This document shows, in pieces, positions 1 to 64,000 of a stretch of DNA of 64,000 nucleotides (positions within the stretch are counted from its first letter, which is position 1; every line of letters begins with the position of its first letter). Made by a program: the position numbers and the translations under genes. The notes beneath the pieces are model-generated. The model had not been told where the DNA came from. It was given only the letters and a program-made list of their open reading frames with translations, and made no database searches. The stretch comes from Marinilabiliaceae bacterium ANBcel2. Its GTDB lineage: Bacteria > Bacteroidota > Bacteroidia > Bacteroidales > Marinilabiliaceae. The stretch spans positions 124,001 to 188,000 of the forward strand of contig JARULA010000003.1 in the NCBI GenBank assembly GCA_029688995.1, written 5' to 3'.

Positions 1-995
1 GCTTTATCGGGGGTGAACGGACCGTTAACATGGGGTTCCAGCTCCGATAAGTTTATCTCTATTACCTCATCAAAATAGTTTTCAGGATTGGTATATACCT
101 CCTCATCGCCTGTCAGGTGCTCTTTTATCTCATTTGCCATCTCTGCAATATCGGTACGTTTTGTTCCTTTAAGATATTGAGCCATCTGCTCATCATAACC
201 AAAAACAGATGTTGTTGCTCCTATTTCGGCTCCCATATTACAAATTGTGCCTTTACCTGTTGCAGATAAACTTTTTGCCCCTTCACCAAAATATTCAACT
301 ATGCTGCCAGTACCACCTTTAACGGTTAATATTCCGGCCACTTTTAATATTACATCCTTAGCCGAACTCCATCCATTTAATTTCCCTGTAAGTTTTATAC
401 CTATAAGTTTGGGAAATTTAAGCTCCCATGGCATTCCTGCCATCACATCTACCGCATCAGCTCCTCCTACACCTACAGCCACCATTCCTAATCCGCCTGC
501 ATTTACTGTATGTGAATCGGTCCCTATCATTAAACCACCGGGAAACGCATAGTTTTCAAGTACAACCTGATGAATAATACCTGCTCCGGGTTTCCAAAAC
601 CCTATTCCATATTTGTTCGATACTGAAGATAAAAAATCAAAAACCTCACGGTTACGGTCTAAAGAATTTTTTAAATCCTTTTCTCCTCCCTCTTCAGCTA
701 AAATCAGATGATCGCAATGAACAGTTGAAGGAACAGCAGCCTTGTCTTTGCCGGCTTGCATAAATTGAAGTAAAGCCATTTGTGCTGTTGCATCCTGCAT
801 TGCTACCCTGTCGGGATTAAAATTAACATAGGATTTGCCTCTCTTGAATGAGTCTTTAGGCAACTCATCGGCAAGATGTGCATAAAGTATCTTTTCTGTT
901 AAGGTAAGCGGGTGATTCAAAAATTTACGGGCTTTGTTAACTTTTGTCTCAAAGTTTTCGTAAACCCTTTTTATCATTTCAATATCAAAGGCCAT
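1..995 (-). CDS. Aconitate hydratase, N-terminal 331 residues (3' end outside window)
   Basis: Aconitase converts citrate to isocitrate through cis-aconitate in the cytoplasmic TCA cycle, using a [4Fe-4S] cluster. The minus-strand frame is open from the ATG at 993-995 to the window edge without a stop. Visible aconitase-family signatures are [26 protein letters not shown] and an adjacent [10 protein letters not shown]-type stretch. The protein resembles the mitochondrial-type aconitase found in Bacteroidota. The C-terminal swivel domain and the remaining cluster region lie beyond base 1. A -7-like TATTTTTG (minus strand, 1035-1042) lies about 40 bases upstream, without a clear -33 box. The family call is firm; which aconitase subfamily is less certain because the gene is cut. 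Confidence 0.93.
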
Positions 996-1144
996 AGCAT
1001 CTGTTTAATTAAATTCGATTATAAATCTCTATATCAAAAATAGCCAAAATTGTCTATTTTGTTAACATCTAAAATCTTAATATTGTTTAATTATAGACGC
1101 CTCTCTTTTTTTATATATTTATTACAGTTATTTGGGAAATTATT

Positions 1145-1618
1145 ATGATATTAAATTACACATTAGATAAGAGTTTTGGTCCTGCAGGGTCTGTTGTTGG
1201 CTACTTTATTATATTGGTAGGCGTTTCAACAGTTCATTTATCATTTTCGGGTGTTGTTTTAATGTTGATTGGTAGTTTTATGGCTTTTTCTACTACAGGA
1301 AGCGTTATTGATGTGGACAATTTTAAAATAAGGTTTACAAATAATCTTTTTGGGTTTATTAAAATTGGTGGATGGAGGTATGTACATCCTAAAATGATGA
1401 TAGGACTCTCAGATTCTAAAATGACTTATCGTGTATATAGTATGAGCAACAGATCGGTGGATATGGGATATTCTGATTACCGTATATACTTATATAATTC
1501 AGATGGACGACGAGGAAATGCTATTTGTAGATTTAAAAAGCTGAAAGATGCTGAAGATGAGCTTGCCACCCTTAGTGATCTTTTGGGATTGCAAATAAGA
1601 GAAACTAAGATTAGATAA
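1145..1618 (+). CDS. Hypothetical small membrane protein, 157 aa
   Basis: I do not recognise the family. Two hydrophobic segments (about residues 14-33 and 36-55) are joined by a short turn, followed by a roughly 100-residue soluble, basic and Tyr-rich tail with alternating polar and hydrophobic residues, as in a small beta-rich (PH-like) cytoplasmic domain. There is no signal peptidase site or lipobox, so it is probably an integral inner-membrane protein. It is divergent from the aconitase gene and convergent with gapA, with which it shares a palindromic terminator at 1653-1694. No function is inferred. Confidence 0.7.
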   Translation: MILNYTLDKSFGPAGSVVGYFIILVGVSTVHLSFSGVVLMLIGSFMAFSTTGSVIDVDNFKIRFTNNLFGFIKIGGWRYVHPKMMIGLSDSKMTYRVYSMSNRSVDMGYSDYRIYLYNSDGRRGNAICRFKKLKDAEDELATLSDLLGLQIRETKIR

Positions 1619-1652
1619 TTATTAGATAGTTTATTCAAGAAATCTTTCTGAT

Positions 1653-1694
1653 AAAAAAAGTGTTGCCCTTTTAATAGAGAACAACACTTTTTTT
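1653..1694. terminator. Bidirectional terminator between the 157-aa gene and gapA
   Basis: A perfect 13-bp stem (1653-1665 with 1682-1694) starts with seven A and ends with seven T, with a 16-base loop. Because it is A-rich on one side and T-rich on the other, it can act as an intrinsic terminator for both converging genes. Confidence 0.85.
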
Positions 1695-1716
1695 AAAAAA
1701 TGTAATGCTTTATAAA

Positions 1717-2742
<1,026 letters not shown>

Positions 2743-2812
2743 TTAAGTGATTATTAAATGACTTACTATTAAACTTTATCAATTACTATAATAATTTCTC
2801 AAAATTTAGCAC

Positions 2813-2844
2813 CAAAGATAAAAAATGATTGTTAAATCATCAAT
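2813..2844 (-). promoter_or_regulatory. Predicted gapA promoter
   Basis: On the minus strand, -33 ATTG (2841-2844) and -7 TATCTTTG (2813-2820) are separated by 20 bases, matching the Bacteroidota sigma-ABfr pattern TTTG-N19/21-TAnnTTTG. Predicted transcription starts around 2806, giving a leader of about 75 bases. Confidence 0.7.
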
Positions 2845-2958
2845 TTCTAAGGAGTTCTATTTCTTGCGTTAAAGCAATAAAAGATTTGTTCCGAATTTTT
2901 AACAAAAGGTTAAAGTTTTTCGGATAATACTTTTGTGTAATTGAAATGTGGTGAGATG

Positions 2959-3093
2959 CTATGCTCTGTTTACTTGTTCTGTTTCAATCTCTGTATGGCC
3001 ATAGGCTGGACAGTCCTGGACTGATCTACAGGAAGATAAACTAACTGCTGTGATAAAAAACAGAATTGTAATAATTGAAGTGGCACGTTTCAT
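2959..3093 (-). CDS. Very small lipoprotein, 44 aa
   Basis: A 45-codon frame with an ATG start encodes a basic N-terminus (MKRATS), a hydrophobic stretch, and a lipobox ending LSSC (Cys22), followed by a short mature part containing RSVQDCPAYGH and an acidic, Glu-rich tail. The mature peptide would be only 23 residues, with a second Cys in DCPAYG. The lipobox position and the clean hydrophobic core argue that this is translated rather than a chance frame. A -7-like TATTTTTG (minus strand, 3140-3147) lies about 47 bases upstream. Its role is unknown; I recall similar Cys-Pro-Ala-Tyr tails on tiny Bacteroidales lipoproteins, but cannot check this here. Confidence 0.75.
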   Translation of the reverse strand: MKRATSIITILFFITAVSLSSCRSVQDCPAYGHTEIETEQVNRA

Positions 3094-3351
3094 ATATATC
3101 AATTTATAACATTTAATCTTCAAGAATATAACAATAATACAAAAATATATATTTAAAACGCAAAATAGTTATTTATAGTTGCACTTTTTGTTAATATTTT
3201 TTTAGTGTTTTTTAATATGTTGACTGTTAATCAATTGGTCTTTGTTTGTTGTTCTCTTTATTTGTGCATTGCATTTCTTTTCAATATATTTACAGTTGAT
3301 TATTTAAACAGACATAATTGATTTGTACTTTAAATAGTAAATTTTAGACAC
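3094..3351. other. AT-rich intergenic region between divergent small lipoprotein gene and dapA
   Basis: There are 258 bases without a gene. It holds the -7-like box for the small lipoprotein (3140-3147, minus) and the candidate dapA promoter (3295-3325, plus). I see no tRNA, repeat or strong hairpin in the rest, which is mostly A/T runs. Confidence 0.6.
3295..3325 (+). promoter_or_regulatory. Candidate dapA promoter
   Basis: GTTG (3295-3298) and TTGATTTG (3318-3325) are separated by 19 bases. The -7 box deviates from TAnnTTTG at one position. The spacing and a 26-base distance to the dapA ATG fit a Bacteroidota promoter. Confidence 0.45.
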
Positions 3352-4242
3352 ATGCATATTGAAAATTTAACTGGCTCAATAGTAGCTATAGTAACTCCTT
3401 TTAAGGATAATGGTGAAATTGACTTTAAAACATTTGATGAATTGCTTGAGTGGCATGTAGCAGAAGGAACCGACGGAATTGTAGTATGCGGTACTACCGG
3501 TGAAACACCTGCCCTATCTGAGCAGGAGGATGCTATGCTTATCGAAAGAGCTGTAAAAACTATTAATGGTAGAATTCCTGTAATTGCCGGAAGTGGAAGT
3601 AATTCAACAAGTGATACTATAAAATATTCACTTAATGCTCAAAATGCTGGTGCTGATGGATTGCTTATTGTAGCTCCATATTATAATAAACCTTCAGATG
3701 CCGGGCTATATCATCACTTTGCAGCAGTTGCAAACGCAGTAGAGATACCCATTGTATTATATAATGTGCCGTCGCGTACCGGAAGTTGCATTCCAGCTTC
3801 TCTTGCTTTAAAGCTTGCTGACGATTTTGATAATATTATAGCTATTAAAGAGGCCGGTGGTGATATAAATGTTTTTGTTGAGCTACTTCAAAATAGACCT
3901 GCAGGATTTAAAGTTTACAGTGGAGATGACTTCTTATCAACCTCTGCTAATTTGCTGGGTGCAGATGGATGTATCTCAGTTATAGCCAATATTGTACCGG
4001 GTGATTTTCATAAATTGATGGAGGCTTCGGTTAATGGTAATGTAGATAAAAGTCGCGATCTCTTCTTTAAGTATAAAAATTTGATGAAACTTATGGCTAT
4101 TGAGTCAAATCCACTTCCTGTAAAAACCGCTCTTTCTCTTATGGGAAAATCCGGTGAAGCATTCAGGTTACCACTATGTTCAATGGAAGATGAGAACAAA
4201 GAGATTTTAAAGCTTGAGCTAAAAAGGTTAAATTTAATGTAA
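3352..4242 (+). CDS. dapA: 4-Hydroxy-tetrahydrodipicolinate synthase
   Basis: DapA condenses pyruvate with aspartate semialdehyde, the first committed step to lysine and diaminopimelate for peptidoglycan. At 296 aa it is of family length and a (beta/alpha)8 barrel is expected. The pyruvate-binding TTGE is at residues 48-51, the proton-relay Tyr is in VLYNVPSRTG (Tyr137) and the Schiff-base Lys is in AIKEAGG (Lys166). It appears monocistronic: a terminator follows at 4301-4323 and the next gene has its own Shine-Dalgarno. All catalytic residues that I can check are present. Confidence 0.96.
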   Translation: MHIENLTGSIVAIVTPFKDNGEIDFKTFDELLEWHVAEGTDGIVVCGTTGETPALSEQEDAMLIERAVKTINGRIPVIAGSGSNSTSDTIKYSLNAQNAGADGLLIVAPYYNKPSDAGLYHHFAAVANAVEIPIVLYNVPSRTGSCIPASLALKLADDFDNIIAIKEAGGDINVFVELLQNRPAGFKVYSGDDFLSTSANLLGADGCISVIANIVPGDFHKLMEASVNGNVDKSRDLFFKYKNLMKLMAIESNPLPVKTALSLMGKSGEAFRLPLCSMEDENKEILKLELKRLNLM

Positions 4243-4300
4243 ATTAAATTTATCACAGGTTATTTGAATTTTGTGAATTGAGCCTTATATTGATATTTTG

Positions 4301-4326
4301 AGAAGAGCCGTAAAGGCTCTTCTTTG
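4301..4326 (+). terminator. dapA terminator
   Basis: A 9-bp perfect stem (4301-4309 with 4315-4323) encloses the loop GTAAA and is followed by TTGTTT. It sits between dapA and the nitroreductase and overlaps a possible upstream TTG start of that gene, which is one reason to reject that start. Confidence 0.8.
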
Positions 4327-4344
4327 TTTAAAAAAGTAAATTTA

Positions 4345-4353
4345 AAAGGAGGT
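4345..4353 (+). promoter_or_regulatory. Strong Shine-Dalgarno for the nitroreductase
   Basis: AAAGGAGGT ends 6 bases before the ATG at 4360. Most genes here have only A/T-rich sequence at this position, as expected for Bacteroidota, where the 16S anti-Shine-Dalgarno is usually sequestered. It fixes the start codon. Confidence 0.8.
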
Positions 4354-4359
4354 AAAAAT

Positions 4360-5109
4360 ATGCTTGATACTTTAATTAATCACAGATCTGTTAGAAAATA
4401 TAAAGATAAGAAGGTTGATGATCAGTTTTTAAGTGAGATACTAACAGCCGGATGCCGGGCTTCGACAACAGGAAATATGCAGGTTTACAGTATTGTCGTT
4501 TCTCAATCTGATGAGGTTAAGGCTGAGCTGGCACCTGCACATTTTAATCAGCCCTCAATTACTCAGGCCCCATTGGTGCTTACTTTTTGTGCTGATTTTA
4601 ACCGTTTTAATAAATGGTGTCGTCAGCGTAATGCTAAACCCGGCTATGATAATTTTTTATCTTTTATGACTGCCGCTATTGATGCTTTGCTGGCTGCTCA
4701 AAATGTTTGTGTTGCTGCTGAATCAAAAGGATTGGGTATATGTTATTTTGGTACTACCACATATAATGCTGATAAAATTATTGATACTTTAAAGCTTCCT
4801 CGCGGAGTTGTTCCGGTAACTACTATTACAATGGGATATCCCGATGAAGAAACAGAGTTAACCGATCGTTTACCCTTAAGAGGAGTTATTCACAAAGAGC
4901 GCTATAAAGATTACTCTAAAGAGGATATAGACTCTATTTATTATGAAAAGGAGGATATGCCTCAATATAAACAGTTTGTAAAGGATCATAATAAAGAGAG
5001 TTTAGCTCAGATTTTTACCGATGTTAGATATAAGAAAGCTGACAATGAGCATTTTTCCAATCTGTTTTTTGAAGTGCTGAAAAAACAGGGGTTTTTATCT
5101 GAGCAATAG
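4360..5109 (+). CDS. Nitroreductase-family flavoprotein (NfsA-like), 249 aa
   Basis: Members are FMN-dependent NAD(P)H oxidoreductases acting on nitro compounds, quinones or flavins. The N-terminal NHRSVRKYKDKKV is the family's FMN-phosphate-binding signature, and the length, with a long C-terminal excursion, fits the NfsA branch. I chose the ATG at 4360 because AAAGGAGGT (4345-4353) lies at ideal spacing and because the possible upstream TTG at 4324 falls inside the dapA terminator. Such a strong Shine-Dalgarno is rare in this window. It lies between dapA and purL with no functional link evident. The physiological substrate is not predictable. Confidence 0.9.
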   Translation: MLDTLINHRSVRKYKDKKVDDQFLSEILTAGCRASTTGNMQVYSIVVSQSDEVKAELAPAHFNQPSITQAPLVLTFCADFNRFNKWCRQRNAKPGYDNFLSFMTAAIDALLAAQNVCVAAESKGLGICYFGTTTYNADKIIDTLKLPRGVVPVTTITMGYPDEETELTDRLPLRGVIHKERYKDYSKEDIDSIYYEKEDMPQYKQFVKDHNKESLAQIFTDVRYKKADNEHFSNLFFEVLKKQGFLSEQ

Positions 5110-5194
5110 ATCGGTATTTTTATTATATTAACCATATCTTTAATCTATTGATAAATCTTCTATTTTTGTAATAAACATATTAAGATGATTTGAT

Positions 5195-7426
5195 ATGCCT
5201 GATAAGAATGCTACTATTTATGATGCAAAAGCTTTTGGATTAACATCCTCGGAGTTTAATAGTATTAAAAAACTATTAGGGCGTATTCCAAATGTTTTTG
5301 AGCTGGAAATGCTCTCAATATTATGGTCGGAACATGCTAGTTATAAGAACTCTTTAAAGTGGTTGGAGCTTTTACCTGTAAACGGAGAAAAGGTGGTTGT
5401 AGAGGCGGGTGGAGAAAATGCAGGTGCCATTGATATAGGAGATGGGCAGGTGTGTGTCTTTAAAGTGGAGTCTCATAATCATCCTTGTGCTATACAGCCA
5501 CGTTTGGGTGCCTCAACTGGCTTGCGTGTAGTTAATCGGGATGTGTTTTTGATGGGAGCTAAACCTTTAGCATTTCTTGACTCGTTAAGATTTGGGAATG
5601 GTGAAAAAGATACTGCTAAATGGCTTTTTGGTGAAGTGATAAAAGGTTTGGCCGATTTTGAAAAAGCTTTTGGAGTTCCTGTAGTTGGTGGTGAAGTCTA
5701 TTTCTATGATGAGTTTAACTCAACCCCTGTAGTAAATAATATGGTTGTGGGTACTGCAAAAAAAGAGAGTCTTACCTCAGCAGTTGCCAAAGGAGAGGGT
5801 AGCCTTGTTGCTGTTATTGGTGCTTCAACCGGTAGAGAAGGCGTTGATGGAGATGCTTTTGCCAATGATATTATTACCGACAACGGAACTAAAAGTGGAA
5901 TGATTGATTACCTTAAAAATGTAGAGGTTGAAAAATCGTTATATAAGGTTTTGCAAAATTTGCAGAAAGAGAAGTTGCTTATTGGTGTTAATACGGTTGG
6001 CGGACAGGGAATAGTGGGTGCTGCAGTTGAAATGGCCGCAAGAGGGAAGTCGGGAATAAAACTTAATATTGATGAGGTTCCTCTTCGTGAACAGGGATTG
6101 AGTGTGCGCGATATTTTGGTTTCTGAGACATGGGGTCGTATGCTTGTCTGTTTTTCACCCTCAGATAAAGATAAAGTGAGGTCGGTTGCTCATAAAAACG
6201 GAGTTGAGTTTGGAGTTGTGGGTCAGATTGTTAACAATGAGGTTTTTACGGTAACAGATAATGATAAGTTGATAGCAGAAATTCCGGTTAAATATATGGG
6301 AATGACAGGAGGAGAGGCTCCCGTTTATGATCCTGATTATAAGATAAGAAGTAATCGATTTAAAGAGTATAAAACTGAGGATATTCCTGAACCGGATCAC
6401 TATCCGGCAGTAGTAAAAAAGATGATGACTTCCCTTAATGTTGTTTCTAAAAAATGGTTGTCTAAAAATTTTTCCCGTTCACTTCGTCTTGATGATATGG
6501 GAGGTAAATATCCTTCTGATGCTGCTATAATTGAAACAGGGACCAAAGGGAAAGCTCTTTTGGCTACCATGGATTGTAATCCCGGGTATATGAGCTCCGA
6601 TCCCTATAAAGGAGCTCAAATTGCTGTTAGTGAGTCGGTTCGTAATATTATATGTGCAGGGGGATCACCATTGGCGATATCCGATTGTCTTAACTTTGGT
6701 AATCCCGATGACCCTGAAGCTTATGGTGATTTTGTAAGCTCAGTTAAAGGTGTTGCTGATGCCTGTAAAAGATTTAAACTACCTGTTATTAGTGGTAATG
6801 TAAGTTTTTATAATCAGCGCTCTGTTGAGGGTAAAATTGAGCCGATAACACCCTCTCCTGTAATAGGTACTGTTGGTTTGCTTAATGATTCATCGAGACA
6901 CACCACACTCTCTTTTCGACATAAAGGTGATATGATCTTTTTAGTTGGCCGATCTCAGGATGATATTAATGGCTCTGAGTATATTCGTCAGGTATGTAAT
7001 ATTGAAAATTCTGCTGCACCTTTCTTCGATATGGAAGAGGAGGAGAAGCTACATTTAATAATTAAGGGCCTTATTAGTAACAATCTTGTACGATCGGTTC
7101 ATGATGTTTCAAATGGCGGACTCTTTTTTACTCTGCTTGAGTGTTCTGCCCCTTTAGAATTTGGCTTTGATATAACCAGCGATGCTGAAATTAGAAAAGA
7201 TGCTTTTCTGTTTGGTGAGTCACAAAGCAGGGTTGTTGTTACAGTATCTTCCGAAAAACAGGATGATTTTGTTGATTTTATGGTTGATAACAGCTTTTCT
7301 TTCTCAATATTGGGGCATGTTACAAAAGGAGAGGTGAGAATTGATGATGAGTCATACGGTTTTATCAAGAGTTTAAAAAAGAGTTTTGAAAATCAGTTAA
7401 AACAGTGGTTTGAGCACAGAAGATAG
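5195..7426 (+). CDS. purL: Phosphoribosylformylglycinamidine synthase, PurL subunit (small type)
   Basis: PurL uses ATP and ammonia to convert FGAR to FGAM in purine synthesis. At 743 aa it is the small form that works with separate PurS and PurQ, not the ~1,200-aa fused type. The motif SHNHPCAIQPRLGASTG near residue 95, the repeated GGEVYFYDE / SGNVSFYNQ segments of the two pseudo-symmetric AIRS-like halves, and SVHDVSNGGL toward the C-terminus are all visible. purS and purQ are not in this window. The stop lies 4 bases before the preferred ubiE start, so the two are probably co-transcribed. Confidence 0.95.
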   Translation: MPDKNATIYDAKAFGLTSSEFNSIKKLLGRIPNVFELEMLSILWSEHASYKNSLKWLELLPVNGEKVVVEAGGENAGAIDIGDGQVCVFKVESHNHPCAIQPRLGASTGLRVVNRDVFLMGAKPLAFLDSLRFGNGEKDTAKWLFGEVIKGLADFEKAFGVPVVGGEVYFYDEFNSTPVVNNMVVGTAKKESLTSAVAKGEGSLVAVIGASTGREGVDGDAFANDIITDNGTKSGMIDYLKNVEVEKSLYKVLQNLQKEKLLIGVNTVGGQGIVGAAVEMAARGKSGIKLNIDEVPLREQGLSVRDILVSETWGRMLVCFSPSDKDKVRSVAHKNGVEFGVVGQIVNNEVFTVTDNDKLIAEIPVKYMGMTGGEAPVYDPDYKIRSNRFKEYKTEDIPEPDHYPAVVKKMMTSLNVVSKKWLSKNFSRSLRLDDMGGKYPSDAAIIETGTKGKALLATMDCNPGYMSSDPYKGAQIAVSESVRNIICAGGSPLAISDCLNFGNPDDPEAYGDFVSSVKGVADACKRFKLPVISGNVSFYNQRSVEGKIEPITPSPVIGTVGLLNDSSRHTTLSFRHKGDMIFLVGRSQDDINGSEYIRQVCNIENSAAPFFDMEEEEKLHLIIKGLISNNLVRSVHDVSNGGLFFTLLECSAPLEFGFDITSDAEIRKDAFLFGESQSRVVVTVSSEKQDDFVDFMVDNSFSFSILGHVTKGEVRIDDESYGFIKSLKKSFENQLKQWFEHRR

Positions 7427-7430
7427 CGTT

Positions 7431-8171
7431 ATGGATGATGTAAAACCTTATATTGGTGATGATACAGCTGAGACAAAAAAGGAGCAGATTACCTCTATGT
7501 TTAATAAGATTGCTCCCAAATATGATTATTTAAATCGAACGCTATCTTTTGGGATTGACAGAGTGTGGAGGAGAGAAGTGGTTAAGCGCATAAGTTCTTT
7601 AAATGGAAAGGTTATTCTGGATGTTGCTACCGGCACAGGAGATTTGGCACTGGCAGTTGCAGGTGCAGCACCCGAAAAGATTTATGGTTTAGATATTTCT
7701 GTTAACATGCTTGATATTGCTAAAGTAAAAGTTAAGGAAAAAGGGTTGCAGGAGACTATAAATTTTGTTGAGGGTGATTCAGAAGCTCTTCCTTTTGAAT
7801 CATCCTATTTTGATGTTGTTACTGTTGCTTTTGGTGTTAGAAATTTTGAATCATTAAATAAGGGCTTAAAAGAGATGCAGAGAGTTTTAAAACCTGATGG
7901 TCGTCTTATTGTTTTAGAGTTTTCTAAACCCACATTATTTCCTGTAAAACAGTTCTATAATCTCTATTTTTCTTATATCCTACCCTGGTGGGGCGGAATT
8001 ATATCACGCGATCGAAAGGCATATGAGTATCTTCCCCAATCGGTTAAATCTTTTTGTGAGGGGGATGAATTTACCGCAGAGTTGAAAAAAGCGGGGTTCT
8101 CCAATGCCATTCAAAAGCGACTTACATTTGGGATAGCTTCTATTTATGAAGCTCAAAAGAGATCGCAATAA
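7431..8171 (+). CDS. ubiE: Demethylmenaquinone methyltransferase, 246 aa
   Basis: UbiE/MenG C-methylates demethylmenaquinone with S-adenosylmethionine, the last step of menaquinone synthesis at the membrane. The SAM-binding motif VILDVATGTGDLAL is at residues 61-74, GLDISVNML follows, and the family stretch AFGVRNFESLNKGLKEMQRVLKPDG is present in order (discontinuously described). An in-frame TTG at 7410 would overlap purL; I prefer the ATG at 7431, which gives the usual length. It is followed by porT, an arrangement common in Bacteroidota. It links with menF/D/B/E elsewhere in the window. Confidence 0.95.
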   Translation: MDDVKPYIGDDTAETKKEQITSMFNKIAPKYDYLNRTLSFGIDRVWRREVVKRISSLNGKVILDVATGTGDLALAVAGAAPEKIYGLDISVNMLDIAKVKVKEKGLQETINFVEGDSEALPFESSYFDVVTVAFGVRNFESLNKGLKEMQRVLKPDGRLIVLEFSKPTLFPVKQFYNLYFSYILPWWGGIISRDRKAYEYLPQSVKSFCEGDEFTAELKKAGFSNAIQKRLTFGIASIYEAQKRSQ

Positions 8172-8243
8172 TAGAAATACTTTTTCGTTTATTTAATTAA
8201 ATTGGTATAGTATTATTGCTCGGTTTTGTCTAACTAGTCTGTA

Positions 8244-8963
8244 ATGAAATTTTTAACTCTCTTCTTTCTCCTGTTTTTTTTGAATCTGCAGTTAGCAGAG
8301 ACGTTTGGTCAGCAGGTTGTTAAACGTTATAATGTGCCCAATTTGCCCCATTTTGATTATCAGCGTATCAATTTTGGCTTTTTAATTGGATTTAACACTA
8401 TGGATTTTAGGGTTGACCATAAAGATCCGGAGTTGATAGAAGGGGATGTCAGATATGCCGATATTGTCACATTAAATCCCGGAATCACAATTGGAATGGT
8501 TTCCAGTTTTAGAATAGCAGAGCGATTAAATATGAGATTGTTACCGGGTATCAGTTTTGGTCAGCGTGATTTGTTATATATTAGTGAAGATGGAGAAAAA
8601 GACCGGCGGGCTTTGGAACTTAAATCCACATTTATTGAATGTCCTTTTATTTTAAAATATGGCGGAAAGCGAATGACAAATGTCCGTCCTTTTCTAATTA
8701 CCGGCATTAACCCACGTTATGATCTTGCTAAGGGGAGGGAAGATGGATTAGATCTAAAGGCTTTTGATCTCTATTGGGAGATTGGTGCGGGAATGGATTT
8801 TTATATGACCTATTTTCGCTTATCCACCGAGCTGAAACTCTCTGTTGGTTTGTCAAACATCCTTAACCGATCAGGGACAGGAGAGCCTGAAGATATTTTA
8901 TATACTGATGTTTTAGATCGGTTAACTTCTCGCTTGTTTGTCTTTTCTTTCTATTTTGAGTAG
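8244..8963 (+). CDS. porT: PorT-family outer-membrane beta-barrel protein (type IX secretion)
   Basis: PorT/SprT is needed for the type IX secretion system that exports gingipains and gliding adhesins in Bacteroidota. The 239-aa protein has a signal peptide (MKFLTLFFLLFFLNLQL, cleavage near AETFG|Q) and an alternating-residue barrel pattern ending in the aromatic SFYFE. The stretch INFGFLIGFNTMDF near residue 41 and FLITGINPRYDL near residue 150 match the family as I know it. The order ubiE-porT-trmH-tamL is the conserved neighbourhood, which strengthens the call. Its 3' end overlaps the convergent trmH by 13 bases. Confidence 0.88.
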   Translation: MKFLTLFFLLFFLNLQLAETFGQQVVKRYNVPNLPHFDYQRINFGFLIGFNTMDFRVDHKDPELIEGDVRYADIVTLNPGITIGMVSSFRIAERLNMRLLPGISFGQRDLLYISEDGEKDRRALELKSTFIECPFILKYGGKRMTNVRPFLITGINPRYDLAKGREDGLDLKAFDLYWEIGAGMDFYMTYFRLSTELKLSVGLSNILNRSGTGEPEDILYTDVLDRLTSRLFVFSFYFE

Positions 8964-9727
8964 TTGAAATATTTACGTCTGTTTAGCTCTGAACAGACTA
9001 CCGCTGTTGCCGTAGCTGCATTAAGTGATTCAGCTGTGGGTTGGTGATTACAGGCTGTTGGAATAGTGATTCTATCTGTAATAAGTTTCTCCACCTGATT
9101 GCTTATACCATTGCCTTCATTTCCTATAACAATAGCTCCTTTGATATTTATATTTGTCTCATAAATATTTTCACCATTTAAAAATGTTCCATAAACAGGG
9201 TTGTCTCTCTCTTTTTTATAATTAATTATAAATTGAGATAAATTTGTGTATAATATCTCTACTGTGGCAATTGCACCCATGGTTGCCTGTATAACTTTGG
9301 GATTATATATATCAGCTGTATCTTCGCTACATACGATATTATTAATGCCAAACCAGTCAGCAACTCTTATTATGGTTCCTAAATTACCGGGATCTTGAAT
9401 AGAGTCAAGTAATAAAAGTGAATTTTGTTTGATAAAACAACTATTTTTATTTACTCTTTTTTGAGGAAAGAGAGCTATAGCATTTTGAGGATTTTTTAGT
9501 TTAGATATGTTAGATAGCTCCTGTTTGGTAACAACAGTATGGTTTTGAGGCTCTATATTTAATTGACAAACCCAGCCCTCTGTTGTAATTAATAAATGGG
9601 GTTTAAAACCTGATTTTAAAAGATCATAAATTAATTTATCCCCTTCTGCAAGAAAGAGATTATGCTTGTCGCGTTGTTTTTTTTGCGACATTGCGTTAAT
9701 CACTTTTTTTTGATTTTTACTTAACAT
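8951..9727 (-). CDS. SpoU/TrmH-family RNA 2'-O-ribose methyltransferase
   Basis: SPOUT enzymes methylate a ribose 2'-OH in rRNA or tRNA using S-adenosylmethionine. The three family motifs are present in order: LLLDSIQDPGNLGTIIRVAD (about residues 105-124), VIGNEGNGIS, and the knot region IPTACNHQPTAESLNAATA near the C-terminus. The N-terminal ~95 residues form the RNA-binding SpoU substrate domain. At 258 aa it fits the RlmB/TsnR-like branch; the exact target cannot be read from sequence. It is convergent with porT and divergent from tamL. A TACTTTTG box (minus strand, 9752-9759) lies just upstream, without a clear -33 box. Confidence 0.9.
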   Translation of the reverse strand: MLSKNQKKVINAMSQKKQRDKHNLFLAEGDKLIYDLLKSGFKPHLLITTEGWVCQLNIEPQNHTVVTKQELSNISKLKNPQNAIALFPQKRVNKNSCFIKQNSLLLLDSIQDPGNLGTIIRVADWFGINNIVCSEDTADIYNPKVIQATMGAIATVEILYTNLSQFIINYKKERDNPVYGTFLNGENIYETNINIKGAIVIGNEGNGISNQVEKLITDRITIPTACNHQPTAESLNAATATAVVCSELNRRKYFNYSK

Positions 9728-9780
9728 GATCTATTTTTTTAACTTTGCTTGCAAAAGTAAGTAATATTTGATTGTTACAG

Positions 9781-12117
9781 ATGTTCATAAGAGAATTAAA
9801 AATTGCTGATAATATACTTCTATTACTTTTGATTTTATTAATAATGGGGGGGTGCAAATCAACAAAGTATGTGCCTGAGGGAGAGAAATTGCTCACCCGT
9901 GTAAAAATTGATAGTGATACAAGAAACGTTTCAAATGATGAGCTAAGATCATTTGTGCGGCAGCAGGAGAATATTCGGATACTGGGATTTTGGAAATTCA
10001 ATTTGGGAATCTATAACCTTTCGGGTAGGGATGAAACAAAGGGATTTAACCAATGGCTTCGTCGTATAGGGGAGCCTCCTGTTCTGTTTGATTCCTCTAT
10101 GGTTGATCTTTCGGTTGATCAAATGAGACTTCATATGCGTAACCGGGGTTTTTTTCATGCATCGGTATCAGACACTGTAGTTTATCCTTCTGATAAAAAA
10201 GCCAGAGTAGAATATGATGTTGAATCAGGACCTCGTTATCGATTAAATGATGTCTATTATCATATAGAGGATGAGACAGTTAAAGATTTGGTGTTTTCTG
10301 ATACGGTTAACACTGTAATGCGTAGGGGCAGGCCTTTCACTGTTGAGATGCATAACAGGGAACGTGATCGAATTACAGAGCTTTTAAGGAATAATGGGTA
10401 CTACAGTTTTTCAAGAGAGTATATATACTTTATTGCTGATAGCTCGGGAGGTGGAAGAATGATAAATGATACGCTTGTTTTAATGAGACCGCCCGAGGGT
10501 GTTCCCGGGGTTACTTCTGATGGGAACCATGCACAATATGCAGTACGTGATGTCTATTTTCAGGTAGGATCTGATCTCGCACATACTTTGGGAGATGACA
10601 GATCTCAGGATTTTTTGGCTGATACGATTAATTATAATGGTTACTATATTATTTATGAAGATGAACTTGACTTTAAACCTGATGTTTTAGTTAACAGCAA
10701 CTATATTATTCCCGGTGATATTTACAGTGCTGAGCTTGCTGATCGTACACAAATATTGTTGAGTGGCTTAAGAATTTTTCGATATATAAATATTCGTTTT
10801 AGGGAGATAGATGGTCAGGTAGATGAGCAGGGGCGTAAAATACTTGATTGTGTTATACATGTTGATCCTGGAAAATATCAGTCATACTCTGTTGAAATAG
10901 AGGGAACAAACTCTTCTGGTAACCTGGGAGCTGCCGGTAATATTAAATATCAGCATAAAAATTTATTCAAGGGAGCTGAACTCTTTACCCTTAATACACG
11001 TTTGGCACGTCAAAATCAGTTTGTAGTGAGAAGTGGTGATGAAGAGAGATTTAATACCATGGAATTTGGAGCAGAGTCATCAATTGTTTTTCCGCAATTT
11101 TTGATGCCTTTTAGAATAGAGGGCTTTAGACAAAGGTATAATCCTTCAACAACTGTTGCTTTAGGATATAACTATCAAAGACGACCAGACTATACACGAA
11201 CTATTGCTAATGCTCGTCTGGGATATAACTGGAGAGCATCCCGTTATAGTTATCACTCATTTTTTCCGTTTGATTTTAATTTGGTTAACATTCCCAGTTT
11301 AAGTGATAATTTTAGATCTACTATAGAGGATACTTTTCTTGAATATGCTTATCAGGATCATTTAATAGCCAATTTAAACTATAGCTATCTTTTTAATGAG
11401 CAGGAGATGGGGAGACGTCCTCGCGATTTTAGATTCTTTAGATTCTCTTTTGAGTCGGCAGGTAATTTATTTAATTTGACCTCTCCTTTGTGGTCTAATA
11501 GCAATAATGAAGGCAAAAATTATAATAAGATACTGGGAATACGCTATGCTCAATATTTAAAGGGTGATGTTGATTTAAGATATCATAAAGTGATTAACCG
11601 TCACAGCTCGGTTACTTATCGTTTATTTGCCGGAGTAGGGGTTCCTTACGGCAATCTGGATGTGCTTCCATTTGAAAAACGCTATTTTTCGGGAGGAGCA
11701 AATAGTATTCGTGCCTGGCCTGTTAGATCACTCGGACCGGGATCTTATAAGGAGGAGAGCCTTAGTTTTTATAATCAAACAGCTGATATTAAATTAGAGG
11801 CTAATGTTGAGTATCGGTTTCCATTGGTCGGACTGCTGGAGGGGGCTCTCTTTGTTGATGCCGGTAATATTTGGGGATTGCGTGCAGAAAACAGTCCTGA
11901 GGGTGGTGCTTTTAAAATAGACAGGTTTTACCAACAAATTGCTGTGGGTTCAGGATTTGGTACTCGTTTTGATTTTAACTATTTTATATTTAGAATTGAT
12001 ACAGGATTAAAACTGCGTGATCCTGCTGAATCTTCCGGTGAGCGGTGGATACCATTATCACGTAGTTACTCATGGGACGATGTTGCATTTAATTTTGCTA
12101 TTGGATATCCATTTTAA
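9781..12117 (+). CDS. tamL: TamL: lipoprotein Omp85/BamA-family outer-membrane protein, 778 aa
   Basis: TamL is the Bacteroidota counterpart of TamA, pairing with TamB in outer-membrane protein or lipid assembly; unusually for Omp85 proteins it is a lipoprotein. The signal sequence ends in the lipobox LIMGGC (Cys25), then KSTKYVPEGEKLLTRVKI, a typical TamL start. POTRA-like repeats occupy roughly residues 30-370, followed by the Omp85 barrel with its C-terminal strand FNFAIGYPF. The conserved barrel-lid stretch FSGGANSIRAWPVRSLGPG is near residue 650. I chose the ATG at 9781 over an in-frame TTG at 9772. It follows the trmH/porT pair, and no tamB gene is next to it. Confidence 0.9.
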   Translation: MFIRELKIADNILLLLLILLIMGGCKSTKYVPEGEKLLTRVKIDSDTRNVSNDELRSFVRQQENIRILGFWKFNLGIYNLSGRDETKGFNQWLRRIGEPPVLFDSSMVDLSVDQMRLHMRNRGFFHASVSDTVVYPSDKKARVEYDVESGPRYRLNDVYYHIEDETVKDLVFSDTVNTVMRRGRPFTVEMHNRERDRITELLRNNGYYSFSREYIYFIADSSGGGRMINDTLVLMRPPEGVPGVTSDGNHAQYAVRDVYFQVGSDLAHTLGDDRSQDFLADTINYNGYYIIYEDELDFKPDVLVNSNYIIPGDIYSAELADRTQILLSGLRIFRYINIRFREIDGQVDEQGRKILDCVIHVDPGKYQSYSVEIEGTNSSGNLGAAGNIKYQHKNLFKGAELFTLNTRLARQNQFVVRSGDEERFNTMEFGAESSIVFPQFLMPFRIEGFRQRYNPSTTVALGYNYQRRPDYTRTIANARLGYNWRASRYSYHSFFPFDFNLVNIPSLSDNFRSTIEDTFLEYAYQDHLIANLNYSYLFNEQEMGRRPRDFRFFRFSFESAGNLFNLTSPLWSNSNNEGKNYNKILGIRYAQYLKGDVDLRYHKVINRHSSVTYRLFAGVGVPYGNLDVLPFEKRYFSGGANSIRAWPVRSLGPGSYKEESLSFYNQTADIKLEANVEYRFPLVGLLEGALFVDAGNIWGLRAENSPEGGAFKIDRFYQQIAVGSGFGTRFDFNYFIFRIDTGLKLRDPAESSGERWIPLSRSYSWDDVAFNFAIGYPF

Positions 12118-12154
12118 ATGGCAACTTAATAAAAATAAGTGCTTTAAACTGAGC

Positions 12155-12197
12155 AAAAAATATGGGATCTGACCAATACTTTTTGGTCAGATCCCAT
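12155..12197 (-). terminator. fba terminator between convergent tamL and fba
   Basis: A perfect 15-bp stem (12162-12176 with 12183-12197) has a 6-base loop. On the minus strand it is followed by a T6 tract (A6 at 12155-12160), so it terminates fba; on the plus strand no T-run follows, so it would act less efficiently for tamL. Confidence 0.88.
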
Positions 12198-12223
12198 CTG
12201 TAAAATCTTAACTTTGTTAAAGG

Positions 12224-13219
12224 TTAAGCTTTTTCTGCCGAACCTAAAACTTTTTCATTTTTATGTTTGTAAAGCTCTTTTAATGAGTCGCGAGCCGGAC
12301 CAAGATATTTTCTGGGGTCAAACTCATCTGGTTTCTCAGCCATAACTTTACGAATAGCTGCTGTCATAGCAAGGCGTCCGTCAGAATCAATGTTGATTTT
12401 ACATACTGCTGATTTAGCAGCTTTTCTTAATTGATCCTCTGGGATTCCTATAGCAGCATCAATTGCTCCGCCATTTTTGTTGATTGTTTCAACATGTTCT
12501 ATTGGAACAGATGATGAACCGTGAAGAACAATTGGGAAACCGGGAATTCTTTTTTCAATCTCTTCAAGAATTTCAAATTTTAGTGGTGGAGGCACCAATA
12601 CACCATCTTCGTTTTTAGTACACTGCTCAGGCTTAAATTTATGTGCACCGTGAGATGTTCCAATAGAGATAGCAAGAGAATCAACACCTGTTCTCTTAAC
12701 AAAATCTTCAACCTCTTCAGGACGGGTATAAGTTGATTCTTCGGCAACAACATCATCTTCAACTCCGGCTAGTACTCCAAGCTCTCCTTCAACTGTTACA
12801 CCATGTTTGTGAGCATAGTCAACAACTTTTTTGGTAAGAGCAACATTCTCTTCATAAGAATGGTGTGAGCCATCAATCATTACTGAAGAGAATCCGTTAT
12901 CTATACAATCTTTGCAGATTTCAAAGGTATCTCCGTGGTCAAGATGCAGAACAATAGGAATCTCATATCCAAGCTCTTTAACATATTCAACAGCTCCTTT
13001 AGCCATGTTACGTAATAGCGTAGCATTGGCATATTTTCGCGCTCCTGATGAAACCTGTAAAATAACAGGCGACTTTGTTTCTACACATGCCTGAAGGATA
13101 GCCTGCATCTGTTCAAGATTGTTGAAATTATATGCCGGAACTGCATAACCTCCGGCTACAGCTTTTGCAAACAGATCTTTACTGTTAGCAAGGCCTAAAT
13201 CTTTGTAACTTGTTGCCAT
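12224..13219 (-). CDS. fba: Fructose-bisphosphate aldolase, class II
   Basis: This zinc enzyme interconverts fructose-1,6-bisphosphate with DHAP and glyceraldehyde-3-phosphate. At 331 aa it has VPAYNFNNLEQ near residue 28, the catalytic/zinc motif HLDHGD (Asp94, His95), the metal-binding region VEGELGVLAGVED, and the phosphate-binding VLHGSSSVP. The gene stands alone with a good promoter upstream (13263-13294) and a strong terminator downstream (12155-12197). It pairs functionally with gapA 10 kb away, whose promoter has the same -33/-7 layout. All key residues are intact. Confidence 0.97.
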   Translation of the reverse strand: MATSYKDLGLANSKDLFAKAVAGGYAVPAYNFNNLEQMQAILQACVETKSPVILQVSSGARKYANATLLRNMAKGAVEYVKELGYEIPIVLHLDHGDTFEICKDCIDNGFSSVMIDGSHHSYEENVALTKKVVDYAHKHGVTVEGELGVLAGVEDDVVAEESTYTRPEEVEDFVKRTGVDSLAISIGTSHGAHKFKPEQCTKNEDGVLVPPPLKFEILEEIEKRIPGFPIVLHGSSSVPIEHVETINKNGGAIDAAIGIPEDQLRKAAKSAVCKINIDSDGRLAMTAAIRKVMAEKPDEFDPRKYLGPARDSLKELYKHKNEKVLGSAEKA

Positions 13220-13262
13220 TTTTATTGTTTTTAATGGTTTTACTTGTTCTATTTAATAAATA

Positions 13263-13294
13263 CAAAAGTAATCATTGAATATTACTTTTACAAT
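13263..13294 (-). promoter_or_regulatory. Predicted fba promoter
   Basis: On the minus strand, ATTG (13291-13294) and TACTTTTG (13263-13270) are separated by 20 bases, the same -33 word and spacing as gapA. Predicted start near 13257, leader about 37 bases. Confidence 0.7.
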
Positions 13295-13325
13295 TTTGAT
13301 GATATGCAGAAGATTAAAAACTTGT

Positions 13326-13333
13326 TATATTTG
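13326..13333 (+). promoter_or_regulatory. -7 element for the sodium symporter gene
   Basis: TATATTTG is a perfect TAnnTTTG match 31 bases ahead of the ATG at 13365. No convincing -33 box lies at 19-21 bases, so only the -7 half is supported. Confidence 0.5.
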
Positions 13334-13364
13334 CATGTTTTCTAGCTAAATTATTTTATGCTGT

Positions 13365-14690
13365 ATGAGTGGTAAACATAAATATACTAAACGGGACAAT
13401 TTTTCTAGCAAATTTGGAGTTATTGCTGCAGCGGTTGGGTCGGCAGTCGGACTGGGAAATATATGGCGTTTCCCCTATGTGGCCGGGGAAAATGGTGGTG
13501 GAGCTTTTTTGTTGATTTATCTTGGATTTATTATTGTTTTGGGTATTCCTTTAATGCTAACTGAGCTTATGATTGGGCGTAAAGCTCAACTTAGTATTTT
13601 TGGTGCTTTTAGGCGACTTGCTCCTGGTACCCCCTGGTCTTTGGTGGGACTGATGGGAGTGGTTGCTGCTTTTATGATACTCTCTTTTTATTCTGTTGTT
13701 GCAGGATGGACTCTCGAATATGCATATATAGCTTTACGAAATGGGTTTGCCGATAAATCACCTCTTGAGATAAGGGAGATGTATAATGGAATTGTAGAGG
13801 CCAAATGGAAACCGGTTATATTAATGTTTTTCTTTTTAATTACAACGGCTTTTATTGTAAGATCGGGAGTTAAAAATGGAATTGAGCGTTATACAAAAAT
13901 GCTTATGCCACTTTTACTGGTGATTATTATTCTTTTAAACATAAGAGCACTTTCACTTGATGGAGCAACTGCCGGATTGGTTTTTTTGTTTAATCCCGAT
14001 TTTACTGTGATTAATAAAGATGTTGTGCTGGAAGCTTTGGGACAGGCTTTCTTTTCTTTGAGTCTGGGCATGGGAGTGATGGCAACTTATGGTTCATATA
14101 TTAAAAAGGGGGAGTCGCTTGGACAGACTGCCATATCGGTCTCTATTGCAGATTCTTTGATTGCTATTTTAGCAGGGATGGCTATTTTTCCGGCTGTTTT
14201 TGCATTTGGAATCGATCCCGGTGATGGGCCCGGACTGGTTTTTGTGACGCTTCCGGGTATTTTTAATCAGATGGCGGGAGGTTACTTTTTTGCACTTATC
14301 TTTTTTCTTCTGCTCGTTATTGCTGCCCTTACATCTGCTATCTCTCTTCTTGAGGTTACTGTTGCCTATTTTGTTGAAGAGTTGAGGCTTACAAGAAAAA
14401 GGGCAACTACTGTAGCAACAGTTGCAATGATAGCCCTGGGCTTTTTATGTGCGTTTTATGATGGAGTGTTTGATTTTTTTGACAGCATCTCGGCTAATGT
14501 ATTGTTGCCATTGGGCGGATTGTTACTTGTGGTCTTTGTAGGTTGGTTTTTGGGGCGTGAGGTTGTTCGCCAAGAGCTTGAAGCTGATGGAAAAGTGGCT
14601 AAATATTTTTATGTTTTTGTTTTTGTAATAAAATTTATAGCTCCTTTTGCTATTACTATTGTCTTTTTGCATAATTTGGGTCTGTTGTAA
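13365..14690 (+). CDS. Sodium-dependent transporter, NSS/SNF family (LeuT fold)
   Basis: The family imports amino acids or related solutes with Na+ across the inner membrane. The 441-aa protein has about 11 membrane helices. The TM1 signature AAAVGSAVGLGNIWRFPYV is at roughly residues 19-37, followed by GENGGGAF; these residues form the Na+ and substrate site in LeuT. Bacterial NSS proteins with 11 rather than 12 helices are common, and this length fits. It lies between fba and a helix-hairpin-helix gene with no pathway link. The substrate is unknown: tyrosine, tryptophan, leucine or others are all possible. Confidence 0.93.
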   Translation: MSGKHKYTKRDNFSSKFGVIAAAVGSAVGLGNIWRFPYVAGENGGGAFLLIYLGFIIVLGIPLMLTELMIGRKAQLSIFGAFRRLAPGTPWSLVGLMGVVAAFMILSFYSVVAGWTLEYAYIALRNGFADKSPLEIREMYNGIVEAKWKPVILMFFFLITTAFIVRSGVKNGIERYTKMLMPLLLVIIILLNIRALSLDGATAGLVFLFNPDFTVINKDVVLEALGQAFFSLSLGMGVMATYGSYIKKGESLGQTAISVSIADSLIAILAGMAIFPAVFAFGIDPGDGPGLVFVTLPGIFNQMAGGYFFALIFFLLLVIAALTSAISLLEVTVAYFVEELRLTRKRATTVATVAMIALGFLCAFYDGVFDFFDSISANVLLPLGGLLLVVFVGWFLGREVVRQELEADGKVAKYFYVFVFVIKFIAPFAITIVFLHNLGLL

Positions 14691-14747
14691 CACTTTTTTA
14701 GTTGACATTAACAGTTGCTCCTTTTAAGTTTGTCCTAAAAAAGTAGA

Positions 14748-15416
14748 ATGTGGAAGTTTTTATTGATTTTCTCTGAAAAGGAGCAAAGAGGGTTAATGGT
14801 TTTAATCTTTTTAATTGTTATTTTAATCACAACCCGGGCCACCGCACCTCTTTTATTGAGCCGGGGCGAACCTCTTAGTTATAGCGTGAGTGAGCTCAAT
14901 GTGCAAAAATTGGTGGATAATAGTAGTAATCCGGCCCTTACTACGAAAGAGGAGATTGAAGACGGTGAAGGGGATAATAAGGAGCTCTATTTTAATTCAG
15001 CCGGTAATGAGGAGGTGGCTGTTTTTATAAATAGCTCTGATTCTCTTGACTGGCAAATTTTAAGAGGTATAGGTCCTGTTTTGGGCAGGCGCATAGTAGC
15101 CTATCGAAAGGCTCTGGGAGGATTTTTTTCTGTTAGTCAGATTAACGAGGTGTATGGCATCTCAAATGAACTTTTTGAGGATATTGAGCCATATTTAAAG
15201 ATTGATACTCTTTCTTTACGCAAAATCGATGTAAATAGTGCCTCTGTAGGATATTTAAGAAGCCATCCCTATCTTGATTTTTACTCTGCCAAAGCTATAG
15301 TTGAGTATAGATATGATAATGGGGGTATTAAAAACAGGGCAGATCTATACAATATTGAGATTCCCGATTCATTAATAGATAAAGTAGCTCCCTATTTGTT
15401 GATTGAAAGTCATTAA
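14748..15416 (+). CDS. Helix-hairpin-helix (ComEA-like) membrane-anchored protein, 222 aa
   Basis: One hydrophobic segment (about residues 18-37) anchors a protein whose C-terminal 130 residues carry tandem helix-hairpin-helix units: LRGIGPVLGRRIVAYRKALGGF with YGISNELFEDIEPYL, then a second unit with YLDFYSAKAIVEYRYDNGG. These resemble the DNA-binding repeats of the competence receptor ComEA. An acidic, low-complexity linker (about residues 55-95) joins anchor and repeats. Related Bacteroidota proteins are usually longer (near 300 aa, from memory). A DNA-binding or DNA-uptake role is inferred from fold only. It lies 104 bases upstream of rpsU, which has its own promoter. Confidence 0.8.
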   Translation: MWKFLLIFSEKEQRGLMVLIFLIVILITTRATAPLLLSRGEPLSYSVSELNVQKLVDNSSNPALTTKEEIEDGEGDNKELYFNSAGNEEVAVFINSSDSLDWQILRGIGPVLGRRIVAYRKALGGFFSVSQINEVYGISNELFEDIEPYLKIDTLSLRKIDVNSASVGYLRSHPYLDFYSAKAIVEYRYDNGGIKNRADLYNIEIPDSLIDKVAPYLLIESH

Positions 15417-15454
15417 AATAAATAGAGAAAAATAGTAAAATATCAATCATAAAA

Positions 15455-15486
15455 TTTGTTGTAATCAGGAAACTTCATTTTCTTTG
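15455..15486 (+). promoter_or_regulatory. Predicted rpsU promoter
   Basis: TTTG (15455-15458) and TTTCTTTG (15479-15486) are separated by 20 bases; the -33 box is perfect and the -7 box has one mismatch (TT for TA). It is 34 bases ahead of the rpsU ATG and probably drives rpsU, xer and hpf. Confidence 0.6.
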
Positions 15487-15520
15487 CACTCACAAAACGA
15501 AAAATTAAATTAATAAAATT

Positions 15521-15712
15521 ATGATAGTAGTACCCATTAAAGAAGGCGAAAACATTGAGCGCGCTTTAAAAAAGTTTAAGAGAAAGTTTGAGAAGACTGG
15601 TGCTATGCGTGAATTGCGTTCACGCCAGGCTTACATCAAGCCCTCTGTTCAAAAAAGAGAGCAAAAGAAAAAAGCTATTTATATCCAGAAATTGCAGCGC
15701 GAGGAGGAGTAA
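15521..15712 (+). CDS. rpsU: 30S ribosomal protein bS21
   Basis: bS21 sits on the 30S platform near the 3' end of 16S rRNA. The 63-aa basic protein has the family core VPIKEGENIERALKKFKRKFEKTG and RSRQAYIKPS. In Bacteroidota, bS21 with bS6 and bS18 is known to sequester the anti-Shine-Dalgarno, which explains their poor use of such sites. The bases before this ATG are A/T-rich with no Shine-Dalgarno, unlike hpf two genes downstream. It is followed by xer (100 bases) and hpf in the same direction, likely one operon. Confidence 0.97.
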   Translation: MIVVPIKEGENIERALKKFKRKFEKTGAMRELRSRQAYIKPSVQKREQKKKAIYIQKLQREEE

Positions 15713-15812
15713 AGTTTTTAACTGTTTTTGCTAAATAGTTTTTAGTTAAAAGGTGTCTTGTTTTTCCCTTTTTTATTATATTCGTATAAAAGGGAAGAGT
15801 AAGACATTTTTT

Positions 15813-16697
15813 ATGGATTATATTGGAGGTTTTGTTAAATATCTTGTATATGAGAGGTCTCTGTCAAAACATACTGTTGTGGCATATAAAAATGATTTGC
15901 AGCAGTTTGTAAATTTTGTTGGCAGTTACAATGATGGTGATTTTTTAGGTATAAAACCTAAAGGAATAAGAGATTGGATGGTGCATCTCACCAATAACGG
16001 GATAGGTGCACGTACAATTCATCGCAAAGTCTCTTCAGTTAAAATGTTTTATAAGTTTCTTCAGCGCGAAGGTTTTCTCGAAACTAATCCTGCACAGGTA
16101 ATATCGCTTCCTAAAACGCCTAAACGGCTACCGCTTTTTGTTAAAGAGAGCGAGATGAACTTTTTGTTGGATAGTGATAGTTTTAGTGAGGATTATGAAG
16201 GGGTGCGAAACCGCCTTATTATAGAACTCTTTTATGGAACCGGAATGAGGCTTTCAGAGTTGGTAGAGCTGCAATGTAAAGATGTAGATCTCAATTCGGG
16301 GTATGTTAAAGTATTGGGAAAAAGAAGCAAGGAGAGATTAATTCCACTTACCCGCGAATCTATCTCTTTAATGCGCAGATATCTTCAACTTTTAAAGAGA
16401 GAGTATCCCGTAGATAATACTTCATGGCTCTTTCTTACTTTAAAAGGAGATAAAATTTATCATAAACTTGTATACCGTATTGTAAACAGAAGTTTGGGAC
16501 AGGTTACACCAATGAAAAAAAAGAGTCCGCATGTTTTGCGTCACTCTTTTGCAACAATATTACTTAATAAGGGGGCTGATCTTAATGCTATAAAAGAGTT
16601 GCTTGGTCACTCAGGATTAAATGCAACTTCGATATATACGCATAATACTTTTGAGAAGTTGAATGCTATTTATAAACAAGCTCATCCACGGGCTTAA
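15813..16697 (+). CDS. Tyrosine recombinase XerC/XerD family, 294 aa
   Basis: Xer recombinases resolve chromosome dimers at dif. The N-terminal SAM-like core-binding domain (residues 1-90) begins MDYIGGFVKYLVYERSLSKHT, and the catalytic domain carries Arg146 (GTGMRLSEL), Lys170, His240 and Arg243 (PHVLRHSF), His266 (LLGHSG) and the nucleophile Tyr275 (SIYTH). All six active-site residues are present. I chose the ATG at 15813; an in-frame TTG at 15753 would add 20 hydrophobic, non-family residues. Placement next to rpsU and hpf argues for a housekeeping enzyme, not an integrase. Whether it is XerC or XerD cannot be decided here, and no dif site was identified. Confidence 0.93.
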   Translation: MDYIGGFVKYLVYERSLSKHTVVAYKNDLQQFVNFVGSYNDGDFLGIKPKGIRDWMVHLTNNGIGARTIHRKVSSVKMFYKFLQREGFLETNPAQVISLPKTPKRLPLFVKESEMNFLLDSDSFSEDYEGVRNRLIIELFYGTGMRLSELVELQCKDVDLNSGYVKVLGKRSKERLIPLTRESISLMRRYLQLLKREYPVDNTSWLFLTLKGDKIYHKLVYRIVNRSLGQVTPMKKKSPHVLRHSFATILLNKGADLNAIKELLGHSGLNATSIYTHNTFEKLNAIYKQAHPRA

Positions 16698-16702
16698 AAA
16701 TT

Positions 16703-16708
16703 AGGAGG
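16703..16708 (+). promoter_or_regulatory. Shine-Dalgarno of hpf
   Basis: AGGAGG lies 7 bases before the hpf ATG (16716), a textbook Shine-Dalgarno in a genome where most starts have none. rpsU, the first gene of the same presumed operon, has none. Confidence 0.8.
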
Positions 16709-16715
16709 AGATACT

Positions 16716-17015
16716 ATGAACATTAGAATTCAATCAGTGCATTTTGATGCGGCTCAGCATCTTGAGGATTTTATAAATCAAAAAGTGAGCAAACTTGAGG
16801 TATTTTATGATGGAATAATTAAGGCTGAGGTTATTTTAAAGCTTGATAAATCAGATACACTTGAGAACAAGGTAGCAGAGATTGAACTGGATATTCCAGG
16901 TAATAATCTTTTTGCTAAAAAGCAGACAAAAGCTTTTGAAGAGTCGGTTGATATGGCCTGCGAAGCCTTGAGAAAACAGTTGGTTAAGCGAAAAGAAAAG
17001 ATTAAGGCTAAATAG
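16716..17015 (+). CDS. hpf: Ribosome hibernation-promoting factor, short form
   Basis: Short HPF/YfiA proteins bind the 30S decoding centre and stabilise inactive ribosomes in stationary phase. The 99-aa protein has the beta-alpha-beta-beta-beta-alpha fold pattern: IRIQSVHFDAAQHLEDFINQKVSKLE at the N-terminus and VDMACEALRKQLVKRKEKIK as a basic C-terminal helix. It lacks the C-terminal dimerisation domain of long HPF. It sits 18 bases after xer, downstream of rpsU, and has an unusually strong Shine-Dalgarno, which suggests translation responding to anti-Shine-Dalgarno accessibility (inference). Confidence 0.92.
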   Translation: MNIRIQSVHFDAAQHLEDFINQKVSKLEVFYDGIIKAEVILKLDKSDTLENKVAEIELDIPGNNLFAKKQTKAFEESVDMACEALRKQLVKRKEKIKAK

Positions 17016-17035
17016 TTTAAAATTCAAATTCATTT

Positions 17036-17067
17036 TTTGCGTTCTAAAGAAAAAAATTATACATTTG
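17036..17067 (+). promoter_or_regulatory. Predicted promoter of the tRNA-Gly / tRNA-Thr / tuf transcript
   Basis: TTTG (17036-17039) and TACATTTG (17060-17067) are separated by 20 bases: a perfect match to the Bacteroidota consensus at both boxes. Transcription should start near 17073, about 180 bases before the first tRNA. Confidence 0.78.
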
Positions 17068-17104
17068 CACACCAATTTTGCGAATTAGTTCGTAAATATG
17101 GTCT

Positions 17105-17145
17105 TTTTAATAGGCTGGTTATCAAAAGTGATCAGCCTATTAAAA
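17105..17145 (+). other. Long leader hairpin upstream of tRNA-Gly
   Basis: An 18-bp stem (17105-17122 with 17128-17145; 13 outer pairs perfect, three G-U wobbles near the tip) with the loop CAAAA lies between the promoter and the first tRNA. No T-run follows on the plus strand, so it is not a standard intrinsic terminator. It could be an RNase processing site, a stabilising leader or a residual hpf terminator. The sequence from 17146 to 17251 holds nothing else I recognise. Confidence 0.6.
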
Positions 17146-17251
17146 TGTAGCGAATCAAAGTTAATGGGAGAGATATAAATTGAAATGATATTAATCCGCT
17201 GTTTTTAAGGTTTTTTCCTTATAAAATCATTAACTTTGTTGCTTTAAATTT

Positions 17252-17324
17252 GCGGGAGTAGCTCAGTTGATAGAGCATTAGCCTTCCAAGCTAAGGGTCG
17301 CGAGTTTGAATCTCGTCTCCCGCT
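17252..17324 (+). tRNA. tRNA-Gly (anticodon TCC)
   Basis: The 73-base cloverleaf has the acceptor stem GCGGGAG/CTCCCGC with seven perfect pairs, D-arm AGCTCAGTTGATAGAGC, anticodon loop CTTCCAA and T-arm GTTTGAATCTC. The discriminator is T17324 and the 3' CCA is not encoded. It is first in the presumed tRNA-tuf transcript. Confidence 0.97.
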
Positions 17325-17332
17325 CTTTTAAA

Positions 17333-17404
<72 letters not shown>

Positions 17405-17458
17405 CAGTTTTTTTTACGGTTTCAATATTGTTCTAATTGTCTTAAATAATTTCGAGTT

Positions 17459-18646
17459 ATGGCTAAAGAAACATTTCAAAGGACGAAGCCTCACGTTAAT
17501 ATCGGTACTATTGGTCACGTAGACCATGGTAAAACTACCCTTACAGCAGCTATTACTACTGTTTTAGCCAAAGCAGGGTTGTCCGAGATAAAGAGTTTCG
17601 ATTCTATTGACAACGCTCCAGAGGAGAAAGAGCGTGGTATTACAATTAACACTGCTCACGTAGAGTATCAGACTGAAAATCGTCACTACGCACACGTTGA
17701 CTGTCCGGGTCACGCCGACTATGTTAAGAACATGGTAACAGGTGCTGCTCAAATGGATGGTGCTATATTGGTATGTGCAGCAACTGACGGTCCTATGCCT
17801 CAAACACGTGAGCATATTCTACTTGCACGTCAGGTAAATGTACCTAAGATTGCAGTATTCTTAAATAAAGTTGATCTTGTAGATGACGAAGAGCTTCTGG
17901 AGCTTGTAGAGATGGAAGTTCGTGATCTTCTTAATTTTTATGAGTTTGAAGGAGATGATGCTCCTATTATTCAGGGTTCTGCTCTTGGTGCTCTTGAAGG
18001 AGAAGCTAAGTGGGAAGAAAAGATTCTTGAGCTTATGAGAGCTGTTGATGAGTGGATTCCTCTTCCTCAGCGTGATGTTGACAAACCATTCTTGATGCCT
18101 GTTGAAGATGTATTCTCTATTACAGGTCGTGGTACTGTTGCAACAGGTCGTATTGAAACTGGTGTTATCAAAACTGGCGACGAGATGGAGATGATCGGTC
18201 TGGGTGCTCAGGGTAAAAAGACTGTATGTACTGGAGTTGAGATGTTCCGTAAAATTCTTGACGATGGACAGGCTGGAGATAACGTAGGTTTGCTTCTTCG
18301 TGGTATCGACAAAAAAGATATTAAGAGAGGTATGGTACTTGCCAAGCCAGGTTCTATTACACCTCACACCAAGTTTAAAGCAGAGGTATATGTACTTAAG
18401 AAAGAAGAGGGTGGACGTCATACACCTTTCCACAATAAGTACCGTCCTCAGTTCTATTTGCGTACACTTGATGTTACAGGTGAGATCTCTCTTCCTGAAG
18501 GAACAGAGATGGTAATGCCGGGTGATAATGTAACAATAACAGTTGATCTTATCATTCCTGTTGCTATCAATGTTGGATTACGATTTGCTATCCGTGAGGG
18601 TGGACGTACAGTTGGTGCAGGACAGGTAGTAGAAATTGTCGAATAG
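17459..18646 (+). CDS. tuf: Elongation factor Tu
   Basis: EF-Tu delivers aminoacyl-tRNA to the ribosomal A site with GTP. At 395 aa it is of usual length. G1 GHVDHGKT is near residue 19, the effector region [16 protein letters not shown]3 DCPGHADY, and G4 appears as NKVDLVDD, followed by the two beta-barrel domains ending [11 protein letters not shown]. Codon use is strongly biased, as expected for a highly expressed gene. It follows two tRNAs and precedes tRNA-Trp and secE. A promoter for the next transcript overlaps its last codons (18635-18665). A long antisense frame inside it is a shadow. Confidence 0.99.
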
Positions 18647-18665
18647 TACAGTTTAAATATATTTG
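18635..18665 (+). promoter_or_regulatory. Predicted promoter for tRNA-Trp-secE-nusG, overlapping the tuf 3' end
   Basis: ATTG (18635-18638, within the last tuf codons) and TATATTTG (18658-18665, a perfect -7 match) are separated by 19 bases. Transcription would begin near 18671, about 28 bases before tRNA-Trp. Confidence 0.65.
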
Positions 18666-18698
18666 CAGATTCGGAGAGTTTAATCTCCGGTCTGTTTT
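18666..18698 (+). terminator. Hairpin with T-run between tuf and tRNA-Trp
   Basis: Stem 18666-18677 pairs with 18684-18694 (CGGAGA/TCTCCG core, then a G-U pair, one bulged T and four more pairs) and is followed by TTTT. It fits an intrinsic terminator or attenuator for tuf. A transcript starting at the overlapping promoter would carry only the inner 7-bp part and escape it. Confidence 0.65.
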
Positions 18699-18771
18699 AC
18701 GGGTGTAGCTCAGTTGGTAGAGCACTGGTCTCCAAAACCAGGTGTCGGGAGTTCGAGTCTCTCCTCCCGTG
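18699..18771 (+). tRNA. tRNA-Trp (anticodon CCA)
   Basis: The 73-base cloverleaf has anticodon stem CTGGT/ACCAG around CTCCAAA, D-arm AGCTCAGTTGGTAGAGC and T-arm GGGAGTTCGAGTCTCTC. The discriminator is G, as is usual for tRNA-Trp. The acceptor stem ACGGGTG/CTCCCGT has one T-T mismatch at the sixth pair. Position before secE is the common Bacteroidota arrangement. Confidence 0.95.
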
Positions 18772-18796
18772 CTATATTAAAATAAATTATTTTCTC

Positions 18797-18991
18797 ATGA
18801 AGAAGGTAACAAATTACTTTCAGGAAGTACATAATGAATTAGTGAATAAAACTTCATGGCCTACATGGGCTGAGCTTCAAAACAGTGCTATTGTGGTTAT
18901 GATTGCTTCGCTAATCATTGCAGGTATAGTTTTTGCTATGGATATGTCGTTTGACACAATCCTGGAGTGGGTTTATTTACAATTATATTAA
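18797..18991 (+). CDS. secE: Preprotein translocase subunit SecE
   Basis: SecE clamps SecY in the inner-membrane translocon. The 64-aa protein has the amphipathic helix YFQEVHNELVNKTSWPTWAEL (first half described; NKTSWPTW is the conserved motif) and a single membrane segment at about residues 31-52. This one-helix form is typical outside Enterobacteria. It lies between tRNA-Trp and nusG, the classic secE-nusG pair. Confidence 0.96.
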   Translation: MKKVTNYFQEVHNELVNKTSWPTWAELQNSAIVVMIASLIIAGIVFAMDMSFDTILEWVYLQLY

Positions 18992-19012
18992 AATCCCGAG
19001 AATAACTGTGCA

Positions 19013-19558
19013 ATGAGTGAAATTGAAAAAAAATGGTATGTGCTTCGCGCTATAGGTGGAAAAGAGAAGAAGGTTAAGGAGTATATAGAGAGCGAAATTT
19101 CTAATCATAATATTGGGGAATTTGTAGCTCAGGTGCTTATTCCTACCGAGAGGGTATATCAAATTCGTAACGGAAAAAAAATTAGTAAAGAGAGAAACTA
19201 TTTTCCCGGATATGTTTTGGTAGAAGCTGCATTGGTAGGTGAAATTCCGCATATATTACGCAACATACCAAATGTTATAAATTTTTTAACCGATCGTAAT
19301 GATGATCCTACTCCTTTGAGAACGAGTGAAGTTAATAGAATACTCGGGAAGGTGGATGAGTTATCTGATACCACAGAGGAGATATCAGTACCTTTTGTTG
19401 TTGGTGAAACTGTGAAGGTTACTGATGGTCCATTTAATGGTTTCTCCGGAATTATTGAGGAGGTAAATGAGGAGAAACGGAAATTAAAGGTTATGGTTAA
19501 AATTTTTGGGAGAAAAACTCCTCTTGAGTTAAGTTTTTTGCAGGTGGTTAAAGAGTAG
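19013..19558 (+). CDS. nusG: Transcription elongation/termination factor NusG
   Basis: NusG binds the RNA polymerase clamp and couples transcription to Rho or ribosomes. The 181-aa protein has the N-terminal NGN domain (KKWYVLRAIGGKEKKVKEYI, with YFPGYVLVEA near residue 64) and the C-terminal KOW domain (VKVTDGPFNGFSGIIEEV, LSFLQVVKE). It lies 21 bases after secE and 104 bases before rplK in the conserved secE-nusG-rplKAJL-rpoBC order. Confidence 0.97.
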   Translation: MSEIEKKWYVLRAIGGKEKKVKEYIESEISNHNIGEFVAQVLIPTERVYQIRNGKKISKERNYFPGYVLVEAALVGEIPHILRNIPNVINFLTDRNDDPTPLRTSEVNRILGKVDELSDTTEEISVPFVVGETVKVTDGPFNGFSGIIEEVNEEKRKLKVMVKIFGRKTPLELSFLQVVKE

Positions 19559-19584
19559 TATTAAATTTAGTAGCGGAGCTTCCA

Positions 19585-19601
19585 GGACAGATTACCTGTC
19601 T
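19585..19601 (+). other. Small hairpin in the nusG-rplK spacer
   Basis: GGACAG (19585-19590) pairs with CTGTCT (19596-19601), with one G-U pair and the loop ATTAC. In other bacteria L1 represses L11/L1 synthesis by binding an RNA structure in this leader, but nothing here shows an L1-binding consensus. The structure is weak. Confidence 0.25.
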
Positions 19602-19662
19602 CTACAAATTTTGAAATCTTTAATAAAACCTGAATATTTATAAACCAATATGAATTGCTACA

Positions 19663-20106
19663 ATGGCTAAAGAAGTAGAAACTTTTATTAAGCTTCAGAT
19701 TAAAGGCGGTGCAGCGAACCCTTCACCTCCGGTTGGACCGGCACTTGGTGCTAAAGGGGTGAATATTATGGAGTTCTGCAAGCAATTCAATGCCAGAACA
19801 CAGGAGAAAGCCGGGAAAGTACTGCCGGTTGTTATTACAGTTTATAAGGATAAATCTTTTGAATTTGTTGTAAAAACACCTCCTGCAGCTGTGCAATTAT
19901 TGGACGCTTCAAAAGTTAAAGGCGGATCTGCTGAACCTAACAGGGTTAAAGTAGCCTCTGTTTCATGGGATCAGGTTAAAGCCATAGCTGAAGATAAGAT
20001 GTCCGATCTGAATTGTTTTACGGTAGATTCTGCAATGAAAATGATTGCCGGCACTGCCAGAAGTATGGGAATTACCGTAGATGGGGAATTTCCGGGTAAC
20101 AATTAA
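19663..20106 (+). CDS. rplK: 50S ribosomal protein uL11
   Basis: L11 forms the stalk base with 23S rRNA at the GTPase-associated centre. The 147-aa protein has the Pro-rich hinge [23 protein letters not shown] near residue 18 (first part), the [11 protein letters not shown] linker and the RNA-binding C-terminus with [11 protein letters not shown]. It is followed 15 bases later by rplA. Confidence 0.98.
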
Positions 20107-20121
20107 AATTTGATTGATAAA

Positions 20122-20817
20122 ATGGCGAAACTGACAAAGAATAGAAAGTTAGCTTTAGAGAAAATTGATGCCGATAGATCTTATCCTGTTAATGAAGCTG
20201 CATCTTTGGTAAAAGAGATTACAAAAACCAAATTTGATGCTTCTGTGGATATTGATATAAAATTAGGTGTTGATCCCCGAAAAGCTAACCAAATGGTGCG
20301 CGGTGTTGTTACTCTTCCCAACGGAACCGGTAAAGAGACTAAAGTCTTAGTGCTTTGTACCCCAGATAAAGAAGAGGAAGCAAAGAGTGCTGGTGCTGAT
20401 TACGTTGGTTTGGATGAGTACATCGATAAGATTAAGGAAGGATGGACAGATGTTGATGTAATCATTACAATGCCCAGTGTGATGGGTAAGGTTGGTGCAC
20501 TCGGACGTATTTTGGGACCTCGCGGATTAATGCCGAACCCTAAAAGCGGTACCGTAACCATGGATATAGAAAAAGCTGTAAAAGAGGTTAAAGCCGGTAA
20601 AATCGATTTTAAGGTTGATAGATACGGAATTATCCACACTACAGTAGGAAAAGTATCATTCAGTCCCGATCAAATTGCTGAGAATGTGCGGGAATTTGTT
20701 GGAACGGTGCATAAGCTTAAGCCTTCTTCAGCTAAAGGGGTTTATGTTCAAAGCATCTTTCTGTCCAGTACCATGAGTCCGGGAATTCGTATTGAACCCA
20801 AATCAGTTGAGGTTTAA
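20122..20817 (+). CDS. rplA: 50S ribosomal protein uL1
   Basis: L1 forms the mobile stalk at the E site and is typically an autogenous translational repressor of the L11 operon. The 231-aa protein has [16 protein letters not shown] at the start, [16 protein letters not shown], and the signature [24 protein letters not shown] (central part) near residue 125. I chose the ATG at 20122; a TTG at 20110 would add four residues not found in the family. The gene follows rplK by 15 bases. Confidence 0.98.
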
Positions 20818-20924
20818 TTATTAATTTTAATGTTAAAGATGCTCATGGTTTAATGTTTATAGTTGATCATTATGGTTGGCTGATAAAAAAAAATTATGAG
20901 ACAATTTAAACAAAATTTTTCCGC

Positions 20925-21446
20925 ATGAAGAAGACAGAAAAAGCTGAAATGATAAACAGCCTGTGTGAGAATATAGGTGAATATAATCATTTTTATATTA
21001 CCGATATTCAGGGTTTAAATGCAGGCCAAACTAGTGATCTGCGTCGTCTCTGTTTTAAAAAAGATATTAAGATTAGAATGGTTAAAAACACTCTTTTTAA
21101 GAGAGCCATTCAGCAGAGTGAGAAAGATATAGAGGGTATGGATGATGCCCTTAAAGGAACGTCCGCTATAATGTTTAGCGATACAGGTAACTTACCTGCT
21201 AAGCTGATTAAGGATTTTCATAAAAGCGGATTAAACCTTCCTCTTTTGAAAGGAGCCTATGTAGAAGAGGCTGTTTATTTAGGGGAAGATCAATTAGATA
21301 CATTATCTAATATTAAATCCAAAGAAGAACTACTTGGAGATGTTATTGGACTACTTCAATCTCCAATTAAGAATGTTGTTTCTGCCCTTGAGTCGGGTGG
21401 AGGAACTATTCACGGGTTACTTCAAACTTTGGAAGAGAGAGAATAA
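20925..21446 (+). CDS. rplJ: 50S ribosomal protein uL10
   Basis: L10 anchors L7/L12 dimers at the stalk. The 173-aa protein has the RNA-binding N-terminal domain (LRRLCFKKDIKIRMVKNTLFKRAI, central part near residue 45) and the C-terminal helix that carries L7/L12. The 107-base leader before it is where an L10-binding structure would be expected, but I could not identify one with confidence. It is followed by rplL. Confidence 0.97.
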   Translation: MKKTEKAEMINSLCENIGEYNHFYITDIQGLNAGQTSDLRRLCFKKDIKIRMVKNTLFKRAIQQSEKDIEGMDDALKGTSAIMFSDTGNLPAKLIKDFHKSGLNLPLLKGAYVEEAVYLGEDQLDTLSNIKSKEELLGDVIGLLQSPIKNVVSALESGGGTIHGLLQTLEERE

Positions 21447-21482
21447 AGCATTTATAACAGAAATTTATTAACACTTACAAAA

Positions 21483-21860
21483 ATGGCAGATATTAAAAAG
21501 CTTGCAGAAGAATTAGTTAATTTGACTGTAAAAGAAGTTAGCGAACTAGCAGATGTTTTAAAAGAAGAGTATGGTATTGAACCTGCAGCTGCAGCTCCAA
21601 TAGCTGTTGCGGGCGGTGATGCAGCAGGTGGAGAAGAAGAAGCTGTTCAAACAGAATTTGATGTTATTCTTAATGCTGCAGGTGGTTCTAAACTTGCTGT
21701 AGTTAAGCTTGTTAAAGAGATGACAGGTGTTGGTCTTAAAGATGCTAAAGAGCTTGTAGACAAAGCACCAGCTCCTATTAAAGAGAAAGTTACTAAAGAG
21801 GAAGCAGAAGCACTTAAAACTCAATTAGAAGAAGCAGGAGCAGAAGTTGAACTTAAGTAA
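21483..21860 (+). CDS. rplL: 50S ribosomal protein bL7/L12
   Basis: L7/L12 dimers recruit translation GTPases. The 125-aa protein has the N-terminal dimerisation helices, an Ala/Gly-rich hinge (about residues 37-55) and the C-terminal domain with [27 protein letters not shown]. It ends 102 bases before rpoB, and a strong hairpin with a T-run lies in between. Confidence 0.98.
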
Positions 21861-21885
21861 TCAGATACTACCCTTGATAGGGAAC

Positions 21886-21924
21886 GGTTTAGGAACCTGT
21901 TGTAACGGGATCCTAAACCTTTTT
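21886..21924 (+). terminator. Attenuator-like terminator between rplL and rpoB
   Basis: A 9-bp perfect stem (21886-21894 with 21911-21919) is extended past one A-A mismatch by five more pairs and is followed directly by TTTTT (21920-21924). It has all marks of an intrinsic terminator but lies inside the rplJL-rpoBC cluster, so partial termination would lower polymerase relative to L7/L12. Confidence 0.8.
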
Positions 21925-21962
21925 ATGCTTATATCTCATTAAGTTCAATAAATTGTTGATAA

Positions 21963-24900
21963 ATGACTCCAATTACTGCCGAAAGAATTAATTTTGCAAC
22001 ACTCAAGAACAAACTGGATTATCCTGATTTTCTTGAGGTACAGTTGAAGTCTTTCCGTGAATTCTTTCAATTGGGCGCAACACCCGAAGAGCGGAATAAG
22101 GAAGGATTGAATGAAGTTTTCTATGAAAACTTCCCGATTACTGATACCAGAAATAATTTTGTTCTGGAATTTCTGGATTATGGTATTGACCCTCCCAGAT
22201 ATACTATTACCGAGTGTATCGAACGGGGACTTACTTATAGTGTACCTTTAAAAGCCAAACTTAAACTGTATTGTACCGATCCCGAACACGAGGATTTTGA
22301 CACAGTTGTCCAGGAGGTTTATTTAGGTACGGTCCCTTATATGACAGAAAAGGGAAGCTTCGTTATAAACGGGGCAGAAAGAGTGATTGTCTCTCAGTTA
22401 CATCGATCTCCTGGTGTATTCTTTGGACAAAGTGTTCATGCTAATGGTACTAAACTCTACTCTGCACGTATTATACCATTAAAAGGTTCATGGATCGAGT
22501 TTGCGACCGATATTAATAGTGTTATGTATGCTTATATCGATCGTAAAAAGAAGTTGCCGGTAACCACTCTGTTAAGAGCTATCGGTTATGAAAGTGATAA
22601 GGATATTCTTGAGATATTTGATCTTGCTGATGAGGTTAAAGTCTCGAAAGCTGCCTTAAAAAAGGTTATTGGTCGACGGCTTGCAGCTCGTGTTCTTAAA
22701 TCGTGGATTGAGGACTTTGTGGATGAGGATACAGGTGAAGTTGTCTCCATTGAGAGGAATGAGGTTATTATTGAGCGTGAAACAGTTTTGGAGAATGAAC
22801 ATATCGAGGAGATTGTTGATTCAGGAAGCAAAACTATACTGTTGCATAAGCAGGTTTCAAATGTTAGTGATTATGCAATTATTTATAATACATTGCATAA
22901 GGATGCCTGTAACTCTGAAAAGGAAGCTGTTGTTCATATTTATCGTCAGCTAAGGAATGCTGAACCACCTGATGAGGCTACAGCAAGAGATGTAATCGAT
23001 AAACTCTTTTTCTCAGATAAACGTTACGATCTTGGTGATGTAGGACGATATAGGATAAATAAGAAACTTAATTTAAATATAGATATAGATACCAAGGTTC
23101 TTACCAAGGATGATATCATTGCAATCATTAAATATCTTATTGAATTGGTAAATTCAAAAACTGATGTTGATGATATTGATCACCTTAGTAACAGAAGGGT
23201 AAGAACAGTTGGAGAGCAGATGGCTAATCAGTTTGGAGTCGGATTAGCCCGTATGGCCAGAACTATTCGAGAGCGGATGAATGTTAGGGATAATGAGGTG
23301 TTTACACCTATTGATCTAATTAATAGTAAAACATTATCCTCTGTTATTAACAGTTTCTTTGGCACAAATGCTCTATCTCAGTTTATGGATCAAACAAATC
23401 CACTTGCTGAGATAACCCATAAAAGACGAATGTCTGCTTTAGGGCCTGGTGGTCTTTCACGTGAAAGAGCAGGTTTTGAGGTACGTGATGTTCACTATAC
23501 TCACTATGGAAGACTTTGTCCGATTGAGACCCCCGAGGGGCCTAATATCGGACTTATCTCTTCGCTATGTGTATTTGCTAAGATAAATAAACTTGGGTTT
23601 ATTGAGACACCATATCGCGAGGTTAAAGATAACAAGGTTAACTTAACCTTTGATGGTGTTCATTATTTAAGTGCTGAGGAGGAGGAGGCAAAAACTATTG
23701 CTCAGGCAAATGCGCCTTTAGATTCTGATGGAGTTTTTGTCAATCCCCGAGTTAAAGCTCGTTTAGAGGGTGACTTCCCTGTTGTAGATCCCGAAGAGGT
23801 TGATATGATGGATGTTGCTCCTAATCAGATTGCTTCGGTAGCTGCATCGTTAATTCCATTTCTCGAGCATGATGATGCAAATCGTGCTTTGATGGGGTCG
23901 AATATGATGCGTCAGGCTGTACCTCTTTTAAGAGCGGAGTCACCTGTTGTGGGGACCGGACTGGAAGGTGTTCTTACTAAAGATTCACGTACTCAAATTG
24001 TTGCCGAAGGAGAAGGTATTATTGAGTATGTTGATGCTGATGAGATTGTTGTACGTTACGATCTCACCGATGATGAGCGCTTTGTTAGTTTTGAACCTGA
24101 AACAAAAAGATATAAGCTTACTAAATTTTTAAAGACTAACCAGAATACCAGTGTTAATCTTAAGCCGATAGTTGAGAAAGGAGATCGTATTCAGGAGGGG
24201 CAGATAATGACCGAAGGTTTTGCCACTCAACAAGGCGAGCTGGCTTTAGGTCGCAATTTGCGTGTAGCATTTATGCCCTGGAAAGGATATAATTTTGAGG
24301 ATGCGATTGTACTGAGTGAACGTTTAGTTCGTGATGATGTATTTACCTCGGTTCACATTGATGAGTATTCACTTGAGGTTAGGGATACTAAACGTGGTTT
24401 AGAGGAGCTTACCGCTGATATACCCAATGTTAGCGAAGATGCCACTAAGGAGCTCGATGAGAACGGACTAATACGTGTTGGTGCGCTTGTTAAGCCGGGT
24501 GATATTCTTATCGGTAAAATTACTCCAAAAGGAGAGAGTGATCCTACTCCTGAAGAGAAGTTGTTACGTGCAATTTTTGGAGAAAAGGCAGGCGATGTTA
24601 AAGATGCATCACTAAAAGCTACACCATCTCTATCGGGAGTTGTTGTGGATAAAAAGCTTTTTTCGCGAGTATTAAGAGATCGTAAGAGTAAAGCTTCAGA
24701 TAAACCTGAGCTGGCTAAAATTGATGAAGAGTTTAACCGTCAAATTGACGACTTAACAAACCGTTTGGTAGAAAAACTTTTTTCATTAATTAACGGAAAA
24801 ACCAGTCAGGGGGTTAAAGATCATATTGGAGCTGATGTTATATCAAAGGGTACTAAGTTTACGTTAAAAGTTCTTCAGGATGTTGATTACCTAACTGTTA

Positions 24901-25772
24901 ATCCTGTTAAATGGACAACAGATAAGGATAAGAATGAACTCATAAAACAGGTTATTCATAACTATCGACTAAGGTATAAGCAGCTTGAGGCTAAAGAGAA
25001 ACGTAAAAAATATAGTTTGACAATAGGTGATGAGCTTCCTGCAGGTATTGTTCAGTTAGCAAAAGTATATATTGCTAAAAAGAGAAAAATTACTGTAGGT
25101 GATAAGATGGCTGGTCGTCACGGAAATAAAGGTATTGTTTCACGAATTGTTCGTCAGGAAGATATGCCTTTCCTTGCAGACGGTTCACCTGTTGACATTG
25201 TATTAAATCCACTTGGTGTGCCATCAAGGATGAACCTTGGACAGATATATGAAACTGTTTTAGGATGGGCAGGAGACGTATTAGGCGTTAAATTTGCCAC
25301 TCCTATTTTTGATGGAGCAAGTGAAGATGATTTAGCACAATATTCAGAAAAGGCTGGAATACCTCATTTGGGTAAAAGTTATCTATATGATGGCGGTACC
25401 GGAGAAAGGTTCCATCAACCTGCAACAGTAGGTGTTATTTATATGCTTAAACTTGGGCATATGATTGAAGATAAGATGCATGCCAGATCAATTGGTCCAT
25501 ATTCTCTTATTACGCAGCAGCCACTTGGTGGTAAAGCCCAGTTTGGTGGTCAAAGGTTTGGAGAGATGGAGGTATGGGCACTTGAGGCTTTTGGTGCTTC
25601 TAATATTCTTCAGGAGATACTTACAGTTAAATCGGATGATGTTATGGGCCGGGCGAAAGCTTATGAGTCTATAGTTAAGGGTGATCCTTTACCTGTACCT
25701 GGTATTCCCGAGTCGCTTAATGTGTTATTGCATGAGATGCGCGGACTGGGTTTGAGTATAAATCTTGAATAG
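21963..25772 (+). CDS. rpoB: DNA-directed RNA polymerase, beta subunit
   Basis: The beta subunit forms one pincer and half of the active centre of RNA polymerase. At 1,269 aa it is the usual Bacteroidota length. Visible landmarks are the rifampicin-pocket region ([25 protein letters not shown], central part near residue 465), [16 protein letters not shown], the [13 protein letters not shown] lysine/switch region, and the C-terminal [21 protein letters not shown] clamp contact (central part). The rifampicin pocket looks wild type. It is followed by rpoC after 58 bases. Confidence 0.99.
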
Positions 25773-25830
25773 TCTTTTGCCGGATTAGTTTTACCGGTTT
25801 AATTTTAATTATTTTAATACTCTACTATAT

Positions 25831-28800
25831 ATGGCATTCAGGAGAGAACAGAAAGTCAAGAGTAATTTTACCCAGGTAGCTATAGGGTTAGCTTCTCCCG
25901 AGGAGATTCTTGAAAGATCAAGCGGAGAGGTTTTAAAGCCCGAAACTATTAACTACCGAACTTATAAACCTGAACGGGATGGTTTGTTTTGTGAACGCAT
26001 TTTTGGTCCGGTTAAGGATTATGAGTGTCATTGTGGTAAATATAAAAGAATCAGATATCGCGGTATAGTATGTGATCGTTGTGGTGTAGAAGTAACCGAG
26101 AAAAAGGTTCGCCGGGAACGAATGGGGCATATTGCTCTTGTTGTTCCTGTAGCGCATATCTGGTATTTTCGTTCATTACCTAATAAGATCGGCTATTTGT
26201 TGGGATTGCCAACAAAAAAGCTTGATTCTATTATTTATTATGAGCGTTATGTTGTTATAAATCCAGGAGTTAAAGAGGTTGACGGGATTAAAAAGATGGA
26301 TTTCCTTACCGAAGAGGAGTATCTCGATATAATGGATGCTTTGCCTAAGGGAAATCAAATGTTAGAAGATGATGATCCTGAGAAATTTATCGCTAAAATG
26401 GGAGCTGAAGCTCTTCATATGATACTTTCCAGGCTCGATTTGGATGAGATGTCTTTTGATTTAAGACATAAGGCCAATACAGAAACTTCTCAGCAGAGGA
26501 AGAATGAAGCTCTTAAAAGGCTGCAGGTTGTTGAATCTTTTAGAGAATCAAAAGGTATAAATCGTCCGGAATGGATGGTTGTTAAGGTGGTACCTGTAAC
26601 ACCACCCGATTTGCGTCCGTTGGTTCCCTTAGATGGAGGGCGATTTGCAACATCCGATCTAAATGATCTTTATCGCAGAGTTATAATTCGTAATAACCGG
26701 CTAAAGAGACTAATTGAAATTAAAGCTCCTGAGGTTATTTTGCGTAACGAAAAGAGGATGCTGCAGGAGTCGGTTGACTCTCTTTTTGATAATTCAAGAA
26801 AATCAAATGCAGTTAAAACTGATGCTAACCGTCCGTTAAAGTCGCTATCCGATAGTTTAAAGGGTAAGCAGGGACGTTTTCGTCAAAACCTTCTTGGTAA
26901 AAGGGTTGACTATTCGGCGCGTTCGGTAATCGTTATAGGTCCCGAACTTAGAATGCATGAGTGTGGTATCCCTAAAGATATGGCTGCCGAACTTTATAAG
27001 CCGTTTATTATTCGAAAGCTTATTGAAAGAGGTATTGTTAAGACTGTAAAATCGGCTAAAAAGATAGTTGACCGAAAAGATCCTGTTGTATGGGATATTC
27101 TGGAAAATGTTCTTAAAGGTCACCCGGTTCTTTTAAACCGTGCTCCAACTCTACACCGTTTGGGTATTCAGGCTTTTCAGCCCAAGCTTATAGAAGGGAA
27201 AGCCATTCAATTGCATCCATTAGCATGTGCAGCATTTAATGCTGATTTTGATGGTGACCAGATGGCAGTTCACCTTCCATTGGGTAATGCTGCAATTTTA
27301 GAAGCTCAAATGTTGATGCTTGGTTCACAAAACATTTTGAACCCGGCTAACGGTGCACCTATTACTGTTCCTTCACAAGATATGGTTTTAGGTCTCTATT
27401 ATATGACTAAAATGCGACCCGGGGCTAAAGGTGAAAACCTTATGTTTTACTCTCCCGAGGAGGCAAAAATTGCTTATAATGAGGGGCGGACCGAGCTTCA
27501 TACCAAAGTTAAGGTTAAAACCTGGGATTTAAATAGTGAAGGTGAGCGTGAACTTAAATTTATTGAAACGACTATAGGGCGTATTCTCTTTAATGAAGTG
27601 GTGCCCAAAGAGGCTGGCTATGTTAACGAATTGCTTACTAAAAAAGCTTTGCGTGATATTATAGGTAAAGTACATGACATTTGTGGAACTCCTAAAACAG
27701 CAGACTTTCTTGATCACATAAAAGATTTAGGTTACAAACTTGCTTACGAAGGAGGCCTCTCTTTTAATCTTGCCGATGTAATAATTCCTAAAGAGAAAGA
27801 TGAGCTTGTTGCCGGTGGTTATGAAGAGGTTGAAGAGGTAATGAATAACTATAACATGGGATTTATTACCAATAATGAGCGATATAATGCTATTATTGAT
27901 ATATGGACTCACGTTAATGCCCGACTTACGCATACATTAATGACTCAGCTTACTAATGATCAGCAGGGCTTTAACTCTGTTTTTATGATGCTTGATTCTG
28001 GTGCTCGTGGTTCCAAGGAGCAAATTAGGCAGCTTTCAGGTATGCGCGGACTAATGGCTAAGCCGCAAAAGTCCGGGTCAGAGGGCGGACAAATTATCGA
28101 GAACCCCATTCTTTCTAACTTTAAAGAGGGATTATCGGTGCTTGAGTACTTTATATCTACTCACGGTGCTCGTAAAGGTTTGGCCGATACTGCGCTAAAA
28201 ACTGCTGATGCGGGTTATCTTACACGTCGTCTTGTTGATGTGTCGCAAGATGTTATTATTAATGAAGTTGATTGTGGTACTTTAAGAGGATTATCAGCTT
28301 CAGCAATTAAGAGTAACGAAGAAATTGTGGCATCTCTATATGAAAGAATTCTTGGTCGGGTATCTGTTCATGATGTATATAATCCTACCACAGGTGAGAT
28401 TATTGTTAAATCGGGAGATGAGATAACCGAAAAAGAGGCTAAAGAGATGGATGACTCTCCTATAGAAACGGTTGAGATTCGTTCAGTACTTACCTGTGAG
28501 TCTAAAAGGGGTGTATGCTCTAAATGTTATGGGCGTAATCTTGCAACCGGACGTCCTGTTCATAGAGGCGAATCGGTTGGAGTTATAGCTGCCCAGTCTA
28601 TTGGTGAGCCGGGTACACAGTTAACATTGCGTACATTCCACGTAGGAGGTACTGCATCTAATGTTACCTCCGAAAGTAACATGCTTGCTCGTTATGATGG
28701 TATTGTTGAGATTGATGAGTTAAGAACTGTATCATCGGAGACCGAAGAGGGAACTGATGTAGATGTTGTTATAGGAAGGCTTGCAGAGATGAGAATTGTG

Positions 28801-30102
28801 GATGAAAATACCGGAATCTCATTAACTACTCAGCCAATACCATATGGAGCCAAACTCTTTATTAAAAACGGAACTAAAGTTAATAAGGGTGATGCGATTT
28901 GCGAATGGGATCCCTGGAATGCCTTGATTATATCAGAGAAGTCAGGAAAAATTGTTTTTGACAATCTAATTGAAGGCGTTACTTATAAAGAGGAGTCTGA
29001 TGAGCAGACCGGATTTAAGGATAAAGTTATAGTTGAGACAAGGGATAAAACCAAGAACCCGGGAGCCAAAATTGTCTCAGATGACGGTGAAACTTTAAGA
29101 ACTTATAATCTCCCTGTTGGTGCGCGCATCTCTATTGATGAGGGCGATACAATAAAACAGGGGCAGATTATTGCCAAGATACCTCGTGCTATGGGGCGTT
29201 CTGGTGATATTACCGGTGGTTTACCCAGAATTACAGAGCTTTTTGAGGCTCGTAATCCATCTAATCCATCTGTTGTTTCTGAAATTGATGGTGAGGTTTC
29301 ATTTGGAAAGATTAAGCGTGGTAATCGAGAGGTTATTGTTACTTCAAAAACCGGAGAGGTTAAAAAGTATCTTGTCTCTCTTGCTAAGCAAATTCTTGTT
29401 CAGGAAAATGATTATGTGAGAGCTGGAACAGCACTTTCTGATGGAGCAATTACTCCTGCAGATATCCTTTCAATTAAAGGTCCTACTGCTGTTCAGGAGT
29501 ATATTGTAAATGAAGTTCAGGATGTGTACCGTCTTCAGGGTGTGAAGATTAATGATAAGCATTTTGAGGTTATTGTTCGCCAAATGATGCGTAAGGTGCA
29601 TATAGAAGATCCCGGTGATACAAGATTCCTTGAAAAGCAGATTATTGACAAGGTTGAGTTTATGGAGGTGAATGATGATATCTGGGGGAAAATGGTTGTG
29701 GAGGATGCAGGAGACTCAGGAGCAATAAAGCCTGGCCAAATAATTACAGCTCGTCGTCTTAGAGATGAGAACTCTCAGCTTAAGCGCCGTGATTTGAAAG
29801 GTGTTACTGCCCGGGAAGCGATTCCTGCAACATCAAGTCAGGTACTTCAGGGTATTACCCGAGCAGCACTTCAAACTAAGAGTTTTATGTCGGCTGCTTC
29901 ATTCCAGGAGACAACTAAAGTTCTAAACGAAGCTGCTATTCGCGGTAAGATTGATCGTCTTGAAGGACTCAAGGAGAATGTAATTTGTGGGCATTTGATT
30001 CCTGCTGGTACCGGACTGAGGGTTTATGACAAACTTGTTGTAGGTTCTAAGGATGAGTATGAGAAACTGGTAGGAGGTAAAAAAGAGGTGGTGAAAAGTT
30101 AA
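25831..30102 (+). CDS. rpoC: DNA-directed RNA polymerase, beta' subunit
   Basis: The beta' subunit carries the catalytic magnesium site [15 protein letters not shown] (near residue 465). The N-terminal zinc ribbon (CHCGK...CDRCG, near residues 67-85) and the second zinc site [19 protein letters not shown] (near residue 885) are both intact, as are the trigger-loop region and [12 protein letters not shown]. At 1,423 aa its length is usual for Bacteroidota. It is followed by a strong terminator and then the DUF3467 gene common after rpoC in this phylum. Confidence 0.99.
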
Positions 30103-30137
30103 CACTATCTTTTTAACTGATGTTATTATAGAATATT

Positions 30138-30172
30138 TTAAAAGGGAGGCGTTGGTCTCCCTTTTAATTTTT
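30138..30172 (+). terminator. Terminator after rpoC
   Basis: An 11-bp perfect stem (30138-30148 with 30157-30167) with an 8-base loop is followed by a T-run (30168-30172). It closes the ribosomal-protein/RNA-polymerase transcript. Confidence 0.88.
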
Positions 30173-30177
30173 AATAC

Positions 30178-30185
30178 TATTTTTG
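30178..30185 (+). promoter_or_regulatory. -7 element for the DUF3467 gene
   Basis: TATTTTTG is a perfect TAnnTTTG match 24 bases before the ATG at 30210 and just after the rpoC terminator. A -33 TTG is present only at a long spacing (23 bases). Confidence 0.4.
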
Positions 30186-30209
30186 TTACATTAGTAAAAA
30201 TTTATAAAA

Positions 30210-30533
30210 ATGGATGAGAATAAAAAGAAGAATCAGCAATTGAAGATTGAACTTAATGAGGAGATAGGGCAGGGTATATACTCCAATTTAGCCATTATTA
30301 GTCATTCTCCTTCAGAGTTTGTACTTGATTTTGTTCGTATTATGCCCGGAGTTTCTAAAGCACAGGTTAAGTCCCGGGTTGTTTTAACACCTGAGCATGC
30401 TAAACGTTTGTTAAATGCACTTAAAGATAATATTGTGAGATTTGAGAAGCAGCACGGACCAATAAAAAATATTGATGACGGTAAGAGTGGTATGAATCCT
30501 ATGACTTTTAGAGGGCCAGGAGGTCAGGCTTAA
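30210..30533 (+). CDS. DUF3467 domain protein, 107 aa
   Basis: The protein matches the DUF3467 family, often found directly after rpoC in Bacteroidota: KIELNEEIGQGIYSNLAIISHS, EFVLDFVRIMPGVSKAQVKSRV and LTPEHAKRLLNAL are characteristic (parts quoted). No enzymatic motif is visible and the function is unknown. It is cytoplasmic, with an alternating beta pattern then a helix. It precedes the GH3 lipoprotein by 25 bases and may be co-transcribed with it. Confidence 0.88.
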   Translation: MDENKKKNQQLKIELNEEIGQGIYSNLAIISHSPSEFVLDFVRIMPGVSKAQVKSRVVLTPEHAKRLLNALKDNIVRFEKQHGPIKNIDDGKSGMNPMTFRGPGGQA

Positions 30534-30558
30534 TCTGTAATTGTTTTGCTTTTTTATT

Positions 30559-32340
30559 ATGCGGGAAATGTTTTTGTTATTAACGGCACTGTTTACTTTT
30601 TCTATTTTTGCATTTGGTTGTAGTGGCCGTTCGGGTGAGGATTCTCAAAATCCACCTACTTTAAGTAAAAGCGATTGTATCGATGTTAATTATGATACGA
30701 ACATATCTTATCATTTTCCTCAAGATATATATGAGCGAAGCTCTCATTGGGTCGATTCAGTTTATAATAATTTAACTCCTAAAGAGCGAATATCTCAGCT
30801 TTTTTGGCTTGCTGTTGATTATCCTTTAAGTGGTAGTTTAAAAGAGGAGGTTGAAGAGTTTCAACCTGGTGGAATACTGCTTTTTAGGATGAATGCTGCA
30901 CAAACCTTAGAAGCTGTAAATGATCTTCAGCAACTCTCCTCATTGCCATTATTGATCTCTATTGATGGGGAGTGGGGTGGTGCGATGCGAATCGAAGATC
31001 TCACTCGTTTCCCTTATGCAATGACACTTGGTGCAATTCAGGATAGTAATCTTATTTTTGAAATGGGAAAAGAGATTGCCAGGCAACTAAAGCTTTTTGG
31101 CATCCATGTTAATATGGCTCCCGTTGCTGATGTTAATAGTAATCCTGATAATCCTGTTATTGGTTTCCGTTCATTTGGCGAGGATCCTTTAAATGTGGCA
31201 GAAAAATCGATAGCTTATACTCTTGGAATGCAGCAGGGTGGAGTTATGGCTGTAGGAAAGCATTTTCCGGGTCATGGAGATACCGAAACCGATTCTCATT
31301 ATACACTTCCGCGTGTTGATCATACCATTGATTATATGCATAGTTATGAACTTCTCCCTTTTAAAATGATCATAGATGAAGGAGTTTGGGGTATTATGAC
31401 TGCTCATATTGATGTTCCTGAACTTACTTTTGAACCGGGTACCCCTTCAAGTTTTTCATCAATTTTAATTAAAGATTTATTAAAAGAAGAGCTTGGCTTT
31501 GAAGGGCTGGTTATTACAGATGCTATGAATATGGAGGGTGCCCGCGTAATGGGTTCTCCTGGCTACGTTGACGCTCTTGCTTTAGCAGCGGGTAACGACA
31601 TTATTGAGTTCACCGAGGATTTGGGAAAAGCAATTAATGAAGTTAAAAGAGCTATAGAAAAGGGATTATTAACCTGGGAAGATATTGAGATTAAGTGTAA
31701 AAAATCATTGGCATTTAAACATCATCTTGTTGATTTTGAGAATGTATCTCAAAATTCGTTATGCTCCGATTCTATTTTGGTTAAAGCTGAGAGAGAAAGT
31801 ACGCATGACCTTATTCAAAAGTTATATAACTCTTCGGTTACATTAATGCACGATAAGTCTCAACTTTTCCCTTTGAGTACAAATTCTGATACAACATATG
31901 GTATTGGTGTTATAGGGTCAGCTCCTTTAATTGAAAGTAAGATAACTCAATATAATAATATCACTTTTTATCAGTTGCCGGGGAGTGGTTATGGATTTAT
32001 CGAAAACTTGGGTAAGATGGATAGGTATGATCACCAAATTTTTATTATTGCCAATAGCAGATGGACAGGACTAACCGATAGCTCCAACTCTTTAAATGAG
32101 CTTGTTAGTTTTATAAACCGTAATAGATCAGGTGTTGTTTTTATGGGTAATGCATACCACTTAAGAAGATGGCAAGGGATTGAAAAAGCTGACGCATTTT
32201 CAATCATATATGAGAATAATTCTTATGCTCAAAAATCCGTTTATAACTCTGTGATTTCCGGAAGCAGCTCATTTAGCGGCAAATTACCGGTTTCTGTTGA
32301 TGGTATGTTTAATCTAAACACCGGAGTGTTTCCTAATTGA
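30559..32340 (+). CDS. Glycoside hydrolase family 3 lipoprotein (NagZ-like beta-N-acetylhexosaminidase)
   Basis: GH3 hexosaminidases such as NagZ cleave GlcNAc from peptidoglycan fragments. The 593-aa protein has a lipoprotein signal (cysteine in FAFGCSG), the hallmark KHFPGHGDTETDSH with the acid/base His-Asp dyad near residue 237, and the nucleophile Asp in VITDAMNMEG near residue 320. A C-terminal ~190-residue region resembles a GH3 second domain. Unlike cytoplasmic NagZ (~340 aa) it is exported and longer. I chose the ATG at 30559 over a TTG at 30541. The substrate is probably peptidoglycan or another amino-sugar polymer; this is inferred. Confidence 0.9.
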   Translation: MREMFLLLTALFTFSIFAFGCSGRSGEDSQNPPTLSKSDCIDVNYDTNISYHFPQDIYERSSHWVDSVYNNLTPKERISQLFWLAVDYPLSGSLKEEVEEFQPGGILLFRMNAAQTLEAVNDLQQLSSLPLLISIDGEWGGAMRIEDLTRFPYAMTLGAIQDSNLIFEMGKEIARQLKLFGIHVNMAPVADVNSNPDNPVIGFRSFGEDPLNVAEKSIAYTLGMQQGGVMAVGKHFPGHGDTETDSHYTLPRVDHTIDYMHSYELLPFKMIIDEGVWGIMTAHIDVPELTFEPGTPSSFSSILIKDLLKEELGFEGLVITDAMNMEGARVMGSPGYVDALALAAGNDIIEFTEDLGKAINEVKRAIEKGLLTWEDIEIKCKKSLAFKHHLVDFENVSQNSLCSDSILVKAERESTHDLIQKLYNSSVTLMHDKSQLFPLSTNSDTTYGIGVIGSAPLIESKITQYNNITFYQLPGSGYGFIENLGKMDRYDHQIFIIANSRWTGLTDSSNSLNELVSFINRNRSGVVFMGNAYHLRRWQGIEKADAFSIIYENNSYAQKSVYNSVISGSSSFSGKLPVSVDGMFNLNTGVFPN

Positions 32341-32345
32341 TAAAT

Positions 32346-32993
32346 TTACAGTTGAAATTCACTCTTTTTTTTTAGTTTGTATCTGCAGCTGTTTTCCGAT
32401 AACTCTATTTCAATGATATCTATAACAAGCAAATTTACTATTATTTTTTCGGCATGCCATCGGTTTATTTTAGCCAGTTTTCTAAATTGAGGAAGAGATA
32501 TTGAATCGTTTTCATTGAGATATTGGAGCAGAGAGTTTTCTGCTTTTGTTAATTTTAAAAAAGTTCCATCCTTTCTCTTTTTTCTGGCCCATACTTTTAA
32601 TAAAATTTTGTTTGCCAGTATGTTTTGATCTTTTACTCTAACATAAGCTTTATATTTTCCATCTTTTGCAGGGGCTTTATGCGGTCCATTACTGCTTTTA
32701 GGTACAAAAACTTCTAAAACGGTTTTTTTTTCCCAGCTGTATGTTTTTGTTGTAAAAATCACCTCGGGTTTACAGTAGAGTGAAGCTGCTGCCTCAACCA
32801 TATAGTACTCCTCGTCGGTTACAACACCATTTATTTTACCGTTATCTTTAACTCCTATAAGAAGTCTTCCTCCATCGGTATTGGCAAATGCTGCCAGTGA
32901 CCGTGCAATTTTTGCGGAATCATTTATTGCGTATTTAAAATCCTGAGTTTGATGTTCACCCTCGGAGATAAGATTTTTTAAATATTTATTCAC
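32346..32993 (-). CDS. AlbA_2 / Schlafen-type putative ATP- or nucleic-acid-binding protein, 215 aa
   Basis: The N-terminal AlbA_2 domain (EGEHQTQDFKYAINDSAKIARSL, then AFANTDGGRLLIGVKDNGKI, described in two parts) is at about residues 8-50, with a C-terminal winged-helix-like part (residues 150-205). Such proteins are often annotated as ATP-binding or as transcriptional regulators; the true role is unclear. I prefer a GTG start at 32993: AAAAGGGGTGACC just upstream looks like a ribosome-binding site, and upstream residues to a TTG at 33029 are not family-like. It converges with the GH3 gene (5-base gap) and diverges from the hydrogenase locus. Confidence 0.8.
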   Translation of the reverse strand: MNKYLKNLISEGEHQTQDFKYAINDSAKIARSLAAFANTDGGRLLIGVKDNGKINGVVTDEEYYMVEAAASLYCKPEVIFTTKTYSWEKKTVLEVFVPKSSNGPHKAPAKDGKYKAYVRVKDQNILANKILLKVWARKKRKDGTFLKLTKAENSLLQYLNENDSISLPQFRKLAKINRWHAEKIIVNLLVIDIIEIELSENSCRYKLKKKSEFQL

Positions 32994-33170
32994 GTGGTCA
33001 CCCCTTTTTAATAACCTACAAAATTGCAAAAAAACTTTTAGAGAGTGAATTTATTTTTAGGATAGTCTCTTTATCTTGATGTACAGTTGATTTTATTCTG
33101 CTTTATTTTAAAATTATTGTGGCTGATTTTTTTATTGTGTAACTTAAAGTTTTAAAACTATAGTATCAAT

Positions 33171-35036
33171 ATGCGCCAGTTAGTTGAAATAGATCCTCAA
33201 AAGTGTAATCTTAGTTTAACCTGTATAAGAACCTGTCCGGTTAAAGCTATAAAAATTGAGGATAATTATGCCAAAGTTGTTTCTTCACGGTGTATTGGAT
33301 GTGGACACTGTATTACAGTTTGTGGCAGGGGGGCTATCTATTATCGTCATGAGAGAGAAGCGGTCAATGAGCTGTTAAAATTGGATGAACCTGTTGCTGC
33401 ACTATGTGATCCGGCCATTTCGGCTGAGTTTCCTGATATAAGTGACTATAGAAAGTTTGTTTCTATGATTAGAACCATTGGGTTTGATTATGTTTTTGAA
33501 ACAAGCTTTGGGGTTGATCTTATTGCTCACCGTTATCGTGATCTCCACAGTGATTTTCATGGTAAATACTATATTCATACGGTGTGTCCGCCCGTGGTCT
33601 CTTTTATTGAGAAATTTCAACCCGAACTGGTATCCAACTTAGCCCCTCTTGTGCCTCCCTATATAGCTATGGCAAAGGTAATTCGTGATATGTATGGTAA
33701 ATCTCTAAAAATTGTCTATATAAGTTCTTGTGTTGCTGCAAAAGATGATGTTTTATCGGGATATAAGGATTGTAAAATAGATAGTGTCATCTCTTTTACC
33801 GAGTTGCGCGATATGTTTACTAATCATGATATATCAGAGAAGAATGTTGAGTATAGTGAGTTTGATCCGCCTGCCGGAAGAAAAGGGGGGCTTTTCCCCA
33901 TTAGTAGAGGGATGTTACAGGCTGTAGATATGTATCAGGATCTGCTCACCGGTAATATAATTATAGCTGAAGGGCGCAACAACTTTTTGCAGTCGGTATC
34001 AGAATTTAAAACTCAAAAAGGGTTGGATAAACATCTTGATCTCTTCTATTGTAAGGGATGTATTATGGGTCCGGGCACATCACCGGGGGGAAAGAAGTAT
34101 ATGAGACGCTCAGAGGTTATTAGATATGTGAACAAAAGATTAGAGCATAATGACTATATTGAGTGGAAAAGATTAATTGATAAATATAGTTTACTGGATC
34201 TTTCCCGAAGTTTTAGACCTCGGGATCGTCGCTTACCATCACCCTCGGAGTCGGAGATACGTAAGGTTTTAATTGAGATGGGTAAAACCGATAAAGAGGA
34301 TATGTTAAATTGTGGCTCTTGTGGTTATGTTACCTGTCGTGAATTTGCTGTTGCATATTGTCAGGGACTCACAAATTTTGAGATGTGTTATACATTTACA
34401 ATTAATAAGCTTCACTCTTTTATTGATAAAGTAAATTCAGCAAATGAAAAGCTAAAAAATACCAAAAAGGCATTAAAAGAGAGTGAGGAGAAGGCTCGAA
34501 GAGGGGAGACAGCAGCTCTTGAATCGGCCGGCATTACTACGGCAATGCTTGATAAAATCAAATCCGGAGTTGTTATAGTCGATGAGAATTTGAGAATTGT
34601 TGAGTCTAATCGTGCTTTTGTTGATATGATTGGTGAAGATGCTATTGAAATTAATGAGTTAATCCCCGGTTTAAAAGGAGCCGAGCTTGATTCGCTGGTT
34701 CCGTTTTATCGACTTTTTTTAACGGTTTTGCGTTCGGGACAAGATCTTCTTGACAGAGATACCCGACTGGGAGATACTCTTGTTAATGTTTCGGTTTTTA
34801 CAATTAAAAAACAGCAGGTTGTTGGCGGAATTATTAGAGATCTTACATCTCCTGATATTCGTAAAGAGGAGATTATAAACCGGGCTCGAGAAGTTATTAG
34901 AGAGAATCTGGAGTCGGTTCAGCAGATAGCATTCCTTTTGGGTGAGAGTGCATCAAAAACTGAGAAGATCTTAACATCAATTATTGATGCAGAACGATTA
35001 GGAGCCGATGATAGTGCCAATTTAAATGATAGTTAA
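33171..35036 (+). CDS. Hydrogenase-like PAS sensor (HfsB/HydS type)
   Basis: The 621-aa protein combines a ferredoxin-like domain (residues 8-55), an [FeFe]-hydrogenase large-subunit-like domain (about 70-340), a four-Cys Fe-S domain (NCGSCGYVTCREF..., about 378-402), a coiled coil (about 415-450) and a PAS domain (about 460-560). H-cluster-like Cys remain in TVCPPV, SSCVAAK and FYCKGCIMGPG, where the last is CxxC instead of the catalytic CxxxC. In the first ferredoxin motif (Cys12, Ser15, Cys18, Cys22) one Cys ligand is Ser. Such proteins are regarded as H2 or redox sensors, not catalysts. Its stop overlaps the phosphatase ATG by one base, so the two are translationally coupled. Confidence 0.88.
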   Translation: MRQLVEIDPQKCNLSLTCIRTCPVKAIKIEDNYAKVVSSRCIGCGHCITVCGRGAIYYRHEREAVNELLKLDEPVAALCDPAISAEFPDISDYRKFVSMIRTIGFDYVFETSFGVDLIAHRYRDLHSDFHGKYYIHTVCPPVVSFIEKFQPELVSNLAPLVPPYIAMAKVIRDMYGKSLKIVYISSCVAAKDDVLSGYKDCKIDSVISFTELRDMFTNHDISEKNVEYSEFDPPAGRKGGLFPISRGMLQAVDMYQDLLTGNIIIAEGRNNFLQSVSEFKTQKGLDKHLDLFYCKGCIMGPGTSPGGKKYMRRSEVIRYVNKRLEHNDYIEWKRLIDKYSLLDLSRSFRPRDRRLPSPSESEIRKVLIEMGKTDKEDMLNCGSCGYVTCREFAVAYCQGLTNFEMCYTFTINKLHSFIDKVNSANEKLKNTKKALKESEEKARRGETAALESAGITTAMLDKIKSGVVIVDENLRIVESNRAFVDMIGEDAIEINELIPGLKGAELDSLVPFYRLFLTVLRSGQDLLDRDTRLGDTLVNVSVFTIKKQQVVGGIIRDLTSPDIRKEEIINRAREVIRENLESVQQIAFLLGESASKTEKILTSIIDAERLGADDSANLNDS

Positions 35037-36229
35037 TGTATTTAGCAAACGAAAACTCTTTTCTTGATATATTTTGTGAAAAGGTAAATCATCACGGAGA
35101 GATGGTTTGTGGTGATGTTTTTCTCTCGCGGCGCTATAAAGAGGAGGGTAGAACCATTATTGTCCTTTCAGATGGAATGGGGTCGGGCATTAAAGCTAAT
35201 GTTTTGGCCTCTATTACTGCCTCAATGGCACTCAATTTTACTTTGGAGCACAGGGAGGTTTGCAAGTCGGCCAAAATAATTATGGACACTCTTCCTGTAT
35301 GCTCTCAAAGAGGAACCAGCTATTCAACTTTTACAATTGTAGATATTGAAGATGATGGATATACCACTATTGTGGAGTACGATAATCCCGGATCTGTTAT
35401 TTTAAGAGAGGATACTTTTTTTGACCCCGGTTGGGAGAAGATTCCTCTGGAGAGTGAGAAGTATAAGAATAAACATATAAAAACATGTAGTTTTTACGGT
35501 AAAAAGGAAGATCGTATTCTATTTTGGAGTGATGGAGTTGTGCAGGCCGGTATGGGATCTAAAAAGTATCCATATGGGTGGGGCAGAGATGCTGTATTAA
35601 AAGTGCTGCCTGAGATAATTACAGGTAATCCTGCTATTTCATCCTCAAAACTTGCACGGCGAATTGTTTCCACTGCTTTAAGACTTGATGGCGGGGATGC
35701 AAAAGATGATACCTCTGCCGCTGTTGTTTACTTTAGAGAGCCTCGCAAACTACTTCTTGTATCGGGTCCTCCCTTTAATGATAAAACCGATCACAGTTTT
35801 GCAAAAAAAGTTGAACGTTTTGATGGAAAAAAAATTATTGCAGGGGGTACTACTGCTCAAATTATAGCACGCGAGTTATCGCTCCATTTTGAACAACATA
35901 CTAACAGAGTTGACTCAGATTTGCCTCCTATATCTTATATTCAGGGTATCGATTTGGTTACCGAAGGTATTCTCACATTAAGCAAAGTACTCTCTTCACT
36001 TGAAGAGATGAAGAGCGATACCCGGTTAAAATATGGTGCTGCCGATCAAATTGTGAGGCTTTTTATAGAGAGTGACCGGATACATATAATAAACGGAACT
36101 CGTATAAATATGGCACATCAAGATCCCGAATTGCCCTTTGAACTTGAAATGCGTAAATCTATTATTAAAAGGCTTGTTACTGTTTTAGAGAGTAAATTCC
36201 TTAAGGAGGTGACCGTTGAGTATGTTTAA
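35036..36229 (+). CDS. SpoIIE-type PP2C phosphatase with extra C-terminal domain, 397 aa
   Basis: The N-terminal ~235 residues form a SpoIIE/PP2C serine-phosphatase domain with metal-binding motifs VLSDGMGSGIKANVLAS near residue 43, FWSDGVVQAGMG near 163 and GDAKDDTSAAVVYF near 222. The last ~155 residues have no domain I recognise; they start RKLLLVSGPPFND and contain a GGTTAQIIAREL stretch. It is coupled (1-base overlap) to the hydrogenase-like sensor and precedes hydBAC, so it likely dephosphorylates a regulator in response to the sensor. No anti-sigma factor, antagonist or kinase gene is adjacent; the target is unknown. Confidence 0.85.
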   Translation: MYLANENSFLDIFCEKVNHHGEMVCGDVFLSRRYKEEGRTIIVLSDGMGSGIKANVLASITASMALNFTLEHREVCKSAKIIMDTLPVCSQRGTSYSTFTIVDIEDDGYTTIVEYDNPGSVILREDTFFDPGWEKIPLESEKYKNKHIKTCSFYGKKEDRILFWSDGVVQAGMGSKKYPYGWGRDAVLKVLPEIITGNPAISSSKLARRIVSTALRLDGGDAKDDTSAAVVYFREPRKLLLVSGPPFNDKTDHSFAKKVERFDGKKIIAGGTTAQIIARELSLHFEQHTNRVDSDLPPISYIQGIDLVTEGILTLSKVLSSLEEMKSDTRLKYGAADQIVRLFIESDRIHIINGTRINMAHQDPELPFELEMRKSIIKRLVTVLESKFLKEVTVEYV

Positions 36230-36353
36230 TTTAGAATCTTTATATATTACTTTAAACCAACTCTATCAACAGTCTTAAACCTTTTAAATTATAATTGAAT
36301 CAGCTATCTTAAAGTTATTGTTAACATCCTGTTACCATTTAATATCTATAGTT

Positions 36354-38219
36354 ATGGATCTTATAAATTCACCCGAGAAGTTGCAGCAACTTAAAACTAC
36401 TCTTGTTAACCAAAAAAAAGCTAAATTGAAGCTGGAACATGAAGGCGGCAGAATTCAGGTAAAGGTTTCAATGTCAACCTGTGGAATAGCTTCGGGCGCA
36501 GGCGAGGTTAAAGATTTTTTTGAGGAGAAGCTTGATTTGGAGAATATAAATGCAGATATAGTTTCAACAGGATGTATGGGATACTGTTATGCAGAGCCCA
36601 CAGTTGAAATAACTTTACCGGGAGGTGAGCCTGTTATATTTTCAAATGTTGATATGGTTAGAGCCGGAGAGCTGGTTAATGATTTTATTAAAGAGAGAAA
36701 GAGTGCTGTAAACACTATTCCGCATAAAAGCAGAAAGCCGGGAGGAGCTGTTGAAAAAGGGAAACAGTATCGCATTGCATTGAGAAATTGCGGATTTATA
36801 AATCCTGAAGATATAAGAGAGTATATTGCTGCTGAGGGATATGATGCATTGCGAATGGCCCTTACCGAAATGACTCCTGATGAGGTGATTGAGGTTGTTA
36901 AAAAGTCGGGGCTGCGAGGTCGTGGCGGGGGAGGTTTTCCTACCGGGTTAAAATGGGAGTTATCTGCTAAAGCTGAGTGTCGTAATGAGAAATTTGTAGT
37001 TTGTAATGCTGATGAAGGTGATCCCGGTGCTTTTATGGACAGATCTCTTTTAGAGGGTGACCCCCATTCGATACTTGAGGCTATGGCCTTATGTGGATAT
37101 AGTATTGGTTCAAATAAAGGAGTTATCTATATAAGGGCTGAGTACCCTTTAGCAATTGAGCGTTTAAAAACAGCAATTACCCAGGCTAAAGAGACACAAC
37201 TTTTGGGGTCGGATATAATGGGAACAGGCTTTAATTTTGATATTGAGATACGTTATGGAGCAGGAGCATTTGTTTGCGGAGAAGAGACTGCTCTTATTCA
37301 CTCAATGGAGGGTTTAAGAGGAGAGCCAGGAGTTAAGCCTCCATTTCCTGCCGAAAAGGGGTATAAGGGTGAGCCTACAAATGTTAATAATGTGGAGACA
37401 TTTGCCAATATCCCCCTTATTCTACTAATGGGGGCAGAGTGGTTTTCAAAGATAGGAACAGAAAAGAGCAAGGGAACAAAGGTTTTTGCTCTTGCCGGGA
37501 AAATAAATAATGTGGGTCTTATTGAAGTGCCTATGGGGATGACTCTAAGAGAGGTTGTTTTTGATATAGGAGGGGGAATAAGAGGAGATAGGCAGTTTAA
37601 GGCTGTACAGACCGGCGGTCCGTCAGGCGGATGTTTAACTGTTAAACATCTGGATACACCAATAGATTATGAAAATCTTATTGAGAATGGATCTATGATG
37701 GGATCGGGTGGAATGATTGTAATGGATGAAGATGATTGTATGGTTGCTGTAGCAAGATTTTATCTTGATTTTACTGTAGAAGAGAGTTGTGGTAAATGTG
37801 CCCCATGTCGTATTGGTAATAAACGTCTTTATGAGATATTAGATAAAATCACATTGGGTAAATCGGTAAAAGATGATCTGTCGGGTTTACGTAATTTAGC
37901 TTCAGTAATAAAGGAGACCTCGTTGTGTGGCTTGGGTCAAACTTCACCCAATCCGGTACTCTCAACTATGGATAATTTTTATGATGAGTATAAAGCTCAT
38001 GTAATCGATGGAGATTGCCCGGCCGGTCAATGTCGGGCTCTTATGCGTTATGTTATTGATCCTCATTTATGTGTGGGTTGTACTTTATGTATGAGAGTGT
38101 GTCCGGTAGATGCAGTTTCGGGAGAGAAAAAGCAGGTGCACTCTATTGATACCTCAGTCTGTATAAAATGTGGCGCCTGCATAGAGAAGTGTAAATTTGG
38201 TGCAATATCCCTTCAGTAA
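36354..38219 (+). CDS. hydB: NADH-binding hydrogenase subunit HydB (NuoF/HndC-like)
   Basis: HydB couples NAD(H) through FMN to the hydrogenase. The 621-aa protein has an N-terminal thioredoxin-like [2Fe-2S] domain (STCGIASGA, then STGCMGYCYAEP), a NuoF core with GLRGRGGGGFPTGLKWE (near residue 182) and NADEGDPGAFMDR, an SLBB region, the [4Fe-4S] motif ESCGKCAPCRIG (near 478), and two C-terminal ferredoxin clusters (CVGCTLCMRVCPVDA, CIKCGACIEKCKFGA). I chose the ATG at 36354. With HydA and HydC it makes the trimer seen in electron-bifurcating hydrogenases (known from Thermotoga); whether this one bifurcates is inferred. Confidence 0.94.
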   Translation: MDLINSPEKLQQLKTTLVNQKKAKLKLEHEGGRIQVKVSMSTCGIASGAGEVKDFFEEKLDLENINADIVSTGCMGYCYAEPTVEITLPGGEPVIFSNVDMVRAGELVNDFIKERKSAVNTIPHKSRKPGGAVEKGKQYRIALRNCGFINPEDIREYIAAEGYDALRMALTEMTPDEVIEVVKKSGLRGRGGGGFPTGLKWELSAKAECRNEKFVVCNADEGDPGAFMDRSLLEGDPHSILEAMALCGYSIGSNKGVIYIRAEYPLAIERLKTAITQAKETQLLGSDIMGTGFNFDIEIRYGAGAFVCGEETALIHSMEGLRGEPGVKPPFPAEKGYKGEPTNVNNVETFANIPLILLMGAEWFSKIGTEKSKGTKVFALAGKINNVGLIEVPMGMTLREVVFDIGGGIRGDRQFKAVQTGGPSGGCLTVKHLDTPIDYENLIENGSMMGSGGMIVMDEDDCMVAVARFYLDFTVEESCGKCAPCRIGNKRLYEILDKITLGKSVKDDLSGLRNLASVIKETSLCGLGQTSPNPVLSTMDNFYDEYKAHVIDGDCPAGQCRALMRYVIDPHLCVGCTLCMRVCPVDAVSGEKKQVHSIDTSVCIKCGACIEKCKFGAISLQ

Positions 38220-38246
38220 TATTATTTTTAATATAAAACGGTCAAC

Positions 38247-40013
38247 ATGACAAAAGTTAGTTTAACAATAGATAATCGTAAGGTAGAAACTGATAAAGAG
38301 TCAACAATTTTACAGGCTGCCCGTTTAATAGGAGTTAATATTCCCACTCTTTGCTATATGAAGCTTGATGATCTTAATTTTGAAAACAAGCCAGGTGGAT
38401 GTAGAATTTGTGTTGTTGAGGTTGAGGGAGCAAAGAATCTTATGCCTGCCTGTAAAACAGAGTGTCGTGATGGGATGGTGGTACATACTCATTCAGTGAG
38501 AGTTGTTAATGCCCGGCGCACCGTGCTTGAGCTTATTTTGTCTGATCACCCTGCCGAATGTTTAATTTGTGCCCGCTCAGGTGATTGTGATTTGCAATCA
38601 CTTGCTCAACAGCTTGGAATAAGAGAGATTCATTATCAGGGTGAACAGTCCCATTATAAAAGTGATCAATCTCCTGCTATTATAAGGGAGATGGATAAAT
38701 GTATAATGTGTCGAAGGTGTGAAACCATTTGTAACGATGTGCAAACAGTAGGTACTTTGTCGGCTATCAACAGGGGTTTTAGAGCTGTGGTTGCAACTCC
38801 TTTTGAAACCGATCTTGACCACTCCTCTTGCACATATTGCGGCCAGTGTGTGGCAGTTTGTCCAACCGGAGCTTTAACAGAGAAAGATTATACCCGTAAA
38901 GTTATTGAAGCTATTGTTGACCCTTCAAAAACTGTGGTAGTGCAAACCGCTCCTGCTGTTAGAGCTGCATTGGGAGAGTCGTTTGGAATGTCGCCGGGGA
39001 CTCTGGTAACGGGCAAAATGGTTGCAGCTCTTAAAAAACTGGGTTTCGACTATGTTTTTGATACCGATTTTGCTGCCGATTTAACTATCATGGAAGAGGG
39101 AGCCGAAATATTGGATAGATTAACCCGTTACTTTGATGGTGATAGTAATGTGAAGTTACCAATTTTAACAAGCTGTTGTCCCGGATGGGTTAACTTTCTT
39201 GAATACCATTTTCCCGAGATGAAAGATATACCATCAACAGCAAAATCGCCTCAGCAGATGTTTGGTGCAATAGCAAAGAGTTACTTGGCTCAAAAAATTG
39301 GTGTTGCTCGCGAGGATCTTTTTGTGGTTTCGGTAATGCCTTGTTTGGCTAAAAAATATGAGTGTACACGTGAAGAGTTTTTTATTAATGGTGATCCCGA
39401 TGTAGATGTCTCTATCTCTACACGTGAGCTGGCACATTTAATTCGTAATGCAAATCTCCATTTTGAAGGTCTTACCGATGAAGAGTTTGATCATCCTATG
39501 GGTGAATCCACCGGAGCCTCTGTTATATTTGGAACAACAGGAGGCGTTATTGAGGCAGCGGTTCGCAGTGCATACGAACTCTTTACAAAAAAAGAGCTTA
39601 AAAAGGTTGATTTTGAAGAGTTAAGAGGAATGGAAGGTATTCGTAAAGCTGAAGTAGATTTTGACGGAGTGCTTTTAAAGGTTGGGATAGCACACGGGTT
39701 GGGTAATGCACGTAAATTGCTTGAAGAGATTAAATCGGGCGAGTCCGATTTTCATGCAATTGAGATAATGGCGTGTCCCGGAGGATGTATTGGAGGTGGA
39801 GGTCAGCCATATCATCATGGAAATGTTGAGATATTAAAAAAGAGGCAAAAAGCAATTTATAAAGAGGATAAGGGAAAAGCGATAAGAAAATCTCATGAAA
39901 ATCCTTATATACAGCAACTCTATCGTGAATTTTTAGGAGAACCTTTAAGTCATAAGGCTCATAAGCTACTTCATACATGTTATTTTGATCGTAAAAAGAA
40001 GATTGAATTTTAA
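38247..40013 (+). CDS. hydA: Catalytic [FeFe] hydrogenase subunit HydA
   Basis: HydA makes or consumes H2 at the H-cluster. The 588-aa protein carries an N-terminal [2Fe-2S] domain, the His-ligated cluster motif HPAECLICARSGDC (near residue 95), two [4Fe-4S] clusters (CIMCRRCETICND, CTYCGQCVAVCPTGA), and the three H-cluster signatures TSCCPGWVNF, MPCLAKKYE and MACPGGCIGGGG. A small-subunit-like C-terminus (YREFLGEPLSHKAHKLLH) follows. All catalytic Cys are intact, unlike the sensor paralogue upstream. Maturases HydE, F and G are not in the window but must be elsewhere for activity. hydC begins 10 bases after the stop. Confidence 0.97.
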   Translation: MTKVSLTIDNRKVETDKESTILQAARLIGVNIPTLCYMKLDDLNFENKPGGCRICVVEVEGAKNLMPACKTECRDGMVVHTHSVRVVNARRTVLELILSDHPAECLICARSGDCDLQSLAQQLGIREIHYQGEQSHYKSDQSPAIIREMDKCIMCRRCETICNDVQTVGTLSAINRGFRAVVATPFETDLDHSSCTYCGQCVAVCPTGALTEKDYTRKVIEAIVDPSKTVVVQTAPAVRAALGESFGMSPGTLVTGKMVAALKKLGFDYVFDTDFAADLTIMEEGAEILDRLTRYFDGDSNVKLPILTSCCPGWVNFLEYHFPEMKDIPSTAKSPQQMFGAIAKSYLAQKIGVAREDLFVVSVMPCLAKKYECTREEFFINGDPDVDVSISTRELAHLIRNANLHFEGLTDEEFDHPMGESTGASVIFGTTGGVIEAAVRSAYELFTKKELKKVDFEELRGMEGIRKAEVDFDGVLLKVGIAHGLGNARKLLEEIKSGESDFHAIEIMACPGGCIGGGGQPYHHGNVEILKKRQKAIYKEDKGKAIRKSHENPYIQQLYREFLGEPLSHKAHKLLHTCYFDRKKKIEF

Positions 40014-40023
40014 AACTGTAGTT

Positions 40024-40500
40024 ATGGCAAAAATAAGAATTCCTCAAAATAAGGTAGAGGAGCTGCGGCAGATATGTAAAAGTTTTAATTATGATAAAAA
40101 TGAGCTGATAAATGTATTGCATTCGGCTCAAAAACTGTTTGGGTATCTTCCTGCCGAAGTTCAGGAATTAGTAGCTCAAGAGCTTAATGTTCCTCTTGCA
40201 AAAGTTTATGGAGTAGTATCATTTTACTCTTTTTTTGATATGGTGCCCAAGGGTAAGTATCCGGTGTCAATCTGTTTGGGAACCGCCTGCTATGTTCGTG
40301 GTGCTGAAAAGGTTTTAGCAGAGTTTAAAAAACATATAGGTATTAATGTAGGAGAGACCTCTGCCGATGGTAAGTTTTCAATTAGCTGTCTTAGATGTGT
40401 TGGTGCATGCGGATTAGCTCCGGTTGTAACAATTGGGGAGAGAGTTTACGGGCGAGTTGCTCCCGATGATGTTCAAAAAATTTTAAAAGATTATTATTAG
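40024..40500 (+). CDS. hydC: NuoE-like hydrogenase subunit HydC
   Basis: HydC carries a thioredoxin-like [2Fe-2S] cluster next to HydB. The 158-aa protein has the NuoE helical N-terminus (LINVLHSAQKLFGYLPAEVQ, about residues 25-44), GVVSFYSFF, and the four Cys ligands in CLGTACYVRGA and CLRCVGACGLAP. I chose the ATG at 40024; an upstream in-frame start at 39985 would overlap hydA by 29 bases. It is the last gene of the hydrogenase locus. Confidence 0.93.
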   Translation: MAKIRIPQNKVEELRQICKSFNYDKNELINVLHSAQKLFGYLPAEVQELVAQELNVPLAKVYGVVSFYSFFDMVPKGKYPVSICLGTACYVRGAEKVLAEFKKHIGINVGETSADGKFSISCLRCVGACGLAPVVTIGERVYGRVAPDDVQKILKDYY

Positions 40501-40546
40501 TCCATTATAAATTGTTTTTAAAAATTAAACAACCTTAACTCTTTTT

Positions 40547-40579
40547 TTCGGAAAAAATAATAATGATGCTCTACATTTG
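40547..40579 (+). promoter_or_regulatory. Predicted promoter of the metallophosphoesterase gene
   Basis: TACATTTG (40572-40579) is a perfect -7 match; 21 bases upstream TTCG (40547-40550) is a one-mismatch -33 box. It lies 42 bases before the ATG at 40622, separating this gene from the hydrogenase transcript. Confidence 0.5.
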
Positions 40580-40621
40580 CAAAAGTATTTTTTAATATTT
40601 TAGGCTGAAGGGTAGAGTTAG

Positions 40622-41923
40622 ATGAATTATCAGTATGGATTAGTTTACTTAATGATAGCTGTTGTTGCAGCTGTTGATCTGTTTTTATTTTGGAGATGGC
40701 GTAAGGGTGGCCTTTTTGAATCTTTGTGGGGAAAGGTTCTTGCTCTGTTTCTTTTTGCAGCTGTTCCAATTACAGCAATTTCTGGAATGATATATCTGGG
40801 ATTTCGTATAGAGGCAGCTGAAAACTCAATGATTTATCGCCATTTTGGCTGGTTTCTTTTTATCTTTTTTTTAATATATATCTTTAAATTTGTTTATGCC
40901 AATATTCATGGTGTAGCGCTTGCTGTTTCTAAAAATAGTATCAAAGATAGATTTAAAAACAATCATGAAAATATCCCTGCAGAAGAACCTTTAAAAAAAC
41001 GTCACTATCCCCGTTTTACCCGTCGTAAATTTTTAAGTCAGGTGGGAATAGTTATGGCTACAGCTCCCTTTGTTTCTCTACTTTTTGGAGCTTTTAGAGG
41101 ACGATTTGCTTTTTATACACGCCATATGCGTCTCTCATTTCCCAATTTGCCCTCCTCTTTTGATGGTTTAAGGATAGTTCAGATATCTGATCTTCATCTT
41201 GGCAGTTTTGGTGCTAATCGCGAGCCTTTAAACAAAGCTGTAGATCTTATTAATGAAGAGCATGCCGATATAATTCTCTTCACCGGTGATCTTGTTAATA
41301 ATTTTGGAGAGGAGATAGATGGATGGGGATCTGTTTTTTCACGTTTGAAAGCCCGCATTGGTAAATTTTCGGTTCTTGGTAATCACGATTATGGTAATTA
41401 TAGTAGCTGGAACTCTAAAGAAGAGAAAAGAGAAAATTTTGAAAAAATTTTAAAGGGGCACGCAAAGCTTGGATTTAAACTCCTAAATAATGAGTCGGTA
41501 AATATTAAGAGAAATGGTGAGGTGGTCGCACTGGCAGGAGTGGAGAATTGGGGAACTGCTTCATATCCCAAAAGAGGAGATCTGGAGAAAGCTGCTGAGG
41601 GTTTGGATAAAACACCTTTTAAAATATTGATGACCCATGATCCTGATCACTGGGATAAAAAGGTTTTAAAGCAGGGACTTTTTGATATAACTTTTTCGGG
41701 ACATACACATGGTATGCAGTTTGGTATCGAAAGAGGGGATTTTAAATGGAGCCCTGCGCAGTATGTGCAAAAACATTGGGCCGGCCTTTATCGTGAAAAG
41801 GATAAGTTTCTTTATGTGAATCGTGGATTGGGTTATCATGGATTGCCTGCACGTGTTGGCATGCCTCCCGAAATAACCGTATTTGAGTTAAGCAGAGGAG
41901 CTATTGGGACAGAACCTATGTAA
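40622..41923 (+). CDS. Membrane metallophosphoesterase, 433 aa
   Basis: Calcineurin-like phosphoesterases with an N-terminal membrane part are probably lipid or cell-envelope phosphohydrolases (YkuE/YaeI-like). Three hydrophobic segments lie in residues 5-95; after an RRKFLSQVG twin-arginine-like stretch (near residue 135) another hydrophobic segment leads to the catalytic domain. All metal motifs are intact: ISDLHLG, FTGDLVNN, LGNHDYG, THDPDHW and FSGHTHGMQFG. Its own promoter (40547-40579) separates it from hydC. Its 3' end meets the convergent 995-aa gene with an 8-base gap. The substrate is unknown. Confidence 0.9.
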   Translation: MNYQYGLVYLMIAVVAAVDLFLFWRWRKGGLFESLWGKVLALFLFAAVPITAISGMIYLGFRIEAAENSMIYRHFGWFLFIFFLIYIFKFVYANIHGVALAVSKNSIKDRFKNNHENIPAEEPLKKRHYPRFTRRKFLSQVGIVMATAPFVSLLFGAFRGRFAFYTRHMRLSFPNLPSSFDGLRIVQISDLHLGSFGANREPLNKAVDLINEEHADIILFTGDLVNNFGEEIDGWGSVFSRLKARIGKFSVLGNHDYGNYSSWNSKEEKRENFEKILKGHAKLGFKLLNNESVNIKRNGEVVALAGVENWGTASYPKRGDLEKAAEGLDKTPFKILMTHDPDHWDKKVLKQGLFDITFSGHTHGMQFGIERGDFKWSPAQYVQKHWAGLYREKDKFLYVNRGLGYHGLPARVGMPPEITVFELSRGAIGTEPM

Positions 41924-41931
41924 CTGCACTC

Positions 41932-44919
41932 TTAGTTTTGAATAAAATTTGCTATTTCAGCTCTTATTACAAAATCTGCAAAATAGCTATTGTCAGCACT
42001 TCTGCGTCCTCCTCTTACACCTATTGTAAATGGTGATACAAATCTAAAAAAGTGTGCATCGGTAAAAAGTTCGGCTCCAAATGATGAAAAGTTTGATGTT
42101 ACACTTTTTTCTTTGCCATTTTCTGTTTTATAATCAAACTCTGTTCTTGTTACATCAAAAAAGAGATTAAGACGTGCTCTTTTAATATATGCTAAACTGC
42201 CTATAGAGATATCGGGATATGCTATAGGCATCATATATGAGCCTTGAAACAGGTACATATTATCATTATGCAAATTGGAGTATCCTCTGGCGTGTGAAAT
42301 TAAATCACTAAACCGGTTGTAATTGATACTGTTGTTATTATAATCTTCTGTTTTGCCCTCATTTCTAAACTGGTAGCTGTTATTAATATTTATAGAATGA
42401 TATCTTGAAAAACCGGGCAGATAAACTCTTAATCCGCCTCCTGTTATACTGCCATAATCAACTCCTCTTCCCGGTGTATGTCTATGTATAAGCCACAACG
42501 ACTGTCCCATTCGTACTCTTGCATCTCTGCTTGTTCCTCTTCTTATGTTACTCATATTTAACGAGTGTTCATATGCAAACCTTTCAATTTTTGGCTCTGT
42601 AAAAGTTGAGGTCTCACCTGTGGGAACAATAGTATTCAATATCTCGGTATAGTGATCTGCCGTAAATGAAAATTCCGATCTTTTTTCCCAGTTAAGCTTG
42701 CTGCTCAAAGTTAAGCTTCTTGAATAGTTTCTGCTGCTTATATTTAGAGGAATACGCAAACCACTCTCTAAAAATAGATGGTCAATTTTTGTATTGTTAT
42801 TAATGGAGAGTAGCTCCCCGTTATTATTTACAACAAAGCCTTCTTTTGTTAACCTGCTGTCTCCCTTTTTTACTTTAAAATCTATTACCGGGAAGAACCC
42901 CTGATATGAGATGTTAAAATTATACTTTTGATGAGAGTATGATGGATTGGCATTGTATCCTGCTGTTACAACAGTATTGCTTAGTAGGTTTTGCGACAAT
43001 ACTGAAACTCCTGAATAGATCGATTCTTCTGTAAAATCTATGTATGCCGGAGCCCAGCTGTGCACATTAACAAGATTCCATTTACTGTAGTTTTTTGCTT
43101 CATAAGAGGTTTTTGGTTGATTTTTGTAATAGTGATGATATATATCACTCATATTTTCATGGTTACTTAAATCATCTGCCATTTGATCGATAAGAGAGAT
43201 CCCTTTCTCTTTTTTACACTCGTTAAATGTTTTATCATCCGGGATAAAGACCGGTCGATAACCCTTTGATGTATAGTGGCTATACACCAATTTATTAGAG
43301 GGGGTTATGTTTGGTTGCTTCACTCCAAATTTGGATGAGGTTACCTGTCTATTCTCTCCATTTTTAAGGTTTAGCCTAAATATTTCGTCACTAAATCTCC
43401 CTTTGGCTATATACCAAACAACACTATCTTTTATTACCGGGTCCCTTATCTCATTGTAAGAGGGCTTAAGCAACTCTTCCCACTCTTCGGTTTTTATATT
43501 TAGTGAGTAAAGGGCCTTCCCTTTATTTGTAACTAATACACAAACAATTTTCTCTTCCCCATTTTTATCCCATGAAGGTGTATGAATAAAACTGTTGCCG
43601 GGAGAGGGAACTCTTTTTATCTTCTCTTTTGTGTTGGCATCAATTATAGTAATATAAAACCTGTACTCTGGTGATGTCTCTACGGCAGCAACTCTGTTTT
43701 TTTGAGGGTGAATAGTTGGAGCAAACAGCCTTGACCTTTTAGTTAATCGCTCTCTATTTCCTGTAGATATATTGTATGATATAAGCTGAGACCATGATTT
43801 GTGACTCCATCGTGGGTGTTGTTTTATCTCGCTCCACACTATTATATTGTTATTGGCTGTTATTCCGTCTGCCGGTCGGTTTCCCGTATAGGTGACTGTT
43901 TTGGTTGTTTCGTTTTTGATGTTGGTTTTTGCTATGTGAGATCTTATACCCAGACCTTCAACCTGTGTGATTAAAAGAGAGTCGTTGATAATTTTCGGAG
44001 AGCTATACTCAATATAATCATCTTCAGGGAGAGCAGTTTTTTTATATTTAGTAAAAGAGCGCATTTCTAACTCTTTTTCCCACTCCTCTTTTAATGAGCT
44101 GAATATTTCATTGTAGAGCTCTTTTTGCCCCTTCCCTGTATAGCTAAATATAGCATCTTCAAAGGGGGTTAATTGCCACCAGTTTCTACCAACATTGTTT
44201 ATTGTCTGTTCCCACAAATGTGCACCATAATTTTGTCGGGCTCTTCCTGTTAGTAAATATCCCATTTGATAGTAGTTAGGAGTATAATCTTTGAATGAAC
44301 CCATATAGGCTTTATCGTATGAAAACTTGCCTCTTTCAATAAGTTGTGCTTTAATCTCTTTATTAAAATCGAAGGAGCGTCCGCGCCCACTATTTGTAAG
44401 TGTTGTCTCTGTAATAACAGCATCTCCTTCAATAAACCACATTGGCAAAAATGCTCCCATAACTCCACCTGTAGCCTGCTGACCTATTATGTAGCTTAAA
44501 AACCGGGTAAGTCCCTGGTTTAATTTGTCAATCTGTACAATATGGCGATATTCATGTATAGCAAGATGTTCAAGCCAGGGAGATGATCCGTGATTTTGTC
44601 CCGGGGCAGCATAAAACTCGGTTCGCCTTGGAGCCCATGAAACAAAACCGTTTGATATTGCTGAGTGGTTGTGAATTAAAAGATCAACTTGTTTTGGATT
44701 GTGATTAAGGGTGTATGATATAAAAGGAGCCATGCTATCAATATATGCAGCAAGAGTAAATGCAGTGGGTGTAAAACTCTCTTCGAAAACAATTCTTGTA
44801 TTTGAGGTTTTTATCTGGTTCCAGTTGAAGCTGGACGGACTGTTACCTGAGGAGAAGTATTGTGCTTTTGTATTGGTTATAATTGATAGAAAAATGGCTA
44901 AGGTTATTATTAACTTCAT
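41932..44919 (-). CDS. Secreted HExxH peptidase-like / propeller / outer-membrane protein, 995 aa
   Basis: Signal peptide cleaves near NTKA|Q (residue 19). A gluzincin-like domain (about 40-290) has HEYRH (His122, Glu123, His126) and a candidate third ligand in WFIEGDA (Glu164). TolB/WD40-like repeats follow (about 300-580; SHIAKTNIKN, GNRERLTKRS, SPEYRFY), then a ~350-residue C-terminal part with alternating aromatic beta strands ending in VIRAEIANFIQN, consistent with an outer-membrane barrel. It resembles the MA-like metallopeptidase-plus-propeller proteins of Bacteroidota. The catalytic residues look complete; substrate unknown. A single gene between two convergent/divergent neighbours. 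Confidence 0.78.
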   Translation of the reverse strand: MKLIITLAIFLSIITNTKAQYFSSGNSPSSFNWNQIKTSNTRIVFEESFTPTAFTLAAYIDSMAPFISYTLNHNPKQVDLLIHNHSAISNGFVSWAPRRTEFYAAPGQNHGSSPWLEHLAIHEYRHIVQIDKLNQGLTRFLSYIIGQQATGGVMGAFLPMWFIEGDAVITETTLTNSGRGRSFDFNKEIKAQLIERGKFSYDKAYMGSFKDYTPNYYQMGYLLTGRARQNYGAHLWEQTINNVGRNWWQLTPFEDAIFSYTGKGQKELYNEIFSSLKEEWEKELEMRSFTKYKKTALPEDDYIEYSSPKIINDSLLITQVEGLGIRSHIAKTNIKNETTKTVTYTGNRPADGITANNNIIVWSEIKQHPRWSHKSWSQLISYNISTGNRERLTKRSRLFAPTIHPQKNRVAAVETSPEYRFYITIIDANTKEKIKRVPSPGNSFIHTPSWDKNGEEKIVCVLVTNKGKALYSLNIKTEEWEELLKPSYNEIRDPVIKDSVVWYIAKGRFSDEIFRLNLKNGENRQVTSSKFGVKQPNITPSNKLVYSHYTSKGYRPVFIPDDKTFNECKKEKGISLIDQMADDLSNHENMSDIYHHYYKNQPKTSYEAKNYSKWNLVNVHSWAPAYIDFTEESIYSGVSVLSQNLLSNTVVTAGYNANPSYSHQKYNFNISYQGFFPVIDFKVKKGDSRLTKEGFVVNNNGELLSINNNTKIDHLFLESGLRIPLNISSRNYSRSLTLSSKLNWEKRSEFSFTADHYTEILNTIVPTGETSTFTEPKIERFAYEHSLNMSNIRRGTSRDARVRMGQSLWLIHRHTPGRGVDYGSITGGGLRVYLPGFSRYHSININNSYQFRNEGKTEDYNNNSINYNRFSDLISHARGYSNLHNDNMYLFQGSYMMPIAYPDISIGSLAYIKRARLNLFFDVTRTEFDYKTENGKEKSVTSNFSSFGAELFTDAHFFRFVSPFTIGVRGGRRSADNSYFADFVIRAEIANFIQN

Positions 44920-45015
44920 TATTTACTTTTTATATTGCGAAAACGAATATTTGTTATGCTTATTACTCTGTTTTTAAAACTATATAATTTAAAACAGAAT
45001 ATTATAAAAAAGAGC

Positions 45016-45023
45016 TATTTTTG
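45016..45023 (+). promoter_or_regulatory. -7 element for the nucleoid-associated protein gene
   Basis: TATTTTTG matches TAnnTTTG exactly and lies 39 bases before the ATG at 45062. No -33 TTG at 19-21 bases. Confidence 0.4.
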
Positions 45024-45061
45024 ATAGAATAAATTTTGAATGGTTTTTAGACGAGAAAATA

Positions 45062-46111
45062 ATGATAGATAGTTCTAACACAGAGATAGAAAGTTTGGTA
45101 GTTCATCATATTGGCGCACACTCTAAAGGTGAAACGGTAAAAATTTCCAGGACTCCCGTTCAGTTGCGCGATGATGACATCACTGGTGAAGTTTTAAAGA
45201 GCTATTTTTTTAATGCCTTTAAAACCGATGAGTTCTTTAATTTTATTGGTGCTGAAGAAGGAGCCGCAGGATTGGTTCATGAAGGGGTCTCTACAGTATT
45301 TGATGATAAGAGCCTCTTTTATAGTCAATCGGTTAAAATAGCAGAGTTTTTATATAAACAGAGCAACCATCCTAAAATAGGTGCCGGAGAGTTTTATATG
45401 GCATATTTTTCGAACTGTGTTGTAGATGGTGAGGTGGTTGATGCAATTGGGATATTTAAGAGTGAAAATAAGGATAAGTTTTTAAAGGTTTATCTTAAAG
45501 AGCAGAGTTTTGAGTTAGGTACTCAGGAGGGGATTAATATTCGTAAACTTGATAAGGGTTGTATTATTTTTAACACCGAACGCCACTATGGTTTTAAAGC
45601 TGTAATGATAGATAATATTAATAAAGGTAATGAGGCTCGTTTTTGGCGAGAAGATTTTTTAGGATTGCAGGCGCGTGAAGATAGTTTCTATTTTACCCGT
45701 AACTATATGGATGTATGTAAAGGCTTTGTTGAGGATGTTTACAATAAAGATAATCAGGTAGATAAACCTGAGCAGTTTGATTTTTTAAATCGTTCACTCG
45801 ATTTTTTTGATAAAAAGCACAATTTTGATCAGGATGAGTTTGAAACCGAAGTGGTAAGGTCTCCCGATGTAAAAGAAGCTTTTGCAGACTATCGTCATCA
45901 GTTTGAGCAAGAGAAGGGTATTCCTTTAAATGATAGTTTTGATATCTCTAAAAGTGCTGTAAAATCTGAAAAGAAGCATTTTAAATCAGTTTTAAAACTT
46001 GATAAAAATTTTCATATCTATGTACATGGTAAACGTGACTATATAGAAAAAGGGTTTGATACTCAAAGGGGAATGAATTTTTATAAACTCTATTTCGATC
46101 AGGAGAATTAA
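45062..46111 (+). CDS. Nucleoid-associated protein, 37-kDa NdpA/YejK family
   Basis: The family (PF04245) binds the nucleoid; its biochemical role is poorly known. The 349-aa protein has the family start SLVVHHIGAHSKGETVKIS near residue 13, then DEFFNF and KAVMIDNINKGNEARFWRE near residue 180. No membrane segment or signal is present. It is followed 36 bases later by trkH in the same orientation, which suggests co-transcription without an evident functional link. Bacteroidota copies are common as single genes. Confidence 0.85.
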   Translation: MIDSSNTEIESLVVHHIGAHSKGETVKISRTPVQLRDDDITGEVLKSYFFNAFKTDEFFNFIGAEEGAAGLVHEGVSTVFDDKSLFYSQSVKIAEFLYKQSNHPKIGAGEFYMAYFSNCVVDGEVVDAIGIFKSENKDKFLKVYLKEQSFELGTQEGINIRKLDKGCIIFNTERHYGFKAVMIDNINKGNEARFWREDFLGLQAREDSFYFTRNYMDVCKGFVEDVYNKDNQVDKPEQFDFLNRSLDFFDKKHNFDQDEFETEVVRSPDVKEAFADYRHQFEQEKGIPLNDSFDISKSAVKSEKKHFKSVLKLDKNFHIYVHGKRDYIEKGFDTQRGMNFYKLYFDQEN

Positions 46112-46147
46112 TCTGCTATTCTTTTATTGTTTTATAATATTTTTTGA

Positions 46148-47593
46148 ATGAACTTCCGGTTTATACTTAATATTTTTGGAAGAGTCCTGCTTATTGTTAG
46201 CGGCTTTATGTTGTTATCATTAATTCCTGCATTTATTTATAATGAAGATACCGTAAAGGGGATTTTACTATCAGCTTTAATTTCTGTTGCTTCGGGTTTA
46301 TCACTTTATTTATTTACACTCCCCAACTTAAAAAAGGAGCTGCAGGTAAAAGATAGTTACTTTACTGTTACTTTTACCTGGATAGTAATCTCTATTTTTG
46401 GTAGTTTGCCTTATCTTTTAACAGGTTCGATAGATAGTGTTAATGATGCTCTCTTTGAGACTGTCTCGGGCTTTACCACAACCGGATCTTCAATTTTAAC
46501 CGATATTGAATCGTTACCTAAAAGTGTTTTGTTGTGGCGCAGTTTTACTCATTGGCTTGGAGGTATGGGTATTATTGTTCTGGTAGTAGCAGTTTTACCG
46601 CTTTTACGAATTGGAGGATATAACCTTTTTAAAAATGAGACCTCGGGAATTACCTATGAAAAGCTTGCTCCTAAAACTGCAAGTACTGCAAAGCGGTTGT
46701 GGGGAATATATGTAGGCTTAACCTTTGTTTTAACTGCACTTCTTTTACTTGGAGATATCTCATTTTTTGATGCTATAAACCATGCATTCAGTACTATTTC
46801 TACAGGTGGTTTTTCAACCAAAAATGAGAGTGTTGGAGCCTTCTCTCCATATATTCAATATGTTATTTTTATTTTTATGTTTATATCGGGAGCTAATTTT
46901 TATCTCCATTACCATTTTTTGCAGGGACGCTTTAAACGAGTTTTTACCAATAGTGAATTGCGTACATACAGCACACTTGTTATAGTAGCTGTAATCTTTG
47001 TAGCTTTATTAATATTTAATAGTGGAGGCTATACTATCGAGAAGGCTATTAGAGACTCCTTTTTTCAGGTTATATCAATTATAACAACAACAGGTTTTGC
47101 CACTTATGATTATTTGCAGTGGCCCGTTCAGGCATGGAGTGTTATATTTTTATTGATGTTTTCAGGGGCTTGTGTGGGGAGTACAGGAGGAGGTGTTAAA
47201 ATCATTCGACATCTGGTAGCATTTAAAAATGTTCTGCTTAATTTTAAAAGGATGCTACATCCAAATAGTGTTATCCGGTTAAAAATAAGTGGTGAAATTA
47301 TTGATGATAATAAAGTAACAAATTTACTCTCTTTTCTTTTTCTATATCTGCTTACATTTGTTACAGGCACTATTGTAATGATATTTTTAGGAGAGGATAT
47401 CTTAACTTCGGTAGGTTCAGTAGCTGCAAATATGGGCGCTGTTGGTCCGGGTATCGGCAGTGTTGGTCCGGCATCAAATTATGCTCATATACATGATGCA
47501 GGTAAAATAGTTCTCTCTTTTTTGATGGTTGTTGGAAGACTTGAGCTAACCACCGTTTTTATTCTTTTTACTTCAACATTTTGGGATAATTAA
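46148..47593 (+). CDS. trkH: Potassium uptake channel TrkH
   Basis: TrkH is the membrane channel of the Trk/Ktr K+ system. The 481-aa protein has about 10-12 hydrophobic segments and four pore loops with selectivity-filter glycines: TTTGSSIL, TISTGGFSTK, TTTGFATYD and AVGPGIGSVGPAS. The regulatory partner TrkA, usually encoded next to trkH in Bacteroidota, is not in the window; the gene upstream is a nucleoid-associated protein. The C-terminus (TTVFILFTSTFWDN) matches the family. Confidence 0.94.
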   Translation: MNFRFILNIFGRVLLIVSGFMLLSLIPAFIYNEDTVKGILLSALISVASGLSLYLFTLPNLKKELQVKDSYFTVTFTWIVISIFGSLPYLLTGSIDSVNDALFETVSGFTTTGSSILTDIESLPKSVLLWRSFTHWLGGMGIIVLVVAVLPLLRIGGYNLFKNETSGITYEKLAPKTASTAKRLWGIYVGLTFVLTALLLLGDISFFDAINHAFSTISTGGFSTKNESVGAFSPYIQYVIFIFMFISGANFYLHYHFLQGRFKRVFTNSELRTYSTLVIVAVIFVALLIFNSGGYTIEKAIRDSFFQVISIITTTGFATYDYLQWPVQAWSVIFLLMFSGACVGSTGGGVKIIRHLVAFKNVLLNFKRMLHPNSVIRLKISGEIIDDNKVTNLLSFLFLYLLTFVTGTIVMIFLGEDILTSVGSVAANMGAVGPGIGSVGPASNYAHIHDAGKIVLSFLMVVGRLELTTVFILFTSTFWDN

Positions 47594-47727
47594 ACAGAAA
47601 TTATTAATAAATTGTTTTATTATTATTAAATTGATGTTGAACAACTATTTCTTAGAAATAATAGAAAGGTTTTTAAATATATTATAATCAAATAAGTATA
47701 AAACTTTTATCTTAACTATAAATTAAT

Positions 47728-48210
47728 ATGGAAATGAAAAAACAGAATTTTTTTACAGTTACTATTATCTTTCTTATCTCCCTTTTTATAATAACCTCTT
47801 GTTCGGGAAGTGATCATGCATCTCTTATATCTGAACTTGAGAGTAGATATGATTTTGATGAAACAGTAGAGAGGTTAAAAGAGAATGCCGAAGATGCAGG
47901 CTGGACTGTACCTGTAGTTCATGATATGCAGGCAAATATGGAGCGTAGCGGCTTACCTGTATTGCCAGCCAAAATTATAGAGATTTGTAATACCGGACAT
48001 GCATATAATATACTTGAAAGTGATATGGAAAAATATAATATGGCTGTTCTCCCTTGTCGCGTTTCAGTATATAAAAAGAGTGACGGGTTAACTTATGTTT
48101 CGTGGTACAACTATGATGTTTATTCAGCTATTGAACATGAGATAGCTAAAAGTTATTTTCGTCAAATGGCCTCTGATATAGAGGATATTGTGCAGTCAGT
48201 TACCCGATAA
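47728..48210 (+). CDS. DUF302 lipoprotein, 160 aa
   Basis: A signal sequence ends in the lipobox IITSC (Cys25 or nearby), followed by a DUF302 domain: SRYDFDETVERLKENAEDAGW, IIEICNTGHAYNIL, MAVLPCRVSVYKKSDG (parts). DUF302 proteins are linked to heavy-metal or redox stress in some bacteria, but no function is established. Start could also be the second ATG at 47734 (MKKQNFF), which is a more typical lipoprotein N-terminus. It converges with the GNAT-nitrilase gene, 8 bases apart. The 134-base gap before it holds only a weak hairpin. Confidence 0.85.
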   Translation: MEMKKQNFFTVTIIFLISLFIITSCSGSDHASLISELESRYDFDETVERLKENAEDAGWTVPVVHDMQANMERSGLPVLPAKIIEICNTGHAYNILESDMEKYNMAVLPCRVSVYKKSDGLTYVSWYNYDVYSAIEHEIAKSYFRQMASDIEDIVQSVTR

Positions 48211-48218
48211 AATTAATA

Positions 48219-49742
48219 CTATTTTAATTTGAGATCAAACACATCGGTACGTCTGTCTTTAAGATTTCTCACACTCCCATAAGTGTGGAGTTCAGATAAC
48301 AGATCAAGATCCACATCCGATACCAATATCATTTCGGTATTAGGTGTGGCTTCTGTTTTAACTCCGTTAGTAGGAAATGCAAAATCACACGGTGTAAATA
48401 CTGCAGATTGTGCATATTGAATATTCATATTGTGAACCTTAGGCAGGTTTCCAACCGATCCTGCAATAGCCACAAAACATTCATTCTCTATTGCTCTGGC
48501 TCTTGCACAATATCTTACCCTGCTGTAGCCATTTTGGGTATCTGTTAAAAATGGTACAAAAAGAATATTCATACCCTGATCGGCCAATATGCGGGGCAGC
48601 TCGGGGAACTCTACATCGTAGCATATTAAGATTCCTATTTTGCCACAATCGGTCTCATACACCTTTAGCATATCACTGCCCGATAACCCCCATGCTTTAA
48701 TCTCATCGGGGGTTACATGAATTTTTTCGTAGCTGTCGTAAGTACCGTTTCTACGACATAAAAATCCAACATTATATAGTTTATCATTTTTAATTAATGG
48801 CATACTGCCGGTAATGATATTTACATTATAGCTTATTGCCAGTTGAATAAATCTATCTCGTATATCTTCGGTATATTCAGCAAGTTTACGAATTGCATCG
48901 GGCTCCGAGAGGTGGTTATATTTAGCCATTAGGGGAGCATTAAAGAACTCGGGGAATAGTATAAAATCACTTTTATATGCCGATACTGCATCAACAAAAT
49001 ACTCTATCTGCTCATACATATCTTCCGATGTAGAGTAGAGTCTCATTTGCCACTGTACCAATCCAAGTCTTATAACCGATTTTTGCTGTTTTAGCTCTTT
49101 TGTTTTTTTTGTATAATTTATATTATCCCACTGCATTAAAACAGCATACTCTTTTGACTCCTGATCGCCCGATAAGTATCCTGTTAGCACCTTTTTTACA
49201 TGAAAATCATTGGAGAGCTGAAAAGTTAGTGTTGGGTCATATAGCTCTTTGGTTTTAACCTTTTGCAGATACTCCTTGGGAGTCATCTCTTTTGAGTAGT
49301 TGTGGTATTTGGGCATTCTTCCTCCAAAAACAATAGCTTTAAGATTTAGCTGCTCACACAGCTCTTTTCTTGCATCATAAAGCCTTCGTCCCAATCTTAA
49401 GCCACGATATTCGGGATGAATAAACATATCTATGCCATAGAGCACATCTCCTTTAGGGTTATGAGTGCTAAATGTACTGTTCCCTGTTATCTCATCATAA
49501 CTGTGTTCATCACTAAATAGTTCATATTTGACAATAATGGAGAGAGCACATCCAACGATTATCCCATCAACAAGCACAGCAATTTGTCCCATAGGAAAGA
49601 TATTTAAAAGAGTTTGTATCTCATGCTCTCTCCAGTATGACTCTTGCCAGTTGTTATAGGCTTTAAGCATTGCTGACTTAAGTTCTTGATAATCTTCTAT
49701 TTCAAGATTTCTCAGCTCTACATTTTTTATATCATTGCTCAT
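48219..49742 (-). CDS. GNAT acetyltransferase fused to a carbon-nitrogen hydrolase (nitrilase), 507 aa
   Basis: The N-terminal GNAT-like domain (about residues 8-200) contains HPEYRGLRLGRRLYDARKEL (acetyl-CoA loop near 112). The C-terminal domain (about 225-495) is a nitrilase-superfamily amidase with the triad Glu in FPEFFNAP, Lys in YEKIHVTPDE and Cys in ILICYDVEFPE. This two-domain arrangement exists in other bacteria; the substrate is unknown. It is last of a minus-strand run that starts with crtI; the 42-base gap to menB and the orientation suggest co-transcription. AAGGAG lies 4 bases before the ATG. Confidence 0.9.
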   Translation of the reverse strand: MSNDIKNVELRNLEIEDYQELKSAMLKAYNNWQESYWREHEIQTLLNIFPMGQIAVLVDGIIVGCALSIIVKYELFSDEHSYDEITGNSTFSTHNPKGDVLYGIDMFIHPEYRGLRLGRRLYDARKELCEQLNLKAIVFGGRMPKYHNYSKEMTPKEYLQKVKTKELYDPTLTFQLSNDFHVKKVLTGYLSGDQESKEYAVLMQWDNINYTKKTKELKQQKSVIRLGLVQWQMRLYSTSEDMYEQIEYFVDAVSAYKSDFILFPEFFNAPLMAKYNHLSEPDAIRKLAEYTEDIRDRFIQLAISYNVNIITGSMPLIKNDKLYNVGFLCRRNGTYDSYEKIHVTPDEIKAWGLSGSDMLKVYETDCGKIGILICYDVEFPELPRILADQGMNILFVPFLTDTQNGYSRVRYCARARAIENECFVAIAGSVGNLPKVHNMNIQYAQSAVFTPCDFAFPTNGVKTEATPNTEMILVSDVDLDLLSELHTYGSVRNLKDRRTDVFDLKLK

Positions 49743-49784
49743 ATTGCTCCTTATTATTTATTATGCCATTAAAAGGCATCTCTA

Positions 49785-50609
49785 CTATGGAAATTTAGGG
49801 AATTTTTTAAAATCGGGATCTCTCTTCTCTAAAAATGCATTACGCCCTTCCTGTGCCTCTTCCATAAGATAGAACATTAAAGTGGCGTCACCTGCAAGCT
49901 CCATTATACCAGTCTGACCATCCAGCTCTGCATTTAATCCTCTCTTTATCATTCTTATTGCCATCGGACTTCTTTGTAGAATTGTTTTACACCAGTTGAT
50001 TGTCTCTTCTTCAAGACTTTCGGGTTTTACCACTCTATTTACCAGTCCCATTTTTTCTGCTTCATAGGCTGAATACTGTTTGCACAAAAACCATATCTCT
50101 CTTGCCTTTTTTTGTCCAACATGACGTGCAAGGTAAGATGAACCAAATCCTCCGTCAAAGCTACCTACTTTAGGTCCGCTCTGCCCGAACCGTGCGTTAT
50201 CCGATGCTATAGTTAAATCACAAACAACATGAAGCACATGTCCCCCTCCAATAGCATATCCATTAACCATTGCTATAACAGGTTTAGGAAGCGATCTAAT
50301 TCTTTTATGAAGATCAAGTACATTTAATCTGGGAACCCCTGACTCATCAACATATCCTCCATGTCCCTTTACATTTTGGTCTCCACCTGAGCAAAAAGCT
50401 TTATCGCCTGTTCCTGTTAATATTACCACTCCCACTGTTTCATCCTCACGACATCTGTCAAAGGCATCTATAAGCTCGTTTACCGTTTTGGGACGAAAAG
50501 CATTATAAACCTCAGGTCTGTTTATCGTTATCTTTGCAATACCATCAGCTATTTCGAAAATTATATCTTCGTACTCTTTTCTTTTTGTCCATTTAATAGT
50601 CGTAGCCAT
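49785..50609 (-). CDS. menB: 1,4-Dihydroxy-2-naphthoyl-CoA synthase
   Basis: MenB cyclises O-succinylbenzoyl-CoA to 1,4-dihydroxy-2-naphthoyl-CoA. The 274-aa crotonase-fold protein has [14 protein letters not shown] (near residue 37), [18 protein letters not shown] and [22 protein letters not shown] (parts), all MenB signatures. It is 10 bases downstream of menD in the menF-menD-menB run. menH and menC, which act between MenD and MenE, are not between them. The start is ATG. Confidence 0.96.
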
Positions 50610-50619
50610 AACAGCAGGA

Positions 50620-52383
50620 TTAAATTTCGTTATTTAAAAATTTAAAATACTTTTTTAGTAATTTACCGTTCTCTTTTCCGGGAGTAAAAACCTCTAAAAT
50701 TGAAGGTTTATCATTTTTGCTTAAAAATTGCTCCATTTTACTGCTAAACTCATCTTCATTTTTACATGTAAAATAGTTTAAGCTAAAAGTATTTGCAACC
50801 CCTTCACAAGAAAGATCCTGTTTTGTTTCAAAAAAATCTAAAACATCCGATTCAGAAGGTCCCTGTAAAAATCTGAAAATGCCGCCTCCCTGATTATTTA
50901 TAACTATAATTTTAAGATTGGGCGAAAGATATTTATTCCAGAGTCCGTTTGAGTCGTAAAAAAATGAGAGATCGCCGGTTATAAGCAGTAAAGGTTTATC
51001 TGTTTGATAGGCTGCCCCTGCCGCAGTACTAATTGATCCGTCAATTCCACTTGTGCCGCGGTTTGCATACCATCTATTACCTTCGTTCCAGTTAAAAAGC
51101 TGTGCATACCTAACGGGAGTACTGTTTCCCAGATGAATTTGCATATTGTTAAAAGGCTGCTCACTTAATAGTTTAAATAGTTTTAGGTCGCACCATTCAA
51201 GGTTATTAAAGAACTGCTTATGCCTTTCGGTTGATTTTTCGGTTCTGTTTCTCCACACCTCTTTAAATCTCTTTTCTCTTGGGTTTAACTTCTCTGCAAC
51301 CTGTTTTAAAATCTGTTCTCCATCTCCTTTTATTATTCTTGTAAGAGATTGGTAGCTATCGGTTATGTTCGATTGATTTGAAAAATGCCAATGTATTCGT
51401 GCAGGTTTATCTCTTAAGATTTTTTTTATCATTTTTGATAGAACAGGAGCATCAAGGGTTATCAGGATGTCCGGACTAAAAATTAGATGTTCATTATCAT
51501 CTATTGTTGATGCTGCACGATCTATATTTGAAAAAAAGTTGGGGTCTTCTATATTTGAAAGAGTTTCGGTAAGTACCACCACACCTTTTTCAGCTAAAGA
51601 GGCAAGAACCTCTTTTAATTGGGGATTACTGTCCATAGCCCCTGTAAGTATCATAACTCTTTGATACTTATCTATTTCTGCAACCAGTTCATCTACTGCT
51701 TTTTGTGAGAAGAGACTGTCACCTTTTAAGGTTTTTATTTTTCTCACAGGTTTATCGGGATATACAGTTTTACCATAAAGAGGCTCCCTCATTGGCACAT
51801 TTATATGTATTGGTCCGGGTACAGGCCCCATTCCTTTTTGAAAAGCCTCATTTAGCATTCTGTTCATATACCACTCATCATCACTGTGGCCTCCCGATAG
51901 GGGAAGTGAACATTGATAACGAACAAAATTGTTATATATACCAGGCTGGTTAATAGTTTGTCCTTCCAGCTGATCTACCCACTCTTTTGGGCGATCGGCA
52001 GTAATAGCCACTAATGGTATCTGTTGATAAAAAGCTTCGGCAATTGCAGGAGAGTAGTTTAATGCAGCTGTTCCGCTGGTGCATACAAGAGCAACGGGTC
52101 TTTTTTTCTCCCTTGCCAGTCCGAGCGCAAAATATCCTGCACTGCGCTCATCCACAATACTAAGGCATTCAAACTTGCCATATCCGGTAAAAGAGATAAT
52201 AAGCGGAGCGTTTCTTGAACCGGGAGAAATCACTACCTGTTCAACTCCATACAAATGGCACAACTCTACCAATGCTTTAACAATTGGTTTGTCAGAAATA
52301 GGTTTACTCACTGCTATTTGGTTTAAATTATTAACAAAAAAGTGGTTGTTAAACTCTATATTGCTGATAATAAGGTTTTGCAT
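50620..52383 (-). CDS. menD: MenD (2-succinyl-5-enolpyruvyl-6-hydroxy-3-cyclohexene-1-carboxylate synthase)
   Basis: The ThDP enzyme adds 2-oxoglutarate to isochorismate. The 587-aa protein has [15 protein letters not shown] (near residue 57), the pyruvate-decarboxylase-type [19 protein letters not shown], and the ThDP/Mg motif [13 protein letters not shown] (near 470). The ATG at 52383 overlaps menF by 28 bases; an internal GTG at the Val of [11 protein letters not shown] (residue ~25) would remove the overlap and is equally plausible. It follows menF and precedes menB. Confidence 0.95.
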
Positions 52384-53429
52384 TTTAGCAAAGTCTCATT
52401 CCACTCATCCTCTTTTGAGGAGTCGCGTGTTAAACCACCGCCTGCAAATATAGAACTATATCTTTTATTTGTAAGCATACACCTGATGTTTACAAACAGA
52501 TTTACAGAATCATTAGTTGCAGGTCCTAAAAAACCGCCATAGTATAAACGGTTATGCTTTTCGGTCTCTTTAATAATCTTTCTTGCAGCCTCTTTTGGTT
52601 CTCCGCACAAAGCAGGGGTTGGGTGTAACTCTTCAATAAAAAGGGGAAGATTGGTTAAATCATCCTGATGAAATTTATATACTGTTTTTAAATGATTAAT
52701 ATCCCCTGCCTCACTTATGTAGGGTCCCTTTTTAGAGTAGTTGGTAATATTATGATTGTTTAGTATTTTATCTATATAGCTGCTTACCATCATCTGTTCA
52801 TCTCTCTCTTTACTTGACCAGTAGTTTTCTGTTTTCTCTGTTGAGCGGCGAGTCCCTGCCAGAGAAACTGTGGTATAGTGACTCTCTTCTTTTGATAGTA
52901 AAATTTCGGGAGATGCACCTGTCCATATATCACCTTGTGGTGTAGCAACAATATAAACAAATGCTTTAGGGTTATTGGTTGCTAATTTAGAGAAAACATT
53001 AGCGAGTCGTGGTATTAGGTTTTCTTCAACATTAACAACCCTTGAGAGAATAACTTTTTTTACATCACCTTTTGATAAAGAGCTCATCATACTATCAAAC
53101 TGCTTATAATACTCTTTTTTTTGGTTAGCCGAATCAGCAACAATTTTAATATCTATAAAATTTTTAGGTTCCCTTTTTTCACTTTTTAAATAGAAATTTT
53201 TACTCATTTTAGTAGTGAACCACCACCCTTTTTCACATTTTAGATCAAATGGAAAAAAGATAAAACCTCTGTTTGAAATCGGTTTTTTAAAAAGAGAGAA
53301 ATCGCACTCTTTTGCCTTATCAATTAATGCTGTAGTTACCTTTAAACCTTCATTAGGTAGGCGATAAGCAATAAAAGGAGATTCAGATTTTAAAAGTTGC
53401 TCTGTATATGTAAAAAAATCATTTTCCAT
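52356..53429 (-). CDS. menF: Isochorismate synthase
   Basis: MenF converts chorismate to isochorismate, the first dedicated step to menaquinone. The 357-aa protein has the chorismate-binding-domain signatures VKKVILSRVV (near residue 115), FVYIVATPQGDIWTGASPE and ELHPTPALCGEP, followed by YYGGFLG. The ATG at 53429 is immediately preceded by an in-frame GTG that I reject. It overlaps menD and is 15 bases downstream of the DUF4625 lipoprotein. Siderophore-type EntC is an alternative, but the menD/menB neighbours decide for MenF. Confidence 0.94.
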   Translation of the reverse strand: MENDFFTYTEQLLKSESPFIAYRLPNEGLKVTTALIDKAKECDFSLFKKPISNRGFIFFPFDLKCEKGWWFTTKMSKNFYLKSEKREPKNFIDIKIVADSANQKKEYYKQFDSMMSSLSKGDVKKVILSRVVNVEENLIPRLANVFSKLATNNPKAFVYIVATPQGDIWTGASPEILLSKEESHYTTVSLAGTRRSTEKTENYWSSKERDEQMMVSSYIDKILNNHNITNYSKKGPYISEAGDINHLKTVYKFHQDDLTNLPLFIEELHPTPALCGEPKEAARKIIKETEKHNRLYYGGFLGPATNDSVNLFVNIRCMLTNKRYSSIFAGGGLTRDSSKEDEWNETLLKCKTLLSAI

Positions 53430-53444
53430 CACCTCTTTTTACTT

Positions 53445-53921
53445 TCAATCATCACTCTTGCTTATTATATAAAAAGAGATAAAAACCTGATTAACATTGC
53501 CCCACTTGTCCGATGCAAATACTCCCAAATGGTACTCTCCTTCCTCTGCATTTTCAGGAACTTTAATTTGCTTTTTTATCTGATACTTGCTTTTGTCTTT
53601 GGGAAAAGAATCCTCTAAAATTAAGTTCCAGGCTATTAGCTCATCATTTTCTGCCTCATCAATATTTTGGTCACTATTTTTTAAGGAGCCGTTTTTATGG
53701 GTATGTCCGTCAAAATTGTCGTGAATATCAATTTTCCAACTATTTAAATATTCGTTATCCCATACATTAGCTTCAACAAAAAGTGTATCTCCTTTTATAA
53801 CAGAGTCATACTCTATAGGCTTTACTATCTCTATTTCAGGAGGCTCTGTATCTACATTGTCATCGCTGCATGCCATATAAATCAGTAGGGTAGCTATCAA
53901 AAAAATATTTTTAATCTTCAT
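53445..53921 (-). CDS. DUF4625 lipoprotein, 158 aa
   Basis: The lipoprotein signal ends in IYMACSDD (Cys18). The mature part matches DUF4625: an immunoglobulin-like beta protein with KGDTLFVEANVWDNEYLNSW, HDNFDGHTHKNG near residue 85 and EGEYHLGVFASDKWGN. The HDNFDGHTH cluster has three His and two Asp in nine residues, suggestive of metal binding (inference). It lies 15 bases after the TonB receptor and 15 before menF, so it is most likely the receptor's partner lipoprotein. Confidence 0.88.
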   Translation of the reverse strand: MKIKNIFLIATLLIYMACSDDNVDTEPPEIEIVKPIEYDSVIKGDTLFVEANVWDNEYLNSWKIDIHDNFDGHTHKNGSLKNSDQNIDEAENDELIAWNLILEDSFPKDKSKYQIKKQIKVPENAEEGEYHLGVFASDKWGNVNQVFISFYIISKSDD

Positions 53922-53936
53922 CTTTAAGTAGTCTAT

Positions 53937-56312
53937 TTAAAAGTTATAATTTAATGTGAGTTGAATATTTCTGCCCGGTTCGGGAATATTTAATCTTCTA
54001 TAAAAACTTATATGGTTATAAAACCTCTTATTAAGCAAATTGTTTCCTTGCAGATAAATCTCTGCAGAGTTTTCCCCAATAGTTAAAGGAATCATAATTG
54101 AAGCCCCTGCAATATTATATCCCTTTGTGGTCATTTCATTTCGGGTAACTCTGTTTTGGTCGGCTACCATTTTAAAATTAAGAGATACCTCTGCAGATCT
54201 TTTGCCATTTAGATTGTCGGTTAAGTATGTAACCTCTGTAAAGATATTTGCAGGGGGGGTAAAGGGCAGGGGCCATGAGACAGAACTTTCATCTCCTTTT
54301 TGATATGAATAGAGCCACTCTCCTTTAACTTCAACTCTCCAGTTATCTATCCCCTCTTCGGTATATGAGGCTTCTACTCCATACATAACTGCTTTTGCTT
54401 CGGTATAGTTATAAATTTGTCCCGAGTGGGGCAGATGACTCCAACTACCTGATGGTTCAAGAAATATGTAGTTGTTAAAATTGTAGATGTAGGGAGAAAC
54501 TGCTATATGTCGTTGATTGTTAGTGTAAACAGCATTAGCATCAAGGTAGTATCCTGTTTCGGCAGATAAATCCTTATTGCCCGATTCATGTCGAAAAGAT
54601 CCGTGATGGATACCATTGGAACCCAGCTCATTTGGTGTGGGCACTCTAAAGCTTTTTCCTGTATTTATTAAAAAAGTAAGATTGTTTGTTGGCTTATATT
54701 CTAATCCTGCAAGGTAACTAAAGTTGCCAAAATCTCTATTTGTGTCAGAGGCTCGTTGTGCATAAAAAAGAGCCTCCTCGCTCTCTTTGTTACTGTTTAT
54801 CATATATTGATAAAGGTGGGGATCAAAAAAACCTTCTATATCCACTTTTGCATTATCATATCTTACACCTGAGTTTATCGATAGTTTACGGGATATTTCA
54901 AAATTATGAGATAGGTATGCTCCTTGTGTAGAGCGGGAAAAATCGGGTAGTAGAAAACCGTATCCCTGTGATTCATTTTTTTGGTACTGTAGCTGAACTC
55001 CTCCGGTAAAAGAGTGCTGTGATGTTAGCCTAAAATTCCATTTAGAGTTAAAACTCCATGTTTGCAGCTTAAAATCAAGTTCTAAATCGGGATCCTTTTC
55101 GGGTTTTTGTTGATTTGCAAAATGAGTGTGAAATTCGGCCCACTCTTGCCGGTGATTTTGTTGGTATCCAATATCGGTAGTAATAATTGAGTGAGGTGTT
55201 TGCACAACAGTATTGGAGGCTAATCTAAGATGTTCCACATTTTGATATGGTTTTTCAATATTTCGATGATCTCCATCATGTGTAACCCTGCTGATGTCGG
55301 GAACTCCGTGTGCTCCGGGAAAGAACCCCGCTTTTTGCCATACTCCACTTGCTGTTAAAGAGCTTCTCCAGTTACTCTCTATTATCCCCCCCTGCAGATA
55401 AAGATTTTGTTCATTCCCGGCACTGTTTTTTAATCTCTTTTTTTCAATGGGTATTTCCCTGCTCAAATAGGTAATCGATTCGGTAGGTATTCTATAGTCG
55501 GCAAAATCCATTGCTGAGGCTCTTGTTTTAAAAAAGAGTGATCCGCTATTTTTGTTAAAGGCTAGTGATCCGCCTATTGCATCATTAACCGAGCTTCCAG
55601 TTAACGTTATCGAGCCTTCGGCTCCCAATGGTGGAGGGCGGTTCGAAGTGAGGTTTAGCACGCCACCTATAGCTTCACTGCCATACTCTATTGAAGCAGC
55701 ACCTTTAATAATCTCCGCCTCTTCGGTTAGGAAAGGATCAATTTCCAGTCCGTGATCAGCCCCCCACTGTTGCCCTTCCTGTTTAATGCCGTCATGAACA
55801 ACAACAACCCGGTTAAACCCCATTCCTCTAATGACGGGTTTTGAGGCAGCAGCTCCAATATCCATAGTGTTAAACCCTGCTTCTCTTTCCAAAGATCGAA
55901 CCAGGTTCCCGCTTAAATTACGTAAAATCTGCTCCTGATTTATCATATCTCTTGAGAGAGAAGGAGTAGAATTAAGAGTGTGCCCTCTTATTGATACCTC
56001 TTCAAGTTCTATATCATCGGGGATCATTTCAACTCTTAAGTGGTGATTTCTATCTACAATCAAAGTAGTATCCCACTGGTGATATCCAATAAAAGAGATT
56101 GTAATATCAATGGATTGGGCCGGTATATTATTAATAATAAAACGTCCGTTATTATCACTTACAACATGATACTCCCCGGCTTTAACATGGCAGCCTGGCA
56201 TAGGAGAGTTATGTTCATCAGTTATTAGAGCGGCTATATGAAAATTTTGTGCAGATATTGCTTCTGTAATCCCTGTAATGATTATTAGTGTTATAATAAT
56301 GGTAGTACGCAT
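53937..56312 (-). CDS. TonB-dependent outer-membrane receptor, 791 aa
   Basis: The protein imports a ligand across the outer membrane with TonB energy. A signal peptide ends near EAISA|Q; then a carboxypeptidase-regulatory-like beta domain (about 24-105), a plug (about 115-225, with RGMGFNRVVVVHDG and YGSEAIGGVLNLTS) and a barrel ending LTLNYNF. His-rich loops (GAHGVPDISRVTHDGDHRN, NGIHHGSFRHESG) resemble zinc-type receptors such as ZnuD and set it apart from sugar receptors; no SusD homologue follows. The downstream DUF4625 lipoprotein also has a His cluster. Zn or Cu uptake is inferred only. Confidence 0.9.
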   Translation of the reverse strand: MRTTIIITLIIITGITEAISAQNFHIAALITDEHNSPMPGCHVKAGEYHVVSDNNGRFIINNIPAQSIDITISFIGYHQWDTTLIVDRNHHLRVEMIPDDIELEEVSIRGHTLNSTPSLSRDMINQEQILRNLSGNLVRSLEREAGFNTMDIGAAASKPVIRGMGFNRVVVVHDGIKQEGQQWGADHGLEIDPFLTEEAEIIKGAASIEYGSEAIGGVLNLTSNRPPPLGAEGSITLTGSSVNDAIGGSLAFNKNSGSLFFKTRASAMDFADYRIPTESITYLSREIPIEKKRLKNSAGNEQNLYLQGGIIESNWRSSLTASGVWQKAGFFPGAHGVPDISRVTHDGDHRNIEKPYQNVEHLRLASNTVVQTPHSIITTDIGYQQNHRQEWAEFHTHFANQQKPEKDPDLELDFKLQTWSFNSKWNFRLTSQHSFTGGVQLQYQKNESQGYGFLLPDFSRSTQGAYLSHNFEISRKLSINSGVRYDNAKVDIEGFFDPHLYQYMINSNKESEEALFYAQRASDTNRDFGNFSYLAGLEYKPTNNLTFLINTGKSFRVPTPNELGSNGIHHGSFRHESGNKDLSAETGYYLDANAVYTNNQRHIAVSPYIYNFNNYIFLEPSGSWSHLPHSGQIYNYTEAKAVMYGVEASYTEEGIDNWRVEVKGEWLYSYQKGDESSVSWPLPFTPPANIFTEVTYLTDNLNGKRSAEVSLNFKMVADQNRVTRNEMTTKGYNIAGASIMIPLTIGENSAEIYLQGNNLLNKRFYNHISFYRRLNIPEPGRNIQLTLNYNF

Positions 56313-56334
56313 GTTACTGCTTTAAATACGCGCA

Positions 56335-56342
56335 CAAAATTA
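56335..56342 (-). promoter_or_regulatory. -7 element ahead of the TonB receptor gene
   Basis: On the minus strand TAATTTTG matches TAnnTTTG and lies 23 bases before the ATG (56312), inside the crtB-TonB gap. No -33 box seen. It could give the receptor an entry independent of the crt genes. Confidence 0.35.
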
Positions 56343-56347
56343 ATAAA

Positions 56348-57196
56348 TTAAAAAACACCCAGACTGTTTTTTATAGCAACTTTAAGTAATAAAAAGCTTT
56401 TTTGAGTATTTGAAATTCGATATCTCTTTAATAGAATAGCTCGGGGAGGCGCTTTTTTTATCTTTTTAAAAAGAGATAAATAGTATCGGTATGCAAGATA
56501 AACACCAAACCTTACATCTTTTCTAAGAGCAACAATTCCGGGATATGCCTCTTTAAAGTCCTGTTCTATTTGACGCTCTATCTCCTCTTTTGTTTGGTGG
56601 TTAAAGTTAGAGAAATCGATATCTTTAAAATAGACTCTTCCTTTATTTACAAAATCATCTTCAGCATCCCTTAAAAAATTAACTTTTTGGAAAGCTTCCC
56701 CCAGTTTACGTGCCGGGTACTGTAATCGGTCATACTCCTTACTATTATTGTAGTAGAACACTTTAAGACACATTAAACCTACAACTTCGGCCGAACCATA
56801 TATGTAATCATTTAAGTCCCTTTGCGAAAAATATTTCTGTGTAAGATCCATCTCCATGCTTTTTAAAAATGAATCTATAAGTGAGTGGTCTATTTTACAG
56901 CTGTTTACTGTGTGTTGAAAACTGTCGAGCAAAGGGTTTGTACTTACTCCTCTTTTAATCGCCTTATAGGTATCCTCTTTAAATTCGTGTAGTAACCTCT
57001 CTTGATTAAATTGATTTAAAGAATCGACTATCTCATCGGCATATCTAACAAAACCGTATAAACTATATATATGGTTACGATACTCTTTCTTAAGCATTCT
57101 TACCCCTAAAGAGAAAGAGGTACTGTAGGTTTTTGTTGTATTTCTGCTACACTTTAAATTATTATGCCTGTATAGTTCAATGGGAGTAAGTTTCAT
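56348..57196 (-). CDS. crtB: Phytoene synthase (squalene/phytoene synthase family)
   Basis: CrtB condenses two GGPP molecules to phytoene. The 282-aa protein has the first Asp-rich motif in YADEIVDS (near residue 53), GSAEVVGLMCL near 135, and the second in NFLRDAEDDF near 167, with the Bacteroidota-typical NKGRVYF after it. All catalytic Asp are present. It begins 8 bases after crtI in the same run. The neighbouring crtI is frameshifted, so flux beyond phytoene is uncertain. Confidence 0.94.
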   Translation of the reverse strand: MKLTPIELYRHNNLKCSRNTTKTYSTSFSLGVRMLKKEYRNHIYSLYGFVRYADEIVDSLNQFNQERLLHEFKEDTYKAIKRGVSTNPLLDSFQHTVNSCKIDHSLIDSFLKSMEMDLTQKYFSQRDLNDYIYGSAEVVGLMCLKVFYYNNSKEYDRLQYPARKLGEAFQKVNFLRDAEDDFVNKGRVYFKDIDFSNFNHQTKEEIERQIEQDFKEAYPGIVALRKDVRFGVYLAYRYYLSLFKKIKKAPPRAILLKRYRISNTQKSFLLLKVAIKNSLGVF

Positions 57197-57204
57197 ACGC
57201 CATC

Positions 57205-58682
57205 CTATTTTTTTAGATGTTTAATAACTCTTTCAGTTGTTAGGCCTGAGCTTATTACAGCCATTGGCAGGCCGGTTCCCGGAATTGTGGATGCACCGGT
57301 GAAAAAGATGTTTTTATACTTCTTATCTCTGTTTGCAGGTCTAAACCAGCCTGTTTGACTCATATCGTGAGCCAAACCCAGTCCGCTACCTTTATATAAA
57401 TTGAACATATCACGCCAATCATATGGAGTAAAAACTGTTTTGCTCACAATTTTGTTCATAATATTGCACCTTGTTTTATTTGAGAGATCCTCTATTACTC
57501 TGTTTGCTACTTCATTTTTGTCACTCCAATCTTTTTTATAAAGCAGGTGGGGAGAGGGTATAAGAATAAATAGTGCCTGATGCCCCGTTGGAGCAGCATT
57601 TGGATTGCTCATCGACTGAACATTAACATAGTAATATGGAGTCTCTTTATCTGTTCTGTTTTTAAAAACCCTATTTGCATACTTATTAAAGTTATTGCCT
57701 AAAAAATAGTTGTGGTGAGATAGGTTTTTAATATCTCCTTTAACGCCCAGATAGATTGTTAAAGGTGCCATAGTCCATTTTTTTCTCTTTAATTTCTCTT
57801 CTCTATACTCTTTATGCTTTAGTACTTTACCTCTAAACCAGGCAGCATCGCTGTTTATAATATATGCGTCAGCCCTCCACTCTTTGCCGTTTTTATCTGT
57901 TAAAGCATCAATTGTTCCATTTTTAGCTTTAGCTCCTGTAATTTCGGTGTTATAAATAAATTGTACCCCTTTATCTTTAAGCACACCTGTTACACCTTCA
58001 ACTATTTTGTACATACCACCTTTAACATTGTGGTAGCCGTCATGCTTTAGTTCCACATAATTTAAAAGAGAGTAAACAGCAGGTGTATCAAAAGGTGTTG
58101 CACCAAGAAAAAATCCTACAAGAGAGAATATCATTCTGGCCTCTTGTGAATCAAAACTTTGACAAAGCTCACTCCACATATTTTTATACAGCAAAGGGGT
58201 ATGCTTTAGGGGTACTTTGGTAAGTTTGGTAAAGTAGTCAAAGAGAGAATCAAAATTGTTGTGAACTATATGGTTTACAGTATCATGATAGAGTGTTTCA
58301 GTTTTATTTAAATGGGCAGTTATTTTCTCTTTAAAGTTTGGCTCAAACTCAATAAACTGTTCGGTCAATTTATCGATATCTTTATAAATAGTAAAAGGTT
58401 TATCTACTCCTTTTATATTTACGGTAAAAAGTGGATCCAGTTCTATAAATTCAAAAGGGTAGTCGATATTACACTCATCTATTAATTTATCAAACTCATA
58501 ACTCATGCTAAAAAAAGTTGGACCCATATCAAAAGTAAATCCATCTTTTGATAAAGTGTTTAACCGTCCGCCTGCCTGATGATGCTTTTCTATCACAGTA
58601 ATTTTATAACCTTTTACCGCCAGGCGCAACGCCGTAGCTAATCCTGCTATCCCTGCCCTATAATAATTACCTCTTTTTGCAT
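57205..58682 (-). pseudogene. crtI: Phytoene desaturase, frameshifted in the FAD-binding motif
   Basis: CrtI introduces double bonds into phytoene using FAD. The intended start is the ATG at 58680-58682, giving MQKEVIIIG. At 58656-58658 the run GGG, where GGGG is needed, shifts the frame, and the first frame hits TAG at 58647-58649. Restoring one G yields the canonical GAGIAGLATALRLA dinucleotide-binding motif and a 492-aa protein of normal length. The downstream frame is otherwise intact (GGRLNTL, FDMGPTFFSM, GSGLGLAHDMSQTGWFRP, FTGASTIPGTGLPMA). Without the repair the only start is an internal TTG at 58629 that lacks the FAD motif. This is either a recent mutation or an error in the sequence. 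Confidence 0.88.
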
Positions 58683-58761
58683 CTTTATCTATTTTAATGA
58701 ATTAAACAAAATAGTTATATTTTTTTTATATTTATAACCTAAAAAGAAATAGTTTAAAAAA

Positions 58762-59433
58762 ATGGGAGCTGCTTTAGTAAAGTTAAAAGAGTCTGTTGTT
58801 TTAAGGGTTATTATCCATTTTTATATTATAGGGGTCGTTGGCTTTTTATTTGCTTCGGTGCGTCCTGTTTTTGAGTTTTTAATACCATTTACCATTCTTT
58901 TAAACCTTTTTTTGCTTCTTTTTTTTCACAGGCCTTTTGATAAAAAGCATACTCTCTTTTTTATAATGGTATTTGTTTTAACAATAGGGATTGAAGCAGT
59001 AGGAGTGAGGAGCGGACTCCTTTTTGGGAGCTATTCATATGGTGAAAGCTCATTGGGATATAAAATATTTGAAACTCCTGTTTTGATAGGTGCTAACTGG
59101 CTAATATTGATATATGGCTCAATAGCTATCGTTCGTTATTTATCAAAACAAAGAGGCTTCTCTTTTTTAAGCAAATGGGTTCCTTTTACTTCAGCTCTAT
59201 TTATGGTGATTTTTGACTATGTTATGGAGCCTGTTGCTGTTTATACAGCTATGTGGGGTTGGCATAATGATATCATTCCTTTGCAAAACTATTTTACCTG
59301 GTTTGTTATATCTGTTCTAATATCAGCCGGTTTTGAGCTTTTAAATATCAAGACTATAAAGCCGGTTGCTATACGTCTGTTTTTAGCACAATTTTTCTTT
59401 TTTTTGATATTAAATCTGTTTATGGTTAATTAA
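58762..59433 (+). CDS. CruF-like carotenoid biosynthesis membrane protein (DUF422)
   Basis: The family (PF04240) includes CruF, a carotenoid 1,2-hydratase, and C50 carotenoid hydratases. The 223-aa protein has about seven hydrophobic segments and the conserved IEAVGVRSGLLFGSYSYGE, GANWLILIYG and FDYVMEPVAVYTAMWGW (parts). It is divergent from crtI across a 79-base gap, and together with crtB it suggests a 1'-hydroxylated acyclic or monocyclic carotenoid. The exact reaction is not decidable. The next gene is 11 bases downstream. Confidence 0.86.
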   Translation: MGAALVKLKESVVLRVIIHFYIIGVVGFLFASVRPVFEFLIPFTILLNLFLLLFFHRPFDKKHTLFFIMVFVLTIGIEAVGVRSGLLFGSYSYGESSLGYKIFETPVLIGANWLILIYGSIAIVRYLSKQRGFSFLSKWVPFTSALFMVIFDYVMEPVAVYTAMWGWHNDIIPLQNYFTWFVISVLISAGFELLNIKTIKPVAIRLFLAQFFFFLILNLFMVN

Positions 59434-59444
59434 ATTTTAGATAT

Positions 59445-60209
59445 ATGAAGAAGGGTGGGATTTTTTTGTTTCTATTTTGGAACATAATTGCAGTTGGTCT
59501 TTTAGCAAACAATAATGATACCGATAAACTTTTTAAAAACTATTTTTTTACCAATGATATGGAGTCCTGGGAGTTACTTGTTGATAGTATAACAGCATCT
59601 AATCCCGGCACTATTGATGAGAAGATAGAGCTACTTTATGGGCATTACGGATTGGTAGCAGGATTAATAGGGAATGACCAAAAGGGTAAGGCTATGGAGA
59701 AGCTTGAGATTTTTGACGATACTATTGAACAATTTTTGGATGATTATCCCGATAATGGTGTTTTGTATGCTTTTAAAGCTGCCTCTGTAGCTTTTAGAAT
59801 AGTTCTGCAACCAATAAGAGCCCCTTTTTTAAGTTCTTCTCATTTAAAATATGTTGAAAAAGCGATCGATTTATGTGGTGAGAAAGGGTTACCACTTACC
59901 GAAAGGGCTAACAGCTATTATTTTCGCCCCAATCTGTTTGGCGGAGATAAATCTGAAGCTGTGGAGGCATACAGGAAAGCTTTTTACTATTATAAAGAAA
60001 ATGCTCCTGACCACTGGATGTATTATAATACCGGTGCATGGTATGGAAACTCCCTTGTGTCGGTAGGTGAAAAGGAGGCTGCTGCAGAAATATACAAGAT
60101 GTTGCTTAAAGAGGAACCTACTTTTGAATGGGTGAGGGATGAGTTAATACCAGCTCTTGATGATGGCTCTGTTATTAATTTTTTTGACAGTAAAGATTTT
60201 ACTCATTAG
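59445..60209 (+). CDS. Secreted helical-repeat protein, 254 aa
   Basis: No family recognised. A signal peptide (MKKGGIFLFLFWNIIAVGLLA, cleaved near residue 21) precedes a helical protein with TPR-like packing, e.g. NSYYFRPNLFGGDKSEAVEAYRKAF (part) and GEKEAAAEIYKMLLKEEP near the C-terminus. A periplasmic location is likely. It follows the CruF-like gene by 11 bases, so the pair is probably co-transcribed; a role in carotenoid handling is a guess. Its 3' end overlaps menE by 11 bases in the opposite direction. Confidence 0.75.
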   Translation: MKKGGIFLFLFWNIIAVGLLANNNDTDKLFKNYFFTNDMESWELLVDSITASNPGTIDEKIELLYGHYGLVAGLIGNDQKGKAMEKLEIFDDTIEQFLDDYPDNGVLYAFKAASVAFRIVLQPIRAPFLSSSHLKYVEKAIDLCGEKGLPLTERANSYYFRPNLFGGDKSEAVEAYRKAFYYYKENAPDHWMYYNTGAWYGNSLVSVGEKEAAAEIYKMLLKEEPTFEWVRDELIPALDDGSVINFFDSKDFTH

Positions 60210-61284
60210 GGAGATCTGTGGAGACTAAAAGTTCAAGCTCTTTACATCTTATCTCTTTTCTCTTTAATTTTCCGCTTTGGGTTAGCGGAACCTTCTTTAT
60301 ATAGTATAATTTATAAGGTTTTTCATATTTTGAGAGAGCCCCGCTTATCTTATCAAAAAAGAGTCTTGGTTTTTCAGGTTTTGTGTTTGTTAAAGCTACA
60401 ATTTTTTGCCCCAGAACTTTATCCTCTTCAAAGGTGATTATAACATTATTTTGGGTAGTCCTTTTTATCTTCTCTTCTAAATCTTCGGGAGATATTTTTA
60501 TGCCGCCCGAATTGATTATATTATCAACTCTTCCTTTTATTATAAACGAACCGTCACTATAAAGCTCTGCAATATCATTGGTTATAACAGTTTTGTTAAA
60601 CTTCTCTCCATAATGTATTATCAGGCAACCATTACTATTTAGCTCTGTTTTAATACCACTTAAAGGGAGAAAACTATTGCGGGCAGTGTTACCGTTAATC
60701 TTTCGTAAAGCTACATGAGTTAGTGTTTCAGTCATACCGTAACTTTCCCACGCATCAAATGGGACATCTTGTAATTTGCTGTTTAAATCACTATCTGTTT
60801 TTCCACCACCAATAATAACTTTTGTGAGCAGATTATGTTTTTTTTTGCTCTTTAATATGTTTATCATCTGCATTGGAGTAAATGCCGCAAATTCCACTTT
60901 TCTATTTAGTTTATTAAGGGGGTTGGCAGCAGGCTCTACACATATTAGGTTTAAACTGCCAACAATAGCTCTTATTACCATCATTTTTCCGGCAATAAAG
61001 CTTACCGGTAAACAGTTTAGCACTTTCATTCCCGGTTTTAACTCAAAAAAATTTATGGTTCTTATAGCAGATTCCACCATCTCACTTTTTTTTACTTTAA
61101 TATTTTTAGGTTTGCCGGTTGACCCCGATGTTGTAACCATCATATAATCTTTGGTGCTAAACCACTCCGATAAAAATTGTATTATATCTTTTAAACTATC
61201 AGGATGTTCTCTGTTATCAACCTTATCAGCCTCAATTACTATATCATTTATTGTTATTTTGTTGTAGTGTAATAAGTGTTGCAT
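60199..61284 (-). CDS. menE: O-succinylbenzoate-CoA ligase
   Basis: MenE adenylates O-succinylbenzoate and transfers it to CoA. The 361-aa protein is at the short end of the AMP-binding family, typical of Bacteroidota MenE. It has the P-loop VTTSGSTGKPKNIKVKK (near residue 53), GKMMVIRA, WESYGMTETLTHVA (near 187), KGRVDNIINSGGIKISPEDLE and the catalytic Lys in SGKLKRKEIR. It is separated from menFDB by the crt/TonB block. menC, normally its neighbour, is absent here. It diverges from the thi genes. Confidence 0.9.
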   Translation of the reverse strand: MQHLLHYNKITINDIVIEADKVDNREHPDSLKDIIQFLSEWFSTKDYMMVTTSGSTGKPKNIKVKKSEMVESAIRTINFFELKPGMKVLNCLPVSFIAGKMMVIRAIVGSLNLICVEPAANPLNKLNRKVEFAAFTPMQMINILKSKKKHNLLTKVIIGGGKTDSDLNSKLQDVPFDAWESYGMTETLTHVALRKINGNTARNSFLPLSGIKTELNSNGCLIIHYGEKFNKTVITNDIAELYSDGSFIIKGRVDNIINSGGIKISPEDLEEKIKRTTQNNVIITFEEDKVLGQKIVALTNTKPEKPRLFFDKISGALSKYEKPYKLYYIKKVPLTQSGKLKRKEIRCKELELLVSTDLPNE

Positions 61285-61339
61285 CTCTTTTCCTGTTTTT
61301 AAAATTAAAGGTAAACTCTTTTTTTGATATCTATATTTT

Positions 61340-61370
61340 ATTGGATTCCTAAATTTATCATATATATTTG
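61340..61370 (+). promoter_or_regulatory. Predicted thi operon promoter
   Basis: ATTG (61340-61343) and TATATTTG (61363-61370) are separated by 19 bases, with a perfect -7 box. Transcription would begin near 61377, a few bases before the TPP riboswitch. Confidence 0.72.
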
Positions 61371-61385
61371 CAAATACAACACGAA

Positions 61386-61460
61386 CGACAGGGGTGCCTA
61401 TAAGTGGCTGAGATCATACCCTATAAAACCTGATCTGGATAATACCGGCGAAGGGAGTCT
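61386..61460 (+). ncRNA. TPP riboswitch (THI element)
   Basis: The conserved core is present: AGGGGTGCC (61390-61398), GGCTGAGATCATACCC (61406-61421), ACCTGATCTGGATAATACC (61428-61446) and GCGAAGGGA (61448-61456), the standard order for the thiamine pyrophosphate aptamer. P1 is short (GAC 61387-61389 with GTC 61457-61459). It controls thiS-thiC-thiE. Between it and the thiS start lies an 81-base stretch with a T7 run (61502-61508) but no convincing terminator stem, so the switching mode is open. Confidence 0.95.
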
Positions 61461-61541
61461 CTCTTACTTAAAAAATTATTACCACCCACTGTTTTCTGTT
61501 GTTTTTTTGATTTGCATAATAAGCTTATAAAATTTTTTGAT

Positions 61542-63478
<1,937 letters not shown>

Positions 63479-63483
63479 GAGAT

Positions 63484-64000
63484 ATGATTATAGCAATTAC
63501 ACCACCTGACTATTTTAAGAATGAATCAAAGGCTATTGAGTCTCTTTTAAATGAGGGGGTTAGCTATGTTCATGTTCGTAAACCTAAAAGCAGCAGTAGC
63601 AGTGTAGCAAAACTTATTAACACCATTGATAAGAGTTGTTATAATAAGCTATCGGTTCATTATTATTATGATTTATGTAGCGAAGAGGGTGTGGGAGGAT
63701 TTCATGAAAGTAGAGGGTATAATATAGATAGAGTGGAGCAGAGAGAAGGTTTGCGTATTAGCAGAGGAGCTCACTCATTTAATGAGCTTAAAGATAAAGG
63801 CCGGGGTTGTAACTACATCTTTTTAAGTCCGGTTTTCAACTCTATATCAAAAAGCGGCTACCTCTCTGCTTTTGATTATGAAGAAACAAAAGAGTTTTTA
63901 CACTCAATCCGAAATGAATTTACGGCAAAAATAGTTGCTCTGGGAGGTGTCTCTCCGCAAAACATAGAGAAAGCTTTAGAAACCGGATTTGATGGGGTTG
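63484..64000 (+). CDS. Thiamine phosphate synthase family protein, 3' end outside window
   Basis: ThiE joins HMP-PP and thiazole phosphate. The frame is open from the ATG at 63484, 5 bases after thiC, to the window end (172 codons visible). The family features YVHVRKPK, SRGAHSFNEL, FLSPVFNSISKSGY and ALGGVSPQNIEKAL are visible. The lysine after HVRKP and the FLSP region fit ThiE; some Bacteroidota have two ThiE/TenI paralogues, so TenI (thiazole tautomerase) remains possible. thiG and thiH probably follow. Confidence 0.88.
   Translation, partial: MIIAITPPDYFKNESKAIESLLNEGVSYVHVRKPKSSSSSVAKLINTIDKSCYNKLSVHYYYDLCSEEGVGGFHESRGYNIDRVEQREGLRISRGAHSFNELKDKGRGCNYIFLSPVFNSISKSGYLSAFDYEETKEFLHSIRNEFTAKIVALGGVSPQNIEKALETGFDGV

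Follow-up and report, generated by a model that had tools for sequence, protein, structure and literature searches.

A phosphatase-linked sensory [FeFe]-hydrogenase homologue ahead of hydBAC in a Marinilabiliaceae genome: a candidate H2/redox relay

What is the role of a hydrogenase homologue whose gene overlaps that of a phosphatase ahead of the catalytic hydBAC genes, and on which protein might the phosphatase act? The question is raised by a locus in the 64,000-nucleotide stretch of Marinilabiliaceae bacterium ANBcel2 DNA that was analysed as a whole, hereafter the window. The order of the genes and the one-base overlap between the sensor stop codon and the phosphatase start codon (in TAATG), both described in an earlier note on this DNA, were confirmed.

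33171..35036, + strand: sensor ORF, 621 aa, ATG start
35036..36229, + strand: phosphatase ORF, 397 aa, ATG start
36354..38219, + strand: hydB, NuoF-like subunit, the N-terminus of which resembles the separate 2Fe-2S gene of relatives
38247..40013, + strand: hydA, catalytic [FeFe]-hydrogenase, NCBIfam group A6
40024..40500, + strand: hydC, NuoE-like [2Fe-2S] subunit

Against the NCBIfam group A6 model (curated cut-off 765), HydA reaches 894.5 bits, and it is accompanied by HydB and HydC, as in NADH-dependent/bifurcating HydABC enzymes. Exactly two Fe_hyd_lg_C proteins, HydA and the sensor of the locus, are encoded in the genome, and hydBAC are its only catalytic [FeFe]-hydrogenase genes. Since a HydF maturase (434 bits) is also present, the H-cluster can probably be assembled in this host. 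Approximately 125 bp of non-coding DNA separate the phosphatase stop codon from the hydB ATG, and a promoter/terminator scan of the locus revealed nothing above chance level. The earlier note was also correct in that no kinase, anti-sigma factor or response regulator lies beside the pair in the window, and no partner of the phosphatase adjoins it. The divergent SLFN/AlbA_2 gene (32346-33029) was considered as an output regulator and rejected. It often adjoins the locus of the pair; because G414 and G424 carry it without a sensor, and because in G418 and G400 some 20-30 kb separate the two, it is probably a mere neighbour.

Domain organization of the sensor and the phosphatase

Judged by its sequence, the product of 33171-35036 is a sensory [FeFe]-hydrogenase homologue, HydS/HfsB-like and similar to HydDB group C3. 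The order of its domains, obtained from Pfam and AlphaFold2, is as follows.

33171..33350, + strand: N-terminal 2x[4Fe-4S] ferredoxin domain, first motif C12-x2-S15-x2-C18-x3-C22P
33393..34073, + strand: H-domain (PF02906), H-cluster cysteines C139, C187, C294 and C297
34305..34388, + strand: C-terminal FeS motif, C381-x2-C384-x4-C389-x16-C406 (PF04060)
34389..34553, + strand: predicted 55-residue coiled coil, residues 407-461 (AlphaFold2, pLDDT about 57-85)
34566..34841, + strand: PAS domain, residues 466-557 (AlphaFold2 topology; PAS matches in orthologues)
34878..35018, + strand: conserved long C-terminal helix, residues 570-616, ...VQQIAFLLGESASKTEKxLxSII (alignment; low-confidence model helix)

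Pfam searches detected the two 4Fe-4S domains, Fe_hyd_lg_C (7.5e-33) and the PF04060 FeS motif. All four cysteine ligands of the H-cluster are kept, and the first 351 residues of the sensor model superpose on CbA5H (8zqd) with a Z score of 40.1 over 348 residues (2.6 A). As in sensory enzymes, proton-path and active-site residues of the catalytic enzymes are replaced (C299 by V, M353 by S and M497 by F). In the first ferredoxin motif, serine takes the place of the second cysteine, a change seen in the alignment in 39 of 49 sensor orthologues. The Cx2Cx4Cx16C motif has the exact spacing reported for groups C and D (PMC8163306). An assignment to [FeFe] group D (M2e, TamHydS), the members of which have no PAS domain and end after the FeS motif, was rejected, as the window sensor extends 215 residues past C406 and features a PAS fold. 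The PAS domain claimed in the earlier note is supported by the AlphaFold2 topology and by Pfam calls in orthologues (PAS_8 3.7e-4 in L056; 8.6e-4 in L093; 6.2e-8 in L100), but falls below the Pfam threshold in the window protein, in which no PAS call was obtained at E<=1e-3. Within the C-terminal helix, the VQQIAFLLGESASKTEK motif is strongly kept in the orthologue alignment, and the helix is a candidate contact for the phosphatase. None of the sensor residues conserved in more than 90% of orthologues deviates in the window protein.

The product of 35036-36229 is, by the same kind of evidence, a PP2C/SpoIIE-family phosphatase similar to HfsC, with a SpoIIE Pfam match of 2.1e-11 (44.6 bits, cut-off 25).

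35060..35743, + strand: PP2C catalytic domain, metal-binding D27, D46, D166, D224 and D225 kept
35744..36229, + strand: conserved C-terminal domain, residues 237-397, GPP...GGTTA...LPP...IDLVTEGI...SD...GT..N

The metal-binding aspartates are kept throughout two phosphatase alignments (43 and 64 sequences), and the fold resembles those of 3pu9 (Z 25.3, 2.8 A, 219 residues) and SpoIIE 5ucg (Z 23.4). The first strand begins at residue 9, and the protein therefore has no regulatory N-terminus of its own. Conserved positions deviate in the window phosphatase only at A335 and K374. No Pfam match to the C-terminal domain was obtained at E<=5, and PDB sequences gave insignificant matches only, including sugar isomerase domains (E 0.17); the domain was judged by sequence searches alone and may have a known fold.

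Recurrence of the pair and a separable block of genes

The phosphatase is encoded by the gene directly after the sensor in 44 of 48 non-redundant related sensor loci, and the pairing is therefore not a matter of chance. Catalytic hyd genes lie within 10 kb of the sensor in 41 of the 48. Most genomes of the same family, among them a Marinilabiliaceae MAG (L056), encode a sensor orthologue with 57-70% identity, and the phosphatase was found in 17 of 395 genomes spread over the phylum. Genomes from other classes of the phylum usually have the arrangement Rex-HydC-HydB-HydA-sensor-phosphatase. A hydrogenase domain, PAS (repeats) and SpoIIE are joined in a single chain in three Bacteroidales proteins of three families (L076, L075 and L185), which are the instances found and give no estimate of frequency. 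The view that sensor and phosphatase form one unit ahead of hydBAC is thus borne out across Bacteroidota by these counts and by natural fusions, the latter being a more direct argument than gene order that the domains of sensor and phosphatase are coupled.

Other variants were also identified. The same sensor is joined to a histidine kinase in L057 and to a chemotaxis signalling domain in L072 and L073; L083 and L090 lack an adjacent phosphatase, while the pair occurs without nearby hyd genes in L063 and L104. L097-L099 lack a hydrogenase domain and combine the phosphatase with a 2Fe-2S protein and a free PAS protein. As L057 has lost the H-cluster cysteines and keeps the phosphatase, some family members may be insensitive to H2. 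Most relatives carry a gene for an 84-aa 2Fe-2S thioredoxin-like protein upstream of the sensor; this protein was rejected as a needed part, as it is missing from the window.

In the family, the pair is typically followed by genes for a DRTGG protein, a 138-aa RsbW/RsbT-like ATPase (HATP8; PF13581 match of 5.9e-11, N and G boxes intact), a 459-aa group D-like sensor, a second DRTGG protein, a PHP protein, a second ATPase, a 2Fe-2S protein, HydB and HydA. The DRTGG/RsbW-like ATPase genes are linked to the pair in 28 of the 48 loci, in most of which DRTGG and HATP8 come immediately after the phosphatase, and are present but unlinked in most other Bacteroidales with the pair. In the window genome, no DRTGG domain scores above the cut-off, and both HATP8 and a group D-like sensor of the kind found in relatives are missing. 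DRTGG and HATP8 are also absent from G403, G460 and G491, all of which have the pair, and among 13 genomes of other classes with the pair there was no close match to the block, only weak ones in G345 and G188 (42-48 bits). Conversely, G425, a genome without the pair, carries the block as a separate operon that ends in HydB-HydA-HydC; the block is likewise an operon of its own in G490 and G477, where no pair adjoins it, and in G458 it begins like these operons before the contig ends. DRTGG/HATP8 were therefore rejected as the general partner of the phosphatase, as the block stands elsewhere in its own operon with HydBAC, even in a genome without the pair. The earlier note had proposed that recurrent co-occurrence with one partner family would support a relay; the outcome is mixed, in that such a family was found but belongs to a separable operon, absent here.

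From the own-operon arrangement and the absences, it appears that there are two separable control modules, of which the window genome keeps only the sensor/phosphatase pair. The comparison thus separates two modules that are usually side by side. Also missing are two upstream elements seen in relatives, the HydCBA set and the 84-aa 2Fe-2S gene. In relatives, the 2Fe-2S gene and the gene for a 597-aa HydB are separate; the window HydB starts like the former and then passes into the HydB core, lacking the N-terminal 2Fe-2S part of the 597-aa protein. Given this composition and the absence of the six genes before HydB, the window arrangement may have arisen by loss of the middle block with a fusion at its edge.

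A possible relay and its alternatives

We consider it likely that the C3-type sensor and its own PP2C phosphatase, located ahead of the only hydBAC genes of the genome, relay H2 or redox state to a Ser/Thr target. H2, or a redox state set by H2, would be read at the H-cluster and the 4Fe-4S clusters, the residues for which are present, H2 binding being presumed. The state would then pass from the FeS motif through the coiled coil and the PAS domain to the long C-terminal helix, a path taken from the predicted structure, along which movement is assumed. The helix may hold or release the PP2C protein, the sensor serving as its regulatory part in trans, because the phosphatase begins at the catalytic domain and has no regulatory N-terminus. 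The phosphatase would dephosphorylate a putative Ser/Thr target encoded elsewhere, either a general partner-switch protein of the STAS type or HydABC itself, and hydrogenase expression or activity would be tuned to H2. In the window genome, the module would work without the DRTGG/RsbW-like ATPase block. Since the candidate kinase/DRTGG set is absent from this small genome, the target there must be something else. A more specific version is put forward only tentatively: the genome would have been reduced to the sensor/phosphatase module alone, in which the phosphatase, without a dedicated kinase, would have HydABC or a shared STAS protein as its direct target and a Ser-ligated ferredoxin cluster would tune the sensor.

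Several alternatives bear on the target. The pair may feed into a partner switch as one of its inputs. The substrate of the phosphatase would then be either the DRTGG protein or a protein that HATP8 handles, in analogy to RsbU and its target RsbV in the RsbW system. The position of these two genes after the phosphatase in most of the 28 linked loci and their unlinked presence in most other pair-bearing Bacteroidales are consistent with this; however, the pair-bearing genomes that lack them (the window genome, G403, G460 and G491), the 13 genomes of other classes and the self-contained operons with a group D-like sensor and HydBAC (G425, G490 and G477) make it quite improbable. The phosphatase could instead act on an unlinked, general STAS protein of a partner switch in which several PP2C phosphatases feed into a single RsbW-like kinase. 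The genome encodes six SpoIIE proteins, one strong RsbW-like protein (C12:168046, 1.9e-23) and small STAS proteins (C30:155271, C30:169566 and C12:201814), but all STAS and RsbW-like genes are unlinked to the locus of the pair, the RsbW-like gene sits in a housekeeping neighbourhood (names assigned by eye) and the substrate class of the phosphatase is not readable from sequence. Such a target is less likely than not. Direct action on HydA, HydB, HydC or the sensor, i.e., post-translational control, is suggested by the catalytic hyd genes being the most constant neighbours of the pair, over several arrangements and in more than one class, with no constant regulator, as well as by the partly post-transcriptional change in NADH-ADH activity in hfs mutants (PMC5707799). 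It is nevertheless rather doubtful, as no dedicated kinase is linked and L063 and L104, for the HydABC target, have no hyd genes near the pair.

The signal and the state of the locus may also be read differently. The sensor might respond to the general redox state (ferredoxin/NADH poise, through the Fe-S clusters or PAS) rather than to H2, as hinted by the 84-aa 2Fe-2S thioredoxin-like gene before the sensor in most relatives, by family f14, in which a 2Fe-2S protein and a free PAS protein replace the hydrogenase sensor, and by L057, in which the pair persists without H-cluster cysteines. Yet the window sensor has every H-cluster cysteine and its locus lacks the 84-aa gene, which leaves this reading somewhat unlikely. 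That the pair is a decaying leftover is very improbable: six companion genes have indeed disappeared, together with HydCBA and the 2Fe-2S gene upstream, but the frames are intact, no sensor residue conserved above 90% deviates, the phosphatase departs only at A335 and K374, and G403 and genomes of other classes have likewise retained the pair without these companions.

Comparison with known systems

The pair, a probable H2 sensor with its phosphatase, belongs to an already catalogued type, here standing alone without the helper genes of its relatives. Novelty of the pair as such is not supported, since the type is known from HydDB C3 (PMC5037454) and Ruminococcus albus (PMC6776011), and hfsB/hfsC deletions have been made (PMC5707799; PMC11837493). 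What is added is the separation of the two modules, the fusions, an unnamed phosphatase domain and the Cys-to-Ser change that runs through the family (39/49). We found no literature naming the phosphatase target of a group C3 sensor in any species, and a pair without helper genes is a tidy case for finding it.

HydDB defines [FeFe] group C3 as phosphatase-linked, putative (PMC5037454). By its features, rather than by HydDB's own clustering, the pair appears to match this group: the H-domain has the H-cluster cysteines, positions 299, 353 and 497 are replaced, the Cx2Cx4Cx16C motif and a PAS domain follow, a linked Ser/Thr phosphatase is adjacent and hydrogenase genes lie beside it. The window member differs in having no other regulatory gene beside it and in the Ser15 substitution common to its family. 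In Hydrogenedentota, C3 genes are reported next to A3 hydrogenases (PMC11406978).

TmHydS of Thermotoga maritima (group C) shares the 4Fe-4S clusters, the PAS domain and an H-domain altered at positions 299, 353 and 497, although position 497 is serine in TmHydS and phenylalanine in the window sensor. TamHydS (group D) combines an H-domain with a C-terminal FeS motif upstream of HydABC-type genes but, unlike the window sensor, has no PAS domain. Its C-terminal cluster is not reduced by H2 (PMC13104023), and the step from FeS motif to PAS to helix therefore need not be a redox change there. As a single cross-phylum scan gave only one relative, Firmicutes and Thermotoga are compared here from published descriptions.

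The RsbU, RsbP and SpoIIE phosphatases of the PP2C type have the same catalytic fold and metal ligands. In contrast, the regulatory part of the window phosphatase would be on a separate sensor, an additional C-terminal domain is present, and RsbV/RsbW are not linked; in place of an RsbW-like kinase and STAS substrate in the locus, as in RsbU-V-W, only unlinked generic copies exist in the genome.

In Ruminococcus albus, HydS is likewise a PAS sensor with a Ser/Thr phosphatase (Greene et al. 2019, PMC6776011) and is thought to set hydrogenase expression by H2; it differs in belonging to a Firmicute and in its linked enzymes, a ferredoxin-only hydrogenase and an alcohol/aldehyde dehydrogenase. 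The studied counterpart of the window pair is HfsBC of Thermoanaerobacterium (hfsABCD), in which a PAS-bearing [FeFe] sensor and a serine phosphatase are followed by a catalytic hydrogenase. The catalytic partner there is the ferredoxin-linked HfsD, whereas it is a bifurcating-type HydBAC in the window, where no hfsA-like gene lies beside the pair. When hfsB is lost, both adhE expression and hydrogenase activity increase, the high-ethanol state requires wild-type hfsC and hfsD, and NADH-ADH activity in hfs mutants changes partly at the post-transcriptional level (PMC5707799). The genetics of Thermoanaerobacterium thus support a chain that runs from hfsB through hfsC.

The first ferredoxin motif of the sensor

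In the first ferredoxin motif of the sensory [FeFe]-hydrogenase homologue (residues 12-22; 33204-33236), the second cysteine ligand is replaced by Ser15. Alignments revealed a serine at this position in 39 of the 49 sensor orthologues and a cysteine in all 59 aligned sequences of other sensor types (29 and 30). The motif may hold a Ser-ligated or three-iron cluster.

Flanking genes and a separate operon

Downstream of the sensor-phosphatase pair, the N-terminus of hydB (36354-36740) resembles a 2Fe-2S gene that stands alone in relatives; here it is joined to the HydB core, which has lost its own 2Fe-2S domain. Divergent to the sensor locus lies an SLFN/AlbA_2 protein gene (32346-33029, minus strand), which frequently adjoins this locus in the window's family and is also found without it. 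By eye, the C-terminal part of the protein looks like a winged helix.

Ten-gene operons with DRTGG, group D-like sensor and Hyd genes were identified at three loci:
L189, 3371-11924
L190, 1451-10096
L192, 4887-13333
The order is DRTGG, RsbW-like ATPase, group D-like sensor, DRTGG, PHP, ATPase, 2Fe-2S, HydB, HydA and HydC.

Sensor and output combinations in relatives

The C-terminal domain of the phosphatase (35744-36229), for which a Pfam family match was not found, is kept in all homologues, including those at L097, L098 and L099. At these loci (7512-9452 in L097), the same phosphatase accompanies a 2Fe-2S thioredoxin-like protein and a PAS protein, and the sets have no hydrogenase domain; output is shared with the window pair, and the sensor is different. 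At L057, the phosphatase still adjoins a sensor orthologue (6231-8174, minus strand) from which the H-cluster cysteines have been lost.

Single chains combining Fe-hydrogenase, several PAS and SpoIIE phosphatase domains, 1260-1340 residues long, occur in three families:
L076, 1568-5587, minus strand
L075, 292-4074, minus strand
L185, 3755-7552, plus strand

Fusions of the Fe-hydrogenase sensor to a methyl-accepting chemotaxis signalling domain, found within the window's family, are HydDB C2-like:
L072, 7370-9172, plus strand
L073, 6856-8739, minus strand
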